DNA of 64,000 bases from Thiomicrorhabdus sp. Kp2 (lineage in GTDB: Bacteria; Pseudomonadota; Gammaproteobacteria; Thiomicrospirales; Thiomicrospiraceae): contig NZ_ARWI01000001.1 in the NCBI RefSeq assembly GCF_000478585.1, positions 1,116,001-1,180,000 of the forward strand, written 5' to 3'. The notes below the pieces were generated by a model. The model was not told the origin of the DNA, ran no database searches, and saw only the letters and a list, made by a program, of their open reading frames with translations. Within the stretch, counting starts at the first letter, position 1. Each line of letters begins with the position of its first letter. The translations under genes and the position numbers were made by a program. This document shows, piece after piece, positions 1-64,000 of the stretch.

Positions 1-405
1 TTAGATACTAGCCCGTACAAAAACCGTGAAGAAGCTGATAAACAACATATTGTTCTACGTAATCGAGATGAGCATGCTGAATTTAATATTGAAACCACGC
101 AAACGATTGTACAACACTGCACTCAGCTAGGCATTCCATTTAGCTTTAAAGACCAGTATATTGAAAAACTGAACCAAGACTCTGGCTTAACAGGACAAAA
201 ACCGCAAGGGTTAGGACGAACAGAATTGGGCAGAATTACCGCAAACTCTCAAGGCTTAGTGCACGGAACCACCATTCAGATTCCAACCACGGGTTATCAC
301 ACCATGAACGAAACCGCCTCATTAGATTCCGTACAATCTTTTATGCGCTTAATCATGCAAATTGCGAACATTCAAACCGATGATAATACAAATATCTCTG
401 CCTAA
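1..405 (+). CDS. C-terminal part of a putative metallopeptidase-like hydrolase (5' end outside window)
   Basis: An open frame runs from base 1 to a TAA at 403-405, giving 134 residues of a protein whose start lies before the window. The tail contains LGRTELGRI followed by IQIPTTGYHT and an acidic, serine-containing segment. This arrangement resembles the C-terminal metal-binding region of M42/M20-type co-catalytic zinc peptidases (acidic residue near a G-x-T-E/D turn, then a His after an IPT strand). That likeness is from memory of the fold, not a search. The N-terminal catalytic motifs cannot be seen, so substrate and exact family are open. A near copy of the CCAGGCCTGG palindrome begins 8 bp after the stop codon. 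Confidence 0.45.
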   Translation, partial: LDTSPYKNREEADKQHIVLRNRDEHAEFNIETTQTIVQHCTQLGIPFSFKDQYIEKLNQDSGLTGQKPQGLGRTELGRITANSQGLVHGTTIQIPTTGYHTMNETASLDSVQSFMRLIMQIANIQTDDNTNISA

Positions 406-480
406 AGACTTACCAGGCCTGCCCTCGCGGGAGTGGTAACGGCCTTTAAAAACAGAATCAAAATCCGTAATCTACCAATA

Positions 481-1449
481 TTAAAACCATTTTCGCCATT
501 TAAATATCACTAATTGCGTAACAATTAATACCACAAGACCAATCACAAAATAACGAAAAGCTTCAGGGTTTTCAGAGCCAGGAATCCCGCCCACATTAAT
601 ACCTAACAGGCCTGTTAAAAAACCTAATGGCAAAAAGATAGCGGTAATCACTGAAAGCACATACATACGATTGTTCAGCTCTTCAGAAATACGGTTTTGT
701 AGCTCCTCTTGAGCCACCGCCGCGCGCTCCCGTAACATCTCTAGCTCTTCTAAAGTACGCGTAATGCGGTCAACAACCTCTCTTAAAAGAATTCGATCGT
801 TTTGAGTTAACCATTCAATCTTTTCAATGGAAAAACGCATTAAGGCTTCTTTTTGTGGTCCGATATATCGGCGTAAATAGATTACCTGTCGACGAATAGA
901 ACTCAGCTCTAGCCTTAAAGCCATACGCCCTTCATCAATAACTTTGCCCTCAAGCTCAGACATACTTTCATCAAAGTCATTAACCACGTCACCAATTTTC
1001 CACACCATTCGGTCAGCAATTTCTATCAATAACTCACCCACTGTTTTTGGCCCACGGCCTTTTTCAAGCAGATGCACAACCTCATTAACAGCCATTAAAT
1101 CGCGTTTTAAGGTTGAAATCACACGACCATTTTCTTGCCATAAGCGAATAGCAACCATGTCTTCTGGGTCAGCGGTTGGGTTGAGATTCACCCCTCGCCA
1201 AGCCATTAAGACTCCAGCATCAAGCAAACTAAACCTAGGACGTGATTCATTACTCAATAAGGTTTCAGCAACGGCAATATCCAAATTGCTATCGTGAAAC
1301 AACCACTCTTTTACCTCATAAACAGAGTAATCAAGATGAACCCAAAGCTCTCCTTTACTTTGATTCCATGCCTTAACTTCAGTCCAATTTAAGCGTTTAG
1401 CGCCCCCTTGACCATCTAAAAGTAATCCATGAATTAATCCAGCCGACAT
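481..1449 (-). CDS. zntB: ZntB-like CorA-family zinc/cation transporter
   Basis: This 322-residue protein has the layout of the CorA superfamily: a long soluble, helix-rich cytoplasmic N-terminal domain (about residues 1-255) and two C-terminal membrane helices (about 260-282 and 297-317). The pore-mouth signature at about 283-288 reads GINVGG, the ZntB form, rather than the GMN of CorA magnesium channels. The family moves Zn2+, thought to be driven by the proton gradient. The positively charged tail KWRKWF is typical. It lies downstream of the OsmC gene on the same strand but is separated from it by a terminator, so it probably has its own promoter. ZntB versus another CorA member is a family-level call; direction of transport is not shown by sequence. 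Confidence 0.85.
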   Translation of the reverse strand: MSAGLIHGLLLDGQGGAKRLNWTEVKAWNQSKGELWVHLDYSVYEVKEWLFHDSNLDIAVAETLLSNESRPRFSLLDAGVLMAWRGVNLNPTADPEDMVAIRLWQENGRVISTLKRDLMAVNEVVHLLEKGRGPKTVGELLIEIADRMVWKIGDVVNDFDESMSELEGKVIDEGRMALRLELSSIRRQVIYLRRYIGPQKEALMRFSIEKIEWLTQNDRILLREVVDRITRTLEELEMLRERAAVAQEELQNRISEELNNRMYVLSVITAIFLPLGFLTGLLGINVGGIPGSENPEAFRYFVIGLVVLIVTQLVIFKWRKWF

Positions 1450-1471
1450 AAAATTTCCTTACATTAGATAC

Positions 1472-1500
1472 AAAAAAGCCCATACTGAAATATGGGCTTT
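1472..1500 (-). terminator. Intrinsic terminator after the osmC-family gene
   Basis: A perfect 10-bp stem (AAAGCCCATA at 1475-1484 with TATGGGCTTT at 1491-1500) encloses a 6-nt loop. Read on the minus strand it is followed by six T (1472-1477). It closes the polyamine/OsmC transcript upstream of zntB. Confidence 0.85.
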
Positions 1501-1561
1501 CACTCACTAAACCAAAGTTACCAGGCCTTTAACCCCCCTAGCGGGATGTAACAATATTAAA

Positions 1562-1978
1562 TTAAGCTTCAATAATCTCATATGAATGCGTCATTTCAGC
1601 CGTTTTTTCTAACATTTTAGAGACTGAACAGTATTTATCTGCTGACAACTCAACCGCACGAGCTACTTTCTTCTCATTTAAGTCCGTACCCATCACTTTA
1701 AAATGTAGATTAATTTTAGTGTAAACCGCAGGAATGCCATCCGCACGTTCATAAGTAATTTCCATCTGGCAATCTTTAACAGCTTGCTTACCTTTTTCTA
1801 GCATCATAATAACATCAATACCAGAACAGCCACCCAAACCCATTAATAAAAGCTCCATAGGACGCGAACCACGATCTTCGCCACCCACCTCTTTAGAGGC
1901 ATCCATCATGACTTTGTGCCCTGTGGATGATGTTGCTTCAAAGGCCTTTCCGCCTTGCCAATTAACCAGAATAGACAT
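1562..1978 (-). CDS. OsmC-family peroxidase-like protein (YhfA type)
   Basis: This 138-residue protein matches the OsmC/Ohr superfamily. The two redox cysteines expected of the family are visible: C51 in GLGGCSGID and C117 in DKYCSVSKM. In the family these residues reduce organic peroxides or related electrophiles in the cytoplasm. The sequence is nearest to the YhfA-like branch rather than Ohr, judged from the CSGIDV and KYCSVSKM motifs. It follows the decarboxylase gene with a 31-bp gap on the same strand, so it is likely the last gene of the speD-speE-decarboxylase transcript. A link between polyamine metabolism and this protein is inference from position only. Confidence 0.85.
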   Translation of the reverse strand: MSILVNWQGGKAFEATSSTGHKVMMDASKEVGGEDRGSRPMELLLMGLGGCSGIDVIMMLEKGKQAVKDCQMEITYERADGIPAVYTKINLHFKVMGTDLNEKKVARAVELSADKYCSVSKMLEKTAEMTHSYEIIEA

Positions 1979-2009
1979 TCTTAACTCCTATGTGACTAAA
2001 AATATGTGA

Positions 2010-3215
2010 TTAAAGTGCTTCGGTTTCTGGATCAAAAATATCCTCAACCACAACAATCTTAGGTTTAGGATAATAATTGAACTCAGTAGCAGACGCAATG
2101 GTATAAGCCCCCATCTGCTTACCTACTAAGATATCACCTATTTCCAGTTCTGGTAGTTCAATATCTTCCGCAATGACATCAATACTATCACAGGTTGGGC
2201 CTGCCAAGACACTCGGCAAAAATTCACCTGTCGCATCAAATGGCTTTAATGGCGCAATAGGGTAAGAGGCGTGGTCAAACATTTGTCCACTAAATCCACC
2301 ATATACACCATCGTCCATGTAATACCAAGTTCTAGCGCCACGCTTGGCTTTACCCACCACCGAAATGACTTCAATCATAGCTGGCGCAGAGATGAAACGC
2401 CCAGGCTCTGCAAAGACCTCAACACCCTCAGGCAAATCTGCAAGCGCTTCAACCACTGGCGCACAGAAATCGGCAATCGGTAACACATCTTCTTGGTAAG
2501 AAACTGGGAAACTGCCGCCAATATCTAAGAACTTCCATTTAACGCTATTCATTACCTTCATTGCCGCAATACTTGAACGAACAGCATTAACCTGCATCAT
2601 TGGAGAAAGCGATTGCGAACCTACGTGAAAAGAGAGTCCAACCACTTCAATGCCATTTTGCTGAGCAAGTTCAACAATGACAGGAAGCTCCTCTAATGCA
2701 CAACCAAACTTACGTGATAAATCAACCACCGCTTGCTGACTACGGAAGCTCACACGAATAATCAGTTCTACCTGACCTGCGTATGGAATAAACTTCTTTA
2801 ACTCTTCTAGGTTATCAACCACAAAACGGTTACAGCCAAATTCAAGTGCACGTTTAATCTCTTTGTCTTTTTTGATTGGGTGCGTATGAATGCATTGGTC
2901 ACCCTTAATTCCAAGCGATTCAACCAATTCCACTTCACCAATCGTTGCTAAATCAAAAAAGCTACCTAACGACTTTAAGCGTTTGATCAACTCAGGGTGT
3001 GATAACGATTTTAACGCATAAAACAACTTAACCCCAGGTAGAGCGGCTTGTAGAGACTTGAATTGATAATCCACCTCTTCCAAATCCAACACCATAAATG
3101 GCGTTTCATGCTTGGCAACGAGCTCTTCTAAACTTGCACGGTCAAACTGTTCAAGTACATCAGGGTGGGATTGCTCCGCAAAGGTTTCTACAAATTGTTG
3201 AGTTTGCTGATCCAT
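2010..3215 (-). CDS. Ornithine/lysine decarboxylase, PLP-dependent type III fold
   Basis: This 401-residue enzyme belongs to the alanine-racemase-fold decarboxylases (eukaryotic ODC-like), not the large E. coli SpeC type. Visible marks: the PLP-binding lysine K69 in FYALKS, the HVGSQ motif, the phosphate-binding loop EPGRF, and the catalytic cysteine of the second active-site segment at about C342 in GPTCDSID. It decarboxylates ornithine and possibly lysine to putrescine or cadaverine. Its ATG overlaps the speE stop by one base (TAATG), so translation is probably coupled. Together with SpeE and SpeD it completes a self-contained spermidine pathway. Ornithine versus lysine preference cannot be read from sequence. 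Confidence 0.88.
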   Translation of the reverse strand: MDQQTQQFVETFAEQSHPDVLEQFDRASLEELVAKHETPFMVLDLEEVDYQFKSLQAALPGVKLFYALKSLSHPELIKRLKSLGSFFDLATIGEVELVESLGIKGDQCIHTHPIKKDKEIKRALEFGCNRFVVDNLEELKKFIPYAGQVELIIRVSFRSQQAVVDLSRKFGCALEELPVIVELAQQNGIEVVGLSFHVGSQSLSPMMQVNAVRSSIAAMKVMNSVKWKFLDIGGSFPVSYQEDVLPIADFCAPVVEALADLPEGVEVFAEPGRFISAPAMIEVISVVGKAKRGARTWYYMDDGVYGGFSGQMFDHASYPIAPLKPFDATGEFLPSVLAGPTCDSIDVIAEDIELPELEIGDILVGKQMGAYTIASATEFNYYPKPKIVVVEDIFDPETEAL

Positions 3216-4063
3216 TATTTTAAGGCTTCCATTACATATTGCGGCAACGCAAAACTTCCTTTATGCACCGCAGGAGTATAAAAACGTGTTGAAAGATTAG
3301 CGGCTTTATAACGAGCTTCAATGGTCTCCAACGACACATTTTTTAGGGCTAAGTTGTCGGTTGCCCAGGCAAATGTCATAATCCCACCAACATAGGTTGG
3401 CACCGCACCACTGTAAAAGCTGGCTTCAGCAAACAGCGGAGATAAACGATTAAACGTTGTTGTGACCTCTTCGGTTTGCATAAAGCTCACCCCGTTTTGC
3501 GCCACAAACACACCATCTTCGTTCAAACAATTTTTAATACCTTGATAGAAACGTGACGTAAATAAGACTTCACCTGGCCCCATAGGGTCGGTTGAATCAG
3601 AGATAATTACATCAAACTTCTCTGTGCATTCATTCACAAAATCAACACCATCAGCAATCACAATATTGGCTTTAGGATTGTTATATGCTCCTGCTGAATG
3701 ATTAGGCAGATATTGCACACACATATCAATAACCTGCTGGTCTATTTCTACTTGCGTGACCGATTCAACATTCTGATGCTTTAAAACTTCACGCAGAATA
3801 CCGCCATCACCGCCACCAATAATCAGTACTTTCTTAGCCGTACCATGCGCTAACATTGGCACGTGAACCATCATTTCGTGATAAACAAACTCATCTTTCT
3901 CTGTGGTTTGAATAACCCCATCCAACGCCATTACCGTGCCCCATTGACCGTTATTAAAAATAACAAGGTGCTGGTGACCTGTATCGACTTCAAACAACAC
4001 TTCATCCATAACGAACTGTTGTCCCCAAGTTGGGTATAGCGTTTCTAAGTAATTCTTTTTCAT
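3215..4063 (-). CDS. speE: Spermidine synthase (polyamine aminopropyltransferase)
   Basis: The 282-residue protein transfers the aminopropyl group of decarboxylated S-adenosylmethionine to putrescine, giving spermidine. The GGGDGG nucleotide-binding motif sits at residues 83-88 and the catalytic segment DSTDP at 156-160. The length is normal for bacterial SpeE. Its start overlaps the speD stop by 4 bp (ATGA) and its stop overlaps the decarboxylase start by 1 bp, so the three genes form a tight operon that makes the substrate, the aminopropyl donor and the product. Confidence 0.96.
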
Positions 4064-4569
4064 GCGATAGCCAATTCATTTTGGACGACTTCACCACGTA
4101 GAATTGTGTCAACTTTCACCTCTGTTGGTGTAAAAGCCGCTTTTAACACATCAATCGCTTTTTCTGGCTCAGCATCACCACACATAAACACATCAAATGC
4201 CGCATAATTGCGTTCAGGCCATGAGTGAACACTAATGTGAGATTCAGCTAATACTGCCACACCCGAGATACCGCCATTAGGCGTAAAGTGGTGTAAATGA
4301 ATATGCAATAAAGTCGCCTTAGCTTTTTCAACCGCTTCTCTTAAAGCCGCTTCCATCACTTTAAGATTATCAAGCTCAGTCGCACCCCATAAATCAATAA
4401 TAAGGTGAGTACCTGCGTAGGTTTTTCCGTTACGGCAAATAAAATGGTCTTGTGTTTGATCTTCAACAGCTTGATCGTGAGTCGGCCAAGAATCATCAAT
4501 AACAGTTGTTTTTTCAATTACTTCAAAGTGGTCGTTAGCCGTGACCAATACGTTTTCTGAATTTGGCAT
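4060..4569 (-). CDS. speD: S-adenosylmethionine decarboxylase proenzyme
   Basis: This 169-residue protein is a prokaryotic pyruvoyl-dependent AdoMet decarboxylase. Self-cleavage is expected between E109 and S110 in the ESHIS motif, turning S110 into the pyruvoyl cofactor. The matching catalytic residues H115 and C130 keep the +5 and +20 spacing of the Thermotoga/Bacillus enzymes. An N-terminal extension of about 45 residues precedes the core, longer than in those small enzymes. It is the first gene of the polyamine operon and has a long upstream gap with hairpins. Confidence 0.94.
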
Positions 4570-4940
4570 TTTTAGAGTACCTTATAAAACACCCGAACAA
4601 GGCCGTTGCGGATGAATGATTAATAGTAGTCCCACAAACAAAGGCTAGTTTGCGAACCCCAACCACGTAGCTTTACCTACGTGAGGTGTTAACCATTTTT
4701 CTTTCTGTTGCCTTCGACCAGCTTAAAAATCAAACACGAAGGTTTCTGTGTGAAAAAGGAAAGCGTATTATTCGCCTTTTTTTCAAAAAAGCAAGCACTT
4801 TTTTACCACAAAATACACATTGTTTTAATAGTGCCATCCTATTGATATAAAAGAAAATATCCAAACTTTATAAAAACATTATTTTGTCGTTTTTTTATTG
4901 CTCAAAAAATAAAACAGGCGCATAATTCCCTCCCCTTTTT
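4570..4940. promoter_or_regulatory. 371-bp divergent control region, possible structured speD leader
   Basis: This gap separates speD (minus) from the oxygenase gene (plus). Near speD it contains a clear hairpin, CACGTAG at 4664-4670 with CTACGTG at 4677-4683, flanked by partial outer pairing, and a second short stem CAAAC 4635-4639 with GTTTG 4648-4652. The run of hairpins over about 4600-4760 looks like an RNA leader on the minus strand. The outer part (about 4750-4920) is very AT-rich and suits promoters for both genes. I recognise no known riboswitch class. Confidence 0.4.
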
Positions 4941-5594
4941 TTGAGTGATGCCAACTTGAACTTTTCACCAGTACAAATCAATGCGCTTTTAGATAACCTT
5001 GTAGAAAAAGGTTGGTATGAATGGCCAAACGCCATTGCCGATTCTACCTGTGAATTATTGCTTGCTGAAATTGAAACCTATGATGAACTCGGAGTTCTAC
5101 AAAGCGCAGGAATTGGACGTGGCGAGCAACACCAACTCAATAACAGTGTACGACGCGACGAAATTAAATGGCTAGATGGTCGTTCCGAGTCACAGATTCA
5201 ATATTTTGAAGCGATGAGAACACTGCAAACGGAAATGAATCGTGCTCTGTTTTTAGGTCTTTTTGAATACGAATGTCACTATGCACTTTATCCAGAAGGT
5301 GGTTTTTATAAAACTCACCGTGACAGCTTTAAGGGTCAAGCCAACCGCATGGTGACTACCGTGTTGTATTTAAATCCTAATTGGCAAGATGATTGGGGTG
5401 GTGAGTTGGTTTTATATGACGATTTTGAAACACTACAACTTGCCAAAATCAAACCAGAGATGGGCAAAATGGTGATTTTTATGAGTGAGCAAATCCCCCA
5501 CGAAGTGCTGCCCACTAAACAACCAAGAGCGAGTGTAGCGGGTTGGTTCCGTTTGAATACTTCTACAGCAGTTACGATTGACCCACCGCTTTAG
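4941..5594 (+). CDS. 2-oxoglutarate/Fe(II)-dependent oxygenase, prolyl-hydroxylase-like
   Basis: The 217-residue protein shows the double-stranded beta-helix iron triad: H126 and D128 in THRD, and H187 in IPHEVL, with R196 placed to bind 2-oxoglutarate. The segment LNPNW..DWGGEL is typical of prolyl-4-hydroxylase/SM-20-like members. These enzymes hydroxylate protein or small-molecule targets; the target here is unknown. No ATG is in frame at the N-terminus; a TTG at 4941 (or 4956) must serve as start, and no clear Shine-Dalgarno is visible, so the exact start is uncertain. Downstream lies a repeat element. Confidence 0.85.
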   Translation: MSDANLNFSPVQINALLDNLVEKGWYEWPNAIADSTCELLLAEIETYDELGVLQSAGIGRGEQHQLNNSVRRDEIKWLDGRSESQIQYFEAMRTLQTEMNRALFLGLFEYECHYALYPEGGFYKTHRDSFKGQANRMVTTVLYLNPNWQDDWGGELVLYDDFETLQLAKIKPEMGKMVIFMSEQIPHEVLPTKQPRASVAGWFRLNTSTAVTIDPPL

Positions 5595-5624
5595 CTTTAA
5601 TGGTGAATGTTGAATGTTGAATTT

Positions 5625-5843
5625 AACCACGAAGGCACGAAGACACGAAGGTTTCAGGGCTTAAAGACTTGATGAAAAATTAACGCTACTTAAGACATAA
5701 CGTTTACTTTTATTAGACAAAAAGTCATAAGCCTCTATTTATTAACTCTAATAATCTATAACAAAAGACAACAGATGCTAGATTCTCAAATACATTAATT
5801 ACTTCTCTTGTTCATTTCTTCGTGCCTTCGTGTCTTCGTGGTT
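5625..5843. repeat. CACGAAGR inverted-repeat element, copy A
   Basis: The left arm at 5625-5650 is a tandem of an 8-bp unit (CACGAAGG, CACGAAGA). The right arm at 5818-5843 is its near-perfect reverse complement, ending CTTCGTGGTT. About 170 bp of AT-rich DNA without an ORF lies between. The same arms occur at 35403-35529 and 63404-63529. It fills the gap between the oxygenase gene and the RMD1-family gene. Confidence 0.85.
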
Positions 5844-5885
5844 AATACTTTTTTATCTAGCCTACAATAGGCTTAGATCATTTAA

Positions 5886-6692
5886 CTAATGGTTAACCAC
5901 ACCAAAGATACCTAATAAACTCATCACCACTTCAGCCACAATCAGCCAGATAATAATCCATTCTAAAAAAGAGCTGTGCTTGTGGTTGTATAAATCCATC
6001 ATCATGCCAATGTCTTCTTTTAGGGTATTAAGTTTATAACTCACCACTTCAAAACGGTCGTTTAATTCTAATGCTTCGGCCAGGCGGTTATATAAGCGCT
6101 CGTAATTCTCGTTATCCCAAAGCACATTTGGTTTATCCAATAACCGTAAATCTAAAACCATGTCGTGTCTTAACAAACTAATCTCTTCAGCGTAGTCAGC
6201 AAACTTATGGCGTTTCATCCAGGTTAAGCGACCTGCATCATTGAGCATGTCGCGCCCTTTACTAAAGTAATGACTTACCTTATTTTCAAAACGCTCCAGA
6301 CCAACACTTTGAGAAACCACCAAAGCCACAATCATAAGTGGCCACAAACTGAATTCTTTTAAGGTAATTAAATCATTTGAGACGGATGAACCTTGATTCA
6401 CTTCACTGTCTTCCATAATCAAATAATCTTGATGCAGAACACTCTGTTCAAAATGTTCTGCATTTTGAATACCCAATAAAGAGAGGGCTTCGGTGATTTG
6501 TTGACGTGGCCAGTTCACAAAAGTTAATACCGAAAATTCGGTAAAAAACAGATACCGATTGTTTTCTAACTCTGCGTAATAGCAGGCTTCGATACCTTTT
6601 TGCAGTTGAATTTTGAGCAAGCTTGCAATTTGTAAACGTGACAAAACAACGGGCATATTAATCGAAATTAAAGTAACAGATTGAGCAGACAT
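5886..6692 (-). CDS. RMD1/YagE (DUF155) family membrane-anchored protein
   Basis: The protein resembles the DUF155 family (yeast RMD1, bacterial YagE): an alpha/beta N-terminal part, a conserved helical region with LLRHDMVLD and DNENYERLYNRL, and a single C-terminal membrane helix (last 25 residues). Its molecular role is unknown. An open frame extends to 6776, but the ATG at 6692 (MSAQSV) is preceded by AGGA at a good distance, giving 268 residues. The longer version would begin with 28 residues encoded by a spacer that abuts the CCAGGCCTGG palindrome, so I prefer the shorter start. Confidence 0.75.
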   Translation of the reverse strand: MSAQSVTLISINMPVVLSRLQIASLLKIQLQKGIEACYYAELENNRYLFFTEFSVLTFVNWPRQQITEALSLLGIQNAEHFEQSVLHQDYLIMEDSEVNQGSSVSNDLITLKEFSLWPLMIVALVVSQSVGLERFENKVSHYFSKGRDMLNDAGRLTWMKRHKFADYAEEISLLRHDMVLDLRLLDKPNVLWDNENYERLYNRLAEALELNDRFEVVSYKLNTLKEDIGMMMDLYNHKHSSFLEWIIIWLIVAEVVMSLLGIFGVVNH

Positions 6693-6781
6693 AAGCTTCC
6701 TACATTCAATGAGGATATTGAACAAAAACTGTCTATGGGAGGGATTCTTGAGACAAAAAAAGCCTGGCAAAAACAAATTTA

Positions 6782-6791
6782 CCAGGCCTGG
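6782..6791. repeat. CCAGGCCTGG palindrome, intergenic copy
   Basis: Exact copy (ACCAGGCCTGGT at 6781-6792) in the gap between the trpC stop and the RMD1-family gene. Confidence 0.9.
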
Positions 6792-6849
6792 TGATTTTAT
6801 AATAAAAAATTAAAATTCCATACTTTTATTTACAGCAAATAACGATTAT

Positions 6850-7653
6850 TTATACGAACAACTCCGCCAGTTTTTCACCCGGGTTTTCAGCTCGCATAAA
6901 GGTCTCGCCAACTAAAAAACTGTTTACATGATGTTCACGCATCCTTGCTACATCTTCCTTGGTTAAAATACCGCTTTCGGTAATCACAATTCGATCATCT
7001 GGAATTTTATCTAACATACGAATCGTCGTCTCTAAAGAGACATCAAAATTGTGTAAATCACGGTTATTAATCCCAATCATTGGCAATGGTAAGCGTAAGG
7101 CACGCTCTAGTTCTTCTTCATTATGTACTTCTATCAATACATCCATACCTAACGTTAAGGCGGTTTGTGTGAGTTCATACATTTGGGCATCACCTATCGC
7201 CGCTGCAATCAACAGAATACAATCTGCACCAATTACTCGTGCTTCATAGACTTGGTAATCATCGACAATAAAATCTTTACGAATAATCGGTAAATCTACC
7301 GCTTCACGCACTTGCTGAAGATACTCATTAGACCCTTGAAAAAAGTCTTTATCGGTTAATACCGACAAACAAGCTGCGCCGTGTGCTTGATAGCTTTTGG
7401 CAATTTCAACTGGGTCAAACGGATCGCGTAAAATGCCTTTGCTTGGTGAGGCTTTTTTGATTTCGGCAATCACGGCTGATTTTCCCGCGTCCAACTTAGC
7501 TTGCATCGCATCAGCAAACCCTTTAGTGGGTGTGGTGGCCGCCATCATCGCTTTTTGTTTCATTTCCCTTAATGGTATGCGCTCGCAACCTTCTTGAATC
7601 TCTTCAAGCTTACGAAAAATAATTTTTTTCAAAATGGTTGGTGTACCACTCAT
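6850..7653 (-). CDS. trpC: Indole-3-glycerol-phosphate synthase
   Basis: The 267-residue protein closes the ring of 1-(2-carboxyphenylamino)-1-deoxyribulose 5-phosphate in tryptophan synthesis. The phosphate- and substrate-binding segment [10 protein letters not shown], the downstream [11 protein letters not shown] and the C-terminal ITESGI and FLVGETFMR motifs are all present. It is monofunctional, not fused to TrpF. It is the last trp gene of this cluster, separated from trpD by a ybaN-like gene; trpF, trpB and trpA are not in the window. Confidence 0.96.
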
Positions 7654-7728
7654 AAAGATTTCCTTTGTATCGTGTTATATCTGTTCATATAACGTCTTTC
7701 TATTATTCTTTTTTAGGTTGTTTTGTCT

Positions 7729-8118
7729 CTAGACCCATTCTTTGTTTGAAGCTTCAGGTACTCGCCATAGAAAGAAAAGTAGAATGACTGCAAGACCAAT
7801 TAACATGCCTTGCAACCACAACTTACCCATCAATACTGCAATCGATATTGAGAACATAATCACAATTACCCAAGTCGCTCTAATCTTGGTGATTCTGAGC
7901 ATGGTATGCTCACGTTCCCAACGCTGTAAATCTTGACCTATCCAGCGATTATTTAGCAAAGCCTGGTGAAACCGAGGGGAACTTTTGGCAAAACAGCCCG
8001 CCGCTAAAATCATAAAGGGCGTGGTAGGTAATATCGGCAAAAGCACTCCTACCAGGCCTGTAATAAAGAAAACAATACCAAAAAGAAGATACATTTGACG
8101 TTTAACAATATGCATCAT
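7729..8118 (-). CDS. YbaN-like (DUF454) inner membrane protein
   Basis: This 129-residue protein carries the DUF454 signature GVLLPILPTTPFMILAAGCF near the N-terminus, followed by RFH and WER segments, and has about three to four hydrophobic helices. Function is unknown in the family. It sits between trpD and trpC on the same strand with short gaps, so it is probably co-transcribed with the tryptophan genes. An exact palindrome copy lies in the 33-bp gap to trpD. Confidence 0.85.
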   Translation of the reverse strand: MMHIVKRQMYLLFGIVFFITGLVGVLLPILPTTPFMILAAGCFAKSSPRFHQALLNNRWIGQDLQRWEREHTMLRITKIRATWVIVIMFSISIAVLMGKLWLQGMLIGLAVILLFFLWRVPEASNKEWV

Positions 8119-8133
8119 GTTATTTTAATCCAA

Positions 8134-8143
8134 CCAGGCCTGG
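8134..8143. repeat. CCAGGCCTGG palindrome, intergenic copy
   Basis: Exact copy (AACCAGGCCTGGTAA context) in the 33-bp spacer between trpD and the ybaN-like gene. Confidence 0.9.
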
Positions 8144-8151
8144 TAATGGTA

Positions 8152-9180
8152 TTAGGTCTTTTGAAATGACTGTGTTTTTTCAATGAACTGATTAAGTTTT
8201 GCTTGCGCCAAACCATCAGCAATGACCTTGCGAGCTAAAGCCACGCCATCGGCATAACTTTCTGCCAGGCCTGCCACATATAAAGAAGCACCCGCATTCA
8301 AACAAACAATATCTTTGGCGGCTGAATCATTATTGGCAAATACTGCGCGAATAATATTCAAACTGTCTTGCGCGGAATCGACGGATAAATCATCTAGGTT
8401 GGCATGATCCATATCATGCTCCGAGGGGTCAATCTCCCATTCAGTCACCTCTCCGTGCTTTAACTCCGCTACATAGGTTTTACTGGCAATACTAATTTCA
8501 TCTAGACCATCTGCCGCATGAACCACCATAACGTGATTAGAGCCTAAACGCTGCAACACCTTGGCAAATAATACCGTAAGCACTTTATCGTAAACACCAA
8601 CCACCTGAAATGGCGCGCCAGCAGGATTAGTCAAAGGGCCAAGCATATTAAAGATAGTGCGCACACCAAGTTCACGTCGTGCGCCAATCACGTGTTTCAT
8701 AGCACTATGATGCGCTTGTGCAAACATAAAACCTACGCCAGTTTGATTGATACACTCCGCCACTTGTTCAGGGTTCAAAGTTAAATCAACACCCGCTGCT
8801 TCAAGCACGTCTGCACTGCCTGACTTACTTGAGATGGAACGGTTACCGTGTTTGGCTACCGTACCACCCGCCGCGGCCACCACAAAAGCACTGGCGGTAG
8901 AGATATTAAAGGTATTTGCGCCATCGCCTCCAGTTCCACAGGTATCAACGAGTTTAGATTTATCGTCTAAACGCACGGGCGTGGCCAAGCTACGCATGAC
9001 TTGAACGGCAGCGGTAATCTCTTCCAGTGATTCCCCCTTCATTCTTAGCGCGGTCAAAATCGCACCGATTTGAGCTGGTGTTGCATTGCCAGACATCAGT
9101 TTATGCATAACAGATTCCATCTGTTCACTACGTAAGTCCTGGTTCGCTAAAAGTTGTTCTAATGCGGCTTTTAAATCCAT
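8152..9180 (-). CDS. trpD: Anthranilate phosphoribosyltransferase
   Basis: The 342-residue enzyme joins anthranilate to PRPP. Diagnostic motifs are visible: DTCGTGGDGANTFNIST, the PRPP and pyrophosphate loop, and KHGNRS a little further on. Length is normal for a stand-alone TrpD. It follows trpG with a 40-bp gap. The C-terminal coding part carries a near copy of the palindrome (8275-8284). Confidence 0.97.
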   Translation of the reverse strand: MDLKAALEQLLANQDLRSEQMESVMHKLMSGNATPAQIGAILTALRMKGESLEEITAAVQVMRSLATPVRLDDKSKLVDTCGTGGDGANTFNISTASAFVVAAAGGTVAKHGNRSISSKSGSADVLEAAGVDLTLNPEQVAECINQTGVGFMFAQAHHSAMKHVIGARRELGVRTIFNMLGPLTNPAGAPFQVVGVYDKVLTVLFAKVLQRLGSNHVMVVHAADGLDEISIASKTYVAELKHGEVTEWEIDPSEHDMDHANLDDLSVDSAQDSLNIIRAVFANNDSAAKDIVCLNAGASLYVAGLAESYADGVALARKVIADGLAQAKLNQFIEKTQSFQKT

Positions 9181-9220
9181 ATCAATCCACTACCCTAAAA
9201 ATACATAAAACTTCGAGCTT

Positions 9221-9817
9221 TTAGCTTATCGGCGTTTTATTTTGCTCTAAAAAATTTTTAAGCATCTGATGGCCTTGCTCAGTCAAAATCGATTCGGGAT
9301 GAAACTGTACACCCTCAATCGCATATTCTTTGTGACGCACACCCATAATTTCATCAAATTCGTCATTGGCATCTTGTGTCCAAGCGGTCACTTCTAAACA
9401 ATCTGGTAACGTTTTTTGGTCAATCACCAAAGAGTGATAACGGGTGGTTTGCACTGGATTTGGCAGGCCTGCAAACATACCTTGGTCTTTATGAAAGACT
9501 GGTGAAGTCTTACCGTGCATCACCTCTTTAGCACGCACAATGTCACCACCAAACGCTTGACCAATACTTTGATGCCCCAAACAAACGCCCATAATGGGAA
9601 TTTTGCCAGCAAAATGTTTAATCGCTTCTACTGAAACACCCGCTTCGGTAGGCGTACATGGGCCAGGTGAAATCACTAAGTATTCAGGATTCAATGTTTG
9701 AATCGTCTCTAAATCAATTTGATCATTACGGTAGACTTCAACATGCTGACCCAACTCGCCAAAATATTGCACGATGTTATAGGTAAACGAGTCGTAGTTA
9801 TCAATCATTAACAACAT
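9221..9817 (-). CDS. trpG: Anthranilate synthase component II (glutamine amidotransferase)
   Basis: The 198-residue protein supplies ammonia from glutamine to TrpE. The class I amidotransferase triad is present: the nucleophile C79 in GVCLGHQ and the His-Glu pair in FHPES near the C-terminus. In many proteobacteria the same protein also serves 4-aminobenzoate synthesis (PabA), and no other copy is in the window. It lies 11 bp downstream of trpE, in a coupled arrangement. Confidence 0.95.
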
Positions 9818-9828
9818 AGTTTCAGTCC

Positions 9829-11334
9829 TTATCTATGTCCAGCATCTGGGTTATCGGTTTTCATACCTTCGGTCACAAATTGCGCGGCTTTAAATATGGC
9901 GCGCCCTTTGTTCATGGTTTCGTCCCACTCAAGTTGTGGAACGGAATCAGCCACCACTCCTGCACCCGCTTGTACAAAAAGTTTTTTATCTTTAATCACC
10001 GCCGTACGAATCGCAATCGCGGTATCCATATTGCCATGCCAACCTAAATAGCCAACCGCTCCAGCATAGATGCCACGTTTTACAGGCTCTAGTTCATCAA
10101 TGATTTCCATGGCACGTACTTTTGGTGCACCAGATACCGTTCCTGCTGGGAAGGTGGCACGCAATACATCCATCGCCGACATGCCAGGTTTAGCTTGGCC
10201 ATTTACATTCGAGACAATATGCATAACGTGTGAATAACGCTCTACGACCATCTTTTCAGTCAGTTCAACCGAGCCTGTTTGCGCAATACGCCCCACATCA
10301 TTACGTCCTAAATCAATTAACATCAAGTGTTCAGCTAACTCCTTAGGATCGTTTAATAAATCCTGCTCAAGTTCAATATCTTTTTCTGGCGTTAAACCGC
10401 GACGACGTGTGCCCGCAATTGGGCGCACTGTCACTTGATTATCTTCAAGACGCACTAAAATCTCGGGCGATGAACCGACAATCTGCAAGTCGTCCATATC
10501 CACAAAATACATATACGGCGATGGATTTAAATAACGCAACGCGCGGTATAAATCAATTGGTGAACCGTCATAATCCACAGACATTTGCTGAGAGATAACC
10601 ACTTGCATGGCATCGCCTGCCAAGATGTATTCTTTGATTTTGGCCACTGCGTCTTTAAAGGCCTCTTCACCAAAGCTCGACACAAAATCGCCTTCAGTCA
10701 AAATATCTTTACTTGGCATGTCCACTGGCATAGGCATAGGTTGGCTAAGCTGTGCTTGTAGCTCATCTAAACGTTCCGCGGCTTTGGTGTAGGCATTGGC
10801 TTTCGATAAATCGGCATGCACAATGACATGCACTTGACCGCTCAGATTATCAAACACCACCAACTCTTCAGAAACCATTAGCTCTATATCTGGCGCACCA
10901 ATGTCATCTTGTTCAGGTTGGCTTTTTTGTAGACGCTCTTCAACATAACGCACCGTGTCATAACCAAAGTAACCGACTAATCCACCATTAAACACGGGCA
11001 GGCCTGGTTGTTTGTAAACTTTAAATTGGTTTTGATAAGCTTCTACCCAAGCAAGCGGATCATCGGCCACTTGTTGCTGAACCACTTCGCCATCACAAAT
11101 CTCTTTGATTTGATTGCCCGAAATTTGAATACGGGTACTGCAAGGCAAGCCAATAATCGAATAACGCCCCCACTTATCACCGCCCTGAACCGATTCAAAC
11201 AGATACGAATACGGCCCTTTAGCGAGTTTATGATAAACACTTAATGGGGTGTCATAATCAGATAATACCGTGCGCATCAGTGGCGCACGGGTATAACCTT
11301 GATTTGCGAGGTTAGCAAAATGTTCATTGCTCAT
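9829..11334 (-). CDS. trpE: Anthranilate synthase component I
   Basis: The protein makes anthranilate from chorismate. The C-terminal chorismate-binding domain is complete ([43 protein letters not shown]). The N-terminal FES...GRYS segment corresponds to the tryptophan feedback site. The frame is open up to a TTG at 11379, but the ATG at 11334 gives the expected N-terminus (MSNEHF, 501 residues) and overlaps the stop of a 45-codon upstream ORF by ATGA, so I choose 11334. The gene is probably translationally coupled to that small ORF. Confidence 0.95.
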
Positions 11335-11468
11335 TCTTGGTCTGCCTTGCTTGATGATTTTTGTTCTTTCCAATCCCAATATTTAAACAGGACTGTTCGT
11401 CGAATACCCGCTAAAGAACAGAATAAAGGTCGAAAAATTTCTAGTAACAATGCTTTTAAAAAAGCCAT
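11331..11468 (-). CDS. 45-residue small protein translated just upstream of trpE
   Basis: An ATG at 11468 with AGGA at a good distance opens a 45-codon frame whose TGA overlaps the trpE ATG (ATGA). The product begins [16 protein letters not shown], is hydrophobic at the N-terminus, has a basic middle (GIRRTV) and contains W-D-W before a polar tail. It has two near-adjacent Trp codons but is longer than a classical trp leader peptide, and no anti-terminator/terminator pair is visible between it and trpE. It may be a small structural or regulatory protein, or serve to couple trpE translation. I do not recognise it. Confidence 0.6.
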
Positions 11469-11502
11469 GTAATAATCCTATTGTTAATACAAATCTTTCA
11501 AT

Positions 11503-11538
11503 AAAAAAACTTCAACCTACCAGGCCTGGTAGGTTGAA
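11503..11538 (-). terminator. Terminator built on the CCAGGCCTGG palindrome, between gph and the trp genes
   Basis: A perfect 28-nt palindrome spans 11511-11538, with the exact decamer at 11520-11529 as its centre. On the minus strand it is followed by seven T (11503-11509). It lies 11 bp after the gph stop and about 42 bp before the small ORF, so it either ends the rpe-gph transcript or acts as an attenuator of trp expression. Confidence 0.8.
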
Positions 11539-11549
11539 AGCAATGTCAA

Positions 11550-12227
11550 TTACTTGGATACCAAATAATCTTTAAACTCTAAAAAAGAGTCTGCAACTAC
11601 ATCAGGCTCATAGTCACGAATATCTTCACCGTGGTTATAACCATAAGTCATACAGAAGATATGGAAACCTGCTGCACGAGCCGCTTTAACGTCTGAACGA
11701 GAGTCACCAATCATCAGTGCATTTTCAGGCGCAACACCCAGTTTTTCTGCCGCATACAATAAAGGCATTGGGTGCGGTTTTTTCTCTGCACAAGTATCGC
11801 CCGATACAATCACTTCAAAGTAGTCATAAAGACCTTTATCTTTAAGTAATGGCACAGTAAAGGCTTCGGCTTTATTGGTTACACAAGCTACACGGTAGCC
11901 CTGTTCCATAATCCACTCAATCCCTTCAATAACGCCATCATAAACAACACTACGCTGTGAAGTATTGTCCTTGTATAATTCTAAGAAAATTGGATAAGCT
12001 TTATCCATTAATTCTTGGTCTGGCATACCATCAACAGAGTTGATTAATGCACGTTCTGTTAAACGCTGAACCCCATTACCAACCCAGTTACGCACGGCAT
12101 CTTCACCACGAACAGGCATGCCAAGTTGTTTCATCATTTCATCAACACAATAGGCTAAATCTGGCACACTGTCGATTAAAGTTCCATCTAAATCGAACAG
12201 AACAAATCCTGGTTTTAACTTTTCCAT
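11550..12227 (-). CDS. gph: Phosphoglycolate phosphatase
   Basis: The 225-residue HAD-family hydrolase shows motif I FDLDGTLIDS near the N-terminus, motif II VTNK, and motif III/IV with KKPHP and MIGDSRSDV. It removes the phosphate of 2-phosphoglycolate, the toxic product of RubisCO oxygenation, which is relevant in an autotroph with RubisCO nearby. The order rpe-gph-trpE is also seen in other gammaproteobacteria such as pseudomonads. Other HAD phosphatases share the motifs; the neighbours support Gph. Confidence 0.9.
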   Translation of the reverse strand: MEKLKPGFVLFDLDGTLIDSVPDLAYCVDEMMKQLGMPVRGEDAVRNWVGNGVQRLTERALINSVDGMPDQELMDKAYPIFLELYKDNTSQRSVVYDGVIEGIEWIMEQGYRVACVTNKAEAFTVPLLKDKGLYDYFEVIVSGDTCAEKKPHPMPLLYAAEKLGVAPENALMIGDSRSDVKAARAAGFHIFCMTYGYNHGEDIRDYEPDVVADSFLEFKDYLVSK

Positions 12228-12294
12228 AATCTTCTCTTTTTCTATTTTTTTTGTCTCAGACTTAACTGAGGTTTGCCTTCCCTTAAAACCACAA

Positions 12295-12327
12295 AACGCT
12301 GGCGCCCATTTCTGAGTAACCAGCGTT
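12295..12327 (-). terminator. Possible hairpin terminator between rpe and gph
   Basis: An 8-bp stem (AACGCTGG 12295-12302 with CCAGCGTT 12320-12327) and a 17-nt loop. On the minus strand it continues into TTTTGTGGTTTT, a weak T-rich tail. Partial termination is plausible. Confidence 0.45.
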
Positions 12328-12362
12328 CTGGTGGAAAAGCTAATACTATATAGGGTTATAGT

Positions 12363-13067
12363 TTAGGCTTTTGCTAGCTCATCACGCATTTGCTTAATCA
12401 CCGTGTCATAACGGTTAGCATCAGATGCATTTGCTTTTCCAAAAATACCAGAACCTGATACAAACGTATCACAACCAGCCGCCGCGACTTCACGGATGTT
12501 TTCCACCTTAACACCACCATCGATTTCTAAACGGATATCACGTCCAGAAGCGTCGATTAACTGACGAACTGCTTTTAATTTTTCCAACGCTTGTGGAATG
12601 AACGATTGACCACCAAAACCGGGGTTTACAGACATAATCAAAATCATATCGATTTTATCCATAACGTGCTCTAGGTAAGACAATGAAGTGGCAGGGTTAA
12701 ATACCAAACCAGCTTTTAGGCCTGCGTTTTTGATTAGCCCTAAATCACCGTCAATATGCTCAGACGCTTCTGGGTGAAAAGTAATAATATCTGCACCGGC
12801 AGAAGCAAAGTCACCAATAATGCGACTAACAGGCTTAACCATTAGGTGCGCATCAACAGGTGCGTTTATGCCTTCTTTAACCATAAAGTTTTTAAGTGAT
12901 TCACAAACTAATGGCCCAATAGTTAGATTAGGAACATAGTGATTATCCATTACATCAAAATGCACAACATCTGCACCCGCTGCAATAACGTCTTTAACGT
13001 CTGTACCTAACTGAGCAAAGTCCGCAGATAAGATTGAAGGAGCAATCCAATTTTCTTGTTTAGCCAT
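12363..13067 (-). CDS. rpe: Ribulose-phosphate 3-epimerase
   Basis: The 234-residue TIM-barrel enzyme interconverts ribulose 5-phosphate and xylulose 5-phosphate, needed in the Calvin cycle and pentose phosphate pathway. Visible motifs are [24 protein letters not shown] (metal and catalytic Asp), [14 protein letters not shown], and EIDGGV. It is the first gene of the rpe-gph-trp run and is divergent from psiE. Confidence 0.96.
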
Positions 13068-13192
13068 GTTTACACGCCTTATAAATTTAAATGTTTAAAA
13101 ATAATTCGTGCATTTTAACAGTATCCATTAAAATGGCAAAAAATCTTTAGGGAAACCAACCTTAAACCGAGAGAAACACAGGATAATTCGCT

Positions 13193-13678
13193 ATGATTGA
13201 AGAAGAAAGTTTTGAAAACGACAAATCATCGTCTAAAACCAACAACATAAATACACACTCAAAAAATCAGCGACCAATACATGACCGACTTTTAGGTAAA
13301 GCAATCAATGTAGCCGAATACATTGGTTTATTAGTCATCGCTATTGCGACTATGTTTGCAGGTACGGGTGAAGTGCTTCATATGATAGAAGCCCGCCAAG
13401 TTACCTTGGGTGATTTACTTTTGCTATTTTTATATCTAGAAGTATTAGCCATGATTGGCATCTATCTTAAATCGGGTAAATTACCGATTCGATTCCCAAT
13501 CTACATCGCCATCGTTGCCCTTGCACGATTACTGATTCTTGACCTAAAGTCATTAACCGAGTGGGAGATGATTGCGATTGCTGGTACGATCACTTTATTA
13601 TCCGTCGCAGTACTTATTTTAAGATATGGTCACATTAAAATGCCTTACGACTTAGACCGTCGTAATGATGATATTTAA
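13193..13678 (+). CDS. PsiE-family phosphate-starvation-inducible membrane protein
   Basis: The 161-residue protein has a charged cytoplasmic N-terminus (about 45 residues) and four predicted membrane helices. The segments LEVLAMIGIYLK and IPIRFPIYIAIVALAR-like text match the PsiE family; function is unknown. It is alone between rpe (divergent) and purC (same strand, 49-bp gap), and could be co-transcribed with purC. Confidence 0.8.
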   Translation: MIEEESFENDKSSSKTNNINTHSKNQRPIHDRLLGKAINVAEYIGLLVIAIATMFAGTGEVLHMIEARQVTLGDLLLLFLYLEVLAMIGIYLKSGKLPIRFPIYIAIVALARLLILDLKSLTEWEMIAIAGTITLLSVAVLILRYGHIKMPYDLDRRNDDI

Positions 13679-13727
13679 CAATTAACAGCCCAAAATTTAC
13701 GAACTTTATATTTACAGGAACGCATCT

Positions 13728-14618
13728 ATGCAAGCACTTTATGAATCTAGCCTAACGAGCCTACCATTGATTGGTAAAGGTAAAGTTCGAGACATCTACG
13801 ATATTGATGATAAACATATGTTAATTGTCACCACTGATAGAATCTCAGCATACGATGCCATCTTACCAACACCTATTCCAGGTAAAGGCCGTATCTTGAC
13901 TGAAACCGCTCAGTTTTGGATGAAAAAAATGCAAGATATCGTGCCAAACCAGTTGGCCGAAGGTCTGAATTTAGCCGACTATTTAACACCAGATGAACTC
14001 AAGCAGTTGGATGGTCGTGGCATGATTGTTAAAAAACTCAAGCCTCTCCCCGTTGAAGCCATTGTTCGTGGTTACTTAGTGGGTTCGGGCTGGAAAGAGT
14101 ATAAAAAATCACAACAAGTCTGTGGCATTGATTTACCCGCTGGATTAAAACAAGCGGCACAACTTCCAGAGCCTTTATTTACTCCGTCTACCAAAGCAGA
14201 ACAAGGCGACCATGATGAAAACATCAGCTTTGAGCAGTTAGTGACTATTATGGGCGAAGAAAAATCTAATGCAGTTAGAGATTTAAGCATTCAACTATAC
14301 AAAGCCGCCGCAGAATTTGCACTTGAGCGCGGCATTATCATTGCCGACACTAAGTTTGAATTTGGTGAAGATGATGAAGGTACCATCTATTTAATCGATG
14401 AAGCCTTAACCCCTGATAGCTCACGTTTTTGGCCAGCTTCGAGCTATGAAGTAGGGAGCAACCCGCCAAGTTTTGATAAGCAGTACATCCGTGACTACCT
14501 TGATAGTTTAGACTGGGACAAAAACCCAAAAACAGGCCCAGAACTGCCTGAAGAGATTGTGTTAAAAACCTATGAAAAATATCGTGAAGCGCAATCTCGT
14601 TTAATTGAGAACCTATAA
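13728..14618 (+). CDS. purC: Phosphoribosylaminoimidazole-succinocarboxamide synthase
   Basis: The 296-residue protein ligates aspartate to CAIR in purine synthesis. It begins with GKGKVRDIYDIDDKH and DRISAYDAI, continues with PVEAIVRGYLVGSGWKEY, and ends with the IADTKFEFG and DEALTPDSSRFWP blocks. Length corresponds to the longer, yeast ADE1-like class rather than the 237-residue E. coli form. A strong hairpin terminator starts 44 bp after its stop. Confidence 0.96.
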   Translation: MQALYESSLTSLPLIGKGKVRDIYDIDDKHMLIVTTDRISAYDAILPTPIPGKGRILTETAQFWMKKMQDIVPNQLAEGLNLADYLTPDELKQLDGRGMIVKKLKPLPVEAIVRGYLVGSGWKEYKKSQQVCGIDLPAGLKQAAQLPEPLFTPSTKAEQGDHDENISFEQLVTIMGEEKSNAVRDLSIQLYKAAAEFALERGIIIADTKFEFGEDDEGTIYLIDEALTPDSSRFWPASSYEVGSNPPSFDKQYIRDYLDSLDWDKNPKTGPELPEEIVLKTYEKYREAQSRLIENL

Positions 14619-14625
14619 ACTCTTC

Positions 14626-15357
14626 ATGTCTTTCAAAGAGTCAAAAAAAACACTGTTTTTTAAAGCCACCAATAGAGTTACCAGGCCTGGAAACTCTATT
14701 GGTGGCTTTTTTATTACAGGAACCGATACTGACGTAGGAAAGACCTATGCCGCTGGTTGTGTTGCCCAGACTCTTATTCAAGATGGCTTTAAAATCATTC
14801 CTCGCAAACCAATCGCCTCGGGTTGCATCAAACAAACCGATGGCTCTCTTTTAAGTGAAGATGCGCTGTTTTTAAAAGAAGCGACCCATTCACCTGAGCC
14901 TTTAAAGGTCATTTGCCCTTACAACTTTGAGCCAGCAGTTTCTCCACAAACCGCTATAGAACAAGCAGGCCTGGTTATTACCACCCAAGACCTATTCTCT
15001 GTCTGTAATATCCCTAAAGAAAGTAATCCAAACACGCTGTATTTAGTGGAAGGTGCAGGTGGTTTTTACTCCCCGCTTTGCTCAGATGGTTTAAATCAAG
15101 ATTTTGCTCAAGCACTTAAACTGCCCGTTATTCTAGTAGTCAAAAACCAACTAGGCTGTATTAATCACACCCTATTAACTCTGGCCGCCATTGAACAAGC
15201 AGGCCTGCAAACTTTTTGCATTATCCTCAACTTTTCAGATGAAAAAAATCACGCTCTAGGTATCGAAAACTGGACGGACATCCCCATTTTTCATTTGCCA
15301 ACCAATAACACGCAAGCACTCAAACCTATAGCTGGTTTGACCTCTTTGATTTATTAA
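14626..15357 (+). CDS. bioD: ATP-dependent dethiobiotin synthetase with a terminator-encoded N-terminal extension
   Basis: The core is a clear BioD: P-loop GTDTDVGKT, KPIASG, and VEGAGGFYSPL. It carboxylates 7,8-diaminononanoate in biotin synthesis. Most BioD proteins start four to six residues before the P-loop motif. Here no ATG, GTG or TTG occurs there; the nearest ordinary in-frame start is ATG 14626, giving 27 extra residues before FFITG. Those residues (TNRVTRPGNSIGG and neighbours) are encoded by the long terminator hairpin at 14662-14712. Either the extension is made, or a rare ATT (14698 or 14713) or CTG (14653) start is used. No clear Shine-Dalgarno is seen at 14626. Other biotin genes are not in the window. 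Confidence 0.85.
   Translation: MSFKESKKTLFFKATNRVTRPGNSIGGFFITGTDTDVGKTYAAGCVAQTLIQDGFKIIPRKPIASGCIKQTDGSLLSEDALFLKEATHSPEPLKVICPYNFEPAVSPQTAIEQAGLVITTQDLFSVCNIPKESNPNTLYLVEGAGGFYSPLCSDGLNQDFAQALKLPVILVVKNQLGCINHTLLTLAAIEQAGLQTFCIILNFSDEKNHALGIENWTDIPIFHLPTNNTQALKPIAGLTSLIY
14662..14712 (+). terminator. 18-bp-stem terminator with CCAGGCCTGG loop, inside the bioD 5' coding region
   Basis: A perfect 18-bp stem (14662-14679 with 14692-14709) is capped by the decamer palindrome (14681-14690) and followed by six T (14707-14712). A run of T/A before it makes it usable on both strands. It sits after purC but within the only plausible bioD reading frame, so translation of that frame would compete with hairpin formation. 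Confidence 0.85.
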
Positions 15358-15480
15358 GCATCCCTTTTGTAGTAAGCATTTTGCTATTAACAACTACTAA
15401 TACTTTTGTCTTTTCGACCTTTTTTTTCTAATATAGAGCGCTGATTTTAAAAATGATAAAAACATAACTAAGGATTCCTA

Positions 15481-16758
15481 ATGAAGCTTGAAACGATTGC
15501 CATTCACGGTGGCTACACACCCGAAGAAACCACTAAAGCCGTAGCTGTACCAATTTACCAATCGACGTCTTTTGCCTTTGATAATGCTCAACATGCCGCA
15601 GACCTTTTTGATTTAAAAGTGCCTGGCAATATCTATTCACGAATCATGAATCCAACCAATGCCGTACTTGAAAGCCGACTTGCCGAGATGGAAGGTGGTG
15701 TTGCGGCGCTGGCTGTGGCTTCAGGCATGGCGGCAATCACTTACACTTTGCAAACCATTGCAGAGGCGGGTGATAACTTTTTAAGCGCCAGTGAGCTGTA
15801 TGGTGGAACCTATAATCTATTTGCCCACACTTTACCGCGCCAAGGGCTTGAGACTCGTTTCTTTAATAAAGATGCCAGCAATGACGAAATTAGCGCCCTT
15901 ATTGATAACAAAACTAAAGCAATCTACTGTGAAACCATTGGTAACCCTTCGGGTGGAATTGCTGACGTTGCCCGCTTAGCCGAGATTGCCCATTCACACG
16001 GTATTCCATTAATTGTTGATAGCACAGTGGCTTCGCCTGCACTGTGGAGACCGATTGAAGATGGTGCGGATATTGTGATTCATGCCGCCACCAAATACAT
16101 TGGTGGACACGGCACAACCATTGGTGGTGTGATTGTCGATTCAGGTAAGTTCCCATGGGCAGAACACGCCGAGCGTTTCCCGTTATTGAATACACCAGAT
16201 GTCTCTTATCACGGTGTAACCTATACAGAAGACTTTGGCGCCGCCGCTTTTATTGCTCGTTGTCGTGTTGTGCCGCTAAGAAATACGGGGTCTGTTTTAG
16301 CTGCACAAAGTACTTTTCAACTATTAATGGGCTTAGAAACACTTGCTTTGAGAATGGAACGTACTTGTGAAAACACCCAAAAAGTGGCGGAATGGCTTGA
16401 GAAACACGAATTGGTTTCTTGGGTAAATTATGCTGGTTTACCAAGCCATAAAGACTATGCGCTTGCTCAAAAATATATGAATGGTAAAGCCTCGGGGATA
16501 TTAAGTTTTGGTCTAAAATCAGGACGAGATGGCACCATCAAATTCTATGACGCTTTAAAGCTTGTGGTACGTTTAGTGAATATTGGTGACTGTAAATCTT
16601 TGGCTAGCATTCCCGCAGAAACCACTCACCGCCAGTTAAATGCCGCAGAGTTAAAATCTGCTGGAGTAACTGAAGACATGGTGCGTTTATCGATTGGTAT
16701 TGAACATATTGACGACATTCTAGAAGACTTAGAACAAGCGTTAAACGCATCGGCTTGA
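15481..16758 (+). CDS. metY: O-acetylhomoserine (thiol)-lyase / sulfhydrylase
   Basis: The 425-residue enzyme is a Cys/Met-metabolism PLP protein of the MetY type. The PLP lysine lies in IHAATKYIGGHGTTIGG; the N-terminal IHGGYTPEETT and YQSTSFAF and the YSRIMNPT substrate segment fit MetY better than cystathionine synthase or lyase, as does the length (about 425 rather than 380-400). It makes homocysteine directly from O-acetylhomoserine and sulfide, fitting a sulfide-using organism. It stands alone with its own 123-bp upstream gap. Confidence 0.92.
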   Translation: MKLETIAIHGGYTPEETTKAVAVPIYQSTSFAFDNAQHAADLFDLKVPGNIYSRIMNPTNAVLESRLAEMEGGVAALAVASGMAAITYTLQTIAEAGDNFLSASELYGGTYNLFAHTLPRQGLETRFFNKDASNDEISALIDNKTKAIYCETIGNPSGGIADVARLAEIAHSHGIPLIVDSTVASPALWRPIEDGADIVIHAATKYIGGHGTTIGGVIVDSGKFPWAEHAERFPLLNTPDVSYHGVTYTEDFGAAAFIARCRVVPLRNTGSVLAAQSTFQLLMGLETLALRMERTCENTQKVAEWLEKHELVSWVNYAGLPSHKDYALAQKYMNGKASGILSFGLKSGRDGTIKFYDALKLVVRLVNIGDCKSLASIPAETTHRQLNAAELKSAGVTEDMVRLSIGIEHIDDILEDLEQALNASA

Positions 16759-16806
16759 TTCTAATTTTGAATGTTTAATTTTCAATTTTGAATATCGAAA
16801 ACACCC

Positions 16807-16894
16807 CGTCATTACGAGAAGTAAAGTGACGTGGCAATCTTTGGCCAATATCGCATTCGCCTTTGTAGATTGCCACCTTCGGCTCGCAATGACG
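16807..16894. repeat. REP/MITE-like element of the GTCATTGCGAG type
   Basis: Inverted arms CGTCATTACGAG... (16807-16840) and ...CTCGCAATGACG (16867-16894), with inner GGCAATCT / AGATTGCC pairing. Elements of this form are widespread, non-coding dispersed repeats in proteobacteria. The left arm is degenerate. Confidence 0.75.
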
Positions 16895-16974
16895 AGTTGG
16901 TTTATAATGTTTAATATTGTTAATTTTCTATTTTTACCCTATGCTCACACCATCTTAAATGGCCACAGGGCATG

Positions 16975-16984
16975 CCAGGCCTGG
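16975..16984. repeat. CCAGGCCTGG palindrome, intergenic copy
   Basis: Exact copy (GCCAGGCCTGGC context) upstream of the AlbA_2 gene. Confidence 0.9.
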
Positions 16985-17156
16985 CAAACCCAGTGACTGT
17001 TAATATTCAGTAAACACTGAATAAAAACCTAAAATATTCGCCACTTCTCTTTCTACCCAACACTCTCTTGGTTAAACTCATTCATTAAAGATGACACCAG
17101 GCCTGCTAACTTGTAAAATCTAACGCCTTAACTAATTAATTTCGCATTTCTGCTTA

Positions 17157-18500
17157 GTGAGAGTCCGTTTGCAAGAATCCAACCGTATAGAATTTAAACG
17201 TCAGTTAACTGAAAGCCTTGAAAAAGAGGTTATTGCGTTTTTAAACTCGCCACACGGTGGCGAGATTTACATTGGTGTGGATGATATAACTCAACTCCCT
17301 ATAAATTTACCAGGCCTGGATGATTTACAACTTAAAATCAAAGACTGCATTAAACACAATATAGCCCCATCTGCTTTAGGTTTGTTTGATGTATTGGTTA
17401 CCGACTGGCAAGGCACAAATATCATTAAAATTGTGGTCGCCAGTGGATTAGAAAAACCCTACCACCTCACCAAATTTGGCATGACGCCTAAAGGCTGTTT
17501 TATTCGTATTGGTTCGGCATCTGAGCCTATGAATGAACGTATGATTACCGAGTTATTTGCCACAAGAACCCGTAATTCCATCAGCAATATTCGCTCTCGT
17601 GAACAAGACCTAAATTTTGAACAACTTAAAATCTACTATCAAGCCCGTGACTTACCGCTGAATGACCATTTTGCCAAAAACTTAGAGTTACTCACGCAAG
17701 AGGGTGACTATAATTACGCCGCTTATTTATTGGCCGACCAAAACGGCAACTCCATTAAAGTGGCCAAATATGCAGGCACAAACCGCATTGATTTGATTGA
17801 AAATGAAGAATATGGCTATTGCTGTTTAGTTAAAGCCACCAAAGCGGTGCTCGATAAAATCAAAGTAGAAAACCGCACCTTTTCACAAATTACCTCAACC
17901 ACTCGTAATCAACGGCAAATGCTTAATGAGATAGCGGTACGTGAAGCGGTCATTAACGCGATTGTGCATAACGACTACACGCGTGAAACACCCCCTAAAT
18001 TTGAATTCTTTGCAGACCGTTTAGAAATCACCTCAACGGGTGCTCTGCCAGAAGGTATGGATAAACAAGACTTCTTTAGTGGTATTTCACACCCCCAAAA
18101 CAAAGTGCTTATGCGTGTGTTTAGAGACCTAGAAATGGTGGAGCATTTAGGCTCGGGTGTACCCAGAATTTTGCAACACTACCCACAAGAGAGTTATGTG
18201 TTTTTAAGCAACTTCACAAGAATAGTCTTGCCCTATGCAGAAGGGTTTGTAGAATCACTGACTAAGACGCCACAAGTTACTGACCAAGCTACTGACCAAG
18301 CTACTGACCAAGCAGGGAAGTTACTAGCATTTTGTCAGACAGCTCGTTCTATCCCTGAAATCATGCAGTATCTTGGCTATAAACATCGCACCCATTTCAG
18401 AACCCAAGTACTTGCACCTTTGTTAGAAACAGGCCAACTTGAAATGACAATACCAAATAAGCCCAAAAGCCCAAACCAAAAATATATAACCAAAACTTAA
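17157..18500 (+). CDS. AlbA_2-domain / ATPase-fold putative regulator adjoining the type III RM system
   Basis: The 447-residue protein starts with an AlbA_2 (Schlafen-like) domain: ESNRIEFKRQL, FLNSPHGGEIYIGVDD and GCFIRIGSAS (about residues 5-125). A GHKL-type ATPase-like C-terminal part follows (REAVINAIVHNDY, FADRLEITSTGALPEG, about 255-375), then a TDQA tandem linker and a short winged-helix-like tail. Proteins of this type are annotated as transcriptional regulators or defence accessories. It precedes mod with a 68-bp gap on the same strand, so it may control or belong to the restriction system. The start is GTG 17157; TTG 17169 is an alternative. Confidence 0.75.
   Translation: MRVRLQESNRIEFKRQLTESLEKEVIAFLNSPHGGEIYIGVDDITQLPINLPGLDDLQLKIKDCIKHNIAPSALGLFDVLVTDWQGTNIIKIVVASGLEKPYHLTKFGMTPKGCFIRIGSASEPMNERMITELFATRTRNSISNIRSREQDLNFEQLKIYYQARDLPLNDHFAKNLELLTQEGDYNYAAYLLADQNGNSIKVAKYAGTNRIDLIENEEYGYCCLVKATKAVLDKIKVENRTFSQITSTTRNQRQMLNEIAVREAVINAIVHNDYTRETPPKFEFFADRLEITSTGALPEGMDKQDFFSGISHPQNKVLMRVFRDLEMVEHLGSGVPRILQHYPQESYVFLSNFTRIVLPYAEGFVESLTKTPQVTDQATDQATDQAGKLLAFCQTARSIPEIMQYLGYKHRTHFRTQVLAPLLETGQLEMTIPNKPKSPNQKYITKT
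17310..17319. repeat. CCAGGCCTGG palindrome, coding copy
   Basis: Exact copy inside the AlbA_2 gene, encoding part of NLPGLDD. Confidence 0.9.
18278..18313 (+). repeat. Three perfect 12-bp tandem repeats in the AlbA_2 gene
   Basis: The unit TACTGACCAAGC occurs three times without mismatch and encodes TDQA three times, between the ATPase-like domain and the C-terminal tail. Since the unit is 12 bp, copy-number change keeps the frame and would only alter linker length. Confidence 0.9.
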
Positions 18501-18568
18501 AGTCGCCCGCTCACAACTGATGGATAACTGTAAAATAGCCGATTAAACCAAAATTATGGAATGTAAAT

Positions 18569-20524
18569 ATGAACCCCGTTAAAACCAATATTATTGACCA
18601 AGAATCTATTCAAGAGCGTAATTTACAGTTCTTTTTAAAGAATTTTCCTGGCGTGGTATCAACGGGTGAAGACGGTGATTTGGTGATTAATACCGACAAA
18701 CTAAAATTAGCATTAGACCCAAAAGCTCGTTTTGAAGAGAACGGCTATGAACTTAACTGGGTAGGCAAAAAAGAGGCCTACCACCAGGCCTATGCTAAAC
18801 AAACCAAAATTTTAAAACCATTACAAGATGACAGCAAACTGCAATCAAGTGATGATTTTTTAGCCGACACAACTGAAAACATTTTAATAAAAGGCGACAA
18901 CCTAGAAGCCCTTAAACTGCTTAAAGCCAGCTATTTTGAGCAGATTAAAATGATTTATATTGACCCGCCTTACAACACCAAAAGCGAAAACTTTATTTAC
19001 CGCGACAACTTTACCGACTCTGAAGACACTATTTTAGATGAGTTAGGTTACAGCGCCGACTATAAAGACTACATTCAAAACATCCAAGGTGCCCGAACCC
19101 ACAGTGGTTGGTTAAGTTTTATGTTTCCACGCCTATTATTGGCACGTGATTTATTAAAAGACGATGGCGTGATTTTTATCTCTATTGATGATAATGAACA
19201 AGCGAACTTAAAATTGCTGTGTGATGAAGTGTTTGGGGAAATCAATTTTGTTGAAAATGTCGTTTGGGAAAAGAAAGTAAGTCCATCAAACGATTCAAGT
19301 TACTTTAGCAATGATCACGAATATATTTTAATTTACGCTAAAAGTAAAACTGACAAAGTAATCAATAGGCTAGAAAGAACTTCAGAACATAACAAGTTTT
19401 ATAAAAATACCGATAATGACCCACGCGGACCTTGGAATTCAACCGCCCCTACATGTAATAAGAATAACAATGAGAGACCAAATTTATATTTTCCAATTAA
19501 CAATCCTAACACTGGCGAAGAAGTTTGGCCTAGAAAGGAAGCCGTTTGGGCATTCTCAAAAACAAAGATGAATGAACTACTTGCAGACAATAGAATTTAT
19601 TGGGGTGCTAATGGGAACTCAACTTCACCAAGGATCAAAAACTTTTTAAGCGAGGCAAAAAAAGTCGTCCCAAGAAGTATTCTTCATTATAAAACAGTTG
19701 GACACACCCAATCTGCAACTAATGAAATAAAGTCTCTACTGCCTGAAGCAGGTTTTAATTACCCCAAACCTTCTACATTAATTCGCCATTTAACAAAAAT
19801 AGCTCTTGGCGAAAATAAAGATGACACCATCCTCGACTTCTTCGCAGGCTCGGGCACCACAGGCCAAGCCGTAATGGATTTAAATGCGGAAGATGGTGGT
19901 AATCGTCAATTTATTTTAGTGCAACTGCCCGAAGCCATTGATGCTAAAAAACAAAAAGACGCTTATGAGTTTGTGACCAAAACCCTAAGTAAACCCGAGG
20001 CCACGATATTTGAAATTACCGCTGAGCGCTTACGCCGTGCAGGTGAAAAAATTAAAATCGACCATGCCAATAAAGACGGCATAGAAAATTTAGATATTGG
20101 TTTTAAAGCTTTTGAAATAACCGATGACCCAATGCAGCAGTTTTATAAACCTTTGCATGAGGTAACAGCCACAGATTTAGAACAGTTAGAAATGGCGCTT
20201 TCTCATGAAAGCAGTGAAGCCAATTTAAATACTATTTTGGTAAATTTATTGTTGGCCGAAAAACTGCCCCTTTCTACCCCTATTATTACACTACAAGAAA
20301 ATGCGCTTTATCAAGCGGCTAATGTGTTGTTAATTGTCAATGCCATTGCGTTAGAGTCCATTAAAACACACCTTCTAAACCGATCAGGCCTGGTAAAAGT
20401 AGAATATATTTGTGTGTATTCACCCAATATTAGCAGTGAAACCCGTGATCAGTTTAATCAGGAGTTAATACCAGCCCTTAAACAGACGGGGTTAGATGAA
20501 GCCCGCTTGCGATTTAGAGGGTAA
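18569..20524 (+). CDS. mod: Type III restriction-modification DNA methyltransferase (Mod)
   Basis: This 651-residue N6-adenine methyltransferase has motif IV DPPY at residues 132-135 in IDPPYNTKSENF, and motif I FAGSGTT at about 424-430; this order (IV before I) is the beta class typical of type III Mod. The target-recognition region lies between the motifs. It modifies the asymmetric recognition site on one strand and carries sequence specificity for the Res partner. ATG 18569 has GGAATG upstream. The res gene starts 4 bp after its stop. Recognition sequence cannot be predicted here. Confidence 0.95.
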   Translation: MNPVKTNIIDQESIQERNLQFFLKNFPGVVSTGEDGDLVINTDKLKLALDPKARFEENGYELNWVGKKEAYHQAYAKQTKILKPLQDDSKLQSSDDFLADTTENILIKGDNLEALKLLKASYFEQIKMIYIDPPYNTKSENFIYRDNFTDSEDTILDELGYSADYKDYIQNIQGARTHSGWLSFMFPRLLLARDLLKDDGVIFISIDDNEQANLKLLCDEVFGEINFVENVVWEKKVSPSNDSSYFSNDHEYILIYAKSKTDKVINRLERTSEHNKFYKNTDNDPRGPWNSTAPTCNKNNNERPNLYFPINNPNTGEEVWPRKEAVWAFSKTKMNELLADNRIYWGANGNSTSPRIKNFLSEAKKVVPRSILHYKTVGHTQSATNEIKSLLPEAGFNYPKPSTLIRHLTKIALGENKDDTILDFFAGSGTTGQAVMDLNAEDGGNRQFILVQLPEAIDAKKQKDAYEFVTKTLSKPEATIFEITAERLRRAGEKIKIDHANKDGIENLDIGFKAFEITDDPMQQFYKPLHEVTATDLEQLEMALSHESSEANLNTILVNLLLAEKLPLSTPIITLQENALYQAANVLLIVNAIALESIKTHLLNRSGLVKVEYICVYSPNISSETRDQFNQELIPALKQTGLDEARLRFRG

Positions 20525-20528
20525 GGGT

Positions 20529-23500
20529 ATGTTGACCAATGCAACGTTAAAAAATGCACCTTTAAAATTACAGTTTGAACGGCTAGATTATCAAGACCAA
20601 GCGGTAGCCGCTGTGTGTGATGTGTTTAAAGAGATTCCCTTTTTACCCCCTAAATACCCAGAGAGTAATCCCAGTTTTAATTTAAGCAATGCCCTGCATC
20701 GCAAAATATTAAAAACCAATATTGATGCCATTCGAGAACAACATAATGTTACCGAGGGCGAAGCGAAAATAAGCCATCAGTTAACCTTAGATATATTGAT
20801 GGAAACGGGTACTGGTAAAACCTTTACCTTTATTGAGACGATTTATCGTTTAAATCAACTGTATGGTTTGTCTAAATTTTTAATTTTAGTGCCCAGTACG
20901 GCTATTCGCCAAGGGGCGGTAAAAAACCTACAAATTACCAAAGAATTTTTTCAAAAAAGCTATGAAAAGAACTTAACGGTATTTAGTTATACACCAGAAA
21001 CCGTGTTTCGTTTTTGCAATGCCTCTAATGAAAATATATCGGTGATGATTTCGACCTATCAATCTTTTAACAAAGCCAGTAATGTTATTCATAAAAAGAC
21101 GGTGGAGCAAGGGTTAATTGGTAAAGCAACCAGTTATATTGATGCCATTGCCGCTTTAAAACCCGTGATTATTATTGATGAACCCCACCGCTTTGAAGGT
21201 AAAAAAACGGCTGAAAATATAGAGAAATTTAGGCCGTTATTTACGGTGCGTTATGGGGCAACGTTTAAAGAAAATCAACAAAAACAAAAATTTCAAAATT
21301 TGCTTTATACCTTAGACAGTATTACCGCCTTTAAAAAAGGTTTGGTAAAGAGTATTACCGTAGACACCATTGGTAATGAACAAGTAGACGCCCACTCTTT
21401 AGCGTTAATAGAGGTTAAAGGTGCTAAACAATCAGATTATCAAGCCAAACTAAAATATAAAGATATTGCGGGTAAAAACCAACAAGTGATACTTGAAAAA
21501 GGCGATAACTTAGGCCAAAAAGTAAAAATTGATTACCTAAGTGGTTATGTGGTTGAAAAACTCACTAAAAGTGAAGCGATTTTTACCAATGGGTTTAGTT
21601 TGCCGCTGGGTGAAGAAAATGCGACCTCTTACGGTATGTTGCTGGATGCTATGCAAACCGAAATTATTAGGCAAACCATTGAAACGCATTTTGAACGTGA
21701 AGAGGAGTTATTTGTTCAAGGCATTAAATCTTTAACCCTATTTTTTATTGATTCGGTAAGCAAGTATTTATTAGACAGTGGCGAGCCAGGTGAGTTGGTT
21801 AAAAAGTTTGAACAACTGTATGCCAAAAAACTGGGTGAGGTGTTAAAAACTAAAAGTTTAGATGCTAGCTATAGGGCTTATTTAGAACGCACTCAAGAAA
21901 ATATTGGCGACGTACATCAAGGCTATTTTTCTAAGTCGAATAAAGATAAAGATCTTGAAACGCAAATTGATTTAATTCTCAATAAAAAAGAGGAGTTGCT
22001 TTCGTTTAATACCGATTTACGTTTTATTTTTTCTATGTGGGCATTGCAAGAGGGTTGGGATAATCCTAATATTTTTACCTTGTGTAAATTGGCACCCAGC
22101 AATTCAAAAATTACTAAATTACAACAAATTGGCCGTGGGTTACGTTTGGCGGTGAATCAGTTTGGTGAACGAATTACTTCTGAGCATGAAGCATTTGATC
22201 AGGTAAATGAACTGAATGTGATTGTGCCTTCTACTGAGGGTAACTTTGTAGAATCGATTCAAAATGAAATTGCTCAAAACAGCTTAAAAATGCAAGGGCT
22301 TATTTTTGAAGCGGACTTATTGATTGACCTGAAAATCGCCCCCAATATCCGTCAAGCTCAGGCGTTGGTTGATGTTTTGGAAGACAATAAAATTGTTGAA
22401 TTAGATGATGACGATAAGGCGCACATCGTCGCAGATAAAAACACCTTTACTAATAAATGGCCAACGGTTCTGGCAAAGATTGAAGCGCATAAGCGTATTA
22501 AGGAGCCTAACTTAAAAGGTTTAGCTGAATTCTTTAAAGAGGTGTACATTGCTGAAACTAAGGTTAAATCAAAGTCTAAAGCGAAAAGAGCTCCCAAATT
22601 AATAAGAGTGAACGCTAATAAATATAATCAACATTTTAAAACTTTGTGGGACAACCTAAACCGAGATGCCGAACTTAAATATGATTTGAATTCAGATGAG
22701 TTTATTAAAATAGTCAACCAAGCTATTGCCAGTGAATTTAAAGTACAAGAAATTCAGATTAAAACCACACGCCATAAAGAAGTTGAAAATGTGGTACAAG
22801 AAGATGTAACCAGTTCCTACACAGCTGTTCAATATCATTCTGTTTTTAGCTTGTATGAGTTTGTAAAAGCCTTAGCCAATGCAACGAGATTAAGCTATAA
22901 AACGATAGCAACCATTTTAAAAGCGATGCCTACCAATCAGTTTGCAATGATTGCCAATAATGAAAACCAAGCGTTATTGGATTTAAAGGCGATTATTCTG
23001 AATGAGCTATATGCATTAATAGTCAATAAAATTAGTTATGATATTAAAGAAATTAGAACTAAGGCTACGAGTTTAACCAGAGCCGATGGCATTGTTTTAG
23101 ACTGGATTAATAAAGGCGCATGCGGCCGCATGGACCACGATATTAGTGTTAAGAAAACCCTTCTTGATAAATCACTCTATGATGAGAACTTTATTGAAAT
23201 TGATAGTGAGATTGAAGGCATTACCATTGAGGAATCTACCGACAAAAGCATTACCGTTTTTGCCAAGTTACCAAAAATAAAAATTCCTGTACCAAATGGT
23301 ACTTATAACCCTGATTTTGGTTATGTTGTGGACGGTGAAAATGGTAAAGCTCTCTATTTAGTTGTAGAAACAAAAGGGTATCCAACTGAGGCAGACATTC
23401 CATTACCTGAAAAAGTCAAAATTGCAGCAGCAAAACAATTTTTTAAAGCCTTAAAAGCGAAAGAAACAGGTATTGAAGTTCATTACAAAACCAAAATTGA

Positions 23501-23546
23501 TAACCAAGAATTAGCTAATTTACTGGGTGAGATCAGTAATAAATAG
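20529..23546 (+). CDS. res: Type III restriction endonuclease subunit (Res)
   Basis: The 1005-residue protein is a superfamily 2 helicase-nuclease. Walker A METGTGKTF is near residue 91, the DEPH box near 216, motif VI IGRGLRLAVNQ is near 530-545, and the C-terminal nuclease shows PDFGYVV ... VVETKG (PD-(D/E)XK) around 927-948. With Mod it cleaves DNA having two inversely oriented unmodified sites after ATP-driven translocation. An in-frame frame reaches back to 20496 inside mod, but ATG 20529 has TAAGGG upstream and directly follows the mod stop, so I prefer it. The gene appears intact, and is more AT-rich than the surrounding housekeeping genes. Confidence 0.94.
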   Translation: MLTNATLKNAPLKLQFERLDYQDQAVAAVCDVFKEIPFLPPKYPESNPSFNLSNALHRKILKTNIDAIREQHNVTEGEAKISHQLTLDILMETGTGKTFTFIETIYRLNQLYGLSKFLILVPSTAIRQGAVKNLQITKEFFQKSYEKNLTVFSYTPETVFRFCNASNENISVMISTYQSFNKASNVIHKKTVEQGLIGKATSYIDAIAALKPVIIIDEPHRFEGKKTAENIEKFRPLFTVRYGATFKENQQKQKFQNLLYTLDSITAFKKGLVKSITVDTIGNEQVDAHSLALIEVKGAKQSDYQAKLKYKDIAGKNQQVILEKGDNLGQKVKIDYLSGYVVEKLTKSEAIFTNGFSLPLGEENATSYGMLLDAMQTEIIRQTIETHFEREEELFVQGIKSLTLFFIDSVSKYLLDSGEPGELVKKFEQLYAKKLGEVLKTKSLDASYRAYLERTQENIGDVHQGYFSKSNKDKDLETQIDLILNKKEELLSFNTDLRFIFSMWALQEGWDNPNIFTLCKLAPSNSKITKLQQIGRGLRLAVNQFGERITSEHEAFDQVNELNVIVPSTEGNFVESIQNEIAQNSLKMQGLIFEADLLIDLKIAPNIRQAQALVDVLEDNKIVELDDDDKAHIVADKNTFTNKWPTVLAKIEAHKRIKEPNLKGLAEFFKEVYIAETKVKSKSKAKRAPKLIRVNANKYNQHFKTLWDNLNRDAELKYDLNSDEFIKIVNQAIASEFKVQEIQIKTTRHKEVENVVQEDVTSSYTAVQYHSVFSLYEFVKALANATRLSYKTIATILKAMPTNQFAMIANNENQALLDLKAIILNELYALIVNKISYDIKEIRTKATSLTRADGIVLDWINKGACGRMDHDISVKKTLLDKSLYDENFIEIDSEIEGITIEESTDKSITVFAKLPKIKIPVPNGTYNPDFGYVVDGENGKALYLVVETKGYPTEADIPLPEKVKIAAAKQFFKALKAKETGIEVHYKTKIDNQELANLLGEISNK

Positions 23547-23623
23547 AAAGCTCTACTAAACAATTTTTGATATTGAATATTGATTTACAGTGTTTAAATA
23601 AACTTTGTTACTTAAAAGATTTA

Positions 23624-23633
23624 CCAGGCCTGG
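23624..23633. repeat. CCAGGCCTGG palindrome, intergenic copy
   Basis: Exact copy between the convergent res and DUF3240 genes. A near copy (ACAGGCCTGG, 23647-23656) follows 13 bp later. Confidence 0.9.
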
Positions 23634-23676
23634 TCATATTGAATTTACAGGCCTGGTAGTTTTTGTTTTTAATACG

Positions 23677-23979
23677 TTAAAGCACACCCGATTCTAATAC
23701 AGGTGTCACCAGATAGTGACAATCGATCCTTGGATGCTCTGTTTTAAGATACGCTAAAATATGAGTGTACTCTTCTTGTGTGGTGATAATCTCAACTTGC
23801 ACCTTTGCCAAATACCCCGCCACTTGCTCTTCGATTTCTTCAAGTTCATGTTCATTACTGTATGAACGTATCGACACACTTTTAAATTCAATTTGCGACT
23901 TTTCATACACTAATAAACTGTCTGAAACAGAAGCAAAAACACCTTCATCCAAAATGAGCTTTAATAATACGCCTGACAT
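23677..23979 (-). CDS. DUF3240-family protein of a metal-efflux operon
   Basis: The 100-residue protein resembles DUF3240, small cytosolic ferredoxin-like/PII-like proteins found beside heavy-metal RND pumps. It is acidic in the middle (EHELEEIEEQVAGYL) and ends with a beta segment (CHYLVTPVLESGVL). It follows the RND pump gene with a 1-bp gap, the last gene of the efflux operon. Its function is unknown; a role in sensing or regulating the pump is inference. Confidence 0.7.
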   Translation of the reverse strand: MSGVLLKLILDEGVFASVSDSLLVYEKSQIEFKSVSIRSYSNEHELEEIEEQVAGYLAKVQVEIITTQEEYTHILAYLKTEHPRIDCHYLVTPVLESGVL

Positions 23980-23980
23980 A

Positions 23981-26900
23981 CTAGGCTCCTTTTTTTAAAT
24001 AGTTAAGCTGTGTGCCTTGCCCAAACAATCGATAGAAAATCGGCAAAATTAATAAGGTTAAAAGCGTGGACGAAATCAATCCACCAATCACCACAATGGC
24101 TAATGGGCGTTGAATTTCAGAACCAGGCCCTGTTGCAAAAACTAAAGGCACTAAACCTAAAGCCGCAATACTGGCTGTCATTAAGACTGGGCGAAGACGA
24201 CGCATTGCACCCTCTACAACCACTTCAGTAATAGAGATACCTGAGGCCATCAACTGATTAAAGTAGGAGATCATCACCACCCCGTTTAGCACCGCAATAC
24301 CTAACAGGGCAATAAAGCCAACTGACGCGGGTACAGAAAGATATTCACCCGTTATCCACAGGGCGGAAATCCCGCCAATTAAGGCAAAAGGTACATTGGT
24401 CAAAATCATGGCGGCCTGCGGAACGGACTTAAAAGTACTGAATAAAATAATAAAAATCAGAACTAAAGCGATGGGCACTACCACGGCGAGTTTACTGGCC
24501 GCACGTTGTTGGTTTTCAAACTTGCCCCCCCATTCAAAGTAATAACCTGCGGGGATATTCATTTTGGCGGCTTTTAATTTAGCCTCTTCAACAAACCCAA
24601 CTAAGTCACGCCCTTTTACATTGGATACCACCACCGCAAAACGTTTACTTTGTTCACGCTGAATAGAGACAGGCCCTTCAACCTCTTTGGCGTTCACTAA
24701 CTGACTTAAAAGCACCGTTTGACCACTCTCTAACGCAATAGGCTGCTGTAACATCTCCTGTTTAGAAGATTTATACGACTCTGGTGCTCTGACCATTAAT
24801 GGAATGCGACGAATACCTTGGTATAACATACCTGCTTCTAACCCATTCACCTGAGCACGTAATATCGCTTGCACATCATTCACACTTAAACCAAATTTAG
24901 CGGCCGTCTCTTTGTTGATTTCTAACTGAAGGTAACGCAACCCTTCATTAGTTGGGGTAAAGACATCTTCAGCGCCGTCAATCGCACTGACCGTCTCTAC
25001 CATCTTTTTAGCAACCTCATTGAGTTGCTCAGGGTCATCGCCAAAAATCTTAATGGCCACATCGCCACGCGCCCCCGTTAACATCTCATCAACACGCATT
25101 TGAATGGGCTGGGTAAAGGCAAAATTCACACCTGGGAAATGTGCTTCTAAACCATTACGAATTTCATCGATAAGCACTTCTTTGGTTTCCATTCGCCATT
25201 CTGTTTTTGGTTTAAGTACTAAAAAGCTATCCGTATCATTCAATCCCATGGGATCCATTCCAAGCTCATCTGAGCCCACACGGGCAATAATACGCTCTAC
25301 TTCAGGAATATTTTTTAACAAATACTTTTGTACCTGCTTATCCATATTCACCGTCTCTTTTAGACTGATGGATGGCAGCTTTTCAATCTGCATAACGATA
25401 TAACCTTCGTCCATCTGAGGAATAAAGGTTTTACCCACTTGGGTATAAATAAACCCTGCAAACACCAAACCCAATAATGCAATGGAGATCATTTTTTTAC
25501 TGTTCGCTAAACTCCAAGTTAACACGGGGCGATAGATTTTAAGTAGCTTCTCAATTAACCAAGGTTCTTTATGGCTTGGTTTACCTAACATGAAAGAAGC
25601 CAGAGTAGGAATAATGGTTAATGAGAGTAGCAGCGCACTACCCAAAGCAAAGATAATCGTTAAGGCAACAGGTACAAACAATTTACCCTCTAAACCTTCA
25701 AGCGTTAATAACGGCAAGAACACCGTCATAATAATTAAAATACCCGAGATAACTGGTACAGAAACCTCTTGTACCGCTCGGTAAATAATATGGAGTTTTG
25801 GCAGGCCTGCTCGGTCTTTTTCTTGATGGGTGACAATGTTTTCAACCACCACTACGGCGGCATCCACCAACATACCAATGGCAATGGTTAAACCACCTAA
25901 TGACATTAAGTTGGCCGATAAGCCAAACTGATTCATTAAAATAAAGGTGAGCAGTGCCGCCAAAGGTAGAATCAAGGCTACCGTTAAAGCGGCACGCAAA
26001 TTACCCAAAAAGATAAACAAAACCAAAACAACCAAAATGACCGCTTCGGTTAAAGCACCCGATACCGTTTCAATCGCTTGAGAAATTAGGTCTTTACGGT
26101 TGTAAAAAACATTAATCGAAATACCTTCAGGTAAAGCACGTTCAATATCGGCTAAACGGGTTTCAATACCTGATACCACATCACGGGCATTGGCGCCTTT
26201 TAGTGCCATCACCAAACCTTCAACCGCTTCCTGACCATTTTGAGTCACTGCACCATTACGGTACAGGGAATCAATCTCCACCTTAGCCAAATCTTTCACG
26301 TAAATTGGGCGATTGCCTTGGTAATCGACAATGATATTTTCAATATCGTCAATATTGGTTAAGTTACCTAATGTTCTTACTAATAGAACCTCTTCACCTT
26401 GGTTAACGCGCCCAGCCCCATCATTTTGGTTATGAGTTTGAATAGCCTCAATTAAACGGGCCAGTGAAATTTCAGAACTACTTAATTTATTAAAGTCTGG
26501 CTTAACGGCAAAGACGCGCACATTTCCACCTAAGGCATTTACATCTGCAACCCCTGGAACGGAACGTAAGGCAGGACGAATCACCCAATCCAATAGATCA
26601 CGCTTTTCCATATTGTTCAGTGTATTACCGTCGATAGTAAACATAAAAATATCACTTAACGGGGTGGATAATGGCGCCATTCCGCCCGTTACACCACTTG
26701 GCAAATCAACACCATTCAAGCGCTCAGCTACCAATTGGCGTGCCCAATAAATATCCGTACCCTCAGCAAAGTTTAAGGTAATATCCGCAATCGCATATTT
26801 GGCTAACGAACGTAATAAGGTCTCTTTTGGAATACCTAACAACTCTTGCTCTAAAGGCGCAATGACTCTCTGCTCAACCTCTGTTGGCGTCATGCCAGGC

Positions 26901-27055
26901 GCTTTAAATATCATTTTTACCTGAACAGGCGAAACATCAGGAAAGGCATCAATAGGCGTTTTTTGAAACGCCATCCAGCCACCTGCTGTTAGCGCAAAAA
27001 TAACTAATAGCACAAAGATACGCTGGGTTAAGAAAAACTGTATTAAACGGTTCAT
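23981..27055 (-). CDS. CzcA/CusA-family heavy-metal efflux RND transporter
   Basis: The 1024-residue inner-membrane pump has the RND pattern: one helix at residues 13-30, a large periplasmic loop, helices 2-6, helix 7 near 525, a second loop, and helices 8-12. The TM4 segment GGLTIAIGMLVDAAVVVVENI carries the acidic proton-relay residue and the ENI signature of the heavy-metal subfamily. It would export a divalent or monovalent metal ion across both membranes with the adaptor and outer-membrane factor encoded upstream. The metal cannot be assigned securely. Gene order C-B-A and 2-bp spacing from the adaptor gene support one complex. Confidence 0.93.
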   Translation of the reverse strand: MNRLIQFFLTQRIFVLLVIFALTAGGWMAFQKTPIDAFPDVSPVQVKMIFKAPGMTPTEVEQRVIAPLEQELLGIPKETLLRSLAKYAIADITLNFAEGTDIYWARQLVAERLNGVDLPSGVTGGMAPLSTPLSDIFMFTIDGNTLNNMEKRDLLDWVIRPALRSVPGVADVNALGGNVRVFAVKPDFNKLSSSEISLARLIEAIQTHNQNDGAGRVNQGEEVLLVRTLGNLTNIDDIENIIVDYQGNRPIYVKDLAKVEIDSLYRNGAVTQNGQEAVEGLVMALKGANARDVVSGIETRLADIERALPEGISINVFYNRKDLISQAIETVSGALTEAVILVVLVLFIFLGNLRAALTVALILPLAALLTFILMNQFGLSANLMSLGGLTIAIGMLVDAAVVVVENIVTHQEKDRAGLPKLHIIYRAVQEVSVPVISGILIIMTVFLPLLTLEGLEGKLFVPVALTIIFALGSALLLSLTIIPTLASFMLGKPSHKEPWLIEKLLKIYRPVLTWSLANSKKMISIALLGLVFAGFIYTQVGKTFIPQMDEGYIVMQIEKLPSISLKETVNMDKQVQKYLLKNIPEVERIIARVGSDELGMDPMGLNDTDSFLVLKPKTEWRMETKEVLIDEIRNGLEAHFPGVNFAFTQPIQMRVDEMLTGARGDVAIKIFGDDPEQLNEVAKKMVETVSAIDGAEDVFTPTNEGLRYLQLEINKETAAKFGLSVNDVQAILRAQVNGLEAGMLYQGIRRIPLMVRAPESYKSSKQEMLQQPIALESGQTVLLSQLVNAKEVEGPVSIQREQSKRFAVVVSNVKGRDLVGFVEEAKLKAAKMNIPAGYYFEWGGKFENQQRAASKLAVVVPIALVLIFIILFSTFKSVPQAAMILTNVPFALIGGISALWITGEYLSVPASVGFIALLGIAVLNGVVMISYFNQLMASGISITEVVVEGAMRRLRPVLMTASIAALGLVPLVFATGPGSEIQRPLAIVVIGGLISSTLLTLLILPIFYRLFGQGTQLNYLKKGA

Positions 27056-27057
27056 AG

Positions 27058-28254
27058 CTATTCCTCACCCTCTTCGGCCATTAAGCTATTTTTAAGACTT
27101 GAGGCTCCATGAATCACAACAACACTGTTTTCATTTATATCACTGGCTTTTACAGGCGTAAAAAACAGTTGGCCATTATGGGTTTGTAAAACATGAATAG
27201 GGATAGCTTTAATCTCAGCAGACTGTTGTACAAAAATAATGTCTTGGCTATTAATCGTGGTTAATGCCCCCAAAGCCGTTTGATAAGCAGGTTGCTCATA
27301 CTGAAAATGCACTTTAAACAGCTGGCCTGGTTTTATGGCAAAATCCGCATTATCGAACACGGTATGCACTTCAACAGACTGGGTCATTGGGTTAACAAAG
27401 TCGGCAATATGCGCAACTTTACCTTGTTTAGTGACATCAACAACACTCACAGATTGGCCTTCTGACAAGGTATTGGCATCCGCAATAGGCACTTCTAAAT
27501 CAATAACAATAGGGTTTGTTTGAGCGATAGAAACCACTACTGACTGTTCAGCGACACGCTCACCGATTTTGACCTTAACATCAAACAGCTCTCCCGTAAC
27601 TGGAGCAACTAAATCAAGCTCGGCAGATTGAATTTGTTGGGTATTTTCCAATGTCTCGACAGATTTCGGATTCATACCTAAAAACAGTAAATTCTGTTTT
27701 TGTTGAGATTTAAGTTGCGAGAGTTTTCTGACACTAGCTTCCAGCTGTTGACGCTGCTTACTAGAGATTGCACCTGTTTGACTTAACGATTTTGCACGTT
27801 TTAAAGCCGCTATTTCCGCTTTTAAATCCGCCAAAGTTGAGACAAAATCACTCTGCAACTTTTGTAATTCACTACTGTAAACCGTGGCAATTAAATCGCC
27901 TTTATCAACATGACCATGCACATGATGCAAAGCGGTAATTTGGCCAGACATTGGCATCGTCACCACATAACGCTGATTAATCGGCACAATACTTTCTGCG
28001 ATAAAAGCACTACTTGGATAAGAAGTAACCGCTGCTACTGTCTGCGTTTTGATTGCAAGCGCTTCCATTTGTTCAGAAGAGAGATTCATTGTTGGCAATG
28101 CAGAGTTTTGAGAAATAGCAGATTCAACCGCATTTGCAGAAGACAGGTAGCTCATTGCTGAAACCAGCAAAACAAGAGAGGCTGTTACCTTTGATTGTTT
28201 ACAAAACTGAGCAAAATAGTCGTTTTTAGTTTGCGTTAAAAATGAAGTTTGCAT
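27058..28254 (-). CDS. Efflux RND periplasmic adaptor (CzcB/CusB-like)
   Basis: The 398-residue membrane-fusion protein has a hydrophobic N-terminal segment (about residues 22-42, ending SSANA before the mature protein), a barrel-sandwich with a long coiled-coil hairpin (about 130-200) and beta-barrel domains. It bridges the RND pump and the TolC-like channel. The start ATG overlaps the stop of the outer-membrane gene by 1 bp (TAATG), so the two are coupled. No His-rich metal-binding extension is visible. Confidence 0.88.
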   Translation of the reverse strand: MQTSFLTQTKNDYFAQFCKQSKVTASLVLLVSAMSYLSSANAVESAISQNSALPTMNLSSEQMEALAIKTQTVAAVTSYPSSAFIAESIVPINQRYVVTMPMSGQITALHHVHGHVDKGDLIATVYSSELQKLQSDFVSTLADLKAEIAALKRAKSLSQTGAISSKQRQQLEASVRKLSQLKSQQKQNLLFLGMNPKSVETLENTQQIQSAELDLVAPVTGELFDVKVKIGERVAEQSVVVSIAQTNPIVIDLEVPIADANTLSEGQSVSVVDVTKQGKVAHIADFVNPMTQSVEVHTVFDNADFAIKPGQLFKVHFQYEQPAYQTALGALTTINSQDIIFVQQSAEIKAIPIHVLQTHNGQLFFTPVKASDINENSVVVIHGASSLKNSLMAEEGEE

Positions 28255-29453
28255 TATAAAGATACTCCTGCAATTTGGTTGCGGTTGGCAATGGCTTTGG
28301 CCATTTCAATTTGGATAAGTGCTTGTTGTAATTCGCTATCTAAAAATACCTGCTGGGCATTCACTAAGGTTTGAATATTACTTTCACCCGCTTGATAGGC
28401 TTGCTGTGCAAGTTGTAAAGTTTGCTCTGCTAGCTGCATATTTTGAGCACTGATGGTTAATTTTTGTTCTGCTAATACAACACTTTGTTCACTTGCATAC
28501 AGACGATTCTGGAGCTCTAACTGATAGCGCTTAACTTCTGCTTCTTTGTTTAAAACCTGTGTATTCTGCTTAGCTGTTTCTACTTTTTTAGATGGATTTG
28601 AGCCAATTGGGTAGCTGATTTGTGCAAATAAAGTGGTGTTTGGCGACATCGCTCTATCTTCCTCTTGAAAACCACCCACACTTAAAACGGGGTTGTCTTT
28701 CTGAGAAACTTTTAGCGTTTGCAACTCAGCCTGCAAAATGGCTAATTCTGCATTTAGCTTTCTCAATTCAGGGTGATTATTAATATCAAATAGAGGGGCA
28801 TTTTCGGTTAACGGAATCGGTAGCTCAAGTGAACCAGTCCAAGACTGGTAACGCTTTTGAACTGAGCCTAATTGATTTTGCATCGTGAGCAGATGAGATT
28901 CGGCTGTTAACAACAGATTTTGTGCCATTAAGGCATCCATTTTAGGCTTTTCACCGACCTGAACCAATTTACTAATCAATAAATGCAACTTATTGGCTTG
29001 GGCAACGGATTTTTGAGCAATATCCGTTTGCACTTGTGCTTCTCGGTATTGCCAAACTAAGTCACGTAATTGTCCTGAAGCCTGCCATTTTAAGAAGTTA
29101 ATTTGATCGTTTTTTAGTTCTGAATAACCTTTGGCTAATTGTTGTTGGCTGTCTGCTTGACCAGGTAACCATAATGGAAACTCTGCCCCAATATGCCACT
29201 TGGTTTTGTCTAAATCACCTGTCATGGCATCATTTTCATGCGCGATGACTAAATTAGTATTACTAGAGAAAAGGCTATTGGCAGCATCATTAGCGGAGGT
29301 TTCAACCGCATCATAACCAATCAAAGACATTTGTTCTGGTTGTTTTTGCATCACCTGTTCAAGCAAATCTGCGTAACTGGCGGCTTGTGCTGAATGTGAT
29401 GTTAGCCCAAATAAGAACAGGCCTGTAAGACTTAAAATCTGGATTTGTTTCAT
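28254..29453 (-). CDS. TolC-family outer-membrane efflux protein (CzcC-like)
   Basis: The 399-residue protein has a signal peptide (MKQIQILSLTGLFLFGLTSH, cleavage near SAQA) and two long helical repeats with abundant heptads typical of the TolC/CzcC periplasmic tunnel. It forms the outer-membrane channel of the tripartite pump. It is the first gene of the efflux operon and begins about 45 bp downstream of a perfect direct repeat likely to be a response-regulator site. Confidence 0.87.
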   Translation of the reverse strand: MKQIQILSLTGLFLFGLTSHSAQAASYADLLEQVMQKQPEQMSLIGYDAVETSANDAANSLFSSNTNLVIAHENDAMTGDLDKTKWHIGAEFPLWLPGQADSQQQLAKGYSELKNDQINFLKWQASGQLRDLVWQYREAQVQTDIAQKSVAQANKLHLLISKLVQVGEKPKMDALMAQNLLLTAESHLLTMQNQLGSVQKRYQSWTGSLELPIPLTENAPLFDINNHPELRKLNAELAILQAELQTLKVSQKDNPVLSVGGFQEEDRAMSPNTTLFAQISYPIGSNPSKKVETAKQNTQVLNKEAEVKRYQLELQNRLYASEQSVVLAEQKLTISAQNMQLAEQTLQLAQQAYQAGESNIQTLVNAQQVFLDSELQQALIQIEMAKAIANRNQIAGVSL

Positions 29454-29496
29454 AACACTTTCCTAGAGTCATCGATAATGAAATCCATTCTAGAAA

Positions 29497-29518
29497 ATGA
29501 AACTGAAATGAAACTGAA
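29497..29518 (-). promoter_or_regulatory. Perfect 11-bp direct repeat, likely response-regulator box
   Basis: TTCAGTTTCAT occurs twice head-to-tail without a spacer (minus strand) in the 85-bp gap between the sensor kinase and the outer-membrane gene. OmpR-family regulators bind such 10-11-bp direct repeats, and a member is encoded upstream in the same direction. Confidence 0.65.
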
Positions 29519-29538
29519 AATACTTAAAAAAATGAAAA

Positions 29539-30906
29539 TTAGCGTGGTCTAAATATAATCTCCACTTTTAAACCGCCTAAAGAAGAGTGGCTAAATTGCA
29601 TTTCGCCCGAATAGGCTTCAATTAAATCTTTAACGATAGATAGGCCAATACCGTGACCAGGCGTGTTTTCATCCGCTCTAAAACCACGAGTTTGCAAGTG
29701 ATTAAGGCGTTCTGCGCTCACCCCTTTGCCGTCATCTTCTATCACAATGATTGTACGACCTTTTTCCTCAGTCAACGTAAAGACTATTTTGGATTGAGCC
29801 CATTTAAATGCATTGTCCAATAGGTTTCCAAAAAGTTCAAAACCATCCTCTTTTTCAATGACCAGGCCTGGTAAATCAGGAATATCACAATGACATTGGA
29901 TGGATTTATTCTTATGCAACTGCTTTAAGGTTTGCAATAACTCATCCAAATCGCTTTTGAAATCGAAACGATTGTTGATTGGACTGTCTGAAGCAATACG
30001 TGCCTTTTTTAACTCTCTATCGATAAGATGATGAATCTTATCCAACTGCTGTTGCATCTGTTGCTGTACCCGCTGAAGATTTTCAGGTGACGAATCAATC
30101 TGAATCTGTTCGAGAATCTGAAAGGCTAGATTAAGCGGTGTTTTAAGACCATGTGACAAATTAGCATTGGATTGGCGTGATGTTTTAAGTTGTTTAGCGG
30201 CTTGGTGTAAAGCCCCTTTTAAAGCATCGATTAACGATTCAACCTCTTTAGGGTATTGACTGTTTTCAATGGTGAATTGATGGGTAATTTCCAACTCTTT
30301 AAGCTGTTTTTCCAGTGGTGCGAGCTGTGTAAAAGTACGTTTTAAAATCCATTTTTGTAAAAAATAGAGCACAAACAGGGCGATTACGGCAAAGAGCCCA
30401 AACAACCAATCAAAGTATTTTAAGCTCTCTTGAATAGGCGAGTGATCTTCAGCAACATACAAACGAACAGGTTGATTATTTTTACTTTGACGGCTCGCCA
30501 AAACTAAGAGTTTTGAGCGCATTAAACGATTACCGTCACCAACTAAAGGACCTAAGGTTTCATAAGAGAAAGATTGAGATTCTCCCTTCTCCAAGGACTT
30601 TAATAATAGGGGGTACTGATTTAGCGAGGGGGAAGCAAAGATTTTATTTGCGACTTTGACAACAAAATAGTGACCTGAATGAATATGTGAATAAATCGGT
30701 TCGATGTTCTCAATATCTAATCGCCATTGCCCATTTTCGAAGTGTAGGTTTTTCATCACCGATTCTGAATCATGGTCTAAACGGGTCATAACGTAATCAT
30801 CTGCAACCTGGTGAATGGTGGTAATCGACAGCCACCAAAACAGCAAAAAAACACCCAAAACACTGAAGCCAAGTAAGGCTGATAACTGATGTTGCAATGA
30901 TTTCAT
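29539..30906 (-). CDS. Sensor histidine kinase
   Basis: The 455-residue protein has an N-terminal membrane helix (about 8-28), a periplasmic sensor region (about 30-160), a second helix (about 165-185), a dimerisation domain with the phospho-acceptor His in LSHGLKTPL (near residue 248), and an ATPase domain with NLLDNAFKWA, DDGKGVS and GHGIGLSIVKDL. The H-box form HGLKTP is the less usual variant of HELRTP, seen in PhoQ-like kinases. Its start overlaps the response-regulator stop by 4 bp (ATGA). It likely senses metal or envelope stress and controls the efflux operon. It also carries an exact palindrome copy. Confidence 0.92.
   Translation of the reverse strand: MKSLQHQLSALLGFSVLGVFLLFWWLSITTIHQVADDYVMTRLDHDSESVMKNLHFENGQWRLDIENIEPIYSHIHSGHYFVVKVANKIFASPSLNQYPLLLKSLEKGESQSFSYETLGPLVGDGNRLMRSKLLVLASRQSKNNQPVRLYVAEDHSPIQESLKYFDWLFGLFAVIALFVLYFLQKWILKRTFTQLAPLEKQLKELEITHQFTIENSQYPKEVESLIDALKGALHQAAKQLKTSRQSNANLSHGLKTPLNLAFQILEQIQIDSSPENLQRVQQQMQQQLDKIHHLIDRELKKARIASDSPINNRFDFKSDLDELLQTLKQLHKNKSIQCHCDIPDLPGLVIEKEDGFELFGNLLDNAFKWAQSKIVFTLTEEKGRTIIVIEDDGKGVSAERLNHLQTRGFRADENTPGHGIGLSIVKDLIEAYSGEMQFSHSSLGGLKVEIIFRPR
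29862..29871. repeat. CCAGGCCTGG palindrome, coding copy
   Basis: Exact copy inside the histidine kinase gene, encoding part of LPGLV. Confidence 0.9.
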
Positions 30907-31616
30907 TTCTGCGCCTCACTTTGTGGAGCAATGCTATCAGATAGATTCAAACGATACCCTTGGCCTCGTAAAGTTTGAATGGCTTCTTTGCCTAGGTAAC
31001 TTCGTAAGCGACGTATATAGACTTCAATAATATTAGAGTCTTTGTCATCCGTACTCTCTGAAATTTTATCGAGCAGGATTTGTTTAGAAAACACTTGATG
31101 AGGTCGGCTAAAAAAAGTGTAAGCCAAACGGTATTCGGTGGCGGTTAAAGAGTGCTTTTGCTGATTCACCAACAGCGTTTTGGATTGTGTATTGAGACAT
31201 ATTGAATTGACACCTGCAAGGTGTTGAGGGGCAAAACAAATAGTCTCTTTTTTGGGCAGATGACGTTTAACCAAACTTTCAATTCTGGCCTGTAATTCTT
31301 CAAAATGGAAAGGCTTACCTAAATAATCGTCTGCCCCTTTTTTTAAGCCTTCGACACGTTCTTGCCAACTATTGCGTGCGGTTAAAATCAGAACGGGCAC
31401 ATGAATATTCTGTGCACGCAGTTTTTCTAAAACTACCAGGCCTGGTTGTTTCGGAAGCCCTAAATCCAAGATTATTAAATCATACTGATGTTCTAAACCT
31501 AAAAATAACCCTTGCTCTCCGTCTAATGCCACATCGACAATGAAATCTAAATGCTTAAAACGTTGAACAAGATTATCTACCAATAAAGGTTCATCTTCGA
31601 TTAACAGGAGCTTCAT
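30903..31616 (-). CDS. OmpR-family response regulator
   Basis: The 237-residue protein has a receiver domain (acidic pair in LLIEDE, phospho-acceptor Asp in IILDLGLPKQPG, Thr/Ala switch in ILTARN, Lys in GKPF) and a C-terminal winged-helix DNA-binding domain (LTATEYRLAYTFF, EVYIRRLRSYLG, TLRGQGYRL). It forms a two-component pair with the adjacent kinase and is the probable activator of the efflux operon. Confidence 0.94.
   Translation of the reverse strand: MKLLLIEDEPLLVDNLVQRFKHLDFIVDVALDGEQGLFLGLEHQYDLIILDLGLPKQPGLVVLEKLRAQNIHVPVLILTARNSWQERVEGLKKGADDYLGKPFHFEELQARIESLVKRHLPKKETICFAPQHLAGVNSICLNTQSKTLLVNQQKHSLTATEYRLAYTFFSRPHQVFSKQILLDKISESTDDKDSNIIEVYIRRLRSYLGKEAIQTLRGQGYRLNLSDSIAPQSEAQK
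31436..31445. repeat. CCAGGCCTGG palindrome, coding copy
   Basis: Exact copy inside the response regulator gene, encoding QPGLVV just after the phospho-acceptor Asp. Confidence 0.9.
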
Positions 31617-31624
31617 ATTCCGCT

Positions 31625-32278
31625 TTATAGGTGTTTACGGACAATCGCTTTTTCAGCGTCATCAATATTATCAACGGTGACATTTAAATTATGTAGACGA
31701 CCATCTTTAATATCGTAAATAAAACCATGAATAGCTAAGGGTTGACCTTTTTGCCAGGCCTTTTTTACCGCAGGGATATGACAGATATTTCTCACCTGTT
31801 CAGCCACATTAATTTCGCAAAGTTTATCAACCTGCTCTGTTTTGCTTAACGGTGCCAAGATATCTTTAGCTCTGGAAAGATATTTACGAATTGGGCGAAT
31901 CCAGTGATCAATCAAATCAGGATTGGTCTCATTAAAGGAAGCTTGAACGCCACCACAACCATAGTGGCCATTCACAATAATATGTTTTACTTTTAGCACT
32001 TCAACCGCATATTGGATGACCGACAAAACATTCATATCACTTGAGTTAACTAGGTTGGCAATATTTCGGTGTACAAAAATTGTACCTGGATCCATCTTAA
32101 CCAGTTCATTAGCGGGTACACGACTATCGGAACAGCCAATCCACAAATATTCGGGCTTTTGCTGATGAGCTAAACTTTCAAAAAAACCTGGATTGGCTTG
32201 ATTAACTTCATCTACCCACTCTTCATTGTTTTTGAAAAGTTGCTGAATATCTTGATTACAATCACATTGCTGACACAT
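31625..32278 (-). CDS. Beta-carbonic anhydrase
   Basis: The 217-residue enzyme has the zinc-binding pattern of beta-class carbonic anhydrases: C and D in WIGCSDSRVPANE, then H and C in NGHYGCGG. It interconverts CO2 and bicarbonate in the cytoplasm and lies just before the RubisCO locus, supporting a role in CO2 supply. The N-terminus carries an unusual Cys cluster, MCQQCDC, before the first helix. It follows the small membrane protein with a 9-bp gap and may be co-transcribed with it. Confidence 0.95.
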   Translation of the reverse strand: MCQQCDCNQDIQQLFKNNEEWVDEVNQANPGFFESLAHQQKPEYLWIGCSDSRVPANELVKMDPGTIFVHRNIANLVNSSDMNVLSVIQYAVEVLKVKHIIVNGHYGCGGVQASFNETNPDLIDHWIRPIRKYLSRAKDILAPLSKTEQVDKLCEINVAEQVRNICHIPAVKKAWQKGQPLAIHGFIYDIKDGRLHNLNVTVDNIDDAEKAIVRKHL

Positions 32279-32287
32279 GGGGTTTCC

Positions 32288-32518
32288 TTATTCTTCTTTA
32301 GAGTCTGGTTGCTTCCAAAACTTCATTATAATCAATACCGTAAATATACCTGCAAAAAACATAAATGCCATAGCTGGCCACAAGACATATAAAACATCCC
32401 AACCATAACTGTTTGGAATGCTAATACCATCAATCACTTCAGTGAGCTGATATTGTTCAATCGACCCCGAAAGATAGAACAAAAGAATCGCCATAATAGC
32501 GAGTATAAAAATACACAT
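32288..32518 (-). CDS. 76-residue two-helix membrane protein, unrecognised
   Basis: The small protein has two hydrophobic helices (about residues 2-18 and 44-66) with a polar linker between them and a charged tail KFWKQPDSKEE. I recognise no family. It starts 43 bp from a terminator and ends 9 bp before the carbonic anhydrase start, so the two are probably one transcript. A role in membrane tethering or bicarbonate handling is only a guess from position. Confidence 0.6.
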   Translation of the reverse strand: MCIFILAIMAILLFYLSGSIEQYQLTEVIDGISIPNSYGWDVLYVLWPAMAFMFFAGIFTVLIIMKFWKQPDSKEE

Positions 32519-32561
32519 ATCGTTATGACTCTTTATTTTACAGAGTGTTTATTTTAGACAA

Positions 32562-32596
32562 AAAAAATGCCCATAAATAAATTTTGGGCATTTTTT
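32562..32596. terminator. Bidirectional terminator downstream of the cbbM-side operon
   Basis: An AAAAAATGCCCA / TGGGCATTTTTT stem with an 11-nt loop; A and T runs on both sides make it usable on both strands. It separates the 149-residue gene from the membrane protein/carbonic anhydrase pair. Confidence 0.85.
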
Positions 32597-32660
32597 AATT
32601 TCATTACAAAATAAGCAATGACAAAGAACACGTCTAATACGGAATAGGTATGACGAGCCG

Positions 32661-33110
32661 TTAAAACCAACCATTGGTGTTTAACGGCTTTTTCTTAGGT
32701 TTATGTTCATTCCCAAGTTCATAAGCCGCTTTAAGAGCTTTCGCAATATGAGGGTTTTTCTCTAAATCCAGCTGATGCCTCTCAGCAATTTCTTGTAAGT
32801 ACGCATCAGGCCCTATTTTTTGATAAAAATCGAGAAAGGTTTCAACATGTATTGGTAAATTCGGCAATGCCGATTCAATACTTGATTGAAAACGAATCAC
32901 TTCAATCTCACTAGATTCCAACATTTCAAATTTATACGAAATCACATCCAAGTCATTCTCTTTTGCCATACGACTTGGAAGTTGTTCCAAAAATAAATCG
33001 ACATCATCAATATAATGTGGCAAATCAATTTCGGATTCATAATGGAAAGTTTCACCACGAAAATCGAAGCTTGCCCTAACCGTCATAGTAGGTTTCACAA
33101 AATTTGTCAT
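32661..33110 (-). CDS. Unrecognised 149-residue protein downstream of cbbO2
   Basis: The protein has an N-terminal beta-rich half (MTVRASFDFRGETFHYESEID) and a helical, acidic C-terminal half ending in a lysine-rich tail (KPKKKPLNTNGWF). No signal peptide or membrane helix is seen. It begins 11 bp after the cbbO2 stop on the same strand and is closed by a terminator, so it belongs to the cbbM-side operon, presumably as a RubisCO-related accessory. I do not recognise a family. Confidence 0.7.
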   Translation of the reverse strand: MTNFVKPTMTVRASFDFRGETFHYESEIDLPHYIDDVDLFLEQLPSRMAKENDLDVISYKFEMLESSEIEVIRFQSSIESALPNLPIHVETFLDFYQKIGPDAYLQEIAERHQLDLEKNPHIAKALKAAYELGNEHKPKKKPLNTNGWF

Positions 33111-33121
33111 AGCATTCCCAA

Positions 33122-35386
33122 TCAGTGTGTTAACTTCATAAAGACTTGCGGTAACAGTTCAGGTAATTTCTCTACATGGTCAATAACCGTATATTGATTA
33201 CCAAACACATCCGCCACATACTCATCGGCCTTAGGGTCAACCGTAATGCAGTAAGAGTAAATCCCTTTACTTTGCAACTCTTCAACCGCTTTATGGGTAT
33301 CTTGAATGAGCGTTTGCGGGTCTTTAGCATCAATATCCGCAGGTTCACCATCTGTTAACACCAGCATCAACTTCTTCTCAGCTTGCTGAGCTTCAAGATA
33401 GTGTGCCGCATGACGCATGGCCGCTCCCATTCGAGTTGAATAGGACGCTTCCATACCAGCAATACGCGCTTTTACCTCATCAGTATAGCCTTCGGAATAC
33501 CCTTTAATATGCTGATAACGCACTTCATGGCGAGTATCCGAACAGAAACCAGCGATAGCAAATTTATCACCCAACTGTTCAACTGTCCAAGCGGTAATTG
33601 CCAAAGCTTCTTCCGAAAGCTCTAACAGCGTTTGCCCAGTTTCTTGGTTGCGTTCATTTAACGATTGCGATGTATCCACTAATAACATCACCGCAATATT
33701 GCGACTATCGGTTGTATGACTATAGTTAATACGTGGGTCTGGAGCTTGCCCACTCTTAAAGTCAATAATAGAGCGAATCGCCACATCCAAATCCAGCTCT
33801 TCGCCCTCCTCTTGGAAACGAATACGCTTTTTATTTTGTGGCTTCAACATCTCAATCATTTTTTTCAAACGTTTGGCTAGGTCACCATGTTTTTCCATCA
33901 AGCGGTCAATCTTACCTGCATCACCCGATGGGTGAAGACGCTCATAAACCGTTGTCCAATCAGGACGATAACCTTCCGAAATGTAATCCCATTCATCATA
34001 ATGACGTGGTGGTAAACCACCTTCATTTTGAACGACTTTCTCTTCGTTTTCATATTCGTTTGGCATGATTTCATCAGGCTCGTCATACTCTTCATAGAAG
34101 AACCAGATATAACGGTTGTCATCTCGATAAGAGATTTCAGTATCATCAAAGAATACTTTAGGCATGCTGTCTGATGACTGTTTTCGCGACTTCACATAAA
34201 AATCAATTCCTAACTCAGCCATATCTGCTGTCGTGGAATCTTCACCTTTGTCTGCCATCACCTTATGGAAACGCGCACGAAACTCTTCTAGCAGAGGGTT
34301 TTCTGGGTCAAAGTTCTCATCGAGTAAAGCACGAGACATACGCGTGGCGCGGTAACGTAAACAAGAAAACTTAGCATCATCACAAGCGCCTTTTTCAGGA
34401 TAAGGATGTAAAGCCATGAACAGTTTCTTTAAACCTGGATACTTTTGGATTGCCAGATATTCAACACGACTGTCTTCAAATACTGAAATAAACAGCTGCA
34501 TATGTGGCGCATAGTTATCTGCCATGAGCTTACCAGACCACTTAAAGTGAGCCATCATATGTGCAAGCGTAGCACGAAAACGATCCATACCAGAAACGCC
34601 ATTCTCTGCATCGTACACATCTGGTACAGCGATGATGTCATCATCCAGATAAGGCACAGGCTTACGCAACTGGTCAAACGCTGTCGCAAAGGTTTGGAAA
34701 GGTAAATCACAATCCCACATGCAGCTCTTTAGCATATCCATGTGACGTTCCACATCCTTAAAGGTCGTACCCTTGCGCTCACGGGTGATAATGCTCTTAG
34801 CATCATGCGATTCTAGCTCAAAATAAGCAATCTGCTCATCTGGAGCATTCAAATAGTTACGCGCACCATAGTCTATAAAATTACGAATACCATTCAGACA
34901 CAACTTGGAAATAAGTTGTGGCATGGAGTTCATTAACGACACCATACCTGGGCTTTCATGTATAGAATGATGCCCATGAATCACCGTCTGAGTCTTATCG
35001 ACATACTCATCAATAATATCGAAATACAACTGTAAATCTTCAATTCGATCAATGCGACGACAAACGTGCCCTAATGTAGATAAGAAAGGAACCAAGGCTT
35101 TTTTATTAGGACTACGTGCCATTAAATAAGCAAAGTCGGCAACCATTTTGTTGGTACCTTGGCCAAAATGCGATGCGATATCTGGCATCACTTCCATATA
35201 AACCAGCACAGGCTCAACACCTTGACCGATTTTACACAAGAAGTTAGCACCATCTAAATAGGCCTGGACACCTTCTGCTGATAATTTTGAATCAGCATAG
35301 TCAATCAGTTCTGGAAACAGCTCGACTGCTTTTGGAAACTTACAGGTAAACTTTTCCTGATATTCAGCAAATAATTCTTCATTCAT
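33122..35386 (-). CDS. cbbO: CbbO RubisCO activase adaptor (cbbM side)
   Basis: The protein (754 residues from ATG 35386) has the CbbO layout: a long helical N-terminal region and a C-terminal von Willebrand A domain with a MIDAS motif DTSQS near residue 575 and LTDGEPAD further on. CbbO links the CbbQ AAA+ ring to RubisCO and helps remove inhibitory sugar phosphates. The frame extends to 35422 inside a repeat element, but ATG 35386 (MNEELF) has AGAGAA upstream, so I use it. It forms an operon with cbbQ2, although a repeat element separates them. It is paralogous to the copy at 43324-45657. Confidence 0.92.
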   Translation of the reverse strand: MNEELFAEYQEKFTCKFPKAVELFPELIDYADSKLSAEGVQAYLDGANFLCKIGQGVEPVLVYMEVMPDIASHFGQGTNKMVADFAYLMARSPNKKALVPFLSTLGHVCRRIDRIEDLQLYFDIIDEYVDKTQTVIHGHHSIHESPGMVSLMNSMPQLISKLCLNGIRNFIDYGARNYLNAPDEQIAYFELESHDAKSIITRERKGTTFKDVERHMDMLKSCMWDCDLPFQTFATAFDQLRKPVPYLDDDIIAVPDVYDAENGVSGMDRFRATLAHMMAHFKWSGKLMADNYAPHMQLFISVFEDSRVEYLAIQKYPGLKKLFMALHPYPEKGACDDAKFSCLRYRATRMSRALLDENFDPENPLLEEFRARFHKVMADKGEDSTTADMAELGIDFYVKSRKQSSDSMPKVFFDDTEISYRDDNRYIWFFYEEYDEPDEIMPNEYENEEKVVQNEGGLPPRHYDEWDYISEGYRPDWTTVYERLHPSGDAGKIDRLMEKHGDLAKRLKKMIEMLKPQNKKRIRFQEEGEELDLDVAIRSIIDFKSGQAPDPRINYSHTTDSRNIAVMLLVDTSQSLNERNQETGQTLLELSEEALAITAWTVEQLGDKFAIAGFCSDTRHEVRYQHIKGYSEGYTDEVKARIAGMEASYSTRMGAAMRHAAHYLEAQQAEKKLMLVLTDGEPADIDAKDPQTLIQDTHKAVEELQSKGIYSYCITVDPKADEYVADVFGNQYTVIDHVEKLPELLPQVFMKLTH

Positions 35387-35402
35387 AACAAATTCTCTTT
35401 TA

Positions 35403-35529
35403 CCTCGAAGGCACGAAGACACGAAGAGGATAAATTTTAGGAGAGCCTTACCGACTAAGTAGAGTAACCACGAGACACCCTAGAATTAATTTCATTAATT
35501 AATCTTCGTGTCTTCGTGTCTTCGTGGTT
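35403..35529. repeat. CACGAAGR inverted-repeat element, copy B
   Basis: Left arm 35403-35426 (8-bp CACGAAGR units), right arm 35504-35529 (reverse complement, ending CTTCGTGGTT). It lies in the gap between cbbQ2 and cbbO2, splitting an operon that is compact in the paralogous locus. Confidence 0.85.
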
Positions 35530-35547
35530 CTATGAATAAACTATTTT

Positions 35548-36348
35548 TTAACCAAATATCATCTGAATGGCGTTATCAAGCGTTTCGCGGATGTCTGCAT
35601 CATCTGTAATCGGACGAACCAACGCCATCTTACAAGCTTCAACTGGTGTAATACCCTGGTTGATTAACGTCGCTGCATAAACCATCAAACGAGTAGAGAT
35701 ACCCTCATCCAAACCGTGACCTTTTAGGTTACGAGCCGTTTCTGCAATTTGAACAAGTTTCTTAGCGGTCGCTTCATCAACCCCACCCTCTTTCTGAAGG
35801 ATATGCGCTTCCACTTCTGCACTTGCGTAATCAAAATCTAATGCACAAAAACGCTGCTTGGTAGATTGTTTTAAATCTTTCATTAAAGATTGATAACCAG
35901 GGTTATAAGAGATAACCAATTGGAAATCTGGGTGTGCTTTGATTAACTCACCTTTTTTATCTAGAGATAGTTCACGACGGTGATCCGTTAAGGCGTGAAT
36001 AACAACCATCGTGTCTTGACGTGCTTCAACCACTTCATCCAAATAACAGATTGCACCATAGCGTGCCGCCATCGTCAGAGGACCATCAACCCAACGTGTT
36101 CCGTTAGCATCAAGAAGGTAGCGACCAACCAAATCGGAAGCGGTAATATCTTCGTTACAAGAAACAGTGATGATAGGCTTACCTAATTTCCAAGCCATGT
36201 GCTCAACAAAACGAGATTTACCACAACCAGTTGGCCCTTTCACCATCACTGGTAAACGTGCAGCATAAGCCGCTTCGTAAAGCTCAACTTCATTTGATTG
36301 AGCATCATAAAATGGTTCGTTATCAATTTTGTATTGTGAAATATCCAT
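35548..36348 (-). CDS. cbbQ: CbbQ AAA+ RubisCO activase (cbbM side)
   Basis: The MoxR-class AAA+ ATPase (266 residues from ATG 36348) has Walker A GPTGCGKS at residues 38-45, Walker [10 protein letters not shown], and the sensor segment ISYNPGYQS. With CbbO it forms the hexameric activase that restores inhibited RubisCO. The ATG at 36348 is preceded by GGGGAA; the longer frame to 36366 is less likely. It is closely similar to the cbbQ1 product (42427-43245). A terminator lies between cbbM and this gene. Confidence 0.94.
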   Translation of the reverse strand: MDISQYKIDNEPFYDAQSNEVELYEAAYAARLPVMVKGPTGCGKSRFVEHMAWKLGKPIITVSCNEDITASDLVGRYLLDANGTRWVDGPLTMAARYGAICYLDEVVEARQDTMVVIHALTDHRRELSLDKKGELIKAHPDFQLVISYNPGYQSLMKDLKQSTKQRFCALDFDYASAEVEAHILQKEGGVDEATAKKLVQIAETARNLKGHGLDEGISTRLMVYAATLINQGITPVEACKMALVRPITDDADIRETLDNAIQMIFG

Positions 36349-36454
36349 GTCTGTTCCCCGTAACATTAATGGTTTGTGAAAAGTGATTTAGCACTCTATT
36401 TTCAATAGAAAACACAGTGATAAATAACCTTGAGAAAGGTCTATATTGTGCATT

Positions 36455-36484
36455 AAAAAAAACCCCTGCTCGAAAGCAGAGGTT
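36455..36484 (-). terminator. Terminator between cbbM and cbbQ2
   Basis: A 10-bp stem (AACCCCTGCT 36461-36470 with AGCAGAGGTT 36475-36484, one mismatch or wobble) and CGAA loop, followed on the minus strand by eight T. It probably gives more cbbM than cbbQ2/cbbO2 message by partial read-through. Confidence 0.85.
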
Positions 36485-36522
36485 CCTTTTGGTTGTTCCA
36501 ATAAGATTCGTAAACGAATTTC

Positions 36523-37923
36523 TTATTTGTGAACGCCCAATTTTTCACGCCAATCTGGGTAGATTTTATCTGCATCACCAGGGAATGATTCGAACGCACG
36601 AGCAAATTCTGGATGCTCTTTAGCGTATTCGATTGGATCTGCACCAGTCTTCCAGCAGTCATAAGCCTGACCTAGAGAGATACCACCAGCAGCTGGGCTG
36701 TCGATGTGACCGAATGAACCACCACCACAAGTGTTGATTACGTTACCGTGACCTAGGTTTTCGAAGAAACCAGGTAGACGTAGCGCGTTCATACCACCAG
36801 AGATGATTGGAGTAGTAGGCTTCATGCCGTACCACTTCTGATAGAAGTAGTGACCTTGACACTCATCACGCTCAAGCATGTATGCTAAAACGCGCTCATC
36901 ACCGTGACCTTCCATTTTACCGTAACCCATAGTACCAGTGTGGATACCAGAAGCACCCATAAGACGAGATAACTTCATGTAACATAGTGGATCCATACCC
37001 ATTGGTGACTTGTAAGAAGTCAACGCACCGTGACCAGCACGGTGGAAGTGTAGGTAAGTATCAGGGAAAGCACGACGTGCAGTTGTAACACCAGCTGGTC
37101 CAGTTACGAAACCGTCAACTAGGAATGCAACGTGTTTTTCGTTACCGTACTTAGCAAACTGTTCTAGGATGTAGTCACCACGCTTGATCATTTCTGTATG
37201 CCAGTCAGCAGTTACGTTAGCAGAGAAAAGCTTAGCTTGACCTGTTGCTTGCTGTGCACGATCCATAGTTTCTGCAACCATAGGAATAACTGTTTCCATT
37301 GGGCAGAAAGGCTGGTTAGCTTGTGGCTCATCGTTTTTGATGAAATCACCACCAAGCCAGAAGTCATAACATGCCTTAGCGAATGGCTCAGGACGTAGAC
37401 CAAGCTTAGGCTTGATGATAGTACCAGCGATGTAACCACCATCAACTTCTGGACGACCTAATACGCGCCATAGGTCAGAGATATCAGTCGCAGGACCGTC
37501 AAACTTCTTAACCATTTGCTCTGGAACCAAGAAATCTAACATACGTAGACCTTCGTGGTCACCCATACCTTGGTTGTTACCTAAAATTAGAGACCACATA
37601 TGAGAAACATTGTAGAAACCATCAATTAGGTTAGGATCAAATAGAGGTACTGGGTAAGCGATCTTCATCAGACCACCTTTTTCACCAAATGCAGCTTCGT
37701 CGATTTCATAAACTAATGCATCAACACCACGTGTGAAATCATCTGTAGTAGAAACTTCTACGTTAGTACCTGTTGAAGACTCAGCTGCAACGTGAGCAGC
37801 AACTTCAAGGAAACCGTAACCAGCAGCTGGTTTAAGACGGTATGCAACTAATAGGTGATTACCATCAGCAATCAATTTCTCTTCTGAAAGAGTTAAGTCA
37901 GCGTAACGATTCGACTGATCCAT
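36523..37923 (-). CDS. cbbM: Form II RubisCO large subunit
   Basis: The 466-residue enzyme is a form II RubisCO: no small subunit gene nearby, and a form II N-terminus ([12 protein letters not shown]...). Catalytic K171 (IKPKLG), the carbamylated K196 with D198 and E199 (FIKNDE), and the C-terminal [11 protein letters not shown] loop are intact. Form II enzymes suit high CO2 and low O2. The codon choice is strongly biased, as for highly expressed genes. GAGG lies upstream of the ATG. No copy of the AGGCCTG palindrome occurs in it. Confidence 0.98.
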
Positions 37924-38178
37924 TTTCTATACCTCAATTTTGGGGTTTGTGATGAAATTCACTGCCCTTAATTTTTAGTTAAATCTTTGATACTTCAAAT
38001 CATTTAAGAAGTATTAAATTTGATTTAACCCCGAAACGAGAGACCATTATAGAGAGCTAAGCGATAAGTTCAAATCAATAATTTTGATTAAACCTATAGC
38101 TTTAAGACTATAGAAAATACATTTTTATTTGAAGTTTATTGATAACAAAACAGACATGTAAAGTTCACGAACCCCTTA
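37924..38178 (-). promoter_or_regulatory. cbbM promoter region with candidate CbbR sites
   Basis: The 255-bp gap between cbbRm and cbbM holds several dyads of LysR-site size: CTATAG 38094-38099 with CTATAG 38108-38113, AATCAA 38073-38078 with TTGATT 38084-38089, and a larger imperfect dyad at 37997-38027. LysR regulators bind T-N11-A dyads. Exact operator and start site are not resolved. Confidence 0.5.
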
Positions 38179-39120
38179 TCAAAATTCGTTAAAGGCCTTC
38201 TGACTCAGCGTTTGGCCTTCTACTTTAAGTAGTTCTATTAATTTTTCTGCCGCAATGGAGAGCACTTTACCCTTTGGATAAGCCAAGTACCAATGACGAT
38301 TGATCGGAAACCCCTTTACATCAAGGATTTTTATCTTACCTTGGCCAATCTCTTCCATTAAAGTTGGAACGGAGGCAACTGTCACACCTAAGTTCTGCAA
38401 TAAACCCAAACGTATCGCCTCATTTCCACCTAAAACCATTTTAATATGTGGTTGAAACTCAAACTCAGCAAACACTTTATCTATTTGGGCGCGAATACCT
38501 GACCCCGTTTCACGCATTAAAAACGGTTCATTGGCCAGATCGGTAATATTTAATTTCTTACCTACTAAAGGATGATTTGCATTGGCCACAAAGGCAAGTG
38601 GGTTAACCGCCAACTGAGAAGATTCAACGTTAAGCTCTTCAGTTGGCTGGCCTAACAGATAGAAATCGTCACTATTTTTTGCAATTCTTTCTAAGAGCGT
38701 CTCTTTGTTACCCACACGTAATAAGATGGTCACATCGGGATAAGCCTGGGTGAATTCATGAATGACTTTAGGCACAAAATACTGAGCTGTTGAGATCACT
38801 GCAAGCTTAACACTACCGCCCGAAAACCCTTTAAGATGATTAATCTTTTGCTCTGTTATAGATAACTGTTTGAGAATGATATCCGTAGACTCGTAGAGTA
38901 TTTTGCCCGCATCCGTTAAATAGACCTTACGCCCGATTTGTTCAAACAGCGGCGTATCTAAAGCCTCACTGAGCTTTTTAACCTGCATTGAAACAGTGGG
39001 TTGAGTTAAATGCAACTCTTCAGCAGCTCTAGAAAAGCTATTATGCCTCGCAATGCTTTCAAACACTTGTAACTGTCTTAAAGTGGCGTTTCGAGCAAGA
39101 ACGGATATTTTTTCAGGCAT
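38179..39120 (-). CDS. cbbR: LysR-type regulator CbbR (adjacent to cbbM)
   Basis: The 313-residue protein has an N-terminal winged helix (LRQLQVFESIARHNSFSRAAEELHLTQPTVSMQVKKLSE) and an effector-binding domain. It reads towards cbbM on the same strand and is probably the regulator of cbbMQO (CbbRm in related organisms). Effectors of CbbR include phosphorylated intermediates and NADPH in other bacteria. A second, related CbbR follows at 39177. Confidence 0.9.
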   Translation of the reverse strand: MPEKISVLARNATLRQLQVFESIARHNSFSRAAEELHLTQPTVSMQVKKLSEALDTPLFEQIGRKVYLTDAGKILYESTDIILKQLSITEQKINHLKGFSGGSVKLAVISTAQYFVPKVIHEFTQAYPDVTILLRVGNKETLLERIAKNSDDFYLLGQPTEELNVESSQLAVNPLAFVANANHPLVGKKLNITDLANEPFLMRETGSGIRAQIDKVFAEFEFQPHIKMVLGGNEAIRLGLLQNLGVTVASVPTLMEEIGQGKIKILDVKGFPINRHWYLAYPKGKVLSIAAEKLIELLKVEGQTLSQKAFNEF

Positions 39121-39176
39121 TAGAGACTACCTATCAATAAGAATTTTTATGAATATTTTATGACAAAAAAACAGGT

Positions 39177-40103
39177 TTAACGTGTATCAGACATAACTAA
39201 TAGTTTATTAATATCCACAGCATTCACAAAATCTAAAAAAGCTTCTGCAGCTGGAACCAATGATTTTCCCGACATTTTGGCCACATACCAATCACGGGTA
39301 ACAGGAAAACCTTCTACATCCAACACATCAATATGTCGATAGCGAGTTTCTAAGCGAATCGCTTGCTTTGGTAAAACTGAAATACCTAGCCCAGCCATTA
39401 CAGCTTGTTTAATACTTTCTGTACTGCCCAGCTCCATATAAGGCTCTAAATCAATACCATTTTCTTTAAATCTATCCTCAACAGAATCCCGAATACCAGA
39501 CCCTTTCTCACGCATCAAAAAGCGTTCATTTGACAAGGCCGTAATTGGAATTTTTTTCTCCTTAGAGAGGGGATGTTTTGAGGGCGCCGCGACCACAAGT
39601 TCATTTTGAAAAAAGGGAAAGGCATCCATTTTTAAGTCCTCAGGAACCCGTCCCATAATCGACAAATCATACTGATTATGCTTGAGCTCATCGAGGATTC
39701 GGCGTCTATTGATAACCGTTATCATTGGCTTAACATCAGGAAAACGGTTCAAAAAAGCTTTGAGAATATAAGGCATAAAATATTTGGCTGGTGTGACAAC
39801 GGCAATACGAAGTTCACCATCAATACGAGCCTGCTCAGATTTGATACTGACATTGAGTTCTTTTAGCTCATCTAATATCTTCTGGCAACTCTTATACATA
39901 TGTTCACCAGGCCTGGTAAGAAACAATTTTTTACCCACTACCTCAATAAATTTGACATCATTATTCTCTTCTAAACGCTTCACTTGGATCGAAACGGCAG
40001 GCTGAGTAAGACTCAATTCCTCAGCCGCTTTGGTATAACTCAAGTTGCGTGCAACCGCTTCAAATATACGGATTTGTTGGGCAGTAACATGGAGATTATG
40101 CAT
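39177..40103 (-). CDS. cbbR: LysR-type regulator CbbR (divergent from cbbLS)
   Basis: The 308-residue protein has the CbbR winged helix (TAQQIRIFEAVARNLSYTKAAEELSLTQPAVSIQVKRLEE) and substrate domain. It is transcribed divergently from cbbL across a 207-bp gap, the classic cbbR arrangement, so it probably controls cbbLSQO and itself. It is related to but clearly distinct from the other CbbR, from which it may have arisen by duplication. An exact palindrome copy lies in the coding sequence, encoding LTRPGE. Confidence 0.92.
   Translation of the reverse strand: MHNLHVTAQQIRIFEAVARNLSYTKAAEELSLTQPAVSIQVKRLEENNDVKFIEVVGKKLFLTRPGEHMYKSCQKILDELKELNVSIKSEQARIDGELRIAVVTPAKYFMPYILKAFLNRFPDVKPMITVINRRRILDELKHNQYDLSIMGRVPEDLKMDAFPFFQNELVVAAPSKHPLSKEKKIPITALSNERFLMREKGSGIRDSVEDRFKENGIDLEPYMELGSTESIKQAVMAGLGISVLPKQAIRLETRYRHIDVLDVEGFPVTRDWYVAKMSGKSLVPAAEAFLDFVNAVDINKLLVMSDTR
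39907..39916. repeat. CCAGGCCTGG palindrome, coding copy
   Basis: Exact copy inside the cbbR gene, encoding part of TRPGEH. Confidence 0.9.
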
Positions 40104-40156
40104 AGTAAAATTTGATCCTAGCCATTGTAAATTGATGAATTTCAGACTTTTCTATT

Positions 40157-40172
40157 ATATACATTTGTATAT
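40157..40172. promoter_or_regulatory. Palindromic candidate CbbR operator upstream of cbbL
   Basis: ATATACA and TGTATAT flank TT to give a perfect 16-bp dyad in the cbbR-cbbL gap, about 140 bp before the cbbL start. It fits the T-N11-A form used by LysR regulators. Confidence 0.55.
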
Positions 40173-40310
40173 GTTGTGCATAACAATCGCTGTATTGCCA
40201 AGATTGAAGAAAGTTTTTAACATGGGCAGCAACTGAAAACGAAGGGACGACTTCCCAACTTAATAAACGATTTTCAGATTACAGTTTTTTTAACCTAAAT
40301 GAGGTAGAAC

Positions 40311-41729
40311 ATGGCTAAGACTTACAATGCCGGTGTAAAAGAATACCGCGAAACTTATTGGATGCCAGATTACGAGCCAAAAGACTCAGATTTTCTAGCA
40401 TGTTTTAAAGTAACTCCACAGGATGGTGTTCCGCGTGAAGAGATCGCAGCAGCTGTTGCGGCAGAATCTTCAACAGGTACATGGACAACTGTTTGGACTG
40501 ACTTATTAACTGACCTTGACTATTATAAAGGTCGTGCGTATAGAATTGAAGACGTTCCTGGTGACGATACTTGTTTCTACGCTTTCATTGCATACCCAAT
40601 CGATCTTTTCGAAGAAGGTTCAGTTGTATCTGTAATGACTTCATTAGTTGGTAACGTTTTCGGATTTAAAGCACTACGTGCTTGTCGTCTAGAAGATATC
40701 CGTTTCCCACTAGCGTATGTTATGACTTGTGGTGGACCTCCACACGGTATCCAAGTAGAACGTGACAAAATGGACAAGTATGGTCGTCCAATGTTAGGTT
40801 GTACTATCAAACCTAAGCTAGGTCTTTCTGCTAAGAACTACGGTCGTGCAGTATATGAGTGCCTACGTGGTGGTCTTGACTTCACTAAAGATGATGAAAA
40901 CGTAACTTCACAGCCATTCATGCGTTGGAGAGATCGTTTCCTATTCTGTCAGGAAGGTATCGAGAAAGCTCAAGCTGAAACTGGTGAGAAAAAAGGTCAC
41001 TACTTAAACGTTACTGCTGGTACGCCAGAAGAAATGTATGAGCGTGCTGAATTCGCTAAAGAGATTGGTACGCCAATCATCATGCACGATTACCTAACTG
41101 GTGGTTTCACTGCTAACACTGGTCTAGCTAACTACTGCCGTAAAAACGGTCTGTTGTTACACATTCACCGCGCAATGCACGGTGTAATTGACCGTAACCC
41201 ACACCACGGTATTCACTTCCGTGTTTTAACTAAAGCTCTACGTCTATCTGGTGGTGATCACTTACACTCAGGTACAGTTGTAGGTAAGTTAGAAGGTGAC
41301 CGTGAAGCAACTCTAGGTTGGATCGATATCATGCGTGATTCTTTCATTCCTGAAGATCGTGCTCGTGGAATCATGTTCGATCAAGACTTCGGTGCAATGC
41401 CTGGTGTTATTCCAGTTGCATCTGGTGGTATTCACGTATGGCACATGCCTGCTCTTGTTACTATCTTCGGTGATGACTCTGTTCTTCAGTTCGGTGGTGG
41501 TACTTTAGGTCACCCATGGGGTAACGCCGCTGGTGCAGCTGCTAACCGTGTTGCGTTGGAAGCTTGTGTACAAGCTCGTAACGAAGGTCGTGAAGTTGAG
41601 AAAGAAGGTAAAGATATCCTTACTAACGCTGCTAAAGATAGCCCAGAACTTAAGATCGCTATGGAAACTTGGAAAGAAATCAAGTTCGAATTCGACACAG
41701 TTGACAAGCTTGACGTTAAGCATAAGTAA
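40311..41729 (+). CDS. cbbL: Form I RubisCO large subunit
   Basis: The 472-residue subunit contains K167 (TIKPKLG), the carbamylated K193 with D195 and E196 (FTKDDE), and the [15 protein letters not shown] loop. It is a proteobacterial form IA type; with cbbQ/cbbO next to it and no carboxysome shell genes, it looks like the cytosolic IAq branch. GAGG precedes the ATG. Codon bias is strong, as in cbbM. It is followed by cbbS with a 23-bp gap. Confidence 0.98.
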
Positions 41730-41752
41730 TTGAAATTTAGGAGAATATACCA

Positions 41753-42103
41753 ATGAGTGTACAAGATTACCCTTCAAGAATCTCTGACCCTAAGTCACGT
41801 AAGGCTGAGACTTTCTCATACCTTCCGTCTATGAGTGCTGACCAAGTTAAAGCTCAGGTTCAGTACATCATCGATAAAGGTTGGAACCCAGCTATCGAAC
41901 ATTCAGAGCCAGAGCGTGCTACTGATTACTACTGGTACATGTGGAAACTTCCAATGTTCGGTGAAACTTCTGCAGACGCAGTACTTGCTGAAGTTGATAA
42001 CTGCATCAAAGCTAACCCAAACAACCACGTTCGTTTGATTGGTTATGATAACTTTGCGCAGTCTCAAGGTGCTAACATGCTTGTTAAGCGTGGTGATATG
42101 TAA
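41753..42103 (+). CDS. cbbS: Form I RubisCO small subunit
   Basis: The 116-residue subunit pairs with CbbL to form the L8S8 enzyme. The segments [21 protein letters not shown] and [11 protein letters not shown] are characteristic of small subunits. The gene has AGGAG upstream of ATG and is the last of the tightly spaced structural genes; a long hairpin-rich spacer separates it from cbbQ1. Confidence 0.97.
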
Positions 42104-42426
42104 TAACAGCGTGTTACGCTCTTATTGATATCAGGTGTTCTTTATAAACTTACCAGGCCTGGTAAGTTTATAAACCACCAACCTTTTAGACTAGAAAAGC
42201 TTTTTCTAGTCTATCCAAATTCTGAGAAATGCCTATACAATTAAGTCTAGGCCTTTCTTAACCAAGTTTGCTAAATCACTTTTATACCTCACGATTTAGT
42301 AACACGGGTCGGCTGGCCCCGAAACTGGCCGACCTTTCACTTTAGATTTGTTTATTTCTAATAAGTGAACAAATCTAAAAGTTTGAAAACTCTTTTTTGA
42401 ATTTGTCATGCTAACGGAGAAACCCC
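42104..42426 (+). other. 323-bp hairpin-rich spacer between cbbS and cbbQ1
   Basis: Four hairpins follow one another: a perfect 34-nt palindrome at 42141-42174 centred on the exact CCAGGCCTGG decamer; GACTAGAAAA / TTTTCTAGTC at 42189-42211; GGTCGGC / GCCGACC at 42307-42334; and a 12-bp stem TTTAGATTTGTT / AACAAATCTAAA at 42341-42379. None has a long T tail, so they may be RNA-stabilising or processing elements that keep cbbLS message above cbbQO message, rather than full stops. Confidence 0.6.
42141..42174. repeat. 34-nt perfect palindrome around CCAGGCCTGG
   Basis: A 17+17 perfect dyad with the decamer at 42153-42162, 37 bp after the cbbS stop. Confidence 0.9.
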
Positions 42427-43245
42427 ATGTCAGAAGTCAATGCATTAGATCCATCTCAATACCTAATTAAAGAAGAACCTTTCTACCGCCCTGTTGCGGA
42501 TGAAATTGAGTTATTTGAATCTGGTTACGCTTCGCGTATGCCTATCATGCTTAAAGGTCCTACTGGTTGTGGTAAATCACGTTTTGTTGAGTATATGGCT
42601 CATAAACTAAACAAGCCTCTAATTACGGTTGCTTGTAACGAGGACATGACCGCATCTGATTTAGTAGGTCGTTTCTTAATCGATATCAACGGTACTCGTT
42701 GGCAGGATGGTCCTTTGACAGTTGCTGCTCGTATCGGTGCTATCTGTTATTTGGATGAGGTGGTTGAAGCACGTCAAGATACTACCGTTGTTATTCACCC
42801 GCTGACGGATCACCGTCGCATTTTACCTTTGGATAAAAAAGGTGAATTGGTTGAAGCTCACCCTGATTTCCAGTTGGTTATCTCTTATAACCCTGGTTAC
42901 CAGTCAATGATGAAAGACTTAAAACAATCGACTAAGCAACGTTTTGGTGGTTTCCGTTTTGACTATCCTGAAGCAGCGATTGAAGCAGACATCGTAGCTA
43001 AAGAAGCAGGAATCGATGCAGCAACCGCTGAGAAATTGGTTCAAATCGCTCAACGCTCTCGTAACCTGAAAGGTCACGGATTGGATGAAGGTATCTCTAC
43101 TCGTCTATTGGTTTACGCAGCACAATTAATCAATAAAGGTGTAGACCCTAAGAAAGCTTGTACTATGGCGCTTATCACTCCATTAACGGATGATGATGAT
43201 ATTTTAGATACGTTATTAACAACAGTAGATACATTTTTTGAATAA
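42427..43245 (+). CDS. cbbQ: CbbQ AAA+ RubisCO activase (cbbLS side)
   Basis: The 272-residue MoxR-class AAA+ protein has Walker A GPTGCGKS at 44-51, Walker [10 protein letters not shown], and sensor segments. It is the paralogue of the cbbM-side CbbQ and works with CbbO1 on form I RubisCO. It sits after the hairpin-rich spacer and has GGAG upstream of the start. A palindrome copy follows its stop codon by 5 bp. Confidence 0.95.
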
Positions 43246-43250
43246 AGCCA

Positions 43251-43260
43251 CCAGGCCTGG
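43251..43260. repeat. CCAGGCCTGG palindrome, intergenic copy
   Basis: Exact copy (ACCAGGCCTGGTAA context) between cbbQ1 and cbbO1. Confidence 0.9.
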
Positions 43261-43323
43261 TAACTCTTAGCTGAAGATGTAGCCAGGCACTCAGTTGAAT
43301 TTAAAAATGTATAGGATAATGTT

Positions 43324-45657
43324 ATGAGTTTTGATCTAGAAGAAGTCAAAGCATCATTGATTAAAAGCGTTCCTCAACTAGAGGATATGCTTGACTCTTT
43401 GATACAAGAAGCTTCTCACTACATGAATGAGCACTCTCGAGAAGAGTGGTTAGACAACGCCAATGCGCTTGCCTATCTTGGTAAAGGGCAAGATGTTGTA
43501 GTGAGTTATCTTGAAGCAGTTCCACAAGTTATTGCTAAGGTTGAAGACGAGATTCTGGACGATATCCATGAAAACGTAATGAAACTATCATCAGTAACTT
43601 CTGGTGAAGTCATTGCGCTCGTTTTGGATTCATTGCCGACCATTGCCGATAAAACACGTGATATCGATCTGACCAGACAATATCTAGCTCTGATTTATCA
43701 AATTGGTTCTAAAACACCTCGTGGCATGCGTCCAATGTTAGCCAATATGGATGAGCTTATGTCTAAGCTGACTGTATCTGGTTTACGTCGTTGGGCTCAA
43801 TGGGGTGCGCAAGCACACGCCCGTAACTTCCCTGCGCAAATTAAATACTTTGGTTTAGAGTCTGAAGATTCAAAAGCGGTATTTCAGCAACAGCGTAAGG
43901 GTTCATTGTTTATCGATTTCCATCGACCAATCAACTTTTACCTGCGTGCTTTCTGGGCTCGTGATTTTTTTATCCGTCCAGCTGCAGCTGACTTTGAGGA
44001 CTTTAAACCTTATTTTGAAAAAATGGCTTTACACCTGCCAGACGCCCTAAATGATTTGGGTGACGTATCAGGTGGTGAGCTTTATCGTGCAATGGCAGCG
44101 CACTTGGCATCACACGTTTGCTACAGTAAAGCGGCTATTTCAATGGAACAGCTAACACCACAGCAGATGTTTTTTATCGAAATCATCGAAGATGCACGAG
44201 TGGAATACAATGCCATTAAGCAGTTCCCAGGGTTACGCAACCTGTGGATGAAAGTCATCAGAGCGAGCCAGGAACAAGTCGATTTAGATCCTAAGTCTAA
44301 TGCTTATCGCATTGAGCAACTTGCCATTAAACTGATGGACGAACAATACGACCTGCAAGATGAGCAACTGATGATTGTTGCCGATAAGTTCTATTCTGAA
44401 ATCGAAGACAACCTCGACAATGAAAAATGGTCTTGGGAGTTAGGTGTTTTACTACATAACGTACTCAACATCGCAACCAATAAATGGGTTTCGTTAACAG
44501 AGCTGAATAAACAACGTTTTGGCTACCGTGATGATAACCGTTTTGTATGGGCTTCAGAAGAGTGGGCGGAGATGGAAGCAGGCTCGACTGGCTACCAAGA
44601 AACCGTTCGCCGTCACGTCTCGGTTATGGAGATGATTAACGAAATAGACTCAGAACTGGTTGATGTTGACCATGATGAAGTTTGGGTACTCGGTTCTGAG
44701 TTAATGCCATATGAAGACAACGGTATTTCTTACAATGAAATGGAAGGGATTGAACCTGTTTCAGACCCTTACCACTATCACGAGTGGGATTACCGTGTTC
44801 AACTGAACCGTCCTAACTGGGTAACACTGTATGAACGTCGTGCTAAAAAAGGTGATCCTGAACTTTATAATCGTATCTTAGATGCCAATAAAGGGATTGC
44901 TCACCGCATTAAACAAATTGTTGATAAATTACAAGCGGTTGGTTTACAACGTATCCGTCGCTTAGAAGACGGTGATGAGTTAGATTTGAATGCTTGTGTT
45001 GAGGCCATCACTTCAATCCGTATGGGACAGGAACCTGATCCACGAATTACCATGAAAAATGTGATTCGTAGCCGTGAAGTATCGGTGGTTATCTTATTAG
45101 ACTTATCTGAATCCACTAATGAGATGGTTGCTGATACGGATAGAACCATTCTGGAAGTAACTCAAGAAGCGGCCATTCTGGTTTCACATGCCATCAATGG
45201 TATTGGCGACCAATTTGCTGTACATGGCTTCTCTTCGGATGGTCGTCATGATTTACAGTATGTCCGTTTTAAACAGTTTGATGACTCTTTTGATGCTGAC
45301 GTTCACGCTCGTTTAGCGGGCATGCAAGGTGGATTATCAACCCGTATGGGTGGAGCGATGCGTCATGCTGGGCACTATCTTGAACAACAGAACAGCAAGC
45401 AGAAGCTACTGTTAGTGATTACCGATGGTGAGCCTGCTGATATTGATGAACAAGATGGTCAGTATTTGAAACAGGATGCCAAGAAAGCCGTTGAAGAGCT
45501 GCAATCAAAAGGTATTCACTCATACTGCTTAACGATTGACCAATACGCAGATAAATATGTACATAATATCTTTGGACAGAATCGTTATGCTATTGTTGAT
45601 GACGTAATGAAACTACCAGAGAAGTTACCGCAATTATTTGCCAACCTGACAACTTAA
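43324..45657 (+). CDS. cbbO: CbbO RubisCO activase adaptor (cbbLS side)
   Basis: The 777-residue protein has the CbbO layout with a C-terminal von Willebrand A domain (MIDAS DLSESTN near 600, ITDGEPAD near 700). It is the paralogue of the cbbM-side CbbO; the two share the DDNRFVWASEE/DDNRYIWFFYEE block and the ...PDPRI... segment. It recruits the CbbQ ring to form I RubisCO. It is followed by a strong terminator. Confidence 0.94.
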   Translation: MSFDLEEVKASLIKSVPQLEDMLDSLIQEASHYMNEHSREEWLDNANALAYLGKGQDVVVSYLEAVPQVIAKVEDEILDDIHENVMKLSSVTSGEVIALVLDSLPTIADKTRDIDLTRQYLALIYQIGSKTPRGMRPMLANMDELMSKLTVSGLRRWAQWGAQAHARNFPAQIKYFGLESEDSKAVFQQQRKGSLFIDFHRPINFYLRAFWARDFFIRPAAADFEDFKPYFEKMALHLPDALNDLGDVSGGELYRAMAAHLASHVCYSKAAISMEQLTPQQMFFIEIIEDARVEYNAIKQFPGLRNLWMKVIRASQEQVDLDPKSNAYRIEQLAIKLMDEQYDLQDEQLMIVADKFYSEIEDNLDNEKWSWELGVLLHNVLNIATNKWVSLTELNKQRFGYRDDNRFVWASEEWAEMEAGSTGYQETVRRHVSVMEMINEIDSELVDVDHDEVWVLGSELMPYEDNGISYNEMEGIEPVSDPYHYHEWDYRVQLNRPNWVTLYERRAKKGDPELYNRILDANKGIAHRIKQIVDKLQAVGLQRIRRLEDGDELDLNACVEAITSIRMGQEPDPRITMKNVIRSREVSVVILLDLSESTNEMVADTDRTILEVTQEAAILVSHAINGIGDQFAVHGFSSDGRHDLQYVRFKQFDDSFDADVHARLAGMQGGLSTRMGGAMRHAGHYLEQQNSKQKLLLVITDGEPADIDEQDGQYLKQDAKKAVEELQSKGIHSYCLTIDQYADKYVHNIFGQNRYAIVDDVMKLPEKLPQLFANLTT

Positions 45658-45682
45658 TTAGCTTTATTTGCTAATCAAGTCC

Positions 45683-45717
45683 AAAACCCTAGTCAGGAAA
45701 CTGGCTAGGGTTTTTTT
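45683..45717 (+). terminator. Terminator after cbbO1
   Basis: A long stem AAAACCCTAG...CTAGGGTTTT with a CAG-GAAA-CTG cap, followed by seven T. It ends the cbbQ1-cbbO1 transcript. Confidence 0.9.
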
Positions 45718-45772
45718 ATACCCAAATTTGATAGAATACATTGCAAATAGTGCAATTAATTAGGATTAAACA

Positions 45773-46345
45773 ATGAACGCAGAACAGTTTAAACAAGCTT
45801 TAAATGAGTTTCCAGATGAAAACTATCAAGCCATTATTGATGGCGCCGCTCTAATTGTCTTTGAAGATAAAGCTCTGACCCTTGGAAAATCTCAGCAAGC
45901 TTATGTTATTTTTGAAATGGGTGATGAAACGTTTGACTCTTCAGATGCGCTTAAAGCATCACTAATCGAGCGCTCTAATGATTTAATTCAAGAGTACTAT
46001 CAATACAACCCAATCAGTAAAATGCACTTTAATAACCAGTTAATGAACCTTGTTAAAGAACATGGTGCAAATGCCTTTGTTACCATGCCAGGACAAGAAG
46101 CCATTGTTAAGCTTTTTGTTGAAGGCAGTGAAGTGATTGTCGAAACCAATGAAAGCCCTAGATTCAAATATGGCTTTTGCTATGTTTTGAATGAAAAGTT
46201 ATTGCCGCAAGCTGTCGAAAACAAAGTAAAAAACTGGGTCAGCTCAGGTAGTGCTTATGATGACTATATCAGTGTTAACGTTTGCCGTTTTAGTAGCGCT
46301 GATATGGAAGTAGAAGATACCAGTTCTTATTCAGGTTCGTTATAG
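45773..46345 (+). CDS. Unrecognised 190-residue protein downstream of cbbO1
   Basis: The soluble, acidic protein has no signal peptide or membrane helix. It is rich in predicted alpha/beta structure (AALIVFEDKALTLG, ANAFVTMPGQEAIVKLFVEG) and ends DTSSYSGSL. It has its own upstream gap after a terminator and is closed by another terminator, so it may be an independent transcript. I recognise no family. Its position after cbbO mirrors the 149-residue gene on the other side, but the sequences do not look related by eye. Confidence 0.65.
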   Translation: MNAEQFKQALNEFPDENYQAIIDGAALIVFEDKALTLGKSQQAYVIFEMGDETFDSSDALKASLIERSNDLIQEYYQYNPISKMHFNNQLMNLVKEHGANAFVTMPGQEAIVKLFVEGSEVIVETNESPRFKYGFCYVLNEKLLPQAVENKVKNWVSSGSAYDDYISVNVCRFSSADMEVEDTSSYSGSL

Positions 46346-46362
46346 TTTTGTCATATTTCCAC

Positions 46363-46391
46363 AAAAAAGGGCGGTTTAACCGCCCTTTTTT
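46363..46391. terminator. Bidirectional terminator between the 190-residue gene and cnoX
   Basis: A perfect 14-bp stem (AAAAAAGGGCGGTT with AACCGCCCTTTTTT) around one base, with A and T runs on both sides. It serves the convergent gene pair. Confidence 0.95.
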
Positions 46392-46415
46392 GTTTCTAAC
46401 ATAACTGAATAACTT

Positions 46416-47291
46416 TTATTGAGCTAATAAATTACTCAAAACCCTACGGGCATCTTTTGCGAGTTCAGGCTGACTGCCTTCTAACATATTAATAATCGTG
46501 ATGGTAAGCTCTTGGGCAGCCCCCTCTTTAAATCCACGGTCGTTTTCCAATATCTCAAACACTTGATCTAATGCCTCTTCATACGCATGTTCAGCAACAT
46601 AACATACTGCTAAATAAAGCCGAGCTTCATAATCTTCTGGGGTCTCTTCAACTGTTTTTAGCAGACTTACCAGGCCTGGTGTCTTGGTCGCTAAATCCTT
46701 AAATGTCATTTGCCCTATAATCGCCTTGCCGATTTCTGAATTTTTATCTTTGTCTGGTAAACGATTAAACAGCGATTTCGCTTCTGTAAGTTCATTTATG
46801 TCGAGCAATATTTGAATCATATCTAACGCGACACGCGTATTGCTAGGATCGCTCTGAATCGCTTCAGTCAGTAACTTAATCGCCCCTGCAGTATCTCCAT
46901 TTAAATGACTTGTCTTAGCTTGTTCACGCATCTCATCTGATGCCTTATAAATACCGTAGGATTTTAATAAGGCGGCCAATTCAGCTTCTTCAAGCAATCC
47001 AACTTCTTGATGAACCATCTCTCCATCTTTAAATACTTTTAAAGTTGGTACATTAACAATCTCATATTGCTCACGTAAATCTGTTTCCATATCAATATCT
47101 ACACGTGCCAATAGAAACTGCCCTGCAAAGTCCTCTGCAAAGTTAGTAAGCAGGTTTTCTAACTGAATACACATACCCAAACTCGGACTCATAAAAAGAG
47201 TGAAAACAGGAAGCTTATACGAATTCATTAAAACAACTGAATTAAAGTTACTTTGAGAAATTTCAAAGTTTAATACTTGATTACTACTCAT
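46416..47291 (-). CDS. cnoX: Thioredoxin-like/TPR chaperone CnoX (YbbN) family
   Basis: The 291-residue protein has a thioredoxin fold (residues about 10-115) with the cis-Pro segment IVNVPTLKVF, followed by a TPR-like helical region with GDTAGAIKLLTEAIQSDPSN. The thioredoxin CXXC site is degenerate here (PSLGMC), retaining only the second Cys, as in E. coli CnoX, where it is SXXC. The family holds stress-damaged proteins and hands them to GroEL. An exact palindrome copy lies in the TPR part. Confidence 0.85.
   Translation of the reverse strand: MSSNQVLNFEISQSNFNSVVLMNSYKLPVFTLFMSPSLGMCIQLENLLTNFAEDFAGQFLLARVDIDMETDLREQYEIVNVPTLKVFKDGEMVHQEVGLLEEAELAALLKSYGIYKASDEMREQAKTSHLNGDTAGAIKLLTEAIQSDPSNTRVALDMIQILLDINELTEAKSLFNRLPDKDKNSEIGKAIIGQMTFKDLATKTPGLVSLLKTVEETPEDYEARLYLAVCYVAEHAYEEALDQVFEILENDRGFKEGAAQELTITIINMLEGSQPELAKDARRVLSNLLAQ
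46670..46679. repeat. CCAGGCCTGG palindrome, coding copy
   Basis: Exact copy inside cnoX, encoding part of KTPGLVSL. Confidence 0.9.
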
Positions 47292-47401
47292 TTTGGTACC
47301 TGTGTAACGAATTATTTATCCTATTATAACAGTGCTTTTAAACGGAACTATTACATGCCGTTATGTTCTTTATAAACCATTCCTGTAATAAACCCTAGAT
47401 A

Positions 47402-47428
47402 CAAAAAAGCCCGCATGAAGCGGGCCTT
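47402..47428 (-). terminator. Terminator after fba
   Basis: GCCCGC / GCGGGC stem with an ATGAA-type loop, followed on the minus strand by six T (47402-47407). It ends the glycolytic/Calvin-cycle gene series 25 bp after the fba stop. Confidence 0.9.
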
Positions 47429-47452
47429 TAATCAATTCATAACTAACGGTTA

Positions 47453-48517
47453 TTATTTAACAGTTTGGTTTAATGAACCAGAAGCGTAACGGGCTTGCAT
47501 CTCTTCTAAACCAAGTGACTTGATTTTAGAACCGTGACCAGCACAACCAAATGCTTCAAAACGTGCTTTACAGATTTCCATCATCGCATTTTCTGCCGCA
47601 TTGTAGAATTTACGAGGATCGAAGTTAGACGTATTTTCTGAAAGGTGCTTACGGATTGCACCAGTAGAAGCCATACGTAAGTCAGTATCGATGTTTACTT
47701 TACGAACACCATATTTAATACCTTCAACGATTGCTTCAACAGGAACACCATAAGTTTGACCCATATCACCACCGTAGTTGTTGATGATTTCTAACCACTC
47801 TTCAGGAACAGAAGAAGAACCGTGCATTACGATGTGAGTATCAGGAATACGCTCGTGGATTTTTTTGATTTGGTCAATTTTTAGTACATCATCAGAAGGC
47901 TTAGAAGTAAACTTGTAAGCACCGTGAGAAGTACCAACCGCAACTGCTAAACAGTCAACGTTAGTATCTTTAACAAACTGTGCCGCTTCTTCAGGATCCG
48001 TTAATAGGCTATGCATATCTAACTTCTCGTCAGAACCGTGACCATCTTCTTCACCCATCATTCCAGTTTCCAATGAACCTAGGCACCCTAGTTCACCTTC
48101 AACAGAAACACCACCAGCGTGAGCGATTTTAACCACTTCAGCAGTGATACCCGCATTGTACTCATAAGAAGCAGGAGTCTTCATATCAGCTTCTAAAGAA
48201 CCATCCATCATTACAGATGTGAAACCAGACTGGATTGCACGTAGACATACGCCAACATCAGAACCGTGATCCTGGTGCATTACAACTGGAACGTTAGGGA
48301 ACATTTCAACCGCAGCAGCGATCATGTGACGAAGCATTGGCTCACCAGCGTACTTACGTGCACCTGCAGAACCCTGAAGGATTACTGGAGAATCTACAGC
48401 GTCAGCAGCGCGCATGATGGCACGAACTTGTTCCATGTTGTTTACGTTAAACGCAGGCATACCGAAGTTATTTTCTGCTGCGTAGTCCATTAATTCACGA
48501 AGTGTAATCATCGCCAT
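47453..48517 (-). CDS. fba: Class II fructose-bisphosphate aldolase
   Basis: The 354-residue zinc enzyme has the catalytic Asp and zinc His in [28 protein letters not shown] and the second zinc His region VMHGSSSVP, and the C-terminal AGHGSKIK segment. It corresponds to the longer class IIB group common in autotrophs (CbbA) and would also serve sedoheptulose bisphosphate in the Calvin cycle. It is the last gene of the tkt-gap-pgk-pyk-fba series. Confidence 0.96.
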
Positions 48518-48642
48518 GTGCGAGACTCCTCTAGTTGGTTTTCAAAAAAGTTATCTTTGTATTTTAACAAGCTTTTCATAAACTCGCCAATTTGAATTCA
48601 CTCAAAATCTCTTTAGTTGAGTGCTTCTAACAAAGCTTAAAA

Positions 48643-50085
48643 TTATGGAAGTTTTACAATTTCCATTTTGTTTGTTCCACCCATAGTGCCATTAACTTCA
48701 CCACGAGTCATAAGAATAAGATCACCAGATTTAGCGATACCAAATTCTTTAATGCGATCCATAATCGATGCTTTGACTTCTTCATCATTTAAACCATCAT
48801 AAGTCAGGCTTGATGGATATACACCACGGAAAAGAGTTACTTTACGACGTGTATCCAAGTGCGGTGTCATTGCAATAATCGGCATACCTGAACTGATACG
48901 TGACATCAATAATGCCGTGTTACCTGATTCAGTTAACGCTGCAATACATTTCACATCAAAGTGGTTAGCCGCATACATAGTTGCCATTGCAATGGTTTCA
49001 TCCACCGCCGTGAATGATTCATCAATACGGTGAGTAGATTCACGAGAAGTGCGTGACTTCTCTGCTTCACGACAGATATTTCCCATGGTTTCAATAACCA
49101 AACTTGGAGAATGTCCAGTTGCTGTTTCACCAGAAAGCATAACCGCATCTGTACCATCCATTACCGCATTAGCTACGTCAAATACTTCTGCACGAGTAGG
49201 GATAGCATTATCAATCATCGTTTCCATCATCTGTGTAGCCGTAATAGTGACACGGTTAAGCTGACGAGCACGTTTGATCATTTTTTTCTGTAATGCAGGT
49301 AATTGTGCATCACCGACTTCTACACCTAAGTCACCACGAGCAATCATGATAACGTCAGAAGCTAGGATAATACCGTCAAGAGTCGCATCGTCTGCAACCG
49401 CTTCCGCACGTTCTACTTTAGAAACAATGCTACAGTTCAAGCCTGCTTTAGAAGCTAAAGAGCGGCAATATTCAACATCTTCTGCAGAACGTGGGAAAGA
49501 CAATGCTAGATAATCTGCATTAATTTCAGCTGCCGTAATAATGTCTTCTTTATCTTTATCCGTTAGAGCCGCGGCCGATAAACCACCACCAGCAAGGTTA
49601 ATACCCTTGTTGTTAGATAGAGCACCACCCACAATCGTGGTGGTATTAACACGCTCACCTTCTACATTATCTACTTGAAAAACCAAGCGGCCATCGTCAA
49701 GCAGTAACTTATCACCAGGCTTTACATCATAAGGTAGGTTTTTGTAGGTCAAACCAACTTCATGTTGATTACCGTCGTTATTACCTACCCCGTTATCAAA
49801 TGCAAATTTATCACCTGCCTGTAAGAAAACTTTGTCATCCGCAAATCGTGCAATACGAATTTTAGGCCCTTGAAGGTCAACGAGAACACCCACTTGTCTA
49901 TCGAACTTTTCAGCGATATCACGAACCGCTTGAGCACGTTCGATATGTTCTTGAGGATTACCGTGAGACATATTGATACGTACAACGTCTACACCTGCTT
50001 TAATAATTTTTTCTAATTCACCTTCACGATCCGTAGCAGGACCTAAAGTTGCAACAATTTTTGTTCTTCTTAAACCACTTGGCAT
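48643..50085 (-). CDS. pyk: Pyruvate kinase
   Basis: The 480-residue protein has RTKIVATLGPA, VRINMSHG, the substrate loop MIARGDLGVE, and MLSGETATG. It converts phosphoenolpyruvate and ADP to pyruvate and ATP, drawing fixed carbon into biosynthesis. Length and the N-terminus fit the bacterial PykA/PykF fold; regulatory type is not decided. It lies between pgk and fba on the same strand; a terminator upstream suggests at least partial independent transcription. Confidence 0.96.
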   Translation of the reverse strand: MPSGLRRTKIVATLGPATDREGELEKIIKAGVDVVRINMSHGNPQEHIERAQAVRDIAEKFDRQVGVLVDLQGPKIRIARFADDKVFLQAGDKFAFDNGVGNNDGNQHEVGLTYKNLPYDVKPGDKLLLDDGRLVFQVDNVEGERVNTTTIVGGALSNNKGINLAGGGLSAAALTDKDKEDIITAAEINADYLALSFPRSAEDVEYCRSLASKAGLNCSIVSKVERAEAVADDATLDGIILASDVIMIARGDLGVEVGDAQLPALQKKMIKRARQLNRVTITATQMMETMIDNAIPTRAEVFDVANAVMDGTDAVMLSGETATGHSPSLVIETMGNICREAEKSRTSRESTHRIDESFTAVDETIAMATMYAANHFDVKCIAALTESGNTALLMSRISSGMPIIAMTPHLDTRRKVTLFRGVYPSSLTYDGLNDEEVKASIMDRIKEFGIAKSGDLILMTRGEVNGTMGGTNKMEIVKLP

Positions 50086-50260
50086 TTTGTTTTTTCTACC
50101 TTATAAAAATTTGAACTTGTTAGTGTCCAAAAAAGATGTCTCGCAAAATAAACTCCGACCTAACTTAACAGCCAATCTTTTGGCTGAGGTGTCTAAAGTG
50201 TTATTTACCGAGTCACCCTCTTTAGTGAACCTTTTTAATCTAACAAAGTTATATGACAAT

Positions 50261-50294
50261 AAAATTAAAACGACTCAAAGCCTTTGAATCGTTT
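50261..50294 (-). terminator. Terminator after pgk
   Basis: A 13-bp stem (AAACGACTCAAAG 50268-50280 with CTTTGAATCGTTT 50282-50294) that on the minus strand pairs fully with one G-T wobble and is followed by TTTTAATTTT. It lies about 60 bp after the pgk stop. Confidence 0.8.
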
Positions 50295-50301
50295 AGTTTT
50301 A

Positions 50302-50335
50302 CCAGGCCTGGTAGATTCAACCTTACCAGGCCTGG
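50302..50335. repeat. Two exact CCAGGCCTGG copies 24 bp apart
   Basis: Copies at 50302-50311 and 50326-50335 lie between the pgk stop and its terminator; the second is in the full TTACCAGGCCTGGTAA context. They can also pair with each other in RNA. Confidence 0.95.
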
Positions 50336-50355
50336 TAACTTATTCGTAAAACGAA

Positions 50356-51537
50356 TTATTTTGCAGCTGCAGCTTCTAACATAGTAACTGCTGGTAGCTC
50401 TTTACCTTCTAAGAATTCCAAGAAAGCACCGCCACCCGTAGAGATGTAAGAAACTTTATCTGCAATGTTGTACTTATCGATAGCCGCTAAAGTATCACCA
50501 CCACCTGCGATAGAGAAAGCTGAAGATTCCGCAATCGCCATAGAGATCGCTTTAGTTCCTTCACCAAACTGATCGAATTCGAAAACACCTACTGGACCGT
50601 TCCATACAACAGTTCCCGCGTTTTTGATGATTTCCGCTAGTTCAGCCGCTGAATCAGGACCGATATCGAAAATCATATCGTCATCAGAAACTTCAGAAAC
50701 ATTTTTAGTTTCTGCAGCTGCAGACTCAGAGAATTCTTTACCACAAACAACGTCAGAAGCTAAAGGAATCGCCGCACCACGTGCTTCCATGATTTCGTTT
50801 AGTTTCTTACAAGTAGGGACTAGGTCCGTTTCAGAAAGTGATTTACCAACGTTATAACCTGCCGCTTCGATGAACGTGTTAGCAATACCACCACCTACAA
50901 CTAACTGATCAACTTTCTCAGAAAGTGACTCAAGAACCGTTAACTTAGTAGAAACTTTAGAACCACCAACAATCGCAACCATTGGACGAGCTGGGTTATG
51001 TAAAGCCTTACCTAGAGCATCTAATTCTGCTGCCAATAAAGGACCTGCACAAGCCGTATCAGCATATGCACCTGCACCATGAGTAGAAGCTTGAGCACGG
51101 TGAGCCGTACCGAAAGCATCCATTACATAAACATCACAAAGTGCTGCGTATTTTTTAGATAATTCTTCAGTGTTTTTCTTCTCACCAACGTTGAAACGAA
51201 CGTTTTCTAAAAGAACCACTTCACCGTCAGCGACATCAAAACCACCATCTAGGTAATCTTTAACAAGACGAACTTCTTTACCTAGTTTAGCTGAAAGATC
51301 AGCCGCAACAGGAGCAAGAGAGAACTCTTCTTCATATTCACCTTCAGTAGGACGTCCAAGGTGAGACATTAGCATTACCTTAGCACCAGCGTCAGCTGCC
51401 ATTTTGATTGTAGGTAATGAAGCACGGATACGCGCATCAGAAGTTACTTTACCGTCTTTAACTGGAACGTTAAGGTCTTCACGAATCAATACGCGTTTAC
51501 CAGCTAAATCTAGATCAGACATCTTAATTACAGACAT
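50356..51537 (-). CDS. pgk: Phosphoglycerate kinase
   Basis: The 393-residue monomeric kinase has [39 protein letters not shown] and the GGGDTLAAI nucleotide-binding segment. In CO2 fixation it phosphorylates 3-phosphoglycerate made by RubisCO. Codon use is strongly biased. It is separated from gap by a structured 285-bp spacer. Confidence 0.98.
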
Positions 51538-51645
51538 GTTGAGTCCTCAAGTTTAAGGCTGTTTACAGAAATGTAACAGCATTCGATTAACAATTAAATT
51601 TACTTTTTTATACTCAGAAAAAACCAAATACAAACAAGAAAATTT

Positions 51646-51817
51646 AATTTGGAGAGATAACTCCCTCCAAATTAATAACAATAAGAGTTGCTGTAAAGCA
51701 ACAAGAATGGAATTTGTGAGTTCAGTGGTGCTGGTAATTCAAGGCTGGCGGAGGGCGTGTGCAAATGGCACACAACCGACAACTAACGCAGAAGTACCAG
51801 TGCTAATGAACTCACAA
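51646..51817 (-). ncRNA. Structured spacer RNA between gap and pgk
   Basis: On the minus strand the spacer folds into a long hairpin closed by TTGTGAGTTCA / TGAACTCACAA (51807-51817 and 51714-51724), with further partial pairing CTGGTA / TACCAG, and an inner GTGTGC / GCACAC stem (51757-51773). Then come GTTGC / GCAAC (51687-51702) and AATTTGGAG / CTCCAAATT (51646-51673), the last followed by AAATTTTCTT. The inner part is GC-richer than its flanks. It may be a processed stabiliser, an sRNA or a terminator-attenuator; no known class is recognised. Confidence 0.5.
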
Positions 51818-51822
51818 AACCA

Positions 51823-52827
<1,005 letters not shown>

Positions 52828-52842
52828 TTACTCCAATTGTTA

Positions 52843-52872
52843 CCAGGCCTGCTAAATAATTACCAGGCCTGA
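52843..52872. repeat. Two near-copies of the palindrome in exact 20-bp phase
   Basis: TACCAGGCCTGCTAAATAAT is followed directly by TACCAGGCCTGACTTAATAA, in the gap between tkt and gap. The repeat period is 20 bp and each carries one end of the consensus. Confidence 0.85.
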
Positions 52873-52938
52873 CTTAATAAAAAATTTAAAGATTTATCTA
52901 GTAAACAACTTAGCCATCATTAAAAGATGGCTAATGGA

Positions 52939-54927
52939 TTATTTACCTAATACTTTTTTCGCTGTAGCAACAACGTTCTCTACTGTGAAACCGAACTCTT
53001 TGAATAGCTCGTCAGCTGGTGCTGATTCACCGAAAGTAGTCATACAAACTGTACCACCCTCAAGACCAACGTATTTATACCAACCGTCAGCCACACCCGC
53101 TTCGATTGCAACACGCTTAACACCTGGAATAAGTACAGAATCTTTATACGCTTGATCTTGCTCATCATAAGCATCAGTACAAGGCATAGAAACGATACGA
53201 ACGTTTTCCTCCATTGCTTCAGCCGCTTCAACCGCTAGACCCACTTCAGAACCTGTAGCGATAAAGATAATATCTGGCGTACCAGCAGTATCTTTAAGTA
53301 CATAACCACCTTTTTCGATGTTCTTAACTTGCTCAGGTGTACGCTCCATTGGCTCAAGAGCCTGACGAGAGAATACTAATGCCGTTGGTGCGTCACTACG
53401 CATGATGGCACGTTTCCAAGAAACTGCCGACTCAACCGCATCACAACCACGCCAAGTTTGGAAGTTAGGGATAACACGCATTGTCGCTAACTGCTCAACA
53501 GGCTGGTGAGTAGGACCATCTTCACCTAGACCGATAGAGTCATGAGTGTAAACATAGATAGTACCGATTTTCATCAATGCAGACATTCTTAGCGCGTTTC
53601 TCATAAACTCCATAAACATGAAGAATGTTCCACCGAATACTTTGAAACCACCGTGAAGAACCATACCGTTCATCATGTGAGCCATACCGAATTCACGAAC
53701 ACCCCAAGACAGGTAGTTACCGTTCGCGTTTTCTTTGTTTACCTTAACCATCTTAGACCAGTTAGTTAAGTTAGAACCTGTTAAGTCAGCAGAACCACCG
53801 AACATCTCTGGTAATAAGTTACCTAGCTCTTCGATTGTTTTCTGTGAAGCTTGACGAGAAGCTAACTTAGGCATCTCTGCTTGAGTCTTAGCGATGAACG
53901 CATCCATATCCATTTCAAAGTTAGCTGGTAATTCACCAGACATACGACGAACAAACTCAGCTGCTTCAGCTGGGTAAGCCGCTTTATAAGCTGCAAACTT
54001 CTCATTCCAAGCCGCTTCATCTTTAGCGCCTTGTGCTTTATGATCCCAACCAGCATAGATATCTTCAGGAATTTCAAACGGAGCTGCAGTCCAACCTAGT
54101 TCTTTACGAACTAAATCAATCTCGTCGTCACCTAAAGGTGCACCGTGACAAGAGTAAGTACCACACTTGTTAGGAGAACCGAAACCGATTACCGTCTTAG
54201 TACAGATTAAAGTAGGCTTATCAGTTACTTTCTTAGCTTCTTCGATTGCTGCATTGATTGCATCAGCATCATGACCATCAACGTTAGGAATAACGTGCCA
54301 ATCATAAGATACGAAACGACCAGGAACACCTTTTTCCATCCAGTCACCGATATTACCATCGATAGAGATATCGTTGTCATCCCAGAAAGCGATTAACTTA
54401 CCAAGACCTAAAGTACCTGCCATTGCACACGCTTCGTGTGAAAGACCTTCCATTAAACAACCATCACCCATGAATACATAAGTGTTGTGATCTACGATTT
54501 CGTGACCAGGCTTATTAAACTGTGCCGCTAAAGTGCGCTCAGCGATTGCCATACCAACAGCGTTGGTAATACCCTGACCTAGAGGACCTGTAGTCGTTTC
54601 AATCCCTTCTGCATAACCATACTCTGGGTGACCAGCCGTCTTAGCGTGTAGCTGACGGAACTGTTTGATGTCGTCCATGCTTAGGTCGTAACCAGATAGG
54701 TGTAATAGAGAATACATAAGCATTGAACCATGACCGTTTGAAAGTACAAAACGATCGCGGTCTGCCCACTTAGAGTTTGTCGGATTGAATTTCATGTGGC
54801 TGTTCCACAATACTTCAGCGATATCCGCCATACCCATTGGAGCACCTGGGTGACCAGAATTTGCTTTTTGAACTGCATCCATACTTAACGCACGGATTGC
54901 ATTTGCTAAATCTCTACGAGTTGCCAT
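52939..54927 (-). CDS. tkt: Transketolase
   Basis: The 662-residue thiamine diphosphate enzyme transfers two-carbon units in the Calvin cycle and pentose phosphate pathway. The cofactor-binding segment [13 protein letters not shown]...DDNDISIDG and the SGH..APMGMAD N-terminal region are clear, and the C-terminal domain is complete. GAGGAAG precedes the ATG. It heads the tkt-gap-pgk-pyk-fba series; codon use is strongly biased. Confidence 0.98.
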
Positions 54928-55281
54928 ACAACTTCCTCAACTATTTTAAAAATTCGGTACTTGCGGGATAAACTTATTGAAGTTTCAGAGGGTTAATATC
55001 AACATCATCTGATGAGTAAATAAGGACTTCAATAATTACCGCAATATAAATTTGGACGATTATTCTCTCTCAAAATGACAAAATCATCAAGTTTTCTTAT
55101 CTATTGATTGCTTTTATTTAACAAAAAAAACAAATAAAGACGGTTTTTACAAAACCTAAATGACTATAAAGTCTCTATTTAGAACAAAGAGTTATTTAAA
55201 CTCAAACAAACAATAATGCTTTTGCAATATAAAAAACCCAGGCTAAACCTGGGTTAAAGAGTCATTAAACTATTATGACAG
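54928..55281. promoter_or_regulatory. tkt upstream region with a nested dyad
   Basis: The 354-bp AT-rich gap upstream of tkt has TTATTGAAGT (54974-54983) and ACTTCAATAA (55026-55035) around an inner TCATC-T-GATGA dyad (55005-55015). It could be a leader hairpin or a regulator operator. Further out are AT-rich runs with no ORF, and the RND terminator at 55231-55255. Confidence 0.45.
55231..55255 (-). terminator. Terminator after the RND pump gene
   Basis: Stem AACCCAGG / CCTGGGTT with loop CTAAA, followed on the minus strand by six T (55231-55236). It closes the RND operon 27 bp after the stop. Confidence 0.9.
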
Positions 55282-58200
55282 CTACATAACAGCAGATACA
55301 GCGTCCGCTTCATTAACTGGAGGCATAGAATTTTTACCACGTTTTTCCATTAAATTTTCATAAATTGACAGCATTGCCGGCAATACCAACAAAATTAAAA
55401 AGGTTGAAAACATCAAACCAAAGGCAATCGCTGTTGCCATAGGAATTAAGAACTGCGCCTGTAATGACGTTTCAAACAGGAGCGGGGTTAAACCTGCAAT
55501 CGTTGTAAGCGACGTTAAGATTACCGCTCGCACTCTTTGCACTGCCGCTTCTTCTAACGCTTTATTAATTCCTAGGCCTGACGCTCTCAGCGATTTATAA
55601 AAACTCACCAAAATAATGGAATCATTGACCACTATTCCCGACAAACCAAAAAAGCCAAACATTGACAAAATAGTCATATCTAAGCCCATCCACCAATGCC
55701 CTAGAATCGCCCCCACTAAACCAAATGGAATCGCCATCATCACCACCAAAGGCCAACCATAAGAGCCAAACACCCAAGCCAGTACAATATAAATCATCGA
55801 CAAACCAATCAATAAACCGACTTTCATATCATCCATCGTTTCAGCTTGACGTTTATTCTGCCCTTCAATGGTATAACTAATACCATATTTGCGCTCCAAC
55901 TCAGGTAGCGCTGTTTGTTGTAAACTCTCCAGTATTTGATTGGCGTTATTGGCATTAGAGTCAACATCACCCACTACAGTAACGGCAAGCTGCCCATCCA
56001 CATGGCGCATAGCATCAAAGCCTTGCTGAGTAGTCCAACTGGCAACTGAATTTAATGGCACACGTTCACCGCTAGGTGAGACCACCTGCATTTTATTAAT
56101 TGAAGCTAAAGAGACCTGTTCCGATACTGGGTACTGCACACGCACCTCAACCTCATCTTCACCATCAGTGAAAATTTGCACTAATCGGCCAGAAAAGGCA
56201 TCCGACAACTGACGACCTAAAGAGACATAAGTAAATCCTAACGCCTCCCCTTGAGGAGTAAGCTGATAGATTAATTGATCTCGACCAAATGGCAGGTCAT
56301 CACGCACCCCACTAACACCTTGTATCTGCTGTAATACTTGCTCTAAATCTAAAGCGGCTTCTTTAAGTTTTAAAGGCTCAGCGCCAAACAGACGAACATC
56401 GACATCACTCCCAGGTGGCCCTGCTCTTGGCGCACTAATGGTTAAAGTATCCAGGCCTGGTGCCATGCCCGCCTTTTCTTGCCAAACCTTTACAAACTCC
56501 GCATTTCGTGTGGCTCTTAAATCAGGCTCTTCAAGTTGAATATTGATTGCACCATAATTCGCCCCAGCCTGAGTGGTCGTTTCGTTATAGTGAACCACGG
56601 CGGTTTTTAAGATACCTGGCTCAAGTTCTTTTTCAGTTTCCAATAGAGCCTGATAAAGTTGATCAACATAATCCGCTGTTACTGATGCGGGCGTACCCGC
56701 CACAAAACGGACATCCGCATTTAATTTAGTTGATTCAGGCGACGGGAAAAATACAAAACCTAAACGGCCTCCAGCTAACAGACCAATAACAAAAATCATC
56801 AGTGCAAGCGTGCTCGCTAAGGTAATACCACGGTGATGTAAGACCCAACGAATCACACTTCTAAATTGATGATGCCTAAAATGGTCTATAGCCGATTCTA
56901 AACGATAACGAACCGAACCTTCTTTGGCTTTTTTTACCCCTTTTAAGGCATGGCGCAAGTGGCCTGGTAAAATAGTGAAACTTTCAATTAAAGAGGCAAA
57001 AATAACCGCAATAATGACCAGTGGAATTGCAAACAGAATATTACCGATTTCACCACCAATCAACATAAGCGGTAAAAAAGCGCCTACGGTGGTCAATGAT
57101 GAAGCCGTAACAGGCCCCAGCATTCGGTGTGCGCCACCTTCGGCGGCTTGTAAATCAGGCTCGCCCATTTCATGATGCGCTAGAGCATCCTCTCCCACCA
57201 CGATGGCATCATCAACAATAATCCCCAACGCCATAATCAAACCGAACAAGCTCACCATATTGATTGAGCCGCCTGCCAAATACATAATCATTAAGGTCGC
57301 CATAAACGAAACGGGAATCCCCACCGCAATCCAAAAGGCCACACGTCCATTAAGAAAAATATACAGAATTAAAACAACCAGAATTAACCCGCCAATACCG
57401 TTATTAACAAGCAGCATAATACGTTGATTGACTAATGACCAAGTTTCATCATAAACCTGTAAGCGAACGCCTTGAGGCAATTGAGGTTCAACCTCATTTA
57501 CCCACTTTTGCATAATCTCAGATGACTTTAAGGTATCGCCACTTTCGGCACGCATCAACTGCATTTCAATCGCCGTTGAACCATCTACCGTTAGAAAAGG
57601 GGCGTTTTTGATTGGTCGTCTTTCAACGGTTCCAATATCACCCAATGAGAGATTTTGTGAATCAGATACAATTAAAGGCATTTGATTAAACGCCATTTCG
57701 GTACGCTTTTGTTCCAAGGCACGTAAGTCACGCACACTATCGTTATCCCCCACTGAACCTGCAGGGTAATCTCGGCTCATGCCCGCCAGTTGATTACCAA
57801 CAGACTCTAACGTCAGATTATGCTGTTCTAAAGTGTCCTGAGAGATTTCTACCGCCATCTCTTCACTTGGCAAACCTTTGAAATTAATTTTATCAATTCC
57901 ACGGTTAAGTAAATCTCTCTCAAAGTTCCGCACTATTGGACGCAGCTCCTCCAAACTGCCCTTATCAGAAACCACTAAAACCCGCGCAATGGATTCATAA
58001 CGTACGATTCTTTCAATAATAGGCTTTTGCGAGTCTTGCGGTAAATTCCTTAACTCGCCTACCCGTTGATTGATTTGATCTATCGCCTCAATCATATCAG
58101 TGCCCTCTTCAAACTTTAGCGATATCGAAGAAATCCCTAAAGAAGAGGTTGAGGTCATCTCATCTAGACTGTCTAGATTTCTCAGAACGCGTTCAACAGG

Positions 58201-58464
58201 CTCGGTAATACTGGTTTCCACATCTTGAGCATTAGCTCCTGGCCAAACAATTCGTACCGAAGCATAATCCAATTCAAAGGTAGGAAAGAACTGAACATTC
58301 AACTTCATCAATGCTACAACTCCCGAAAGAATCATAATCAGCATCAGCAAATTCGGCGCAACTTTATGGCGTGCAAAAACACCAATTATGCCTCGAGATT
58401 TAAACTTAGACTCTTTTGGATGAATATCCAAATCATCTTTTTCTGAATTTTCTAGCTGGCTCAT
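55282..58464 (-). CDS. RND efflux pump, hydrophobe/amphiphile (AcrB-like) family
   Basis: The 1060-residue inner-membrane protein has RND repeats: a cytoplasmic N-terminus, helix 1 near residue 35-55, a large periplasmic loop, helices 2-6 (about 350-530), a second loop, and helices 8-12. The helix 4 segment MALGIIVDDAIVVGEDA has the Asp pair of proton-driven RND pumps. It is distinct from the metal pump at 23981. The adaptor gene upstream overlaps its start by 4 bp (ATGA); no TolC-like gene is next to it, so a channel must be supplied elsewhere. Substrate is unknown. Confidence 0.92.
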   Translation of the reverse strand: MSQLENSEKDDLDIHPKESKFKSRGIIGVFARHKVAPNLLMLIMILSGVVALMKLNVQFFPTFELDYASVRIVWPGANAQDVETSITEPVERVLRNLDSLDEMTSTSSLGISSISLKFEEGTDMIEAIDQINQRVGELRNLPQDSQKPIIERIVRYESIARVLVVSDKGSLEELRPIVRNFERDLLNRGIDKINFKGLPSEEMAVEISQDTLEQHNLTLESVGNQLAGMSRDYPAGSVGDNDSVRDLRALEQKRTEMAFNQMPLIVSDSQNLSLGDIGTVERRPIKNAPFLTVDGSTAIEMQLMRAESGDTLKSSEIMQKWVNEVEPQLPQGVRLQVYDETWSLVNQRIMLLVNNGIGGLILVVLILYIFLNGRVAFWIAVGIPVSFMATLMIMYLAGGSINMVSLFGLIMALGIIVDDAIVVGEDALAHHEMGEPDLQAAEGGAHRMLGPVTASSLTTVGAFLPLMLIGGEIGNILFAIPLVIIAVIFASLIESFTILPGHLRHALKGVKKAKEGSVRYRLESAIDHFRHHQFRSVIRWVLHHRGITLASTLALMIFVIGLLAGGRLGFVFFPSPESTKLNADVRFVAGTPASVTADYVDQLYQALLETEKELEPGILKTAVVHYNETTTQAGANYGAINIQLEEPDLRATRNAEFVKVWQEKAGMAPGLDTLTISAPRAGPPGSDVDVRLFGAEPLKLKEAALDLEQVLQQIQGVSGVRDDLPFGRDQLIYQLTPQGEALGFTYVSLGRQLSDAFSGRLVQIFTDGEDEVEVRVQYPVSEQVSLASINKMQVVSPSGERVPLNSVASWTTQQGFDAMRHVDGQLAVTVVGDVDSNANNANQILESLQQTALPELERKYGISYTIEGQNKRQAETMDDMKVGLLIGLSMIYIVLAWVFGSYGWPLVVMMAIPFGLVGAILGHWWMGLDMTILSMFGFFGLSGIVVNDSIILVSFYKSLRASGLGINKALEEAAVQRVRAVILTSLTTIAGLTPLLFETSLQAQFLIPMATAIAFGLMFSTFLILLVLPAMLSIYENLMEKRGKNSMPPVNEADAVSAVM
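56451..56460. repeat. CCAGGCCTGG palindrome, coding copy
   Basis: Exact copy inside the RND pump gene, encoding part of APGLDTL. Confidence 0.9.
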
Positions 58465-59693
58465 TTAGCCACCTCAGCCACTTTTAACCCTGATGTTGCA
58501 TTGGGTAAATGGGTAATACTGACCTTCTCTCCTTCAGAAAACTCGGGGTTTACTAAAGCCCATAATTGGCCATTTCGCATTACCTCCCCCACTATTTGTA
58601 CCGTATGGGATTGCAAACGCCCCTCTTCTACAAGGTAAAGTCGGTTATTACCGTAAATGGCACTGTAAGGCACTGCAAGCACCTTGCCTTTGACAACACC
58701 ACGTAAACTCACCTCCATCAACTCACCAGGTCTAAGCTCCAATAAACTACTCGGCAGTTTAAAAAACGCATCTAACCCACTGGTGGTTGCTTCACCCGCT
58801 AAACGCAATAGAGGCAATTCTGTCTCTTTGTTGGCCGATTGATAAATGGCATTTAAAGCCACATTTTCTCGTAAGGCTTTTTCAAGCACAGGCAATTGAG
58901 CCACAGGTAACTTAGCCCTTAATTCCAAACTCTCTAAAGAGTAAAAACTCACCATTACTGCACCCGCATTCACACGAGAGCCCTCACTCACGTTCACTTT
59001 AGCGATTCGTGCATCATAAGGCGCCACCAATTGCCCGCGCTTTAAATTCAACTGGGCTTGCTGATAAGTCGCCTGGGCTTTTTCAAGGCGCGCCTGGGCT
59101 TGAGCTATTTTCAACTGATTTTCTTGTACTGCTAATTTAGCGCCCACCACCACATACTCTTGCCTTACCAAAGCTTCATTGGCGATATCCAAAGAAGATT
59201 GTGACGCCAGGTTTTTCTGCATTAATTGTTTTGCACGAGTAACTGCAGTCTGCTTTAATTTAAGCACCTTGCTTTCGTGTTCTAAACGTTTTTGATTGGC
59301 TTGGTTGGTTAATTTCTGCAATGCCAACTGAGCTTTTGCATCCGCCGCATCCGCTTTGGCTTGGACTAGAGGAATTTGCAAATCTGACTCACTCAAAAAG
59401 ACCAATTTCTCACCTTTTTTGACGGCCTGCCCCTCTTTAACAAAGACCTGCTCAATCACACCGCTTACAGGCGCTGAAGCAGAAACCATCGAATAAGATT
59501 CAACCTTACCGTACAAGGTCTGCACTGGCGCTAAGCTCTCAAATTTAGCGGTTAGCGTATCAACCATCCAGACTTTTTCTTTAATCTCTACTGGCTTCTG
59601 CACTGGCTTTGTGGATTTCATATACACAAACACCACAATGGACAATGCAACAATCAGTAATGGAATTAAAAAACGCTTCATTTTTTGCAACAT
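58461..59693 (-). CDS. RND efflux periplasmic adaptor
   Basis: The 410-residue membrane-fusion protein has a hydrophobic N-terminal anchor (about residues 9-27), the lipoyl-like segment (VSGVIEQVFVKEGQAVKKGEKL), a long coiled coil (about 105-215), and beta-barrel domains. It joins the AcrB-like pump to an outer-membrane channel. It overlaps the pump gene start by 4 bp (ATGA). Confidence 0.88.
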   Translation of the reverse strand: MLQKMKRFLIPLLIVALSIVVFVYMKSTKPVQKPVEIKEKVWMVDTLTAKFESLAPVQTLYGKVESYSMVSASAPVSGVIEQVFVKEGQAVKKGEKLVFLSESDLQIPLVQAKADAADAKAQLALQKLTNQANQKRLEHESKVLKLKQTAVTRAKQLMQKNLASQSSLDIANEALVRQEYVVVGAKLAVQENQLKIAQAQARLEKAQATYQQAQLNLKRGQLVAPYDARIAKVNVSEGSRVNAGAVMVSFYSLESLELRAKLPVAQLPVLEKALRENVALNAIYQSANKETELPLLRLAGEATTSGLDAFFKLPSSLLELRPGELMEVSLRGVVKGKVLAVPYSAIYGNNRLYLVEEGRLQSHTVQIVGEVMRNGQLWALVNPEFSEGEKVSITHLPNATSGLKVAEVAK

Positions 59694-59770
59694 CAGACTT
59701 TGCTCTTTTATCTATTTTAGGACTCATTTCAAAAAATAAAGTCTCATCTTAATTTGTTTTAGGCATTCTA

Positions 59771-59780
59771 CCAGGCCTGG
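59771..59780. repeat. CCAGGCCTGG palindrome, intergenic copy
   Basis: Exact copy (TACCAGGCCTGGTAAAA context) in the gap between cca and the adaptor gene. Confidence 0.9.
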
Positions 59781-59812
59781 TAAAAACCAATTTTATACTT
59801 TAAAAATAATGA

Positions 59813-61060
59813 TTACGACGAATAACCCTGAAGAAAATCTTTAATTTGTTTAATCCTAGCTTGCTCAATCGCTACCGAAATATCCGCCCCTTTGACTCCC
59901 GTTGCCAATATCTGCTGATTATCTATTTGATTGGCCGCTTTTAAGACTTGAAGCCAAAATGATTTTTGGCGATATTCTACATTTTCAAAACCTAAACGCC
60001 CTTTTGCATCGGCTTCACAAGCCACTAAAATCGACTCAAAGTTTTTTGCATCTTTCAGCGCTCCGCAATGTTTCAATACTTTTAAATAGGTTTTGGGCTT
60101 TAAGTGAGGCATGCCATCCGAAGTTAACCCTTGATGAATTAAACCGTGAAACTCGGTGACTTTCTCCGCCATTATTTGAGTCTTTTTTGGCAATCGATAG
60201 CGCTGCGCCAATTTGGTTACTAAAGGGACACCAGCCCCTTCGTGGCCTGTATGTTTTGGCCATAATTCTTTTGGCGTAATGCCTTTACCTAAATCATGCA
60301 CTAAAGCAGCAAAACGGACGTTTTCACACTCACTCAACTTAGCTGCGGCATCCAGAACCATCATCGTGTGAATCCACACATCGCCTTCTGGGTGATATTT
60401 TTCAGGCTGGGTTACACCGTGTAATGCACTTAGTTCTGGAAACAGCTTTTCTACCGCTCCTACACTGTCCAAAACCTCAAAAAACACACTGGGTTTCGTT
60501 GTTTTAAGTGCTTTAACCACCTCCTGCCAAACACGCTCAGGCGTTAAATCGCTTAACTCACCAGAAGCCACCATCGCAGTCATAAGCCGCTTAGTTTCAT
60601 CTGCTAAGGTAAAGCCATAAGAGGCCAGTTTGGCGGCAAAACGCGCCACACGCAGTACCCTTAATGGGTCTTCTGAAAACGCATCAGACACATGGCGCAA
60701 AATTCGATTTTCCAAATCTACCAGGCCTGCATAGGGATCAATAAGATTGCCATCAGCATCTTGTGCCATCGCATTAATCGTTAAATCTCTACGAATCAAA
60801 TCCTCTTCAATCGTTACAGTGGGATCTGAAAACACTTCAAAACCGTGGTAGCCAGCGCCTACTTTACGTTCGGTTCTCGCTAATGCATATTCTTCTTTGG
60901 TTTTGGGATGTAAAAAAACGGGAAAATCTTTACCGACCTGCTGATAACCTTGAGCAAGCATCTCCTCAGGCGTTGCGCCAACAACCAGCCAATCCTGATC
61001 ATAAGCTTGCTTACCTAGCATGGCATCTCTAACCGCGCCCCCAACTAAATATATCTGCAT
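59813..61060 (-). CDS. cca: Multifunctional CCA-adding tRNA nucleotidyltransferase with HD domain
   Basis: The 415-residue protein adds or repairs the CCA end of tRNAs. The nucleotidyltransferase motif GGAVRD and the metal-binding D21-x-D23 are at the N-terminus; [10 protein letters not shown] and [11 protein letters not shown] follow. The C-terminal HD phosphohydrolase domain ([11 protein letters not shown]) gives the cyclic phosphodiesterase/phosphatase activities known for the E. coli enzyme. Length matches gammaproteobacterial Cca. Confidence 0.97.
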
Positions 61061-61150
61061 CTACAAAAACCTATTATTTCTAGAGTTCTAAAAACACCAT
61101 TCTACCTAAACATAGAAAATGTAAGGTGAAATCTACGAATCAATTCAAAC

Positions 61151-61178
61151 AAAAAAGCCGTCAAAAATGACGGCTTTT
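61151..61178. terminator. Terminator between the NDUFA9-like gene and cca
   Basis: AAAAGCCGTCA / TGACGGCTTTT stem with an A-rich loop; on the minus strand it is followed by T residues. It lies 38 bp after the NDUFA9-like stop. Confidence 0.85.
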
Positions 61179-61215
61179 AAATCGGTTACTATGGTTAACA
61201 AATTAAATTAACTTA

Positions 61216-62187
61216 TTACACTAGCTCACTTGGGTTTCTACCCGCTTCTTTACGGTAGAAATTATAACGTTCACGAATATCGTGTGGAGCGGCATACGTT
61301 GAAATCGACCACTCCAAACTACTTGGAACAAAACCAAACTGGGTTGCAAAGTCAGTATCGCTTGTCATCTCTTTATTTAACATAAACAGCTGTGACTTTG
61401 AAACCGACGCTACTGGCGCAAAGGGGCCAAAAAAGGCCATAATATTTGCATTCAGTTTACACATTGGGAAAACAATCGCGTCTTTTTGCATCAACTCAGC
61501 CACCAACTCACCCAGCTCTTTCATCGTTAAACGTTCTTCACCTGCAAGCTCTATTTTTTTACCAAACGTTTCAGGCTTTTTAATGCTTGAAACCATTGCT
61601 TGGGCAAAGTCTTTAATCCACAAAGGCTGAACAACCGTAGCTGAATTAGCCACCATTAATAAATCCATACGATTTAACTGCTTTACAAAACGTGTTGTAG
61701 TGTCATCACCTTCTCCAATCAACAGACTTGGTTTGAAGATGGTCACATTTGCATTAGCGACATTGTGCATCAAATTATCGACTTCACCTAGCTCACCAAG
61801 CCAGTCAGAATTGGGCGCATTATTATTCGCACCAATCTGTGAAAGACTTAAAACACGCTTCACCCCTGCCGTCTCAGAAACAGATTTAATTTTTTGCGTC
61901 ACAGAGGTCAAATCTTTTTGCTCAACCATTTCAGTAGCGGTTAAACGATCTGTCGTTAAATTAACAACAATACTTGCACCTTCAACAGCCGCTTTAAGCT
62001 GCTCTGCATTATCGTAGCTTTCTAAAGTATGCAAAGTCACATTAGGATAAAGCAAAAACTCTCTAAATCTCTCAGGACGTCGTACCACAACCTTTACTTC
62101 GTAACCGGCTTTGGACAATTCGTTTACAACAGATTTTCCAACAAAACCTGTTCCACCAAATACACTGACTTTATTTCCTAATAACAT
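61216..62187 (-). CDS. NDUFA9-like (complex I 39-kDa) NAD(P)-binding short-chain dehydrogenase-fold protein
   Basis: The 323-residue protein has an N-terminal Rossmann motif VFGGTGFVGKS and VVRRPERFREFL. It lacks the usual YXXXK catalytic pair at the expected place, as in NDUFA9-like and other atypical extended SDR proteins. In mitochondria the homologue is an accessory complex I subunit; bacterial members are thought to bind NAD(P)H or quinone-related ligands. No complex I genes are adjacent. Confidence 0.75.
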   Translation of the reverse strand: MLLGNKVSVFGGTGFVGKSVVNELSKAGYEVKVVVRRPERFREFLLYPNVTLHTLESYDNAEQLKAAVEGASIVVNLTTDRLTATEMVEQKDLTSVTQKIKSVSETAGVKRVLSLSQIGANNNAPNSDWLGELGEVDNLMHNVANANVTIFKPSLLIGEGDDTTTRFVKQLNRMDLLMVANSATVVQPLWIKDFAQAMVSSIKKPETFGKKIELAGEERLTMKELGELVAELMQKDAIVFPMCKLNANIMAFFGPFAPVASVSKSQLFMLNKEMTSDTDFATQFGFVPSSLEWSISTYAAPHDIRERYNFYRKEAGRNPSELV

Positions 62188-62330
62188 GCTTTATCCAATA
62201 TTATTCATTCATTATTTTTTACCAAACCGAGTAAGAATAAGTAAATGCTGATGCAAGGTCAAGTTTTAATCTCAGATTCACCCTGTCTATTTTGATACAA
62301 TACGCGCAAAATTAAATAAAGGATTAAAGC

Positions 62331-62627
62331 ATGTCAGCCATTAACATTTCAGCCTACAGAAGCCCCAAAAAAGCCGAACTGTATTTATTTGTACCCGAAG
62401 AAAAAGGCTTAGAAGGCCTGCCAAATGAACTTTTAGTGATGTTTGGTGAACCTGAACACATCATTGATTTTGAACTCACTGCTGATAAAAAATTAGCGAG
62501 AGAAGATGCCACGAGTGTTTTGGAATCCATTAACACCAAAGGCTATTTTATGCAGATGCCACCTAATGAAATTGAGAAAATGGGTGACATGGCACCACCT
62601 CCTGAACGTTTAGATAATATCTGTTAA
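62331..62627 (+). CDS. ycgL: YcgL-family protein
   Basis: The 98-residue cytosolic protein matches the YcgL family (AYRSPKKAELYLFVPEE near the start, FGEPEHIIDFELTADKKLAREDATSVLESI in the middle, GYFMQMPP near the end). The function is unknown; the family has a small alpha/beta fold. It stands alone upstream of the superoxide dismutase gene with a 133-bp gap. Confidence 0.92.
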   Translation: MSAINISAYRSPKKAELYLFVPEEKGLEGLPNELLVMFGEPEHIIDFELTADKKLAREDATSVLESINTKGYFMQMPPNEIEKMGDMAPPPERLDNIC

Positions 62628-62760
62628 ATACGAACAGTAGGCCTGTGAACTTTACGCCTGAATAACCAATTAAATCACTCAAGTATTTACAAACAACACA
62701 ATGTGAATACAATAGAGGTTTAGTTTTAATTTCATCACACATTTTACAAGGAATATCAGC

Positions 62761-63369
62761 ATGGCTTTTACTCTTCCAGATCTACCTTATGACTACGACG
62801 CACTTGAAGTCTCTATCGATGCTCGTACTATGGAAATTCACCATACCAAGCACCATAACACTTACATCACTAACTTAAACAATGCCATTGCAGATACTGA
62901 ATTGGCTGACGCTTCTTTAGAAGAGATGATGGCTAAAGCAGGTACTTTACCTCCTGCCGTTCGCAACAACGGTGGTGGACACTGGAACCACTCATTCTTT
63001 TGGAATGTTATGTCTGGAGATAGCATGGGCGCGCCAACGGGCGCATTAGCCGATGACATCAATGCCACATTTGGTGGTTTTAATGCCATGAAAGAACAGT
63101 TCAACACAGCGGGTGCTACACGCTTTGGTTCTGGTTGGGCTTGGTTAACGGTTTCAGCCGACGGTAAATTAGAAATCTCTTCTACACCAAACCAAGATAA
63201 CCCATTAATGGATTGCGCCGATACCAAAGGTACGCCAATCCTAGGTTTAGATGTTTGGGAACACGCATACTACCTACGTTACCAAAACCTACGCCCAGCT
63301 TACATGCAAGCTTGGTGGGATGTGGTTAACTGGGATAAAGTTTCAGAATTATACAGTGCGGCTAAATAA
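62761..63369 (+). CDS. Superoxide dismutase, Mn/Fe family
   Basis: The 202-residue enzyme destroys superoxide. Metal-ligand segments are visible: [17 protein letters not shown] and [13 protein letters not shown]. The NQDNPLMD segment near residue 145 carries the Gln of the manganese branch rather than the FeSOD pattern, so I lean towards the SodA (Mn or cambialistic) type; this is a motif call. AAGGAA lies upstream of the ATG. It is flanked downstream by repeat element C. Confidence 0.93.
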
Positions 63370-63403
63370 CTTTATTCGCAACTAAAATAGTCTGACAAGC
63401 ATT

Positions 63404-63529
63404 CACACGAAGGCACGAAGACACGAAGTTTTAAGAATCAGCATTCATCACCGATTGCCTGCTAACTTAGATTTAACCAAGTTAAATCTAAAACCTTAAA
63501 CTCTTCGTGACTTCGTGCCTTTGTGGTTT
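63404..63529. repeat. CACGAAGR inverted-repeat element, copy C
   Basis: Left arm 63404-63428, right arm 63503-63529, same 8-bp units as copies A and B. The inside carries a second hairpin, TAGATTTAAC / GTTAAATCTA. It lies between the SOD gene and the thioredoxin-family gene. Confidence 0.85.
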
Positions 63530-63547
63530 CAAAACAAGGAGAATAAG

Positions 63548-64000
63548 ATGGTCAGTTTAACTACCCCTGTTTGTGATTTTAACCAACCCGCTATCGACTT
63601 TAATTTACCTGGCGTAGATAACCAGGCCTGGTCACTTGAAAAAGCCAAAGGTAAAAATGGTCTTTTAGTCATGTTTATTTGTAATCACTGCCCTTATGTA
63701 AAAGCGATTCATAAACGATTAGTTGAAGACACGCGTATTTTGCGTGATGAATATGGCGTGAACAGTATTGCTATTATGTCTAACGATCCAAATGAATATG
63801 CAGAAGACTCTTTTGAGAATATGCAAAAAGTCGCAGAACTTTGGGATTTCCCATTTCCTTATGTTTTAGATGAAACACAAGAAACGGCCAAAGCCTATGG
63901 CGCCGTTTGCACCCCTGACTTTTTTGGTTATAACGCTGATTTACAACTACAATACCGTGGTCGTTTAGACGAGTCTCGCAAAGAGACTTCAGCTGAAGGT
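63548..64000 (+). CDS. Thioredoxin-family (redoxin) protein, 3' end outside window
   Basis: The first 151 residues are visible. The N-terminus MVSLTTPVCDFNQPAIDFNLPGVDNQAWSL is followed by a redox motif CNHC in LLVMFICNHCPYVKAIH, then the AVCTPDFFGY segment with another Cys. This is the pattern of redoxin/AhpC-TSA-related proteins. AAGGAGAAT precedes the ATG. An exact palindrome copy lies in codons 25-28. Confidence 0.85.
   Translation, partial: MVSLTTPVCDFNQPAIDFNLPGVDNQAWSLEKAKGKNGLLVMFICNHCPYVKAIHKRLVEDTRILRDEYGVNSIAIMSNDPNEYAEDSFENMQKVAELWDFPFPYVLDETQETAKAYGAVCTPDFFGYNADLQLQYRGRLDESRKETSAEG
63622..63631. repeat. CCAGGCCTGG palindrome, coding copy
   Basis: Exact copy inside the redoxin gene, encoding part of DNQAWSL, a different frame from the PGL-type copies. 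Confidence 0.9.

Follow-up and report, generated by a model that had tools for sequence, protein, structure and literature searches.

Every part of the arrangement that we describe here, i.e., intrinsic terminators, attenuation, and translational coupling, is already known. In the ampC attenuator, the terminator of one transcription unit is the attenuator of the next gene and antitermination is reported to depend on growth rate; the ampC promoter lies inside the last frd gene and the attenuator extends from +17 to +37. Ribosome binding is said to cause this antitermination, and the attenuator region reportedly precedes the ampC coding region. By contrast, the bioD hairpin described below consists of sense codons.

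Two further systems are described in a reporter study in Escherichia coli (PMC4824070). In the pyrBI attenuator, a terminator lies within a translated frame and is repressed by a close ribosome; this frame is a 135-bp leader peptide, and pausing couples ribosome and polymerase. In bioD, the frame is instead the N-terminus of the enzyme itself, and a leader peptide of the pyrBI or trp type is lacking in that no stop codon interrupts the frame from ATG 14626 until bioD ends. In the reporter W48, whose geometry is nearly that of bioD, an upstream gene and its stop codon are followed by a new AUG, a terminator 30 bp further on, and a frame that runs through the terminator. However, W48 is a construct with a short second frame, and its termination was lowered by only ∼10% upon translation, whereas the bioD arrangement is natural, is found at 24 of 58 loci in the family, and has its U-run within a core strand of an enzyme. 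The same study reports that terminators in the first 100 bp of genes work well, that a ribosome within ∼27 nt of the stem, e.g., at a very near stop codon, represses a terminator, that roughly 27 to 30 nt between stop codon and stem are required for full termination, and that RNA with a start codon but without a stop codon gave about half of the reporter expression, which was ascribed to trans-translation and non-stop decay. Of the two models proposed for translational coupling, one is re-initiation (PMC12548453). RNA 3′ ends inside ORFs in E. coli (PMC7815308) and Borrelia (PMC10319736) are similar in that transcripts end in coding regions, but the accessible passages of both reports describe no conserved hairpin shared with the end of an upstream gene. 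The titles and abstract openings of the open-licence literature that we searched describe no conserved terminator in the first codons of a downstream gene.

Here, we report that in a sulfur bacterium, and in part of the related species, the transcription stop of purC seems to be spelled by the first codons of bioD, a stretch that seemingly serves a dual purpose.

Results

The window, i.e., the complete stretch of 64,000 nucleotides of Thiomicrorhabdus sp. Kp2 that was analyzed, contains purC directly followed by bioD. The features of the locus, in window positions, are:

13728..14618, + strand: purC (phosphoribosylaminoimidazolesuccinocarboxamide synthase), a 296-aa ORF with NCBIfam matches, upstream of bioD
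14616-14618, + strand: purC stop codon TAA
14626..15357, + strand: bioD (dethiobiotin synthetase), TIGR00347 above cut-off, resembling the solved BioD structures 1dts and 1a82
14626..14628, + strand: ATG, most likely the bioD start, nearest ordinary in-frame start, 7 nt past the purC stop codon
14626..14706, + strand: 27 codons of the BioD N-terminal tail, codons 1 to 12 before the hairpin and the remainder inside it
14662..14679, + strand: 5′ arm of the probable terminator hairpin, from the predicted fold, pairing kept across species
14680..14691, + strand: hairpin loop of 12 nt, containing the palindrome CAGGCCTG (14682-14689), which is able to self-pair
14692..14709, + strand: 3′ arm of the probable terminator hairpin, from the predicted fold
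14707..14712, + strand: U-tract TTTTTT, codons TTT TTT for Phe-Phe of the predicted first β strand
14713..14715, + strand: ATT, proposed rare start, rejected; Ile30, within the predicted β strand of residues 27 to 32
14719..14745, + strand: BioD P-loop GTDTDVGKT

In NCBIfam, PurC matches NF010568 (437.6 bits; cut-off 251) and TIGR00081 (253 bits; cut-off 189.9). BioD matches TIGR00347 with 140.5 bits against a curated cut-off of 83.3, over residues 36 to 209 when numbered from TTG 14605, and has the P-loop. A purC homolog is the same-strand gene before bioD at 56 of the 58 scored family loci. bioB is found at G000:C1:1319978-1320895, ∼189 kb away from bioD; the two genes therefore do not form one cluster. 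A known riboswitch or otherwise described RNA family at the locus was rejected, as no Rfam covariance model matched positions 13100 to 15500 up to an E value of 1.

The hairpin in the window has a stem of 18 bp, in which the first three T of the run at 14707 to 14712 are paired, and the segment 14619-14730 folds at −40.5 kcal/mol compared to a mean of −18.3 kcal/mol in 200 shuffles (z = −7.2). We regarded as resembling an intrinsic terminator a G+C-containing stem of at least 6 bp with a U-run immediately after it; the window has 18 bp and six T, and the same architecture is present at 24 of 58 family loci. Across 464 kb of the same genome (the window plus 400 kb sampled; 17%), there are 72 terminator-like sites, nine of which sit in a frame that is open for at least 150 codons downstream. 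Among these nine, the bioD site alone has no start codon within the next 40 codons. Therefore, within this 464-kb sample, the overlap at bioD does not reflect a general sloppiness of gene ends.

Several lines of evidence bear on where BioD begins. First, the sequence-only reading of this DNA had stated that no ATG, GTG, or TTG occurs in frame from the hairpin to the P-loop, which the sequence bears out. It had also named ATG 14626 as the only ordinary in-frame start, with a 27-residue tail translated from the hairpin. ATG 14626 is indeed the nearest such start, but TTG 14605, within the last part of purC, shares this frame; similarly, 27 residues do precede Phe-Phe, but the hairpin encodes only ∼15 of them plus the first Phe, and tail codons 1 to 12 (14626 to 14661) stand 5′ of it. 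Second, the AlphaFold2 model of BioD has a mean pLDDT of 90.8 and values of ∼50 for residues 1 to 20, and its first strand comprises residues 27 to 32, including Phe28-Phe29-Ile30. We infer that the tail of ∼27 residues is dispensable. Third, at all 24 hairpin loci, the bioD frame has a start upstream of the hairpin with no stop codon after it, compared to 3 and 1 of 24 loci for the two alternative frames, and is open from 18 nt ahead of the hairpin (7/24 and 8/24 in the others). This start stands 18 to 57 nt ahead of the stem at every one of the 24 loci, and L161 and L112 additionally have a TTG 2 and 6 nt ahead of it. Among these loci, only L008 has a start in or after the hairpin, an ATG inside the β strand that precedes the P-loop Gly by two codons. 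The bioD starts of the relatives were compared, as had been proposed, and they do not all have a separate start past the hairpin. These findings support the earlier idea that translation begins upstream and that the hairpin encodes part of the BioD N-terminus, and we consider this coding architecture very likely. The start lies within −4 to +10 nt of the purC stop codon, the spacing that we used to define coupled pairs, at 20 of the 24 loci. Shine-Dalgarno energies before the starts are weak (+1.6 to −3.9 kcal/mol, raw values at 19 loci). At loci outside the genus of the window, the nearest start is 7 to 14 codons before Gly in 75 of 78 cases, a count that ignores starts fewer than five codons from Gly; 13 of 75 non-family loci also have a start two to four codons ahead of Gly.

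For the comparison across the family, 62 genomes were included, 60 of them with bioD. One bioD locus was fetched from each and 58 were scored; L013 was left unscored because its contig starts within the gene, and L154 because its motif was missed by the pattern (by eye, its T run is interrupted and no hairpin was seen). Over a 300-nt probe, L031 duplicates L015, L033 duplicates L024, and L034 duplicates L111, while L035 was taken as L150 and L032 as L164. A hairpin was scored if it had a stem of at least six pairs plus U-run and its end was 7 to 12 nt upstream of the codon for the P-loop Gly. The scanner returned 25 of 58 loci, from which L153 was set aside (6-bp stem, broken U-run, and an ATG inside), leaving 24. 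These hairpins occupy the same codon position in four genera, and all 24 have the end of the 3′ arm at −7 to −12 nt from the Gly codon. By genus, the hairpin is present at:

g1 (the genus of the window): 18 of 30 loci
g6: 3 of 10 loci
g5: 2 of 9 loci
g3: 1 of 1 locus
g2: 0 of 4 loci
g28: 0 of 4 loci

Outside the family set, no hairpin ending at −7 to −12 was found at 75 bioD loci (of 113 loci scanned in all), and hairpins elsewhere amounted to one at −13 and one at −83.

The hairpin is conserved as a structure at these 24 of 58 loci, as judged from aligned sequences. In a control, 100 rounds of shuffling gave on average 6.5 positive loci and never more than 13, compared to the 25 observed among 58; only DNA more than 20 nt 5′ of the codon for the P-loop Gly was shuffled, and the control is severe because most of the 3′ arm was left in place. 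In the ten stem columns beside the U-run, 223 of 238 cells across the 24 loci are standard pairs, a share that is partly built in because the stems were found by pairing. Double-sided changes, which are better evidence for a kept structure than this share, occur in 25 cells and 6 of the 10 columns, i.e., pairing is kept despite sequence change, as expected of an intrinsic terminator. When the partner was slid by 1 to 3 nt, 81 to 136 paired cells and 2 to 6 double-changed cells were obtained. Two C-G columns (−15 and −14) are invariant. By the same comparison, the bioD frame is conserved through the hairpin, and the U-run also supplies the two Phe codons.

The hairpin is absent at 34 of the 58 family loci and is, therefore, either dispensable or repeatedly lost or gained; a quick tree of the 58 loci requires at least 13 changes of its state, and a more carefully built tree with 41 loci has 10. 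Four hairpin-less g1 loci (L020, L029, L030, and L111) have 127 to 222 nt between the purC stop codon and the P-loop and an ATG 7 codons before Gly. Together with L009, they make five hairpin-less species with a start 7 to 10 codons before Gly, of which these four are the longer-spaced ones. L009 (G007), the sister of L008 (G028), represents a natural experiment in which extra DNA in the hairpin breaks both stem and frame; in L009, the start closest to Gly is a GTG 10 codons upstream. L016, L017, and L022 also lack the hairpin and have a start 7 to 8 codons out, while in L010, L012, L014, and L024 the hairpin is absent and the start has been kept 15 to 22 codons out. Starts 15 to 27 codons out occur without hairpin in L010, L012, L014, L024, L114, L146, L148, L149, L152, L159, and L165, and the range among hairpin-less family members extends from 13 to 27 codons. 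Thus, the hairpin does not account for the tail, which may predate it, and we think that the tail came first and that the putative terminator evolved within it. A Fisher test (18/0 vs. 4/8, p = 8e-5) is not relied on: it takes no account of relatedness, and its outcome is partly predetermined, since little space remains for a start when the hairpin directly adjoins the strand.

In five g1 loci (L010, L012, L014, L016, and L024), the first Phe is replaced (GVF, GIF, GAF, or GLF), the U-run is broken, and there is no hairpin; L023 is an exception, having Gly-Cys-Phe and yet a 21-bp stem. Conversely, Phe-Phe is present without a hairpin in L020, L030, and L111; part of the U-run signal is, therefore, a protein constraint. 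In the outgroup loci L041, L057, L115, and L142, purC adjoins bioD with tight or overlapping stop–start spacing and without a hairpin, which fits an ancestral coupled purC–bioD pair into which the candidate terminator evolved. By contrast, the outgroup locus L045 also has purC upstream, but 137 nt separate the purC stop codon from the P-loop; tight coupling is, therefore, not universal outside the family.

Discussion

We favor, as a reasonably likely account, a model in which an intrinsic terminator of purC evolved in the dispensable N-terminal tail of a translationally coupled bioD. We consider it likely that the hairpin works as a terminator. In this model, most RNA polymerases would stop at the hairpin and yield purC mRNA, and a fraction would read through to yield purC–bioD mRNA, from which bioD would be translated at ATG 14626 by stop–start coupling with purC. 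By-products of stopping would be RNAs with the bioD start and without an in-frame stop codon.

Because a start precedes the stem at all 24 hairpin loci, translation-dependent read-through, which the sequence-only reading had proposed, is geometrically possible. We suggest, at slightly less than even probability, that termination is gated by ribosome re-initiation from purC. If the first purC ribosome dissociates, the hairpin would fold and transcription would stop. If this ribosome instead re-initiates at the bioD start, it would be close behind the polymerase and sit on the 5′ arm, such that the polymerase would pass. A ribosome leaving at the purC stop codon would leave the hairpin mostly free, and a newly loaded ribosome would come too late to block it. 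Indeed, since the E. coli terminator 30 bp past an AUG retained most of its efficiency, a fresh ribosome should be too late, and the weak effect of translation in this reporter makes a strong gate operated by newly initiated ribosomes less plausible (PMC4824070). Ribosome-dependent read-through would thus be plausible mainly for a ribosome re-initiating from purC. The purC stop codon and the stem are 18 to 94 nt apart at the 24 loci and 18 to 30 nt apart at 15 of them; the 43 nt in the window exceed the range of these 15, which counts against the favored model, as do the 34 family loci without hairpin, the long tails at hairpin-less loci, the protein constraint on the U-run, and the long spacer of L045.

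A bolder version of the gate is that bioD transcription in four genera is licensed, i.e., continues only if a purC ribosome re-initiates on bioD. We consider this version doubtful. If true, the default product would be a purC mRNA with an extra start codon lacking a stop, ribosomes starting late on this mRNA would need tmRNA rescue, and biotin synthesis would follow the translation state of a purine gene.

The main rival to the gate is a constitutively leaky terminator, past which a fixed share of polymerases would proceed whatever the ribosomes do. Such a terminator would only set a low bioD:purC ratio, and the overlap with codons would be a by-product of compact spacing. Consistent with this explanation, the presence and absence of the hairpin follow no obvious pattern on the tree, and the E. 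coli study mentions partial terminators within operons and reports a decrease of only ∼10% upon translation for termination 30 bp past an AUG (PMC4824070). However, the position of the bioD start within −4 to +10 nt of the purC stop codon at 20 of 24 loci suits a ribosome carried over from purC, and the geometry would place such a ribosome on the hairpin. We regard the leaky terminator as a possible but rather unlikely alternative.

Far less probable is the explanation that the hairpin mainly stabilizes the 3′ end of purC mRNA or serves as a processing site while bioD is transcribed from a promoter in the 3′ end of purC. A strong stem would suit a stabilizer, and the 127 to 222 nt from purC stop codon to P-loop in four g1 species would provide room for a promoter. 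However, a consensus scan of positions 13601 to 17091 found no σ70-like site on the + strand, purC and bioD are tightly spaced in several outgroups, and the U-run is kept immediately 3′ of the stem, all of which argue against this combination.

A start of BioD at the rare codon ATT 14713, which the sequence-only reading had offered as an alternative and which would place the hairpin entirely upstream of the gene, is very unlikely: ATT can rarely start translation, and an ATG or GTG occupies the equivalent codon in L008 and, by chance or not, at 7 of 75 loci outside the family (L049, L052, L058, L060, L088, L107, and L119), but all seven have another start further upstream, the hairpin loci vary at this codon (ATT, GTA, GTC, ATA, or ATG), a start at this position would remove Phe28-Phe29 and half of the predicted β strand 27-32, within which Ile30 lies, and both the open upstream frame and the starts 7 to 14 codons before Gly outside the genus point further upstream.

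If the terminator of the model that we favor works, it is an instance, both natural and conserved, of a U-tract formed by sense codons for the core strand of an enzyme, and the 24 natural variants with their varied spacing would provide a testbed for whether a re-initiating ribosome decides termination. For gene callers, the implication is that BioD of these species probably starts upstream of an apparent intergenic terminator.

Additional Observations

The palindrome CAGGCCTG in the hairpin loop is abundant in this genome. The window contains 34 copies compared to 0.5 expected (e.g., 14682-14689, 11521-11528, and 14966-14973), and the 2.73-Mb genome contains 1133, compared to none of the reversed control. 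Among 32 genomes of the genus, 15 have high copy numbers (236 to 1173) and the other 17 have 3 to 74; G033, G035, and G036, from three other genera, have 409 to 840. The palindrome resembles HIP1 or DNA uptake sequences. In the 464-kb sample, there are 202 copies, with the symmetrized flanks AA.TTAC-CAGGCCTG-GTAA.TT; 74 lie outside long ORFs, which make up 83% of the bases, and 21 lie in terminator-like settings. Two further terminator-like hairpins in the window, at 11539-11510 and 18791-18774 on the − strand, contain AGGCCTGG, as if the palindrome had been recruited into terminators.

The idea that the bioD hairpin is a mere by-product of CAGGCCTG was rejected, as 9 of the 24 hairpins contain the palindrome and 15 do not (L007, L011, L018, L019, L021, L025 to L028, L112, L145, L150, L151, L161, and L163). 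Eight of these 15 (L011, L018, L019, L021, and L025 to L028) are from genomes with 12 to 74 copies.

Downstream of bioD, the ORF at 17157-18500 has no match in NCBIfam. It precedes an ORF at 18569-20524 (+ strand) that has a weak, below-cut-off similarity to adenine-specific DNA methyltransferases and may encode a type III restriction-modification system's modification subunit.
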